DNA from: a virus
Length of the DNA stretch: 26,969 nt
Virus record (IMG/VR): IMGVR_UViG_3300032323_000922
Span: 1-26,969 of that record
Reading direction: 5' to 3' (one strand)
Shown here: piece by piece, positions 1-26,969 of the stretch
How positions within the stretch are numbered: the stretch's first letter is position 1
How the letters are laid out: each line of letters begins with the position of its first letter
Notes under the pieces: model-generated
Databases searched by the model: none
Told to the model about the DNA's origin: nothing
Seen by the model: the letters and a program-made list of their open reading frames with translations, nothing else
Program-made: the position numbers and the translations under genes

Positions 1-94
1 CGGTCTTGGCGACAATATTTTTATTAGTGAATAGCAAAAAATATTTGTCTTGTATTGTCACGATTCCCACTTTGTTGTTACTCTGTTTCATCAT
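1..94 (-). CDS. 5' end of an unrecognised minus-strand gene, cut by the window edge
   Basis: The minus strand reads open for 31 codons from an ATG-ATG pair at 94/91 to the window edge. The N-terminus begins MMKQSNNKVGIVTIQDKYF. An AAGGA ribosome binding site (complement of 100-104) lies five bases before the first ATG, and a well-formed promoter precedes it at 140-168. These signals make a real gene likely although only about 31 residues are visible. The visible part is alternately hydrophobic (KVGIVTI, YFLLFTN), as in a small beta-rich soluble protein; no signal peptide or domain is recognisable. It is transcribed away from all other genes here, so it probably belongs to a different functional block of the phage genome. 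Function unknown. Confidence 0.6.
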   Translation of the reverse strand, partial: MMKQSNNKVGIVTIQDKYFLLFTNKNIVAKT

Positions 95-112
95 TATCGT
101 CCTTAACGGAAA

Positions 113-133
113 AACACTCCTTGAGAGAGTGTT
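113..133 (-). promoter_or_regulatory. Hairpin at the predicted 5' end of the minus-strand transcript
   Basis: AACACTC (113-119) and GAGTGTT (127-133) are perfect reverse complements around a seven-base loop. Read on the minus strand, the stem is followed by a short T run. The promoter at 140-145 would start transcription around 133-134, so the stem would form the very 5' end of the mRNA. It could protect the 5' end from decay or act as a weak attenuator before the gene at 1-94. The stem is short, so a strong terminator is unlikely. Confidence 0.45.
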
Positions 134-139
134 CTGTCA

Positions 140-168
140 ATTATAGCACTTTTTTATCTGATTTTCAA
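140..168 (-). promoter_or_regulatory. Minus-strand housekeeping-type promoter (TTGAAA, 17 bp, TGCTATAAT)
   Basis: On the minus strand a TTGAAA -35 box (163-168) is separated by exactly 17 bases from a consensus TATAAT -10 box (140-145), which also has the extended TGn element (146-148). This is the best primary-sigma promoter in the window and the only one with a clear -35. It drives the gene at 1-94. Confidence 0.75.
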
Positions 169-180
169 GAGTATCTCTTG
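166..180. promoter_or_regulatory. 15-bp inverted repeat between divergent promoters, candidate operator
   Basis: CAAGAG-TAT-CTCTTG is a perfect inverted repeat with a three-base centre. Its left arm overlaps the minus-strand -35 box (163-168) and its right arm touches the TG of the + strand extended -10 element (181-189). A protein bound here could affect both promoters. I saw no other copy at the other promoters in the window. Operator function is inference. Confidence 0.4.
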
Positions 181-189
181 TGATATAAT
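181..189 (+). promoter_or_regulatory. Extended -10 promoter with leaderless spacing
   Basis: TGATATAAT (-10 box at 184-189) is followed after nine bases by the ATG at 199. No Shine-Dalgarno sequence lies between, and no convincing -35 lies upstream. A start point 7-10 bases past the -10 box would put the mRNA 5' end at or within about three bases of the ATG. Confidence 0.65.
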
Positions 190-198
190 TAAACTACT

Positions 199-597
199 AT
201 GGCAGCCTCTGGAAGAAGTCCAATTTATGACCTACCATTCCCACTTTCTGGGGATGTAGTTGACGTATCTGGGGATATTCAGCTATTAGCCTTAAAACTA
301 GATACATCAATTAATGAAATCATTCAAGACGTAATCGGATTGATGGTCACAGTTAATACAGAAAACGGTATTGACGTAACCTATGACGATACCACTGGGA
401 AATTAAACTTTATTCTTAATGAAAATTACACAAAAGATCTAGTAGCTCCAATTGTTGCTCACGATGATCACATCGGAATGACCGCAGTATACAACACCAC
501 AACAAACAAAGTTACCTTCGAAGTCGTTGGCGGAGGAGGTGGAGGAGGCGGAAGTAGCAATGCTTCCCTATCCGATATGTGGTGGCTTGGCATCTAG
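199..597 (+). CDS. Short tail-fibre stalk-like protein (132 aa)
   Basis: The N-terminus (MAASGRSPIYDLPFPLSGD, then a predicted amphipathic stretch DIQLLALKLDTSINEI to about residue 43) resembles the N-terminal module common to phage tail fibres, which begins with a Tyr-x-x-Pro-x-Pro segment and a short helix. The middle (about 50-108) is beta-prone. A run of eight glycines near 111-118 and a hydrophobic C-terminus, SLSDMWWLGI, follow. The protein is far shorter than a normal fibre, so it looks like a stalk or base segment that needs a partner. It is the first gene of the rightward block and starts from a predicted leaderless mRNA. The ATG at 199 is chosen because it matches the -10 spacing. 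A virion role is likely; the exact place in the particle is unknown. Confidence 0.6.
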   Translation: MAASGRSPIYDLPFPLSGDVVDVSGDIQLLALKLDTSINEIIQDVIGLMVTVNTENGIDVTYDDTTGKLNFILNENYTKDLVAPIVAHDDHIGMTAVYNTTTNKVTFEVVGGGGGGGGSSNASLSDMWWLGI

Positions 598-599
598 TG

Positions 600-608
600 T
601 GATATAAT
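600..608 (+). promoter_or_regulatory. Extended -10 promoter with a short leader
   Basis: TGATATAAT (-10 box 603-608) is followed by TAA, then a GAGAGG ribosome binding site (617-622) and the ATG at 629. The same core element is used as at 181, but here the mRNA would carry a leader of about 14 bases. Confidence 0.65.
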
Positions 609-628
609 TAACTTTTGAGAGGAACACA

Positions 629-3600
629 ATGCCAGGCTATCTAAGACCAGACACAGGGGCGTTTCTAGATGATATTTATTTCGACCCCGTAAATAAACTT
701 CGCAATTCAAGCCCACAAGCCCTTGTCGATACTGACTTTGAATACGGTATGCAGATTTCCAAGTGGGAAAACTTGGGACTTATGAACAACCGCCCTTTTG
801 CCTTTCCATCTTCAAACACGATTCCAAACATTACTGCTATTAACCTTCCTCAAAATAGCACAACAGTAACCGTAACAACTGGAACTACTGCTCATGGACT
901 ATCTGTTGGTCTTCCAGTAAACGTTCAGGACACATTTTTGTCAATCGCAAACGGTAACTTTATTATTGAGTCAATTCCAACATCAACAACTTTTACCTAT
1001 ACAGCACGTTCAATCAATATTAGCTCTACTATCAATGCTATTTTTGATATTAACAAGACAGCTCTTTATATTGGAACTGCCTACACAAACTCAGCAATTG
1101 GTGGAAACCCAACACTGTCATACACTGGTGGCAGCAGGGCTATCACTGTAACTACCACAGTTCCACACGGATTGTCGCTTGGTAGTGAAATTGCTATTTC
1201 TGGAATTACAGCAGATACGAATGCTCCAAATGGATCCTTCTATGTATCTAGAATTGTTAATGCAACTCAGTTTGTTTATTATGCAAACGCTATTCCTACA
1301 GGATCTCTTGGTGGCTCATCTGTTAAGATTTATGTTCGTCCACAAGCTCAATTCCTACACCGCCCTTTTGACGGTGGTGTTTTGTTTAGTGCAAACGCAT
1401 CTTCAAACAATCAGCAGGCAGTTCGTCAGACTCGTCGCTACTTCCGTTACCAGTCTGGTAAGGGTATGCAGATTTCATCAGGTACAGTTCTAAAGCCAAA
1501 CCTTTCAATCGAGGCTTTGACTGCCAATGGAAATATTATTACAGTTCAGACTAAGGAGCAGCACAACCTTCAGCCTGGAAGCACAATTAAGATTTTTGGT
1601 GCAGACCAGCCAGACTACAATGGTGAGTTTACCATTATTGAAATTTTGGGGTACAACCTATTTCAGGTACTAGCTCCAACATCACCACAGGACGCTACAG
1701 CATCTGGAAACTACTATGTAACCATTGACACCTGGTTTGGATGTTCAAACCGAATTGGAATGTTTGATAGCCAAAACGGAGTGTTCTTTGAGTTTGATGG
1801 ACAAACACTTTATGTTGTTCGCAGAAGCTCAACATATCAGATTTCTGGAAAAGTAACAGTCACTAATGGATCAAATACAGTCTCAAAAACCAATGCAGCC
1901 TTTCCAACAAACTTTTCAAGACAGCTAGATCCAGGAGACTTTATTGTTATTCGTGGTCAGTCATATCGTGTAGAAAGTATTGCGAATGACGACTCTATGA
2001 CTATTTCACCATCATACCGTGGAGCTACGGCTTCATATGCTCTAGTAGCAAAAACTGTAGACACAAAAATTCCACAGTCTGAGTGGAACCTTGACACCAT
2101 GGACGGAAACGGTCCTTCAGGATACGACCTAGACCTAACCAAGATGCAGATGTTTTACATTGACTACTCTTGGTATGGTGCTGGGTATATTCGTTGGGGA
2201 CTTCGTGGAGTAAATGGAGACATTACTCCAGTACACAAGCTAGCGAATAACAACGTAAACGCTGAAGCCTATATGCGTTCTGGAAACATTCCAGCTCGTT
2301 ACGAGTCAAGCACATTTTCTAAGACTACAAAAATTACTAGCAATGTTTCAGTAACTGCCACAACTATAAACGTAGAAAGCACAGAAGGATTCCCAGACAC
2401 AGGAACGCTTCTTATTAGAAGTGGAACTGTTTATGAGTACATCAACTATTCTGGTAAAACAGCCACATCGTTTACTGGCGTTACTCGTGAAAAGACTGGT
2501 GCAACCATAAATGTAACTATTGCAGCAGGAAGTAACTTGGGCACTGTAGTGTCTACTACTGGAATTCAGGTTGGACAAAGAATTATTAGCCCAAACTTTC
2601 CACAGAACACATATGTTTCTGAAATTGATGGAGCACAGATTAAGTTTAACACTGCTGCAATTATTGCTAATCCAACAAACGTAATATTCTCACCAATGTC
2701 AACTGGCACTGCACAAGAATTTGCATTTACACCAACAACTCCAGTATCTGTTGAACAAGCATTCCCAACATTCTCAGCATCAATTTCTCACTGGGGAACG
2801 TCTGTAATTATGGATGGTGGTTTTGATGATGACAAGTCTCTTATCTTTACTTATGGTCAAACCAAAAAGACCACAATCCCTGCACCAGTTCCAGAAGATG
2901 CACCACTTACAAAAACAGCTACAGGAACAATTGGATCATTTACAATTGCTCTTAATAACAATACAGATGTTGTTGAGGGTATGACAATTAATAGACCAGA
3001 GGTTAGTAACGTAGAAATTCCAGGAATTCAACAAGACACAGTAGTTACTTTAGTAAGACCAGGAGTTGTTACGCTATCTTTGCCACTAACTGCAAACCTT
3101 GATTCAGATACTGTGCTATTTACTGGGGGTAACTCAAAAGCTCTATTCTCAATTCGTGTAGCACCATCAGTAGATAATGGTATTTCTGCTAACTTTGGTC
3201 AAAGAGAACTTATTAACCGTATGCAGCTAACTTTGGAATCGCTTGGAGTGCTGTCCGCTACAGCTGACTCAAACTTGCTAGTTACTGCAATCTTGAATGG
3301 TGTACCAACATCAGCAACACCTTGGCAGAATGTTGTTAGAGGATCTACAGCACTAACAAACTCATCTCTATCTCAAATTGCTGACTATGCTGATGATGAA
3401 GAAACCATTATTCTTGGTGGAGAAATTACTGGTGGTTTTTATGTACAGGGAACATCATCTATTGACTTGACAAACGTGCGTGACCTTGGAAACTCAGTGC
3501 TTGGAGGTGGATCAACCTCTGCAAATGCTAACGTATATCCAGACGGTCCAGACGTTCTTTCAATTGTTGTTACAAACCTATCAAGTACCGCCGCAGAAGT

Positions 3601-3637
3601 AACTGGCCGCTTGAGTTGGAAAGAAGCCCAGGCATAA
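629..3637 (+). CDS. Large virion structural protein (1002 aa) with repeated beta modules
   Basis: Residues about 370-550 carry NRIGMFD, FFEFDGQTLYVVRR, GPSGYDLDLTKMQ and IDYSWYGAGYIRWGLRG (511-527), then EAYMRSGNIPARYE. From memory this block matches a conserved structural protein of cyanophage and other marine T4-like phage virions; I could not check it. The N-terminal third has repeated modules with the signature H-(G/N)-L-x-x-G-x-x-(V/I)-x-I: AHGLSVG (88-94), PHGLSLG (179-185) and QHNLQPG (311-317). Each is followed by a segment like those in phage tail Ig-like domains. The rest is Thr/Asn/Ser rich and beta-prone. GAGAGG lies seven bases before the ATG. It is probably a baseplate- or fibre-associated component. 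No enzymatic motif is visible. Confidence 0.7.
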   Translation: MPGYLRPDTGAFLDDIYFDPVNKLRNSSPQALVDTDFEYGMQISKWENLGLMNNRPFAFPSSNTIPNITAINLPQNSTTVTVTTGTTAHGLSVGLPVNVQDTFLSIANGNFIIESIPTSTTFTYTARSINISSTINAIFDINKTALYIGTAYTNSAIGGNPTLSYTGGSRAITVTTTVPHGLSLGSEIAISGITADTNAPNGSFYVSRIVNATQFVYYANAIPTGSLGGSSVKIYVRPQAQFLHRPFDGGVLFSANASSNNQQAVRQTRRYFRYQSGKGMQISSGTVLKPNLSIEALTANGNIITVQTKEQHNLQPGSTIKIFGADQPDYNGEFTIIEILGYNLFQVLAPTSPQDATASGNYYVTIDTWFGCSNRIGMFDSQNGVFFEFDGQTLYVVRRSSTYQISGKVTVTNGSNTVSKTNAAFPTNFSRQLDPGDFIVIRGQSYRVESIANDDSMTISPSYRGATASYALVAKTVDTKIPQSEWNLDTMDGNGPSGYDLDLTKMQMFYIDYSWYGAGYIRWGLRGVNGDITPVHKLANNNVNAEAYMRSGNIPARYESSTFSKTTKITSNVSVTATTINVESTEGFPDTGTLLIRSGTVYEYINYSGKTATSFTGVTREKTGATINVTIAAGSNLGTVVSTTGIQVGQRIISPNFPQNTYVSEIDGAQIKFNTAAIIANPTNVIFSPMSTGTAQEFAFTPTTPVSVEQAFPTFSASISHWGTSVIMDGGFDDDKSLIFTYGQTKKTTIPAPVPEDAPLTKTATGTIGSFTIALNNNTDVVEGMTINRPEVSNVEIPGIQQDTVVTLVRPGVVTLSLPLTANLDSDTVLFTGGNSKALFSIRVAPSVDNGISANFGQRELINRMQLTLESLGVLSATADSNLLVTAILNGVPTSATPWQNVVRGSTALTNSSLSQIADYADDEETIILGGEITGGFYVQGTSSIDLTNVRDLGNSVLGGGSTSANANVYPDGPDVLSIVVTNLSSTAAEVTGRLSWKEAQA

Positions 3638-3638
3638 A

Positions 3639-4094
3639 ATGAGCTTAAAAAGAATTGGTGTTGTAATGCCTGAACAGGATACTCCAACACTACTTGGAGA
3701 TGTTAACACCTATTATCTTGCATCAGTAATTGCCACAAACGTTAATCCATCTGCAACCGCAAACGTTACAATTTACGTTAAGCCAAATGGAGAAACTGAT
3801 CCAGATAACTACGCTTACATCACCTACATCTTTCCACTAGAAAGACAGAACTCTTTTGAGACTATTCGTTTTGCTATGAACCCACTTGATGAAATTTGGG
3901 TAGAGTCAAGCATTGAAAGCGTTTCATTTATTGCTTCTGGAATTCCTCAATCAATTATTAATGTTAGATACACAGTTGGCCCAACATCAGGCAAGCCAAC
4001 AGTTCCAAACCCTGGCGATCAGTATTATGATACAACGCAGAATCTTTTGCAGGTATATAAGCCAACAGGGTGGGAAACAATAGGAACAGAGTAG
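3639..4094 (+). CDS. Family A adaptor-like virion protein (151 aa)
   Basis: Residues about 15-110 form a beta-rich domain with the order (T)YYLASVIATN, ITYIFPLERQNSFETIRFAM, DEIWVESS, VSFIASGI. It aligns by eye with the first 105 residues of the next gene (ENWIYYIDSV, NTFETFRIAVNVGDKIYVKS, VTFFINGI), so the two are tandem duplicates. The C-terminus (PTVPNPGDQYYDTTQNLLQV, then GWETIG) is a small phage-fibre motif: a G-D-x-(Y/W) turn, aromatic residues and a final GW. It also recurs in the neighbour (PQIGDVWIRSD...GSLWQPLG). The gene starts one base after the previous stop with only a weak ribosome binding site, so it is probably translationally coupled. A role as a connector or decoration of the tail appendage is inferred. 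Confidence 0.6.
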   Translation: MSLKRIGVVMPEQDTPTLLGDVNTYYLASVIATNVNPSATANVTIYVKPNGETDPDNYAYITYIFPLERQNSFETIRFAMNPLDEIWVESSIESVSFIASGIPQSIINVRYTVGPTSGKPTVPNPGDQYYDTTQNLLQVYKPTGWETIGTE

Positions 4095-4104
4095 GAGTGA
4101 GTAA

Positions 4105-5604
4105 ATGGCGGTAGCAAGATTTGCAGTAAATAAACCAGTTGCCAATACTGACACACTTCTGTTTGAAATTGAAAGAACAGCACTAACATCTTTAGTAGCT
4201 GTTAATACTAGTGGTTTTACAAACATCTCTGGATGGATTGTTCCTGCAGGTGAAGACTCAAATCCTGAAAACTGGATTTACTACATTGACAGCGTTGGTC
4301 TTACTAGTCGTAATACCTTTGAAACTTTTAGAATTGCTGTAAACGTTGGCGATAAGATATATGTTAAGAGTACTACTGGAGAAGTAACATTCTTTATCAA
4401 TGGTATTTATGACGTAGCTGGTAGGGCTAACGTTACAATTGGTGAGCAGGAACCAGAATCTCCACAGATTGGTGATGTTTGGATTAGAAGTGACTTAGAG
4501 CCTCAAGAAATTTATTATTGGGAAGGTTCTTTATGGCAGCCACTAGGTATCACTGGCCCAGCTAACGAGCTAACAATTGGCACGGTAGAAGCTGCTGCAT
4601 TTGGGGATCCAGCAGAAGTAACCATTACTGGAGATTCACCAGACCAGACATTAAATTTTGTACTACCAATGGGTGCACAAGGTCCTCCAAACACTTTAAC
4701 TGTTGGAACTGTAACTGCTAGCGACCCAGGCGAAGATGCTGAGGTTGAAATTACTGGAACATCACCTGATCAGACCATTAACTTTGTATTGCCACGTGGA
4801 GAAACTGGACCTCAGGGCCCTATTGGTCCAATTGACCTTCCAGACCAAACAGATAACGAAGGCAAATACCTAACGACTGACGGAACAGATCCTTTCTGGG
4901 AAACTGTAGATGCACTTCCTGACCAGACTGGCAATGAAGGAAAGTATTTAACAACTGATGGAACAGACCCAGAATGGGCGTTTTTGTCTGGCGGTAGTGC
5001 ATCTAACGAGCCACCAGAAACAGGACTAGTAGATGGATCAATCTGGCTAGACACAGATGGATCTATTCAGCCATCATCAGTTGATTTAACTAGATGGAGC
5101 AAGATTGCTACAGCTGCACAAGACACTTTTACTGGAGAGGCTGAGGGTGAAGGAGCAACTTTAACTTATACTCCAGGAAATGAGCAGGTATTCTTAAATG
5201 GTGTACAGCTAGTTCGTGGATCAGATTATACAGCTGGTGACGGAACAAGCATTGTCCTAGCTTCTGCTGCTTCAGCAGGAGATGTTCTCCAGGTACTCAC
5301 ATTGCCACCAGTAGCTATTATTGATGCTGTTACAAAAGATACCTATGAAACCAAGGGTGATATTGTTGCAGCTACCGCAGCGAATACGCCTACAAGGATT
5401 GCGGTAGGAACAACTGGCCAGTATTTGATGGCTAATTCAGCTACCCCTACAGGTCTTGAATGGACTGATGTTGATGCCTTACCAGATCAGGATACCAATG
5501 CTGGTAAATTCCTAACTACGGACGGTACTGATGCAAGCTGGCAAGAAATCAACCTACAGCCAGTAGAAGACAACCTTATTCTAACTCTTATGGGTGCTAT
5601 TTAA
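4105..5604 (+). CDS. Tail-fibre stalk protein with family A head and collagen-like segments (499 aa)
   Basis: Domain order: a family A domain (1-105); a G-D-V-W turn with aromatic tail (about 121-148); two 42-residue tandem repeats (156-197 and 198-239), each ending in a short Gly-X-Y run; three copies of a LPDQ-x5-GKYLTTDGTD-x2-W motif (two at 245-292, one at about 459-479); a beta unit QVFLNGVQLVRGSDYTAGDG (361-380); and a KGDIVAATA...GLEW unit (about 417-453). The C-terminus is hydrophobic, EDNLILTLMGAI. These modules are typical of trimeric phage fibre stalks, and no tip domain follows. AGGAG at 4093-4097 overlaps the previous stop and sets the ATG. The next genes (adaptor and tips) may complete the fibre. 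Confidence 0.72.
   Translation: MAVARFAVNKPVANTDTLLFEIERTALTSLVAVNTSGFTNISGWIVPAGEDSNPENWIYYIDSVGLTSRNTFETFRIAVNVGDKIYVKSTTGEVTFFINGIYDVAGRANVTIGEQEPESPQIGDVWIRSDLEPQEIYYWEGSLWQPLGITGPANELTIGTVEAAAFGDPAEVTITGDSPDQTLNFVLPMGAQGPPNTLTVGTVTASDPGEDAEVEITGTSPDQTINFVLPRGETGPQGPIGPIDLPDQTDNEGKYLTTDGTDPFWETVDALPDQTGNEGKYLTTDGTDPEWAFLSGGSASNEPPETGLVDGSIWLDTDGSIQPSSVDLTRWSKIATAAQDTFTGEAEGEGATLTYTPGNEQVFLNGVQLVRGSDYTAGDGTSIVLASAASAGDVLQVLTLPPVAIIDAVTKDTYETKGDIVAATAANTPTRIAVGTTGQYLMANSATPTGLEWTDVDALPDQDTNAGKFLTTDGTDASWQEINLQPVEDNLILTLMGAI
4570..4821 (+). repeat. Two 42-codon in-register tandem repeats within the stalk gene
   Basis: Both units read LT(I/V)GTV, then a charged loop, E-V-x-ITG-x-SPDQT-(L/I)-NFVLP, then a Gly-X-Y stretch (GAQGPP in the first, GETGPQGP in the second). 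They match over nearly the whole unit without gaps. At DNA level they are diverged, so the duplication is not recent or has been under protein-level selection. Confidence 0.75.
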
Positions 5605-5611
5605 ACTTTTA

Positions 5612-5620
5612 TGCTATAAT
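5612..5620 (+). promoter_or_regulatory. Extended -10 promoter with leader
   Basis: TGCTATAAT (-10 box 5615-5620) lies just after the stop of the stalk gene and is followed by TAAAT, a GGAGG ribosome binding site (5630-5634) and the ATG at 5644. This would start a new transcript for the 5644-8348 group. Confidence 0.65.
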
Positions 5621-5643
5621 TAAATTATTGGAGGTAGTAACTA

Positions 5644-5949
5644 ATGGCTACAGCATCAAAAACTTTATTTCGTGGAGCAGCAACAACAAACACGAGCACA
5701 ACACTGTACACGGTACCAAGTGCAACAACTACTGTTGTAACTAGCATTGTTGTTACAAATACAAACGTTGCAGCAGGAACTTTTACATTGGCTATTGGCG
5801 GAACCGCTTTGGCTACAACAGTTTCCGTTGGAGGCAATGATTCAACTGTTATTGACATAAAGCAGGTATTGTCAGCAACTCAAACAATTTCTGGTGGAGC
5901 ATCTGCCACATCTATTAATTTCCACATTTCTGGAGTGGAGATTTCTTAA
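5644..5949 (+). CDS. Family A adaptor-like protein (101 aa)
   Basis: A complete small beta-rich domain. Its line-up with the protein at 13133 is clear by eye: (T/S)LYT(V/A)P near residue 20, VxSxIVV-(T/A)-N near 32-39, a T-x-x-(L/I)-A-(I/V) strand, GxxDS(T), then FxxxGxEI at the end. The one at 8675 is more distant. The family resembles small Ig-like or jelly-roll phage tail proteins. There is no cysteine and no signal peptide. It is preceded by its own promoter and a strong GGAGG site, and its stop abuts the next gene's ATG. It follows a stalk gene and precedes a tip triplet, the same position held by 13133, so I infer a linker between stalk and tips. Confidence 0.6.
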   Translation: MATASKTLFRGAATTNTSTTLYTVPSATTTVVTSIVVTNTNVAAGTFTLAIGGTALATTVSVGGNDSTVIDIKQVLSATQTISGGASATSINFHISGVEIS

Positions 5950-6552
5950 ATGGGAGTTTACAAGCTTTCAAACTCTAGCTCTTTAAGATCTGGTCGTACT
6001 CTTTATACTAGCATGGAGGCTGGTAATCAGTTCGGAGCCATGGTGCCAATTGCAACAGCAACCCTTGCATCGTCTGGTGATTTTTTATTTACAAACATTC
6101 CACAAAATTTTCAAGATCTTTTTCTATCTGTAAACGGTAGATCAAATCAGACAGCTGCTAGAGGTGGATACTTTGGTGGTTTTAACTTTAATTATGGCGG
6201 AAACAGCAACTATTCTTCTACACTATTGCGAGGAGATGGGTCTGCAGCATCATCAGTAAGGCTTACAAATCAAGCAGGAATTTGGGATGATGGAGATATT
6301 CCAGCAACACAGTCATCAGCTGGAATATTTGGTGTAATGAATATGCATATCTTAAACTATAAAAATACTTCAACTTTTAAAACCTACCTGATGAGATGTG
6401 CAGCAGATACTAATGGCTCTGGATCCACTACGCTAAGTTCTGGTGTTTGGAGATCAACGGCAGCAATAAATACCATCTATCTAACTTCTTCAATTAGCTT
6501 TGTTGCTGGGTCAACTGCAACATTATATGGAATTAGGGCGTCAAACTCGTGA
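5950..6552 (+). CDS. Family B tip protein, first member of triplet 1 (200 aa)
   Basis: Has the family B signature: IPQNFQDLFLSVNGRS near residue 50, a G-x-N-Y/F segment near 80, a middle I-L-x-Y-x-(N/S)-T segment near 135, SGVWRSTAAIN near 165, and the terminal AGSTATLYGI (about 187-196). An N-terminal extension ending SMEAGNQFG matches the SMLAG extensions of 13474 and 15880, which also begin triplets. Other B proteins lack it. TGGAG at 5936-5940 serves as the ribosome binding site and lies inside the preceding gene. The family has no enzymatic motif. I infer a beta-rich receptor-binding or tip domain because of its position among fibre genes. The extension may anchor the triplet to a stalk or adaptor. 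Confidence 0.6.
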   Translation: MGVYKLSNSSSLRSGRTLYTSMEAGNQFGAMVPIATATLASSGDFLFTNIPQNFQDLFLSVNGRSNQTAARGGYFGGFNFNYGGNSNYSSTLLRGDGSAASSVRLTNQAGIWDDGDIPATQSSAGIFGVMNMHILNYKNTSTFKTYLMRCAADTNGSGSTTLSSGVWRSTAAINTIYLTSSISFVAGSTATLYGIRASNS

Positions 6553-7082
6553 GCATGGTATGGATAGCAGGTGCAACAGTTGGTGCGGGTGGTGTTAGCG
6601 GTGTAACCTTTAGCTCTATTCCTCAAACTTTTACACACTTGCAAGTTAGGGTTTTTGGTAGGGGATCAGTATCTTTTTCAGATGGACTGTCTGCTTATCT
6701 ACAAGCGAATGGGGATGGAGCATCAACAAGCTATGCAATACATGGCCTAACCTCAAATGGAGCCTCCATATCTTCTCAGTCAGCACTAAATAGCGGTACA
6801 TACTCTCTTCAAGGAGCTTTAACAGATTCAAATGCAACAGCGGGAACCTTTGGAGTTGCTATTTTTGACTTGCTTGATTATACAAGCACAAATAAAAGTA
6901 AGGTTATTAGATGTATTGGTGGGCACGACAGAAATGGTTTTGGCAGGGCAAGTTTTGGCTCTGGAATTTATTATTCAACATCACCAATAACTCAGCTGAT
7001 TTTAGCTACAGATGGAACTTTGCAAGAACATTCACGTGTTGATCTTTATGGAATAACATCTTCTCAAGTGACGGGGGCATAA
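6549..7082 (+). CDS. Family B tip protein, second member of triplet 1 (177 aa)
   Basis: Starts at a GTG whose last three bases overlap the previous TGA (GTGA junction); an ATG two codons later (6555) is an alternative. Family features: VTFSSIPQTFTHLQVRVFGR near residue 20-38, ANGDGASTSYAIHG near 53, IFDLLDYTSTNKSKVI near 105-120, a (Y)STSPIT segment, and SRVDLYGI near the end. It lacks the AGS residues seen in most relatives and has a diverged RGS in place of the RS turn, so it is one of the more diverged copies. It lacks the N-terminal extension of the first triplet member. The overlap suggests translational coupling and matched amounts with its neighbours. Confidence 0.58.
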   Translation: MSMVWIAGATVGAGGVSGVTFSSIPQTFTHLQVRVFGRGSVSFSDGLSAYLQANGDGASTSYAIHGLTSNGASISSQSALNSGTYSLQGALTDSNATAGTFGVAIFDLLDYTSTNKSKVIRCIGGHDRNGFGRASFGSGIYYSTSPITQLILATDGTLQEHSRVDLYGITSSQVTGA

Positions 7083-7084
7083 TA

Positions 7085-7621
7085 ATGACAATTGCAATGC
7101 ATCCAATATATACTCAAACTATTAGTGCTCAAACAGTTAGTGTTATATCCTTTAACAATGTTCCACAAAACTTTACGGACCTTTTTGTTGTTGCATCTAC
7201 TAGATCTGCGACAACCGCTGGTGGTGGAAGAATTAGACTTTCCTTTAACGGAAACGCCACTAGTATTTATTCAACAACACTTATTTGGGGAAGTGGTTCT
7301 TCTGTAGGTAGCTTTAGAGAAAATCCTGCTGCAAACGCAATCTCATCTCCTCAATCGCTATCTACTGATACTGCAAACTCATTTACAAATCTTCAAGTCT
7401 ACATTCCAAGCTATAGATCTAATCGTTTTAAAGCTTTTATGAGCGAAGGTCTAAAAGAAAACAACTCTTCTGCCATATCGACTTTTGAGGGGATGAACCT
7501 AGCAGCTAATCTTTTTAGATCAACAGATCCCATAACTTCTGTTCAAATAGGTTCTGAGGGCGGAAATTTTGCTCAAAATTCAACTTTTACTATTTACGGG
7601 ATTACAAATGGAATTGCTTAA
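7085..7621 (+). CDS. Family B tip protein, third member of triplet 1 (178 aa)
   Basis: Carries VISFNNVPQNFTDLFVVAST near 20-38, a (R)LSFNGNATSIYSTTLIWGSG segment near 50-70, a middle VYIPSYRSNRFKAF segment, LFRSTDPITSV, and the closing STFTIYGI. It begins two bases after the previous stop with a G-rich stretch (ACGGGGGC) as a poor ribosome binding site, so coupling is likely. Unlike the third members of the other two triplets (14525 and 17019), it has no C-terminal glycine-rich domain. Family D genes follow in that place instead. Function is inferred as a receptor-binding tip subunit. Confidence 0.58.
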   Translation: MTIAMHPIYTQTISAQTVSVISFNNVPQNFTDLFVVASTRSATTAGGGRIRLSFNGNATSIYSTTLIWGSGSSVGSFRENPAANAISSPQSLSTDTANSFTNLQVYIPSYRSNRFKAFMSEGLKENNSSAISTFEGMNLAANLFRSTDPITSVQIGSEGGNFAQNSTFTIYGITNGIA

Positions 7622-7648
7622 ATATTATTTTAAAGAAGGAGATAAATA

Positions 7649-7993
7649 ATGTCACATTTTGCAGAAATAGATGAAAACAACATTGTATTACGTGTTCTTG
7701 TAGGCGACAACGATATGCCCAATGAAGGGTATGACTGGTTCGTAGAAAACCTAGGCGGTACCTGGATTAAAACTAGCTACAATGGAAGCATTCGCAAAAA
7801 CTACGCAGGCGTTGGATACACCTATGACGAAGAGCGAGATGCTTTTATTTCACCAAAACCATTTGAGTCTTGGACCCTTAATGAGACTACCTGTCAGTGG
7901 CAGTCTCCAATTCCGTACCCTCAAGATGGTAGGATTTATAGTTGGAATGAAGAGTCTTTGTCTTGGACAGAGTTAGAAAAAGAAGATATTTAA
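7649..7993 (+). CDS. Family D fibre-associated protein, copy 1 (114 aa)
   Basis: Begins MSHFAEIDENNIVLRVLVGD and carries GGTWIKTSYNGSIRKNYAGV, then GYTYDEERDAFISPKPFESW, WQSPIPYP and a final SWNEESLSWTELE. I recall this pattern (aspartate-rich strand-turn start, W-x-x-T-S-Y-N, R-K-N-Y-A-G-x-G-Y-T-Y, P-x-(P/T)-(Y/F)-E-S-W) as a small protein common near fibre genes of cyanophages and other aquatic phages. Its role there is not established as far as I know. The ribosome binding site AAGAAGGAGAT (7633-7643) is the strongest in this part of the window, suggesting high output. About 40-50% of residues match the next gene by eye, so the two are duplicates. Confidence 0.65.
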   Translation: MSHFAEIDENNIVLRVLVGDNDMPNEGYDWFVENLGGTWIKTSYNGSIRKNYAGVGYTYDEERDAFISPKPFESWTLNETTCQWQSPIPYPQDGRIYSWNEESLSWTELEKEDI

Positions 7994-7994
7994 G

Positions 7995-8348
7995 ATGGCA
8001 CACTATGCACTTCTAGACAACGACAACATCGTAACAGAAGTTATCGTTGGAATTGATGAAACAGAACTAATTGAGGGTAAGCACCCTGAAGTATGGTATG
8101 GAGAATTTCGGGGGCAGACCTGTAAAAGAACTTCATACAACGGTAACTACCGTAAGAACTATGCAGGTATTGGTTATACATATAATGAAGATCTTGATGC
8201 TTTTGTACCGCCAAAAACTTACGAATCTTGGATTCTTAATGAAGACACGGCACTATGGGAAGCTCCAGTAGCTAAGCCAACTGATGGTGGAATGTATTTT
8301 TGGAATGAAGAAACTGGCTCTTGGGATGCCGTCGAAATTCCAGCATAA
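7995..8348 (+). CDS. Family D fibre-associated protein, copy 2 (117 aa)
   Basis: Duplicate of the preceding gene: MAHYALLDNDNIVTEVIVGI, then CKRTSYNGNYRKNYAGIGYT, DAFVPPKTYESWILNEDTAL, WEAPVAKPTDGGMYFWNEE. It has a six-residue insertion (ELIEGKHPE region, about residues 25-36) and a unique cysteine where the first copy has isoleucine (GGTWIKTSYN versus RGQTCKRTSYN). It starts one base after the previous stop. There is no strong ribosome binding site of its own, so it probably depends on coupling. The conserved aromatic pattern suggests a small compact domain rather than an unstructured linker. Function unknown, likely virion or fibre assembly. Confidence 0.63.
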   Translation: MAHYALLDNDNIVTEVIVGIDETELIEGKHPEVWYGEFRGQTCKRTSYNGNYRKNYAGIGYTYNEDLDAFVPPKTYESWILNEDTALWEAPVAKPTDGGMYFWNEETGSWDAVEIPA

Positions 8349-8353
8349 TTCTA

Positions 8354-8362
8354 TGATATAAT
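8354..8362 (+). promoter_or_regulatory. Extended -10 promoter with leaderless spacing
   Basis: TGATATAAT (-10 box 8357-8362) lies inside the longer repeated form TATGATATAATTAA. Nine bases separate it from the ATG at 8372. The TAAGG at 8363-8367 is too close to the -10 box to be in the mRNA. Confidence 0.65.
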
Positions 8363-8371
8363 TAAGGCATA

Positions 8372-8665
8372 ATGACTACTAGAGCAAGAGCTACTGCCAA
8401 TATTATTCCAACAGTGGACGCCAAGGGCGATCTGCTGGTAGGAACAGCTAGTAATGCTTTAGATAATCTAACAGCTGGTGCTAATGGAACTTATCTTAGA
8501 GCAAACTCTAGTGCAACTACTGGTCTTGAATGGGCAGCCGTTGAAGCCCTTCCAAGTCAGACTAGTCAGGCTGGAAGATATTTAACTACAAATGGTTCAT
8601 CTCCAGCATGGTCACAGGTTTGGGAAGATGACCAAGTAGTTCTAGCAGGACAAGTTTTCGGATAG
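8372..8665 (+). CDS. Short tail-fibre stalk protein (97 aa)
   Basis: Consists of two modules also present in the stalk gene at 4105: KGDLLVGTASN...GLEWAAVEALP (about residues 19-62) and PSQTSQAGRYLTTNGSSPAW (62-81). It closes with a hydrophobic C-terminus, EDDQVVLAGQVFG. It is therefore equivalent to the C-terminal part of a stalk without a tip. In long phage fibres this kind of module lies between stalk repeats and the tip. The start follows a leaderless-type promoter; no ribosome binding site could serve it if the mRNA begins near the ATG. A family A gene comes next, nine bases after the stop, as for the other stalk genes. Confidence 0.62.
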   Translation: MTTRARATANIIPTVDAKGDLLVGTASNALDNLTAGANGTYLRANSSATTGLEWAAVEALPSQTSQAGRYLTTNGSSPAWSQVWEDDQVVLAGQVFG

Positions 8666-8674
8666 GAATATAAA

Positions 8675-9037
8675 ATGGCAAGCTTTACAAAACTACATTT
8701 AAGCAACAGCCCTGGCGGAGAGCCAATTGCAGTAGCTGCAACAGCAACAGCAGGAACCCTAATTCACGCTACTGGAACATCGTCTTCAGTTATTGATGAA
8801 ATTTGGTTGTATGCGGCTAACACTGATACCACAGACAGAAAACTAACAATTGAGTTCGGTGGTGTAGCTGTTCCAGAAGACATTATTGAAATCACTATTC
8901 CAGCAGAGTCTGGATTAACTTTAGTTATTCCTGGTCTAATTTTGAGTGGTACGGGATCAGCAGCAAGAAACGTAAGAGCTTTTGCAGCCACAGCTAACGT
9001 GCTAACTATATCAGGATACGTTAATAGGATTTCGTAA
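8675..9037 (+). CDS. Family A-like adaptor protein (120 aa)
   Basis: A beta-rich protein with IDEIWLYAANTD near 40-51, a KLTIEFGG strand near 58-65, LTLVIPGLIL near 81-90 and a final NVLTISGYVNRIS. The strand order and length fit the adaptor family, but identity with the copies at 5644 and 13133 is low, so it is a distant member at best. AGGA at 8664-8667 overlaps the stop of the stalk gene. Its last base is shared with the next start (TAATG), which indicates coupling with the glycine-rich tip gene. I infer a link between the 97-residue stalk and the glycine-rich tip. Confidence 0.52.
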   Translation: MASFTKLHLSNSPGGEPIAVAATATAGTLIHATGTSSSVIDEIWLYAANTDTTDRKLTIEFGGVAVPEDIIEITIPAESGLTLVIPGLILSGTGSAARNVRAFAATANVLTISGYVNRIS

Positions 9038-9936
9038 TGCAAAGAAATAGAGGGTTTGTTTCTAGCAGGGTTAGTTCTTGGAGTGGAACCTCTCCACTAA
9101 CAAGACCTAGATTGCTTGGCCCATCATTTTCACTACAATACCTTGTAATAGCAGGCGGTGGTGGTGGTATGTGGACTGGATCAGGTGGTGGTGCAGGTGG
9201 TATGCTAGAGGGCCAGTCACCTTTTAACTCTAACACTATATATACCGCAACCGTTGGAGCTGGAGGCCCTGGTGTAGTTTTTCCTGCAGATCCTGGTAAT
9301 GCAACAAATAGTTCTTTTGGTTCTCTAATTGCTGTTGCTGGAGGATCTGGAATGACCCACGGAGGACTTGACGGTTTTGCTGGAGGTTCAGGTGGTGGAT
9401 CTCCAATAAAAACTACGGGTCCAGCAGCTGGTGTTGGCGGAGCTGGAGTTAGAGGCCAAGGATTTAGGGGTGGAAATGGTTTTGTTGAGTCAAACTGGCA
9501 GGGTGTGTGTGGTGGAGGCGGAGGTGCAGCAGGGGTTGGTTTTAATGCTGGATCAGCATCAACCCCCAATGGCCAAGGCGGACCAGGCAAGGTTTCTGAT
9601 ATAACTGGAACAGAAGTAACTTATGCTGGTGGTGGAGCTGGAGGAGATGTCAATGGTTCTTATGGAACAACTGGAGGCGTTGGTGGTGGTGGCCGCTCAA
9701 ATGCCGATGCTCCAGGAACTGCTGGAACTGCAAACAGGGGTGCTGGCGGCGGTGGCGGTGGTTTTTCAGGTACTTATCACGCTGGTGGCTCAGGTGGCTC
9801 TGGGATTATAATTCTGCGTTATTCATCAGTGCTTACGATAAATCTTGGAGCAGGGTTAACTGGGTCAACAGCTACAGTTGGCTCAGATAGGGTAACAACA
9901 ATTACGGCAGGAACTGGAAACGTTAGTTGGTCCTAA
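9037..9936 (+). CDS. Glycine-rich tip protein with an extra C-terminal segment (299 aa)
   Basis: The family C domain runs from LQYLVIAGGGGG (33-44) to GGSGGSGIIILRY (250-262), with many GGG/GG runs separated by short loops. Such domains occur in phage and metagenomic tail proteins. In Salmonella phage S16 the gp38 adhesin uses parallel polyglycine helices at the fibre tip to hold variable receptor-binding loops, so a similar role is plausible here. Two oddities: the upstream FTSSGTF strand found in the other three C copies is missing, replaced by a basic N-terminus (MQRNRGFVSSRVSSW). In addition, 37 residues follow the domain (LTINLGAGLTGSTATV, then VTTITAGTGNVSW), a fibre-type module. Thus it looks like a recombinant. 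Confidence 0.65.
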   Translation: MQRNRGFVSSRVSSWSGTSPLTRPRLLGPSFSLQYLVIAGGGGGMWTGSGGGAGGMLEGQSPFNSNTIYTATVGAGGPGVVFPADPGNATNSSFGSLIAVAGGSGMTHGGLDGFAGGSGGGSPIKTTGPAAGVGGAGVRGQGFRGGNGFVESNWQGVCGGGGGAAGVGFNAGSASTPNGQGGPGKVSDITGTEVTYAGGGAGGDVNGSYGTTGGVGGGGRSNADAPGTAGTANRGAGGGGGGFSGTYHAGGSGGSGIIILRYSSVLTINLGAGLTGSTATVGSDRVTTITAGTGNVSWS

Positions 9937-9960
9937 TTTTTCGGGTATCAAACCATTCTA

Positions 9961-9969
9961 TGATATAAT
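9961..9969 (+). promoter_or_regulatory. Extended -10 promoter with leaderless spacing
   Basis: TGATATAAT (-10 box 9964-9969), again within TATGATATAATTAA. Nine bases lie between it and the ATG at 9979, with no ribosome binding site. The 42-base gap before the gene holds nothing else recognisable. Confidence 0.68.
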
Positions 9970-9978
9970 TAAACCACT

Positions 9979-11529
9979 ATGACAACTATAGGAAATCAAT
10001 CCAGACCAGCGTATGTGTACGACTCAGAAACTGATACCTGGGTTCCTATTGGCGTTGGTCCACATACTCACGATGAGTATATTGAGAAAGTATTAGCTAC
10101 TGCCAAAGGAGATATTCTTGTTGGTACAGCACCAGATACCGTTGGAAAATTGGCGGTAGGCGAAGATGGACAATACCTAGTAGTAGATCTAGACTCCCCA
10201 TCAGGACTAACCTGGCAAACACTTAATGCAAACATTGACGTTTCTGCAACAGCACCAGTAGATCCTACAAGCGGAAGCGTATGGTTTAATTCCTCTGAGG
10301 GAACTGCCTATATATTTTATGACAACTACTGGGTATCACTATCTCCAGCAGCACCAGGACCACAGGGAGAGCCAGGAATAGTAGCTTCTGACTCAGCACC
10401 GTCAGAAACCGATGTTTTGTGGCTAGACACGGATGCAGAGTCTCCAGCACCAGTACCATCTGGAGGAACTACTGGTCAGGTTCTTGCTAAAGCAAGCAAC
10501 GCAAACTATGATTCTCAGTGGACAACCTTGCCAACCCCTCCATCTGGCAATGTCATAATTAACGGAGCTTTTGAAATAAATCAAAGAGGATTTACTACCA
10601 CAACTTCTAATCAGGTTTATACTTTTGATCGATGGAGAACTGAGTTTAGTGGTGGAACAAATACCTATTCAGCTCAAGCGTTTACGCCTGGAGCCGCACC
10701 AGTAGCTGGTCAAGAAGGAACTAGCTTTGCAAGGATCGTGACAAGCGGGCAATCATCAACAAGTCATTACACTCATTTTATTCAGTTAATCGAGGATGTT
10801 AGAACATTTGCAGGTCAGACTGCAACAATTTCATTCTGGGCTAAGGCTGGTTCTGGAACTCCTTCAATAGCAGCTGAATGGAGACAGACATTTGGTGCGG
10901 GTGGTTCTTCGAATGAATTTACTCCAGCAGGAAAAGTGACATTATCTACTTCTTGGACAAGGTATTCTTTAACAGTTTTAGTTCCTGGAATATCTGGCAA
11001 AACAATTGCAGCAGACAACTTTGCTGGCCTAAACTTTTGGTTAAGTGCTGGGTCTGACTTTAATACTCGAAGCACCTCGCTTGGGATTCAGTCGAATGCT
11101 TTCGACATTTGGGGCGTTCAAGTAGAAGCAGGTTCAGCAGCAACCGCATTCAGACGCAACGCAAACAGCCTGGCTGGTGAGCTTGCTGCTTGTCAAAGGT
11201 ATTTTGAAAGATTAAATAATTTTATTGGAAGTGTAAGCGTTTCTGGAAGTGCAATTTCTATGAACGTTCCTTATGCTACAACAAAAAGAGTGGCACCATC
11301 TTTTTCATTTAGTATGACAAATGCAAACTATGGAACAAACTGGACTTTTGTTCAGGCTTCTCAAACTGGTTGCTCAAAATCAGGAACAATTAGCATAATT
11401 ACTCCAGCAGGATCTGCTGCAACTATGAGCCACGCTCACTTTTCTATTTTTGGAGCAACTTATTCACCAACACCAAACGCCTTTGAGTCATCTAGTGGCT
11501 TTTTTATAGAAATAAGTTCGGAGTTATAA
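9979..11529 (+). CDS. Tail-fibre protein with carbohydrate-binding-like jelly roll (516 aa)
   Basis: Domain order: an N-terminal head with PHTHDEY (28-34), where the H-x-H pair resembles metal-holding histidines of T4-type short fibres; a KGDILVGTA...GLTWQ unit (43-80); an aromatic turn SVWFNSSEGTAYIFYDNYW (100-118); a short GPQGEPG (127-133); a second such turn; then a jelly roll from NGAFEINQRGF (195-205) to VQVEAGSAATAFRRNA (381-396). That order, NGxFEIxQRG to WGVQVExG, is typical of phage tail-fibre domains related to carbohydrate-binding modules. The C-terminus after ELAACQRYFERLNN (401-414) matches a common fibre tip. This is the most complete single-chain receptor-binding protein in the window and a good candidate for polysaccharide binding. 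No catalytic motif is seen. Confidence 0.72.
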   Translation: MTTIGNQSRPAYVYDSETDTWVPIGVGPHTHDEYIEKVLATAKGDILVGTAPDTVGKLAVGEDGQYLVVDLDSPSGLTWQTLNANIDVSATAPVDPTSGSVWFNSSEGTAYIFYDNYWVSLSPAAPGPQGEPGIVASDSAPSETDVLWLDTDAESPAPVPSGGTTGQVLAKASNANYDSQWTTLPTPPSGNVIINGAFEINQRGFTTTTSNQVYTFDRWRTEFSGGTNTYSAQAFTPGAAPVAGQEGTSFARIVTSGQSSTSHYTHFIQLIEDVRTFAGQTATISFWAKAGSGTPSIAAEWRQTFGAGGSSNEFTPAGKVTLSTSWTRYSLTVLVPGISGKTIAADNFAGLNFWLSAGSDFNTRSTSLGIQSNAFDIWGVQVEAGSAATAFRRNANSLAGELAACQRYFERLNNFIGSVSVSGSAISMNVPYATTKRVAPSFSFSMTNANYGTNWTFVQASQTGCSKSGTISIITPAGSAATMSHAHFSIFGATYSPTPNAFESSSGFFIEISSEL

Positions 11530-11531
11530 AA

Positions 11532-11693
11532 ATGAATAAATCAATATATGAGGTTACGCCACCAGCCTATGAAGGATCCAGCGAAACAATAACCAGAACT
11601 GATCCCGATGGTAGAATTTGGTGGATACCTGCTGACCCAGCCAATTCTGACTATCAAAAATACTTGGCTCAGTTACAAGAAGAGGCTAGCTAA
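11532..11693 (+). CDS. Small fibre-associated protein (53 aa)
   Basis: A 53-codon frame starting MNKSIYEVTPPAYEG and containing DPDGRIWWIPADPANSDYQK, ending YLAQLQEEAS. I recall the pattern of a short strand, x-D-G-x-x-x-W-I-P-x-D-P-x-N-x-D-Y-x-x-Y-L from small proteins beside fibre genes in many phages. A GGAG (11520-11523) lies eight bases before the ATG and overlaps the end of the fibre gene. The stop shares its last base with the next ATG (TAATG). The tight junctions on both sides support a real gene. It may be an assembly factor or a small virion component; function not known. Confidence 0.68.
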   Translation: MNKSIYEVTPPAYEGSSETITRTDPDGRIWWIPADPANSDYQKYLAQLQEEAS

Positions 11694-12085
11694 TGCCAGT
11701 TCTTAAATACTACAATCAATCTACCTCTCAATGGGAAGCAGCAGTAGTTGGCTCACAAGGCCCAGAAGGCCCACCAGGACCACAAGGGCCACAATTTACT
11801 CCAACCACTAGTGATAAGTCTGCAGGGTATACAGTTCAATCCTCTGACGTTAACAGCTATATAAGATCTACTGGATCTGCTATTACCATTACCGTGCCAG
11901 ATGTGCTAAGCAACGGACAGTCTGTAAACTTTATTCAGGCAGGTGCAGGGCAGATTACTTTTACTGGTTCTGGAATTACGATTAACTCTGTAGACTCTAA
12001 ATTAAAAACCAACAAACAGTTTTCTGGAGCGTCAATCGTTAAAGCTGGCGGATCATACTATTTAATTGGTGACCTAGGAGCTTAA
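11693..12085 (+). CDS. Short collagen-like tail-fibre stalk (130 aa)
   Basis: The N-terminus (MPVLKYYNQSTSQWEAAVVG) is a standard fibre start that reads as a two-strand aromatic turn. Five Gly-X-Y triplets follow, from GSQGPEGPPGPQGPQ (20-34). A beta-helix-like domain then runs to the end, with VPDVLSNGQSVNFIQAGAGQ and a closing GGSYYLIGDLGA. The latter half resembles a module common in phage fibres, often placed just before a tip or at the C-terminus. The collagen-like run suggests trimerisation. It overlaps the 53-residue gene by one base, and AGGAG at 12076-12080 in its last codons serves the next gene, so the group is coupled. A stalk partner for the next glycine-rich protein is inferred. 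Confidence 0.65.
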   Translation: MPVLKYYNQSTSQWEAAVVGSQGPEGPPGPQGPQFTPTTSDKSAGYTVQSSDVNSYIRSTGSAITITVPDVLSNGQSVNFIQAGAGQITFTGSGITINSVDSKLKTNKQFSGASIVKAGGSYYLIGDLGA

Positions 12086-12087
12086 TA

Positions 12088-12912
12088 GTGCTTATTCCTT
12101 TTGGAGTCTTTGCAGCTTCGGGTGCTGCAGTATCGGTTGTAACTGGTGGAACTCTAGCCTCTGATTCAACATATTTTTATAGAACTTTTACTAGCTCTGG
12201 AACCCTTTCTGTTTCTAATGTGCCACTAACCGCAGATCTATTAGTTATTGGTGGCGGTGGTCCAGCTGGAGTTAACGGTGGCGGTGGCGGTGGAGCTGGT
12301 GGTGTGGTATTTCTATCAAACCAAACACTAAGTGGGTCATTTCCCATAACTGTTGGAGCAGGAGCAGCTTGGCAAAGTAGTGCTACAGACTCTGTCATTT
12401 CAATGCCACCCTATAACTTGGATCTTGCAAGAGCATTAAAGGGTGGTTGGGGCAGATCTAGAGACAACCCCCCAACATCTACACAAACGAATGTTGGTTC
12501 TGGTGGTGGTGGTGCTGGATATACATCTGGTGCTGGAAACAATCAGGGAACTGGAACTGTAGGCCAGGGCCAAAATGGTGGTCCAGGAACAGATTATGGT
12601 CTTGGAGCCAATGCTGCAGGTGGCGGAGGCGGAGGCTTTTCTGAGGTAGGTGGTTCTGGAGCTTTTAATCAAGGTGGAAAAGGTGGAAATGGAACAAACG
12701 CCTATTCATCTTGGGGCATAGCAACCAATACTGGTCAAGATATTTCTGGTGTTAGGTGGTATGCTGGCGGCGGCGGAGGATGGATTACTGTTAATGGCAC
12801 TGGAGGTGCACCAGGTAATGGTAGTCAAGGTGCAAACACTGGCGGCGGCGGAACAAACGTTCCTGGAAACTCTGGAATTGTTATTGTTCGCTATCTAAGA
12901 TCAGCCGCTTAG
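12088..12912 (+). CDS. Glycine-rich tip protein (274 aa)
   Basis: GTG start, chosen because AGGAG at 12076-12080 is seven bases away. A short N-terminal region leads to FYRTFTSSGTL (30-40) and LLVIGGGGPAG (51-61). A long glycine-rich domain follows and closes with GNSGIVIVRYLRSAA. This is the complete family C layout also found at the C-termini of 14525 and 17019: an FTSSG-T/S-F strand, about ten residues, then (E/D)-(Y/L)-(L/V)-V-(V/I)-(A/I)-G-G-G-G, and finally G-(S/N)-(S)-G-(V/I)-V-I-(V/I)-R-Y. Here it is a free-standing protein with no B domain attached. A receptor-contacting tip with variable loops between glycine runs is the likely role, by analogy with S16-type gp38. Confidence 0.67.
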   Translation: MLIPFGVFAASGAAVSVVTGGTLASDSTYFYRTFTSSGTLSVSNVPLTADLLVIGGGGPAGVNGGGGGGAGGVVFLSNQTLSGSFPITVGAGAAWQSSATDSVISMPPYNLDLARALKGGWGRSRDNPPTSTQTNVGSGGGGAGYTSGAGNNQGTGTVGQGQNGGPGTDYGLGANAAGGGGGGFSEVGGSGAFNQGGKGGNGTNAYSSWGIATNTGQDISGVRWYAGGGGGWITVNGTGGAPGNGSQGANTGGGGTNVPGNSGIVIVRYLRSAA

Positions 12913-12930
12913 CTGTAATTTTATTATTTA

Positions 12931-12939
12931 TGATATAAT
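12931..12939 (+). promoter_or_regulatory. Extended -10 promoter with leaderless spacing
   Basis: TGATATAAT (-10 box 12934-12939) is preceded by an AT-rich stretch and followed after seven bases (ATAAACT) by the ATG at 12947. No ribosome binding site is present. Confidence 0.65.
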
Positions 12940-12946
12940 ATAAACT

Positions 12947-13129
12947 ATGACAGCAATCAACTTTCCAGATGATCCAGAAATTGGAGACACGTTTTCTGCA
13001 GGATCAACTACTTGGGAATGGACTGGTTCTGTGTGGAAAGGTTTTACCACGCCAGTTCAAGGGCCACCAGGAGAAGACGGTGCCGATGGTGAATCAAACT
13101 TTAATTCATTCTTATTGATGGGAGCATAA
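12947..13129 (+). CDS. Very short collagen-like fibre stalk peptide (60 aa)
   Basis: MTAINFPDDPEIGDTFSAGS and TTWEWTGSVWKGF form the N-terminal two-strand aromatic module (I-N-F-P-x-x-P-x-x-G-x-x-x-x-x-G-x-x-x-W-x-W-x-G-x-x-W) that starts many phage fibres. Three Gly-X-Y triplets follow (GPPGEDGAD), then a hydrophobic C-terminus, SNFNSFLLMGA. In other phages this module starts a long fibre; here it stops after 60 residues. The stop is genuine in the given sequence, and an adaptor gene with its own start follows three bases later, so it is more likely a separate peptide than a frameshift. Predicted leaderless start. Confidence 0.62.
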   Translation: MTAINFPDDPEIGDTFSAGSTTWEWTGSVWKGFTTPVQGPPGEDGADGESNFNSFLLMGA

Positions 13130-13132
13130 CAA

Positions 13133-13465
13133 ATGCCAACAGTTTACAAAGTACTTGCTCAGAGTGCACCAGCTGCAACAACTTTGACAAGCCTATATAC
13201 AGCACCAGCAAATACATCAGCGGTAGCATCTACAATTGTTGTTGCAAATCGTGCTGCAGCACCAGCAACCTATAGAATTGCAGTATCTCCAGCAGGAGCC
13301 ACCGTTGCTAATCAACACTATATTGCATTTGACGTAACTGTGGGAGCATCAGATTCAACAACCCTAACACTAGGAATTACTTTAGCAGCAACAGATGTAA
13401 TTAGAGTGTTTGCCTCGACTGCAAATCTAACGTTTAACGTATTTGGTTCTGAAATTACAGCTTAG
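13133..13465 (+). CDS. Family A adaptor-like protein (110 aa)
   Basis: Matches the 5644 protein by eye along its length: KVLAQSAPA/KTLFRGAAT, SLYTAPANT/TLYTVPSAT, VASTIVVANR/VTSIVVTNTN, a long T-x-x-I-A-V strand, ASDSTTLTL/GNDSTVIDI, and the end FNVFGSEI/FHISGVEI. It has a short insertion (AGATVANQHY) absent from 5644. A GGGAG before the start overlaps the coding end of the stalk peptide. It sits between a stalk gene and the first member of a tip triplet, which repeats the order found at 5644. I infer a linker or docking domain. Confidence 0.62.
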   Translation: MPTVYKVLAQSAPAATTLTSLYTAPANTSAVASTIVVANRAAAPATYRIAVSPAGATVANQHYIAFDVTVGASDSTTLTLGITLAATDVIRVFASTANLTFNVFGSEITA

Positions 13466-13473
13466 GAGACGGC

Positions 13474-14046
13474 GTGGGAATCCTCAGCTTAAAAACATCC
13501 AGCATTCTTAATAGTAGAAAAACAAATTCTATGCTTGCTGGCTATTCGTTTCAGGATTTCGAACTTATTCAAAGTGTTTTTCTTACAGTTAACGCAGCAT
13601 CTGTAGTTTTTAATAATTTAAATTTGTATGCTACAGAGTATAGACATTTGCAAATTCGTTTTACATCTAGAAGCTCAACGTCTTCAGTATCAGATACGCT
13701 TATTCAGCTTAATGGAGATGTTCAAAACAACTATGCTTGGCACGAATTACAAGGAAATGGGTCATCAGTAGCAAGTTTTTCTTTTACTAGTCAGGCAATT
13801 ATGCGTGTTGCAACACAGCCAGCTAACACTCAAACCAACATCTATGCCAGCGGAATAGTAGATATTTTAGACTACTCAAGCACAGCAAAAAATACAACAA
13901 TTAGAGCTCTTGCTGGAAACACTAGCAACGAAAGAAGGGCTCAGTTTTATTCTGGCGTTTGGCTAAACACAGCTGCTGTAAATTCTATATCCATAGTTGG
14001 AAGCCCAGGCAATGGATCCAGATTTTCACTTTACGGAATACGATAA
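13474..14046 (+). CDS. Family B tip protein, first member of triplet 2 (190 aa)
   Basis: GTG start, with AGGAG overlapping the previous stop. N-terminal extension LKTSSILNSRKTNSMLAG is shared in pattern with 15880 (SSTVSNSQDYRSMLAG) and more loosely with 5950. Family B features: VFNNLNLYATEYRHLQIRFT near 45-65, a LNGDVQNNYAWHELQGNGSS segment near 78-97, VDILDYSSTAKNTTIRALAG near 130-150, SGVWLNTAAVNSISI, and the end GSRFSLYGIR. Its closest relative in the window is 15880, which has the same replaced motif (NL...Y-(R/K)-H-L instead of IPQNYRDL) and the same WxxTAAxNS and SRFSLYG end. This supports duplication of whole triplets. No catalytic motifs; a tip subunit is inferred. Confidence 0.62.
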   Translation: MGILSLKTSSILNSRKTNSMLAGYSFQDFELIQSVFLTVNAASVVFNNLNLYATEYRHLQIRFTSRSSTSSVSDTLIQLNGDVQNNYAWHELQGNGSSVASFSFTSQAIMRVATQPANTQTNIYASGIVDILDYSSTAKNTTIRALAGNTSNERRAQFYSGVWLNTAAVNSISIVGSPGNGSRFSLYGIR

Positions 14047-14525
14047 TGCCAACAAAAACATATGTTTCAATAAGTAGCGTTTCATTGATAGCCTCAAGTG
14101 CTTCTGTAGATTTTTTATCTATACCGCAAAATTATAGAGACCTGGTGCTGGCCATATCTCATCCAGGCCCAGCATCTGCTACAGAGGTGGCTATTCGTTT
14201 TAATTCAGACTCTGGAAATAACTATTCAAGAGTTTATGTAGAAGGAAGATCTGAAGGTTTGGGCACTGCGTTTGTGGCGACAGAAAGTGCTAATTTTGTT
14301 GGGGCCTATGGAACTGGACAGTCTGTAAATATTTGCAATATCTTTGACTACTCAGTAGTAGATAAGCACAAGCTTGTCCTTACAAATGCCACAACTTTGG
14401 AAGGTATTAAAGTTGTATCAAATAGATGGATAAACACTTCACCAGTAACATCTATAACCGCCATATTATTTAATACAAGTTTTGGTGCTGGATCTACTCT
14501 TACTCTTTATGGAATTGAGGCATAA
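14046..14525 (+). CDS. Family B tip protein, second member of triplet 2 (159 aa)
   Basis: The start is the ATG at 14046, which shares its A with the previous TAA stop. An upstream in-frame ATG at 13959 would read 29 residues through the previous gene and add a cysteine-rich segment unlike any relative, so I reject it. Features: VDFLSIPQNYRDLVLAISH near 24-42, IRFNSDSGNNYSRVYVEGRS near 52-71, NIFDYSVVDKHKLVL near 99-113, RWINTSPVTSITAI, and the end GAGSTLTLYGIEA. It is the shortest and one of the most typical B copies. Its stop again shares a base with the next ATG. Confidence 0.65.
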   Translation: MPTKTYVSISSVSLIASSASVDFLSIPQNYRDLVLAISHPGPASATEVAIRFNSDSGNNYSRVYVEGRSEGLGTAFVATESANFVGAYGTGQSVNICNIFDYSVVDKHKLVLTNATTLEGIKVVSNRWINTSPVTSITAILFNTSFGAGSTLTLYGIEA

Positions 14526-15841
14526 TGTCATATACCCTAATCGACAGAGTAGTCCTAAGCTCAGACGCATCTACCATTCAGTTTAACACTATTCCTCAAA
14601 ACTATACTGATTTAGTTATGGTTAGTAGCGTCAGAAGTACTACTTCGGCAGCATTTACTGATTTGTTTTTAAGAATTAATGGAGATGCTGGAAACAACTA
14701 CTCTACTAGAAGATTTTTTGGAAGTGGTATTTCGGCTAGCACAGATACCCAATTTTCAACTGATGTAATGAGAGTTGGACTTATTAATGCATCAACCTCT
14801 ACGGCCTCAACCTTTAGTAATGGTTCAGTTGTTATTACAAACTATAATAGCTCAACAACAAAATTTTTAAACTCTTCTAGCGTTATGGCAAATAACTCAA
14901 GCACATCCTATCAGCTGCTTAGCGGTAGCCTTTGGAATAGCACTCAACCTGTTTTGAGCCTAACCCTTTTAACATTTGGTAATTTTCTTTCTGGATCATC
15001 TGTATCTCTTTATGGTATTAATCGTAGATCTACAATTGCAAGAAACCCACAGGGTATTGGTGGAAGTATAAATCAAGCTAATGGATATTGGTATCACACA
15101 TTTACAAGCTCTGGATCTTTTGTTCCATTTGGTGATATGCAAGTAGAGTATGTAGTAATTGGTGGAGGTGGGTCTTCTCCTAATCAAAATACTGGTGCTG
15201 GCGGAGCGGGTGGCTATCGATCATCAGTTATCGGAGAAATGTCTGGAGGTGGATCAGCTAGCGAGCCACTGGTTTTTGTTTCTGCATACACAAACTACCC
15301 TATCACTATTGGTGCAGGTGGAACGGGCGGTGCCAACGGTAATAGTTCTACGTTTTCAAGCATAACATCTCTTGGTGGCGGTGCTGGAGGCACAAACTTT
15401 GGTGCTGGTGCATCAGGAGGCAGTGGTGGCGGCGGTGGCTATGATACTCGTTTAGGCGGTGCAGGAACCACTAGTCAGGGTTTTGCTGGAGGTAGCTCAA
15501 GGTCATCTTCTTCACCATTTGGAACTGGTGGAGGTGGTGGAGCTGGTAGCGTAGGTGGTAACAAGTCATCTTCGGGTGCTGGAGGAGACGGTGGTCGTGG
15601 AGTATTTTCTTCTATAACTGGAACACTTTTAGAACGAGCTGGAGGAGGATCTGGGTCTTCAGAAGGTGGAACTCAAGCTATTGCAACTGGTGGTGGAGGA
15701 AATGGTAGTAGGGTAAATTTATCAGCTGCAACCGCAGGGGCAGCAAACACTGGTGGAGGCGGTGGCGGTGCCGCAGGTGGGACAAACAGTCCAGGAGCTG
15801 CTGGCGGCTCAGGTGTTGTAATTATTAGGTATAGGGCCTAG
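14525..15841 (+). CDS. Family B tip domain fused to a glycine-rich domain, third member of triplet 2 (438 aa)
   Basis: Residues 1-165 are a family B domain (NTIPQNYTDLVMVSSVRST, RINGDAGNNYSTRRFFGSG, WNSTQPVLSL, SGSSVSLYGI). A 25-residue linker follows. Residues about 189-438 are a family C domain: YWYHTFTSSGSFVPFGDMQV, EYVVIGGGGS, long glycine runs, then GSGVVIIRYRA. The same B-plus-C fusion is found in the third gene of triplet 3 at 17019. In triplet 1 the third gene has only the B part. A receptor-binding tip in which the B domain provides attachment and the glycine-rich domain the contact surface is a reasonable reading, by analogy with polyglycine adhesins. Start at the TAATG overlap. Confidence 0.66.
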   Translation: MSYTLIDRVVLSSDASTIQFNTIPQNYTDLVMVSSVRSTTSAAFTDLFLRINGDAGNNYSTRRFFGSGISASTDTQFSTDVMRVGLINASTSTASTFSNGSVVITNYNSSTTKFLNSSSVMANNSSTSYQLLSGSLWNSTQPVLSLTLLTFGNFLSGSSVSLYGINRRSTIARNPQGIGGSINQANGYWYHTFTSSGSFVPFGDMQVEYVVIGGGGSSPNQNTGAGGAGGYRSSVIGEMSGGGSASEPLVFVSAYTNYPITIGAGGTGGANGNSSTFSSITSLGGGAGGTNFGAGASGGSGGGGGYDTRLGGAGTTSQGFAGGSSRSSSSPFGTGGGGGAGSVGGNKSSSGAGGDGGRGVFSSITGTLLERAGGGSGSSEGGTQAIATGGGGNGSRVNLSAATAGAANTGGGGGGAAGGTNSPGAAGGSGVVIIRYRA

Positions 15842-15845
15842 CATA

Positions 15846-15854
15846 TGATATTAT
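15846..15854 (+). promoter_or_regulatory. Probable extended -10 promoter (weaker match)
   Basis: TGATATTAT (-10 box 15849-15854) has one mismatch to TATAAT but sits in the same TATGATAT context as the others, just after the stop at 15841. An A/G-rich stretch, AAAGAAAAGAACGG, is the only possible ribosome binding region before the ATG at 15880. It would start transcription of triplet 3. Confidence 0.5.
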
Positions 15855-15879
15855 TGTATAAAGAAAAGAACGGTATTTA

Positions 15880-16488
15880 ATGATTAAGTCACTTACAAGC
15901 TCTACCGTATCAAACTCACAAGACTATCGTTCAATGCTTGCAGGATCAGTTCCAAGCAGTGAGTACTTAATTGATACTAGAATTCTAGATACCGCAGTGC
16001 CATCTATTACCTTTGATAATCTTTCACAATTCGCTGGTATTTATAAACATTTAAGATTTGTAATTAGTACAAGAACATCCAGTGCTCATATACTAAGCTT
16101 TCCTAATATAAGATTTAACGGAGATTCTGGAACAAACTACAGTTGGCACGTAATGACTGGCACTAATGGGGGAGGCGTTAGTGGGGGACCAGCTTCTAAT
16201 GAAACGTCTATACTATTTCACATAGCAAATGCAGCATCGTCTACATCATCTAATGCTTATGCCCCAGCCATAATGGACATTCTTGACTTTTCACTAACCT
16301 CAAAAAATAAAACAATTAGATCTTTTAGTGGAGTTGTTGCGGATGGAACTTTTAATACTCAAATTAGGCTTTTTAGCGGACATTGGAGAAATACTGCTGC
16401 GATTAATTCAGTAACCTTTTTTGAAAAAACATATTCTGGTAACTGGCTAGCTGGCTCTAGGTTTAGCCTTTATGGGGTGACAGCTTAA
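15880..16488 (+). CDS. Family B tip protein, first member of triplet 3 (202 aa)
   Basis: The N-terminal extension ends RSMLAGSVPSSEYLI. The B domain then reads ITFDNLSQFAGIYKHLRFVI near 47-66, IRFNGDSGTNYSWHVMTGTN near 82-101, AIMDILDFSLTSKNKTIRSF near 128-147, SGHWRNTAAINSVTF near 165-179, and the close LAGSRFSLYGVTA. The protein pairs with 13474 in all these segments. Unlike triplets 1 and 2, no family A gene precedes it; the triplet has its own promoter instead. Its stop TAA is followed directly by the next ATG (TAAATG). Function as for the other B proteins: a likely receptor-binding or tip subunit, by position and domain type only. Confidence 0.62.
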   Translation: MIKSLTSSTVSNSQDYRSMLAGSVPSSEYLIDTRILDTAVPSITFDNLSQFAGIYKHLRFVISTRTSSAHILSFPNIRFNGDSGTNYSWHVMTGTNGGGVSGGPASNETSILFHIANAASSTSSNAYAPAIMDILDFSLTSKNKTIRSFSGVVADGTFNTQIRLFSGHWRNTAAINSVTFFEKTYSGNWLAGSRFSLYGVTA

Positions 16489-17019
16489 ATGGCACTTCAG
16501 TCAATTACAAGTCTTGCAAACATTACCTTACAATCAAGCAGCCTTTCTGTAATTTTTTCTGGAATCCCTCAAACCTATAGAGATCTTATTTTAGTATCGT
16601 CTGTAAGATCTACACGAAATGACACTGCTGACTATATATCGGTTAGACTTAATGGTGATTCTGGAAATAATTATTTTAATTTAGCTGCTTGGGCAGATAA
16701 CAACAACACTGTAGTTTCAAACTCATCTAGCACAGCAACTGATAATGGTTATGGGCCCAACGTTTTAGGGTCTACAGCAACTGCTAATTCTTATAGTGTT
16801 AATACTTTCAACTTTATAGACTATTCAGCAACAGATAAACACAAAGTATACATCCTTAGATCAGCAGCTCCAGGAATAGGTGGGGCTCAGGTTGAAATGG
16901 CAGTTACTAGATGGGCAAGCCTATCTGGTCTTAATTCTATTACTCTGTCTTTGCCTTATACTGGCCCTAGCCAGTTTATGGCTGGATCAACCTTTAGTTT
17001 GTATGGAAGGATATCTTAA
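16489..17019 (+). CDS. Family B tip protein, second member of triplet 3 (176 aa)
   Basis: A typical B domain without extension: SVIFSGIPQTYRDLILVSSV near 19-38, then RSTRND; VRLNGDSGNNYFNLAAW near 46-62; NFIDYSATDKHKVYIL near 103-118; RWASLSGLNSITLSL; and the end MAGSTFSLYGRIS. A GGGGTGA within the last codons of the previous gene is the only candidate ribosome binding site, so translational coupling is probable. It resembles 14046, its counterpart in triplet 2, in both motifs and length (D-Y-S-x-x-D-K-H-K is found only in these two). This again supports triplet-level duplication. Confidence 0.63.
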   Translation: MALQSITSLANITLQSSSLSVIFSGIPQTYRDLILVSSVRSTRNDTADYISVRLNGDSGNNYFNLAAWADNNNTVVSNSSSTATDNGYGPNVLGSTATANSYSVNTFNFIDYSATDKHKVYILRSAAPGIGGAQVEMAVTRWASLSGLNSITLSLPYTGPSQFMAGSTFSLYGRIS

Positions 17020-18386
17020 TGTTAAAATATCACATACAAACAGTCGAAATAAGTTCAACACAAAACAATATTCTATTAACTGGAATTCCACAAACTTACA
17101 ATGATTTAGTTGTTGTTGTATCTGGCAGAACTACAAGAACAGGAAATAACGTATCAACTCCCACATTAAATATAAATTCAGATCCTGCTAACCATTCTAG
17201 TCGTATTCTGTATACAGATCCGTCAACTGGTAGTTTTGCAATAAGCAACCTAAGTTATATTCACGGAAGCTATATACCTACCGCCAGTGCCACAGCAAAT
17301 ACATTTGGAAGCACAAGCTTTCACATTCCCAACTATACATTAAGCACAACCAAGACTGTGTCTGTTGATGGAGTTGCTGAAAATAATGGACAATCTGTAA
17401 CAGCTATTGTTTCAGGTTTATGGACTGGAACATCACCAGTTACATCTGTTACTGTTGGAGTTGTTCCTGGAGAAGGCGACTTTGTTGCAGGATCAACTAT
17501 TTCTATTTATGGTATTAGGCGTGGCTCAGATGGGGTAACTAGCAGATCCCCAGCAGCACAAGGTGGAGCCATAACTACTTCTGGTGGATATACAATTCAC
17601 ACCTTTACTAGTTCAGGAACATTTTTTGCTCAAAGATCACTTGAGGCTGAATATTTGGTGGTTGCTGGTGGAGGAGGTGGAGGCCGTGGTAGAGCAGGAG
17701 GAGGCGGAGCTGGAGGATACCTAGCTGGACAATTTTCTGCAGTAGCATCTCAAGGATATCAGGTAGTGGTTGGGGCTGGAGGACCTGGTGCAGTTAACAA
17801 TCAGTTTAGGGCAGACTCTGGACAAGATTCTTTAATTTCTGGATTGACAGCAACAAATTCTATTTTTTCAGTTACCTCAATAGGAGGCGGCGGTGGTGGA
17901 TCTAACGGAGGAGTTAGCGATGCATCTTTTGGTGGTGGGCCTGGTGGCTCTGGTGGTGGCAGTGCTATATGGACAACGACTGTTGGTCTTGGAACAGCTG
18001 GACAGGGTAATAATGGTGGTGGAGGTACAGCAGCTTGGCCTACCTTTCCAGTAACTACTGGTGGCGGAGGAGCAGGTGCTGCAGGACAAGCAAGATTTAA
18101 TACAACAAAGCATACTGATGGAGGTGTTGGACTTTCTTCATCAATAACTGGATCTGCAGTTTTTAGAGCTGGCGGTGGCGGTGGCGGTGGCGACACTGGA
18201 ACAACTCGTGGAGAAGGTGGCAATGGTGGCGGTGCTCCAGGAGGAATTTCTGCTATAGGTGGAAATGGTACGGCAGCAACTGGCGGTGGCGGCGGTGGCG
18301 GCGGTAGAAATGCTGGCACTGGTGAAGAGTTTAATGGTGGCAACGGAGGATCTGGCGTTGTAATTATCAGATATTTAACGCCATAG
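17019..18386 (+). CDS. Family B tip domain fused to a glycine-rich domain, third member of triplet 3 (455 aa)
   Basis: Residues 1-166 form a B domain (NNILLTGIPQTYNDLVVVVS, SGLWTGTSPVTSV, VAGSTISIYGI). Residues about 190-455 are a family C domain starting GYTIHTFTSSGTF (190-202) and EYLVVAGGGG (211-220) and ending GGSGVVIIRYLTP. The glycine region is the longest in the window and holds several in-frame GGN codon runs (18171-18191, 18282-18305). AAGGA eight to twelve bases before the ATG, plus the TAATG overlap, supports the start. It is the partner of 14525. A receptor-contact role for the glycine domain is inferred from known polyglycine phage adhesins. Confidence 0.66.
   Translation: MLKYHIQTVEISSTQNNILLTGIPQTYNDLVVVVSGRTTRTGNNVSTPTLNINSDPANHSSRILYTDPSTGSFAISNLSYIHGSYIPTASATANTFGSTSFHIPNYTLSTTKTVSVDGVAENNGQSVTAIVSGLWTGTSPVTSVTVGVVPGEGDFVAGSTISIYGIRRGSDGVTSRSPAAQGGAITTSGGYTIHTFTSSGTFFAQRSLEAEYLVVAGGGGGGRGRAGGGGAGGYLAGQFSAVASQGYQVVVGAGGPGAVNNQFRADSGQDSLISGLTATNSIFSVTSIGGGGGGSNGGVSDASFGGGPGGSGGGSAIWTTTVGLGTAGQGNNGGGGTAAWPTFPVTTGGGGAGAAGQARFNTTKHTDGGVGLSSSITGSAVFRAGGGGGGGDTGTTRGEGGNGGGAPGGISAIGGNGTAATGGGGGGGGRNAGTGEEFNGGNGGSGVVIIRYLTP
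18171..18305 (+). repeat. GGN codon-repeat tracts in a glycine-rich domain
   Basis: Runs of GGC/GGT codons at 18171-18191 and 18282-18305 encode six to eight consecutive glycines each. As the unit is three bases, gain or loss by slippage would keep the reading frame and change only glycine number. Similar shorter runs are present in the other three glycine-rich genes (around 9151-9200, 12250-12302, 15748-15780). Confidence 0.6.
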
Positions 18387-18403
18387 ACTTTATAAACACA
18401 GTA

Positions 18404-18412
18404 TGTTATAAT
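18404..18412 (+). promoter_or_regulatory. Extended -10 promoter with leader
   Basis: TGTTATAAT (-10 box 18407-18412), overlapped by a second TATAAT at 18412-18417. An AGGAGG ribosome binding site (18423-18428) and the ATG at 18433 follow. It serves the two small helical proteins. Confidence 0.62.
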
Positions 18413-18432
18413 ATAATAGACAAGGAGGAAAG

Positions 18433-18666
18433 ATGTCAGAAGAACTAATGAAGCTAGTTGTTGACCTAGCTACTGGAGAACAAAAGTACATACCGCTTTC
18501 AGCTGAAGAGATTGCTGAGCGTGAGCAGATGTTTGAGCAGGCAGAAGCTGATCGCCTAGCTCGTGAAGAGCAAGAGGCAGCAAACGAAGAAGCAAAGGCA
18601 AGTGCAATTGCTAAGCTATCAGGCCTAGGACTTACAGAAGAAGAAATTACAGCACTCGTAAAATAA
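18433..18666 (+). CDS. Small helical fibre-region protein (77 aa)
   Basis: Begins MSEELMKLVVDLATGEQKYI. It continues as a highly charged predicted helix from about residue 24 (SAEEIAEREQMFEQAEADRL) to about 57 and ends with LSGLGLTEEEITALVK. The plan of a short beta hairpin, a Glu/Ala-rich helix and A-K-L-x-x-L-G-L-T-x-E-E-I is common in small proteins next to phage fibre genes, where an assembly or chaperone role has been proposed. AGGAGG five bases before the ATG gives a strong start. No membrane segment or cysteine. Confidence 0.68.
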   Translation: MSEELMKLVVDLATGEQKYIPLSAEEIAEREQMFEQAEADRLAREEQEAANEEAKASAIAKLSGLGLTEEEITALVK

Positions 18667-18680
18667 TAACAGGAGACTAT

Positions 18681-18917
18681 ATGTCAATAGATTTTGCATC
18701 ATTGCTATCACCAGAACAAAAGCGTAATTTACTAGAGAATCGTATTCAACAATTTGCGTCAGAAGCTTATCAGTATACCCTAAACCTAAAGACCGCAGAA
18801 GAAGTGGGAACAGAAGATCAGGTAGATGGAATTAAGAAGTCAATCGCAGTTCTTGAATCAGCTATCAAGGTTCATCAGGAAGAGCTAAAAGCCCTTCCAG
18901 CACCATCAGCTGAATAA
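18681..18917 (+). CDS. Small coiled-coil-like protein (78 aa)
   Basis: Almost entirely predicted helix: SIDFASLLSPEQKRNLLENR, IQQFASEAYQYTLNLKTAEE, then IKKSIAVLESAIKVHQEELK, with a Pro/Ala tail. The hydrophobic spacing in both long helices fits a two-helix coiled coil. A CAGGAG lies seven bases before the ATG, and the gene follows the previous one by 14 bases. An intrinsic terminator follows 14 bases after the stop, so it is the last gene of this unit. It is not a family I can name. A tail or fibre assembly factor is possible from the context. Confidence 0.65.
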   Translation: MSIDFASLLSPEQKRNLLENRIQQFASEAYQYTLNLKTAEEVGTEDQVDGIKKSIAVLESAIKVHQEELKALPAPSAE

Positions 18918-18931
18918 GAGTATTAAAGATT

Positions 18932-18960
18932 TACCCTGTCATTAATTGGCAGGGTATTTC
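18932..18960 (+). terminator. Intrinsic terminator
   Basis: A stem of ten pairs (one G-T) starts TACCCTGTCA and ends TTGGCAGGGTA. The loop is five bases, and TTTC plus further T-rich sequence follows. It stands between the coiled-coil gene and the next promoter. It is the only clear intrinsic terminator I found in the window. Confidence 0.8.
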
Positions 18961-18968
18961 TATTAGTA

Positions 18969-18977
18969 TGATAAAAT
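18969..18977 (+). promoter_or_regulatory. Extended -10 promoter just after the terminator
   Basis: TGATAAAAT (-10 box 18972-18977) is preceded by TA as in the TATGATA context of other sites. It is followed by a TTAGGAG ribosome binding site and the ATG at 18993. The mRNA leader would be about nine bases, so the ribosome binding site is near the 5' end. Confidence 0.6.
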
Positions 18978-18992
18978 AGGGTTAGGAGAATA

Positions 18993-21900
18993 ATGGCCAC
19001 CAACACTACCCTATCCAACCTATATGTTGAGAAAGCTAATTCTGAGCACCCACTAGCTCTTTGGATGCTTAATGAGCAGGTAGACTATGTTTCTCAGATT
19101 ACGGAAGATGACAGACAGTTCCAGCTATTTGCTACCTGGCAACTGACTAATGCAGAAGCTACACTTGAAACTCCTGGATCTACTAACTCACCATTTCCTG
19201 ATTCTGCAACATCTAGAATTATTGGTGCAATCCCACCTACTGCAACCCAAGACATTGTTGCTAAAAGTGTATTTAATCTATCAGCAAACCTAGACGCATC
19301 TCTTTATAATTTTAATGTTGGGTTTTATGTTTACTTTGACACTGCCTTAGCAAACTCTGTATCTTTAGGATACTCGTATATCAATGATGATCTGGAAGAA
19401 ATAGAAGTACTTGATACCGTATTGGTTAGAAGAAGCGATAGAAACAAGTGGAGATTTTTTTCCAACACTTTTGACCTACCGCCAGCAGATGCAGAAGATG
19501 TAAAGCTTGTTATTAAGATCAACGTTTCTGAGGGTGGCGTAGCAGGAGATTACGATGTTTTGATTAACGGCCTGTCTGTTGGTCAGTGGTCGGAGGACTT
19601 TAATAAACAATCTTATGGCGTTACACCAGAACAGATTCCATCAGACATTAACTTGCCATCTGTCTTTAAAGCACTTCCAGCCTTTCCATACGGAGCTTCT
19701 GGGCAACAGGGTTATTACCTGTCTCAAGGATACACGCTATCCTGTAAAAACTTTGGTGTGCCACTTGTTTTTGGATCATCAAACGTTACTAAGATATCAC
19801 CAAACGTTTATAACAATGTGACCTACCCCTCACTAATTTTTCCAGGGTACGGGTTCTTAAACGAACGTGGTAGACATAACGATTACACAATTGAGATGTG
19901 GCTTAGGATAAACTCAGCCTCTGGAGTACCACGTAAAATATTTGGACCAATTGCAAGCACTGATGGCTTGTATGCAGATGGTGCATTCTTAACCTTTAAA
20001 CTTGGTGATCAGGTAGGCTCTCACTTTGTTGGTGAATGGTTTAGACCAATGGTAATCCATATTAGAGTTTTGACAAATTCTTTAATTATGGTTCTTAATG
20101 GAGAAGAGGTTATTAGCTTAGACTTTGACCAAAACACAATCCCTCTTGCAGCAGAAACTGTGAACAATAAGAGTCAAGACTGGCTAGGATTCTATGCCTA
20201 CGAAGATGTTGACCCTATAGACATTGATAACTTTTCAATCTATTCCTATGGTATGCCTACTGAGGTAACTAAGCGTCGTTGGGTATGGGGGCAAGCTGTA
20301 TCTTCACCAGAACAAACAAACTCATCAATTAACTCTGTTACTGCCTTTAACGACTATGCTTTTGCTAACTATGCAGCCAACTACAACTACCCTGACTTTG
20401 CTAACTGGAAGCAGGCATTCTTTAGCAACGTAGAGACTGGATCAAAAGTTCTGAGCTTGCCAGAATATCAACTACCAGCATTTTCAATAGGCTCAAATAC
20501 TACAAAAGATTTATATGATGAAACTCAGGCTATTACTCCAAACTTAGGAGATCTGGACGATGTCGCAAGTAGAAAATATCTGACACTAAGGCCAAACGAA
20601 GAGTGGGATTCAGACTCAGACTTTATTTATTTTGAAAAGCTTGCAATCCTTAACGATTCAGTTGAAACAGTTTATGGTGTATTTAAAACTGACGGTACAG
20701 AAGACAGTGTTCCACTATTTAAAATTACTAATAAGTTTAGCAAAGATTTCCTGCTTGTATCATTAGACGAAACCACAGTAACTTATTCAATAAACCTGTC
20801 TGGAGTAAATACAACAATAGCAACAAAAACTATCCAAGCAGGAAAGAAGTTTGCTGCAGGATTTAATATTGAAAAACTCACATCTTCTCAAAACATAGAT
20901 ATTGACAGATTCTTTGCAGACAAGTCAACTCTTGATGTATTCCTAGCAGGAGATGGCCTAAAGAAGTTTTCTGGTCAGGTATATAAGTTTGGGTTTGACG
21001 CAGCATACAATAACAGAAAAACATTATCGCTATATGACGAGGATGGTGTTGTATATCCATCTATTGTTGCTAACATAGAAGATGTGACTACAGAAGATGG
21101 TGTAATCACCTACACCACCACCCAGCCACACGGATATTCTGTAGGAGATATTGTTAGCATATCTGAGATTCTTTCAGATGACGAAAATGTTTTTAACTTG
21201 TCTGAGCAAAGAGTCGTCAGCACCACAAGTGACAGCTTTACAGTTGTCAACGCTGCTACTGGAGAATACACTTCTGGTGGAAAGGTTACAGATAACGCTA
21301 ACAGGTTGTTCTACCATACTGCCAACTACACACTAACAGCAATTGACAAGTATGGCTTGTTCTTTGCTGACATCGCTGTTGCAGGGTATTGGGAAGACTA
21401 TATGCCACTATCCTATTTTAGTAAGGCTATTGTAGACTACGATGGAAATAAAAACTACGAGCTAGACTCTATTCAGTTTAACCAAGAATTCCCAGAGCCA
21501 CCTGCAAATCAATCTGAAGAAGTAATATCGACTTGGACATATGCAGATTTACAGATTGAATATTCAAATCCAGTAATCTTAACATATGAAGATCTGAACA
21601 ACGCCTTCTATACTGGCTGGGAAGACTATGAAGATATGTCAAATAATACTATCAGAACAAACTTTTACAGTACTGATGAAAGCGTTCTTAGAAGCTATAT
21701 ATCATTCCAAAGAATAGTTGATGGAGCAAACAGAAACCTCATAGAGTTTGATAACTTCTACAGGCCGCTAACCTCTGGAGTTTTGGATCCAGCAAACATT
21801 GATTTAGATTGGCAAGACACAGCATATGAAGTTACAACTGGAACAGTTGTTTACCCACCAACAAGAACACAAAATGGAGCTCCTGTAGGATTTGACGACT

Positions 21901-23105
21901 ACGCCATTGTTTATCATCTAGACTTTAAGTCAGATGGAATCTTGCATCACCCAGTTAGATTCAGGGAGCTACAGCTAGCATCCCAGGTATTTGAAAGAAC
22001 AGACTTTACTCCAGTAGGGTCTAGGTTTGGTATTCCAGTTTACTACTACTCAAGAGCAGGCCTATACTTTGACCTAAAGGCTAAAAACCCAGTAGCTACT
22101 TACAAGAAAAGCACACCATATCTTTACCTTAACAGGCAAAGCGGTTGGAAGCTTAGGGGCGAGTTCAACTCTCTGACAGACAGAGGCTTGGCAATACCAG
22201 TAAACCTATCTAGAGCTGAGACAACAGAAGTTAGCTCTATTCAAATGTGGATTAGGTTTGCTGAAAAAGAATTTCCAGCTGATCCAATCATGGTTCTTTC
22301 TATTGACCACAATGATGGCATATACGATTTCTTTATTCAAGCTGACGCCAGTACACAAAGAGGATCAATTTTTGCGGTAGACAGGGAATCTTCAGAAATA
22401 ATTGATACTCTAAATTATTACGTAAATGGTCAGTCAGTAAACACACCATACCTAGTTAACGAAGAATGGGTGGTGCTTGGTATTGAGTTCCCAGATCTGC
22501 TTGACTTTAGCAACAGGTCTGGAAGACTTAACCTTAATGGTCCACTAATGTACAACAACATATCTTACAACCTAGCCACAAACATTGAAAAGAATGAGTC
22601 TATAGAAACAAGGACATGGGCATCAATGCTATCAATCCACGTTGGTGGTGTAACTGATGTTACTTCAACAGGTTCACAGGTTACATATCAAACAACAAAC
22701 ACGTATATTGAGGGCGAGCTGGTTACTATATCTGGTGTTATTCCAAATCAATATAATGTGGTTAATGCAGTGGTTACATCTGCATCTGGCTCTAGCTTTA
22801 CGATTGCAAGCACTGCCACAGGAGCCTATGTATCTGGAGGAACTGTAACTTCTGGTAAGTGGGAAGACCTGCAGACTGATCTTATTGTCGAAGATGACAG
22901 TGAGCCGCCATACAACTGGCAGAATGTTAAAGTTATTAGTCAGAGCAGAATCTTTACTATTGATCCAAAGGCTATCTATGAAAAGTACACTGGCTCTAAT
23001 AGGATAGTTATTGATGACGAATCAGCTGGAATTTTGGTTGACCCAGAAAAGTTTAGAGCATATAAAGAAATTTCTTGGGTTGACAATATCAAAGTACCTG
23101 CTTAA
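18993..23105 (+). CDS. Very large LamG-like minor tail protein (1370 aa)
   Basis: Opens with NLYVEKANSEHPLALWMLNE, a start I associate with large actinophage minor tail proteins. A concanavalin/LamG-type fold is visible at about 295-415 (NDYTIEMWLRI, FLTFKLGDQVGSHFVGEWFR, LIMVLNGEEVISLDFD, DIDNFSIYSYG). A second spans about 1075-1190 (SSIQMWIRFAEKEFPADPIM, GIYDFFIQADAS, EEWVVLGIEF). Two H-G/Y-x-x-x-G modules (PHGYSVGDIVSISE at about 710, IEGELVTISGV at about 1235) resemble those of the protein at 629. LamG-like domains usually bind sugars or proteins, so this is likely a tail-tip or baseplate component contacting the host. No peptidase or glycosidase motif recognised. It has its own promoter after a terminator. 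Confidence 0.72.
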   Translation: MATNTTLSNLYVEKANSEHPLALWMLNEQVDYVSQITEDDRQFQLFATWQLTNAEATLETPGSTNSPFPDSATSRIIGAIPPTATQDIVAKSVFNLSANLDASLYNFNVGFYVYFDTALANSVSLGYSYINDDLEEIEVLDTVLVRRSDRNKWRFFSNTFDLPPADAEDVKLVIKINVSEGGVAGDYDVLINGLSVGQWSEDFNKQSYGVTPEQIPSDINLPSVFKALPAFPYGASGQQGYYLSQGYTLSCKNFGVPLVFGSSNVTKISPNVYNNVTYPSLIFPGYGFLNERGRHNDYTIEMWLRINSASGVPRKIFGPIASTDGLYADGAFLTFKLGDQVGSHFVGEWFRPMVIHIRVLTNSLIMVLNGEEVISLDFDQNTIPLAAETVNNKSQDWLGFYAYEDVDPIDIDNFSIYSYGMPTEVTKRRWVWGQAVSSPEQTNSSINSVTAFNDYAFANYAANYNYPDFANWKQAFFSNVETGSKVLSLPEYQLPAFSIGSNTTKDLYDETQAITPNLGDLDDVASRKYLTLRPNEEWDSDSDFIYFEKLAILNDSVETVYGVFKTDGTEDSVPLFKITNKFSKDFLLVSLDETTVTYSINLSGVNTTIATKTIQAGKKFAAGFNIEKLTSSQNIDIDRFFADKSTLDVFLAGDGLKKFSGQVYKFGFDAAYNNRKTLSLYDEDGVVYPSIVANIEDVTTEDGVITYTTTQPHGYSVGDIVSISEILSDDENVFNLSEQRVVSTTSDSFTVVNAATGEYTSGGKVTDNANRLFYHTANYTLTAIDKYGLFFADIAVAGYWEDYMPLSYFSKAIVDYDGNKNYELDSIQFNQEFPEPPANQSEEVISTWTYADLQIEYSNPVILTYEDLNNAFYTGWEDYEDMSNNTIRTNFYSTDESVLRSYISFQRIVDGANRNLIEFDNFYRPLTSGVLDPANIDLDWQDTAYEVTTGTVVYPPTRTQNGAPVGFDDYAIVYHLDFKSDGILHHPVRFRELQLASQVFERTDFTPVGSRFGIPVYYYSRAGLYFDLKAKNPVATYKKSTPYLYLNRQSGWKLRGEFNSLTDRGLAIPVNLSRAETTEVSSIQMWIRFAEKEFPADPIMVLSIDHNDGIYDFFIQADASTQRGSIFAVDRESSEIIDTLNYYVNGQSVNTPYLVNEEWVVLGIEFPDLLDFSNRSGRLNLNGPLMYNNISYNLATNIEKNESIETRTWASMLSIHVGGVTDVTSTGSQVTYQTTNTYIEGELVTISGVIPNQYNVVNAVVTSASGSSFTIASTATGAYVSGGTVTSGKWEDLQTDLIVEDDSEPPYNWQNVKVISQSRIFTIDPKAIYEKYTGSNRIVIDDESAGILVDPEKFRAYKEISWVDNIKVPA

Positions 23106-23107
23106 TA

Positions 23108-23116
23108 TGGTATACT
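23108..23116 (+). promoter_or_regulatory. Extended -10 promoter with leaderless spacing (TATACT)
   Basis: TGGTATACT (-10 box 23111-23116) begins three bases after the stop at 23105 and is followed after seven bases by the ATG at 23124. It opens the portal group. Confidence 0.5.
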
Positions 23117-23123
23117 GGTGGTT

Positions 23124-23507
23124 ATGGAAAACGATATCTTATCAAAAGTTGGCAACGTTCGCAGGCAAGTAATTGAAACAGACGTTGACTGGGGACTATA
23201 CGTATATAAAAAAGCAGACGGAAAGTACTTTACAGATGGCGAAGGAAACGTCTTAAACATACCCTCAATGAAGGGTGACCTCTCAAAGATTGCAGAGCTT
23301 TTTTCAGCAGCCAGATATAATGGCGATCCAGGTGATGGAGACGCCAAGTTTGTTCCTGGATTGACCAGGGTATCTGATGAGACATATTCAGAACAAGTAG
23401 ACCGTATGAAGCAGGGCTACATCCCATCCATGAACGATATTGGTGCATGGCAGGATGCTCAGAAGACTGTTGACGCATATGGCCAAGAAGCATTGGAAGT
23501 TGACTAA
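23124..23507 (+). CDS. Portal-adjacent protein of unknown function (127 aa)
   Basis: Starts MENDILSKVGNVRRQVIETD, then VDWGLYVYKKADGKYF, GDLSKIAELFSAARYNGDPG, FVPGLTRVSDETYSEQVDRM, and MNDIGAWQDAQKTVDAYGQE. A GTG two codons upstream (23118) is in frame but lies one base from the -10 box, so the ATG is preferred. The middle is a predicted mixed fold and the C-terminal third is helical. It overlaps the portal start by one base. I do not recognise the family. Its position before the portal, where terminase or head-tail proteins may lie, suggests a role in head assembly or DNA packaging, but nothing in the sequence proves it. Confidence 0.6.
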   Translation: MENDILSKVGNVRRQVIETDVDWGLYVYKKADGKYFTDGEGNVLNIPSMKGDLSKIAELFSAARYNGDPGDGDAKFVPGLTRVSDETYSEQVDRMKQGYIPSMNDIGAWQDAQKTVDAYGQEALEVD

Positions 23508-25135
23508 TGGACGAAAACCAGTATTACGTTGGGGCATCGCTAAATACCCAAGAAGAAGAGCTTAATAAGTTTAAAGAAGCTGACCCGTTTAATAAAAGCT
23601 GGGATGAGCTTAAAAATTATGCTGGTCTAGAGAAAAATTTTAAGCGTAGGACAGACAGGCTGATAAAAGCACAGTATGACTTTTCAGTTCCAACCAACGC
23701 CAACGTATCATCAGAAGAGTATCTAGCGTCTGCATCAGCAAGAAGCATGGGGGTAGACAGTGCTGGAAGTAAGCAGATTAATCCTGGATCAGTCTATCGC
23801 AACGGATACGGCTTATTTGACGTAATCACTCCACCATACAATGTTTACGAACTAGCAAACTACTATGACGCATCTTTTGCAAACCACGCAGCTATTGATG
23901 CTAAGGTAGCAAACATTGCTGGACTTGGATATTCATTCCACGTAACAGACAAAACCAATCTTGCTCTTGAGAGCAGAGAAGACAGCACTGCAGTTGACAA
24001 AGCTCGCAAGCGTATTGAGCGTATGAAGATTGAGCTACGTGATTGGCTAGAGTCTTTGAACGACGACGACTCTCTAACTACAACAATGAAGAAGATGCTA
24101 ATTGACTTTGAGTCAACTGGTAACGGATATCTTGAAATTGGAAGAACTGCACTAGGACAGATTGGATATGTTGGTCACGTGCCAGCTACAACTATTCGTG
24201 TTCGTAGACTTCGTGATGGCTACCTTCAGATTATTGGAAACAAGGTTGTTTACTTTAGAAACTTTGGGGCAAAAAATCCAAACCCAGTAACTGGTGACCC
24301 AAGACCAAATGAACTTATTCATTACAAGTCTTATTCACCACTAAACACTTTCTACGGAATTCCAGATATCCTATCTGCCGTTAGCTCTTTGATTGGTGAT
24401 TCACTTGCAGCACAATATAATATTGACTACTTCCAGAACAAGGCAGTGCCACGATACATTATTACTCTTAAGGGTGCAAAGCTTTCTGGAGATGCTGAAG
24501 ATAAGATGTTCCGCTTCTTGCAGACTGGACTAAAATCTCAGTCACACAGAACACTATACATTCCACTTCCAGGAGACTCAGACAACAACAAGGTTGAGTT
24601 TAAAATGGAGCCAATTGAAAACGGTATCCAAGAGGGATCATTTAAAGAGTACCGTAAGCAGAATAGGGATGACATTCTTATTGCTCACCAAGTTCCAATC
24701 TCAAAGCTAGGTGGAACTGACTCAGGCATTGCAGCAGCCATGTCTCAGGATCGTACATTTAAAGAGCAGGTTGCAAGGCCAGCACAGAAGCACCTAGAGA
24801 AAATCGTAAACAAGATTATCAAGGAAAAGACAGATATCCTAGAGCTTAAGTTCAACGAGCTAACTCTAACTGATGAGATTGCACAGTCTCAAATTCTAGA
24901 GCGTTATGTCCGTAATAAGATTATGGTGCCAAACGAAGCACGTGAATTGCTAGACCTTCCACAGCGTAAGGATGGCGATATGCCAATGGAGATGAACTCA
25001 CGTCAAGCAGCTGATGCCTCAGCTAACACAAGACAGGCTAGGCAAAGGGATGCAGAGCGAACCAACGAGTCTTCAGATAGCCCAGCTACCATTTCTGGAC
25101 GAAATGCACAAGGTGAAGGGCGAGCAAGCCAATAG
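23507..25135 (+). CDS. Portal protein, HK97/PBSX type (542 aa)
   Basis: Forms the ring at the capsid vertex through which DNA is packaged. Diagnostic segments: ITPPYNVYELANYYDASFAN (106-125), followed by HAAIDAKVANIAGLGYSF; DFESTGNGYLEIGRTALGQI (about 198-217) and VGHVPATTIRVRR; YGIPDILSAVSSLIGDSLAA (about 283-302); and EYRKQNRDDILIAHQVPISK (about 381-400), the classic PBSX-family portal signature. The C-terminus (from about 485) is polar, rich in Ala/Asp/Ser/Arg and probably disordered, a common portal feature. Length is normal for the family. TAATG overlap with the upstream gene; no strong ribosome binding site, so coupled. Confidence 0.92.
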   Translation: MDENQYYVGASLNTQEEELNKFKEADPFNKSWDELKNYAGLEKNFKRRTDRLIKAQYDFSVPTNANVSSEEYLASASARSMGVDSAGSKQINPGSVYRNGYGLFDVITPPYNVYELANYYDASFANHAAIDAKVANIAGLGYSFHVTDKTNLALESREDSTAVDKARKRIERMKIELRDWLESLNDDDSLTTTMKKMLIDFESTGNGYLEIGRTALGQIGYVGHVPATTIRVRRLRDGYLQIIGNKVVYFRNFGAKNPNPVTGDPRPNELIHYKSYSPLNTFYGIPDILSAVSSLIGDSLAAQYNIDYFQNKAVPRYIITLKGAKLSGDAEDKMFRFLQTGLKSQSHRTLYIPLPGDSDNNKVEFKMEPIENGIQEGSFKEYRKQNRDDILIAHQVPISKLGGTDSGIAAAMSQDRTFKEQVARPAQKHLEKIVNKIIKEKTDILELKFNELTLTDEIAQSQILERYVRNKIMVPNEARELLDLPQRKDGDMPMEMNSRQAADASANTRQARQRDAERTNESSDSPATISGRNAQGEGRASQ

Positions 25136-25137
25136 TC

Positions 25138-25184
25138 TGATATACTATAAAAAGTTATCAAAACGATAAAATGTTTGCTATAAT
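25138..25184 (+). promoter_or_regulatory. Two tandem extended -10 promoters before the protease gene
   Basis: TGATATACT (-10 box 25141-25146) and TGCTATAAT (-10 box 25179-25184) lie in the 58-base gap after the portal. The second is nine bases from the ATG at 25194, the same leaderless spacing as at 199, 8372 and 9979. AAAGGG lies too close to the ATG to be a good ribosome binding site. Confidence 0.6.
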
Positions 25185-25193
25185 TAAAGGGAT

Positions 25194-26510
25194 ATGAATA
25201 TTAACAAAGCACAATGGGTGACTGATGGCGACAACGTTCGTCTGTCAATGCCTATTGGCAAAGTAGATCAGGAACGTCGTATTGTTTCTGGATTTGCTAC
25301 CCTTGACAATGTTGACAAGCAGGGCGATGTGGTTGACACATCTGCTAGCCTAAGTGCCTTTAAGAACTTCCGTGGCAACCTGCGTGAGATGCACCAGCCT
25401 TCAGCAGTTGGCAAGATTGTATCTTTCAAGGAAGACAAATATTTTGACCCAAGTACCAAGAAGTTTTATTCTGGTGTTTATGTTTCTGCATACGTATCTA
25501 AGGGTGCACAGGATGCCTGGGAAAAAGTTCTAGACGGAACCTACTCAGGCTTTTCTATTGGCGGTAACATCAAGAAGTATGACGACGAATATAACGAGGG
25601 TATGGACAAAGCTGTTCGTATTATCAAAGAATACGAACTACACGAACTATCCCTAGTAGATAATCCTGCAAACCAGTTTGCAAACATCTTCTCTATTGAA
25701 AAAGTAAATGGAGAAACCACTATTGATGGATATCTTTCAAAGACAGAAATTGACAACGTTTTTTGGGATTCAGAAAACGACATGGTTTTGCTATCAGATT
25801 CAGACTCAGCGGTGAGCCCAACATCTGGTAAGCCAATGCAGAATATTGGATTTGTTGAAAAAGCAGATTCAGATAATTCTGATGTAATAAAGTTCTTGGT
25901 TGATAGTGCTAAAGGCATTAATACAATTAAGATAACGAAGGAGGTAAGTCCTATGACTGACGCAACAAATGAGGCAGCAGAGGTTGCAGTAGAAACTGTA
26001 ACTGAAGAAGCTGCTGTTGAAGAATCACAGGTCGCTCCAGAGGCTGACACCTCAGTAGAATCAGCAGAGGCATCCGTAGAAAAGTCAGAGAAGTCTGACG
26101 ACATGGATGAGGATGACAAGGAAGACGATGACGAGGACGAAATGTCTAAGGCAAAGTCTGCCATGCCAGAAGATGAAAAAACTGAGGTAGCTAAGTCTGA
26201 CGATGCTCTTGAGACTGCAATTGCAGATGTCAAGGACACCGTTTCAAAAGCCTTTAGCGATCTAACTGAAACTGTAAAGTCTCTTTACGAGCACGTTTCA
26301 GAACTAAGCAAGTCCCTAGATGCAGTTAAGAACGACGTAACTGCAAGCAAGACTGTGTTTGATGAATTTGGAAAGAGAGTAGACGCTGTAGTAGCTGACA
26401 CTGCTTTCCGCAAGTCTGGCGATGTTGGCGACATCGTGCAGGAGCCTGAAGTTAAGGTTCAAAAATCCCTATGGGGAGGTCGTTTCCTCACTAATAACGA
26501 CTTATTTTAA
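25194..26510 (+). CDS. Prohead protease with C-terminal scaffold-like domain (438 aa)
   Basis: The N-terminal 175 residues match the XkdF/prohead-protease fold (herpes-assemblin-like serine protease). Visible: RRIVSGFATLDNVDKQGDVV, LREMHQP with H67 as likely catalytic histidine, YSGFSIGG with S121 as likely nucleophile, and ELHELSLVDNPANQF with H150 as possible third residue. Residues from about 254 onward are a separate region: very acidic (EEAAVEESQ, DMDEDDKEDDDEDE) followed by a predicted coiled coil (about 340-410), as in phage scaffolds. The end, WGGRFLTNNDLF, is aromatic. The protease would mature the capsid by removing scaffold and N-terminal arms. The gene precedes the capsid gene, as is usual. 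Confidence 0.85.
   Translation: MNINKAQWVTDGDNVRLSMPIGKVDQERRIVSGFATLDNVDKQGDVVDTSASLSAFKNFRGNLREMHQPSAVGKIVSFKEDKYFDPSTKKFYSGVYVSAYVSKGAQDAWEKVLDGTYSGFSIGGNIKKYDDEYNEGMDKAVRIIKEYELHELSLVDNPANQFANIFSIEKVNGETTIDGYLSKTEIDNVFWDSENDMVLLSDSDSAVSPTSGKPMQNIGFVEKADSDNSDVIKFLVDSAKGINTIKITKEVSPMTDATNEAAEVAVETVTEEAAVEESQVAPEADTSVESAEASVEKSEKSDDMDEDDKEDDDEDEMSKAKSAMPEDEKTEVAKSDDALETAIADVKDTVSKAFSDLTETVKSLYEHVSELSKSLDAVKNDVTASKTVFDEFGKRVDAVVADTAFRKSGDVGDIVQEPEVKVQKSLWGGRFLTNNDLF
25938..25945 (+). promoter_or_regulatory. Internal AAGGAGGT ribosome binding site within the protease gene
   Basis: AAGGAGGT is a perfect Shine-Dalgarno sequence. It lies eight bases before an in-frame ATG at 25953. It falls in codons for K-E-V at the junction between the protease and scaffold-like regions. 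The protease's own start lacks such a site. Confidence 0.75.
25953..26510 (+). CDS. Nested in-frame scaffolding protein (185 aa, internal start)
   Basis: Starting at the internal ATG, this frame gives MTDATNEAAEVAVETVTEEA followed by an acidic Glu/Asp/Ser region and a predicted coiled coil. It ends with the same C-terminus as the protease. Size, acidity and helix content fit a phage scaffolding protein. Lambda uses the same design: Nu3 scaffold is translated from an internal start within the C protease gene and shares its C-terminus. Here the strong internal ribosome binding site and weak protease start would give scaffold in excess over protease. Not proven; the internal site could be chance, but a perfect site at exactly the domain border makes that unlikely. 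Confidence 0.7.
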   Translation: MTDATNEAAEVAVETVTEEAAVEESQVAPEADTSVESAEASVEKSEKSDDMDEDDKEDDDEDEMSKAKSAMPEDEKTEVAKSDDALETAIADVKDTVSKAFSDLTETVKSLYEHVSELSKSLDAVKNDVTASKTVFDEFGKRVDAVVADTAFRKSGDVGDIVQEPEVKVQKSLWGGRFLTNNDLF

Positions 26511-26533
26511 ATTATCACTAGGAGGTGAAATAT

Positions 26534-26969
26534 ATGTCGGAACAAGAACTAATTAAGAACTACCCTGGCTCAGAGTCAAACACTACCGCTGAAATTAACG
26601 GTGATGGTGCATTTGCATCTGGTGCAGTGGGTGGTGCAACAACAACTAACGCATCTGGTAACCTATCTCCAGCAGCTAGCCTTGGAAACATCGCTACACC
26701 AACTTGGGGAGTAACCAATGGTCCAAATGCAGTTAATCCAACAGGCACTCCTGGTGGTATCCTGGCTCCAGAGCAGGCTCGTCGCTTCATTGACTATGTT
26801 TGGGACGGTACAGTCCTTGCAAAGGATGGACGCAGAGTTACTATGCGAGCTAACACCATTGAGCTTGAGAAGGTTAACGTAGGAGAGCGAGTCATTCGTG
26901 CAGCAGCACAGGCTGACCCAGCTTTTACAAACGCAGGTGCTACTTTTACCAAGGTTGAGCTAACTACCA
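26534..26969 (+). CDS. Major capsid protein, HK97 fold, N-terminal part (partial, 145 aa visible)
   Basis: Starts after AGGAGGTGA (26520-26528), a strong ribosome binding site. The first 70 residues are Gly/Asn/Thr/Ala rich and low in complexity. GGILAPEQARRFIDYVWDGT (74-93) then begins the capsid domain, followed by RRVTMRANTIELEKVNVGER, then VIRAAAQADPAFTNAGATFT and KVELTT at the window end. The segment P-E-Q-x-x-x-F-(I/L)-D-Y-V-W-D-x-T-V-L and the later NAGATFTKV are what I recall from actinophage major capsid proteins. The N-terminal arm may be removed by the protease upstream. The gene continues beyond the right edge. Confidence 0.85.
   Translation, partial: MSEQELIKNYPGSESNTTAEINGDGAFASGAVGGATTTNASGNLSPAASLGNIATPTWGVTNGPNAVNPTGTPGGILAPEQARRFIDYVWDGTVLAKDGRRVTMRANTIELEKVNVGERVIRAAAQADPAFTNAGATFTKVELTT

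Follow-up and report, generated by a model that had tools for sequence, protein, structure and literature searches.

Lysis timing is a central phage decision and is usually explained by holins. Translational attenuators of the erm type carry a leader-peptide ORF whose ribosome can free a masked downstream ribosome-binding site (RBS), and the lysis gene of the RNA phage MS2 is translationally coupled, being opened by a ribosome that terminates upstream. The leader described here resembles the erm type in having a short upstream ORF whose ribosome could unmask a downstream RBS, but differs in that it has no antibiotic link, its peptide is weakly constrained, its target is a phage lysin-like gene, and any ribosome stalling on it would be hypothetical. 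With MS2 it would share a lysis gene opened by a ribosome that ends upstream; here, however, the phage has a genome of double-stranded DNA, and its leader combines a dedicated upstream ORF with separate covarying hairpins.

In phage T4, RNA structure sequesters the RBS of gene e (lysozyme), which is thought to prevent premature lysis (PMC3014915). The T4 lysozyme mRNA is the nearest functional precedent, sharing structured RNA around the RBS of a gene for a lysis enzyme. T4 escapes via late promoters that omit the 5' strand (PMC3014915), whereas the present leader is transcribed from a promoter of its own and includes an upstream ORF and two more hairpins. The glutamine riboswitch of the methylophage Melnitz is likewise a structured regulatory RNA from a phage of aquatic origin, and its link to lysis is speculative, but it belongs to a known riboswitch class and controls a tmRNA gene (PMC9004378). 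The leaders scanned here against Rfam matched no riboswitch family.

The DNA analysed (the window) is the whole of virus record IMGVR_UViG_3300032323_000922, 26,969 bases; L-numbers (L002, L003 and so on) are the names of loci compared with it. The minus half of a divergent promoter region in this record is read, tentatively and with slightly less than even confidence, as a promoter followed by the opening ~130 nt of a conserved structured leader, a putative cis-acting RNA that would limit translation of an NlpC/P60 lysin-like gene. The features concerned are:

163..168, minus strand: -35 TTGAAA of the leader promoter (consensus scan)
140..145, minus strand: -10 TATAAT of the leader promoter, with TG before it (sequence; kept in relatives)
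113..133, minus strand: hairpin P1, with which the predicted RNA begins and which a U-run follows (arms 133-127 and 119-113, AACACTC/GAGTGTT, 7 bp; covariation)
100..104, minus strand: Shine-Dalgarno-like (SD) AAGGA of the upstream ORF (sequence; AAGGAGG in many relatives)
1..94, minus strand: upstream ORF MMKQSNNKVGIVTIQDKYFLLFTNKNIVAKT..., 31 codons, open at the contig end (leader comparison)
11..49, minus strand: P2 hairpin GACAAAUAUUUUUU...AAAAAUAUUGUC (comparison and model match)
31..35, minus strand: GCUAU in the P2 loop, which complements the downstream RBS in relatives (P4; pairing tests), its partner being off the contig here
1..10, minus strand: start of the P3 region (GCCAAGACCG), which the contig end truncates (model match)
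166..180, unstranded: palindrome CAAGAGTATCTCTTG, present without conservation
179..189, plus strand: extended -10 promoter TGTGATATAAT, whose -35 position (162-167) overlaps the minus -35
199..597, plus strand: small ORF next to the head gene, nearly leaderless, its ATG lying 9 nt past the -10 (sequence)
181, 600 (600..608), 5612, 8354, 9961, 12931, 18404 and 25176, plus strand: TGNTATAAT sites (motif scan)

Divergent promoters and the adjoining palindrome

The original prediction for this DNA described a compact divergent control region with an operator-like repeat and a 5' hairpin. All of its elements (both promoters, the 15-bp inverted repeat and the 7-bp stem) were found in the sequence. 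The divergent region with its hairpin proved to be present and conserved, whereas the operator-like character of the repeat was not borne out. The minus promoter TTGAAA-17-TATAAT was the sole 11/12 match in two scans that jointly spanned the window. Among 40 distinct leader promoters, that of the window being one, the best-matching -35 with a spacing of 16-18 had on average 4.2 of 6 matches, against 2.5-2.8 at control spacings. The plus and minus promoters stand back to back, and because their -35 positions overlap they are probably not occupied simultaneously. A head-protein search placed L002 (81%) and L003 (66%) first among the best 80 loci; both retain the plus TGTGATATAATTAAACTACTATGG and the minus TTGAAA-17-TATAAT, while the intervening stretch differs in sequence and length. 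Conservation at this locus lies in the paired divergent promoters and in the 5' leader of the minus strand, and not in the palindrome.

Since CAAGAGTATCTCTTG overlaps the minus -35 and adjoins the plus extended -10, it could be taken for the operator of a phage repressor that switches both promoters, but such a role is scarcely credible. The repeat is gone from L002 and L003, the closest two relatives, though both promoters persist there. The whole record holds no second copy with up to one mismatch, and at up to two mismatches the repeat occurs in the records of 13 relatives at three places (2 of 13 records), none of them at this locus. Inverted repeats of this size are not rare: the window holds 12 with 6-bp arms and a 3-nt loop, where 20 dinucleotide shuffles average 7.75, and the size class of CAAGAGTATCTCTTG is not clearly above chance. 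Its outer letters are partly promoter letters, namely the TTG of the minus -35 and the TTG preceding the plus -10. The exact 15-mer was found in 107 other viral stretches, none of which gave a leader match in a scan of 333 loci. Neither the conserved nor the repeated copies by which a phage repressor operator is recognised were seen for CAAGAGTATCTCTTG, which was rejected as an operator.

The region had also been proposed as the switch between an early or middle block and the late block, a proposal that comparison with relatives does not support. The minus-strand gene of L002 stands alone as an NlpC/P60 gene; the genes to either side point the other way, among them that of the head protein on one side and that of a tail-fibre-like protein on the other. 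The genes on either side of the NlpC/P60 gene of L191 also run the opposite way, and one of those beyond it is weakly tail-fibre-like. Because the flanking genes point the other way, the NlpC/P60 gene is an inverted island in these two loci and not the edge of an early block. An early/late boundary was accordingly rejected, the minus gene of L002 being a lone lysin-like gene among opposite structural-type genes; in the window the change of direction resembles a block boundary only because the contig ends there.

The leader family and the gene it precedes

Measured outward from the minus start site, the leader is 98.5% identical to that of L003 over 133 nt and 96.2% identical to that of L191, while identity to L003 is 61.7% for the ORF at 199-597 and 68.6% for the head gene. 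Against L002 the values are 82.4% for the leader, 80.5% for the ORF and 77.3% for the head gene, the leader being hardly better kept than its neighbours. Near-identical leaders beside diverged neighbours, as in L003 and L191, might reflect a recent exchange of cassettes between phages and not function. This is improbable, as the lysins behind the near-identical leaders of L190 and L191 differ (37% identity) and distant leaders retain P1 and P3 in different letters.

The family was built by nhmmer with four leaders and then with 26, over all loci collected, after searches with the NlpC/P60 proteins and with a DNA pattern. It comprises 48 distinct leader rows from 46 contigs, with 8 further contigs carrying an identical leader. 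The DNA pattern, which is independent of the protein, picked out 48 stretches, 45 of them leaders. The following ORF bears the lysin (NlpC/P60) motif in 39 of the 48 distinct rows, the other nine being cut short or unclear in frame, and no other gene family was seen behind the leader in the 39 rows with a readable next ORF. Of 20 records searched with the leader model, 18 held a single match and the other two none under the cut-off.

The leader ends at an NlpC/P60-domain gene in the three cases tested (L002, L003/L190 and L191; Pfam E 4.2e-18 to 4.5e-17), and by eye these proteins have a hydrophobic signal-like N-terminus. The product is a candidate endolysin; the best PHROGs match of the L002 protein, a minor tail protein domain (2.2e-20), raises the alternative that the enzyme could have a tail-associated role. 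The window's own lysin gene lies beyond its left end, and the gene is assigned via the relatives.

The leaders of L002, L003, L329 and L286 gave no match at the Rfam gathering score, and an Rfam E-value search with window positions 1-700 and L217, L248, L249, L200, L243 and L211 gave only matches below the cut-offs. A pattern for one leader gave five matches in bacterial genome contigs, of which only L193 recurred in the leader scan (E 0.35). These five look like chance; the pattern fits only the L003-type leader, and the result does not show absence from bacterial genomes. Ten leader matches in an isolate-phage collection, all at E 0.7, were counted as no match, and the NlpC/P60 regions of Streptomyces phages L334 and L335 gave no leader-model match up to E 1. 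A literature search confined to openly available journal papers disclosed no comparable leader of an NlpC/P60 phage lysin. The leader would give a testable RNA element in environmental phages, for which the isolate-phage collection searched showed no match.

It is present in 31 of 80 relatives from the NlpC/P60 protein search; among the remaining 49, those inspected show at least two different leader types. In one type a stem flanks the SD and its outer pairs covary (CGACC..GGUCG, UGACC..GGUCA, CGCC..GGCG), often with AACUGAAUA or AACUUAAUA upstream. This type was seen ahead of NlpC/P60 genes at 18 loci (L201, L202, L206, L208, L213, L215, L218, L221, L223, L224, L227, L228, L232, L244, L252, L261, L265 and L272), and in the 15 of them that were scanned the leader gave no Rfam match. 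In phage locus L202, Rfam places a manA RNA between two tRNA genes (1539-1878). Short leaders with no more than a P1-like hairpin, a U-run and an SD precede the NlpC/P60 genes of L207, L229, L254, L255, L263, L276, L277, L222, L237 and L219, and several of these loci show a divergent ATGGC-type start upstream.

Leader structure and its possible action

Comparison gives the order promoter, P1, upstream ORF, P2, P3 and RBS along the minus leader. The window contains the promoter, P1 and P2, as well as most of the upstream ORF and the start of P3, with a leader model match at 1-51 (48.9 bits, 3' end cut); P4 and the downstream gene are taken from relatives. The stem predicted at the 5' end of the minus RNA, P1, is conserved with compensatory changes. 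In the arm-swap test, halves were set by position, identical arm pairs and rows cut by a contig end were dropped, and L301 was kept off the P1 test. None of 5000 swaps of the halves paired as well for P1 (37 distinct leaders) and none of 5000 shuffles for P3 (31 distinct leaders), which argues strongly for compensatory pairing in both. The signal was modest for P2 (161 of 5000 shuffles as good), in which one inner pair is CG in place of UA in 13 of 42 distinct rows, and weak for P4 taken alone (366 of 5000).

P1 is the most widespread part of the leader, and ten NlpC/P60 relatives without upstream ORF, P2 and P3 keep the promoter, a P1-like hairpin and a U-run right before the SD (e.g. L229, L263). 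The leader might instead act on RNA stability or transcription, P1 and the U-run serving to stabilise the 5' end or to terminate transcription early unless a phage factor intervenes, with P2 and P3 only shielding the RNA. We regard this as doubtful: it leaves unaccounted for the frequent stop of the upstream ORF in P2, the covarying P3 and the complementarity of loop and RBS, and the U-run is missing in some leaders (L298, L318).

Further pairing tests used alignment A6, which holds 47 selected sources and was fitted to the model, so that it is biased towards the model's structure; rows without upstream ORF are badly aligned in it, and its counts include a reverse-strand chance match (L248 minus), the cut window row and the rows without upstream ORF. 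For the model pairs of inner P2 and P3, 96.7% of cells were paired against 75.4% after shuffling, 65 cells were changed on both sides against 20.1, and the score was 0.553 against 0.198 (0 of 500 shuffles as high in each case). No excess was seen in the two counts described as those least inflated by relatedness, namely how many pairs were doubly changed and how many pair types occurred (204 and 135 of 500 shuffles as high). For P4, 89.4% of cells were paired against 86.8% (3 of 500 as high), slides giving 79.5% or less; the covariation score was 0.127 against 0.099 (6 of 500 as high), and the counts of doubly changed pairs and pair types were again without excess (150 and 363 of 500). Pairing of the P2 loop with the downstream RBS is thus a moderately supported prediction, with the clearest compensations in L249/L264 (AAGGCUAUC with GGUAGUCUU) and L191 (ACUA with UAGU). 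For 29 of 44 leaders the P2 loop holds the best complement to the RBS; the 5' arm of P1 does so for 14 of the remaining 15.

Although its length varies in frame, the upstream ORF reaches its stop within the P2 loop in 32 of 49 rows (30 of 47 contigs), and most rows have a clear SD ahead of it; it runs through P2 in L191 and apparently in the window. Set against the translated short upstream ORF with SD of an attenuator, the observations point both ways: SD, start and stop position are kept in most rows, but pN/pS is high and the ORF is absent or shifted in 11 of the 49. The exceptions comprise an early stop (2), another frame with a GTG start (6), a cut ORF (2) and no ORF (5). The peptide is weakly constrained (pN 0.225, pS 0.259, pN/pS ~0.87), as calculated from the 25 distinct ORFs among 31 rows, with 18 of the 49 left out (three that differ in length, four that are cut or repeats, six that start with GTG and five that lack the ORF).

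The five rows without upstream ORF retain P2-like and P3 parts flanked by conserved GCCA and AAC, and in such leaders the match of loop and RBS is kept (-8.5 kcal/mol in 5 of 5), which favours P4 as the shared core, with another trigger possible. The survival of these parts would also suit a ligand- or protein-sensing, riboswitch-like switch formed by P2-P3, to which the upstream ORF is an optional add-on. That reading is unlikely, given that few unpaired positions are conserved, by eye, for an aptamer and that the scanned leaders are without an Rfam match; we know of no ligand for P2-P3. A bolder version, to be regarded as decidedly speculative, makes P2-P3 and the RBS-pairing loop a new phage-borne class of sensory RNA, either a riboswitch or a sensor of ribosome state, by which lysis is timed; the upstream ORF would be an exchangeable input, and in other NlpC/P60 phages a second leader type, unrelated to this one, would serve the same end.

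The preferred reading is a translational brake, inferred because the stop position and the anti-RBS loop fit. The P2 loop (GCUAUC) would pair with GGUAGC at the downstream RBS and hold translation down; ribosomes on the upstream ORF, usually terminating inside the P2 loop, would cover the anti-RBS stretch, so that translation of this ORF would open the RBS and relieve the brake at least partly. A lysin that looks exported would thereby be restrained, and lysis tied to the translation state of the cell. If so, a shared structured leader linked to a lysin puts part of the lysis clock into the mRNA, and may help to set the time of host cell burst.

Counting against a brake opened by ribosomes are the weakly constrained peptide, the leaders without upstream ORF and the calculated cost of opening the RBS. 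The latter, predicted at 4.9 kcal/mol, was 3.3 with the P2 loop covered, 3.3 with P3 covered and 4.7 with an upstream control covered, and fell by more than 0.5 in 29 of 42, 35 of 42 and 12 of 37 cases, respectively (identical leaders, contig-end-cut rows and L301 dropped); the modelled effect is not specific to P2. For the masked RBS of an attenuator, the P4 tests are partly favourable and the opening calculation is not specific. Single folds were no better than shuffles for L190 (z -0.4) and L191 (z -1.2), and better for L002 (z -2.4).

Plus-strand promoter motifs and structural genes

The TGNTATAAT extended -10 motif is recurrent: the plus strand has 8 copies and the minus strand one, where 100 shuffles give 0.67 and 0.87, and the plus extended -10 at 181 is one of this series. 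At five of the eight plus sites (181, 8354, 9961, 12931 and 25176), in the structural block, a start codon lies 7-9 nt past the -10; because of this short distance the mRNAs from these five sites would be nearly leaderless. A layout similar to that of the small ORF beside the head gene, TGNTATA[AC]T followed by ATGG after 6-7 nt, was found in 21 of 23 relatives examined.

The portal protein (23507-25135) is ~47% identical to portals of Streptomyces phages. For the head protein (629-3637), the nearest proteins in that collection are from cyanophages, with 46% identity to a Synechococcus phage. The affinities of the two differ, and the structural block appears to be mosaic. Four window proteins (9037-9936, 12088-12912, 14525-15841 and 17019-18386) match phrog_2295 with other genes between them, forming a repeated gene module.
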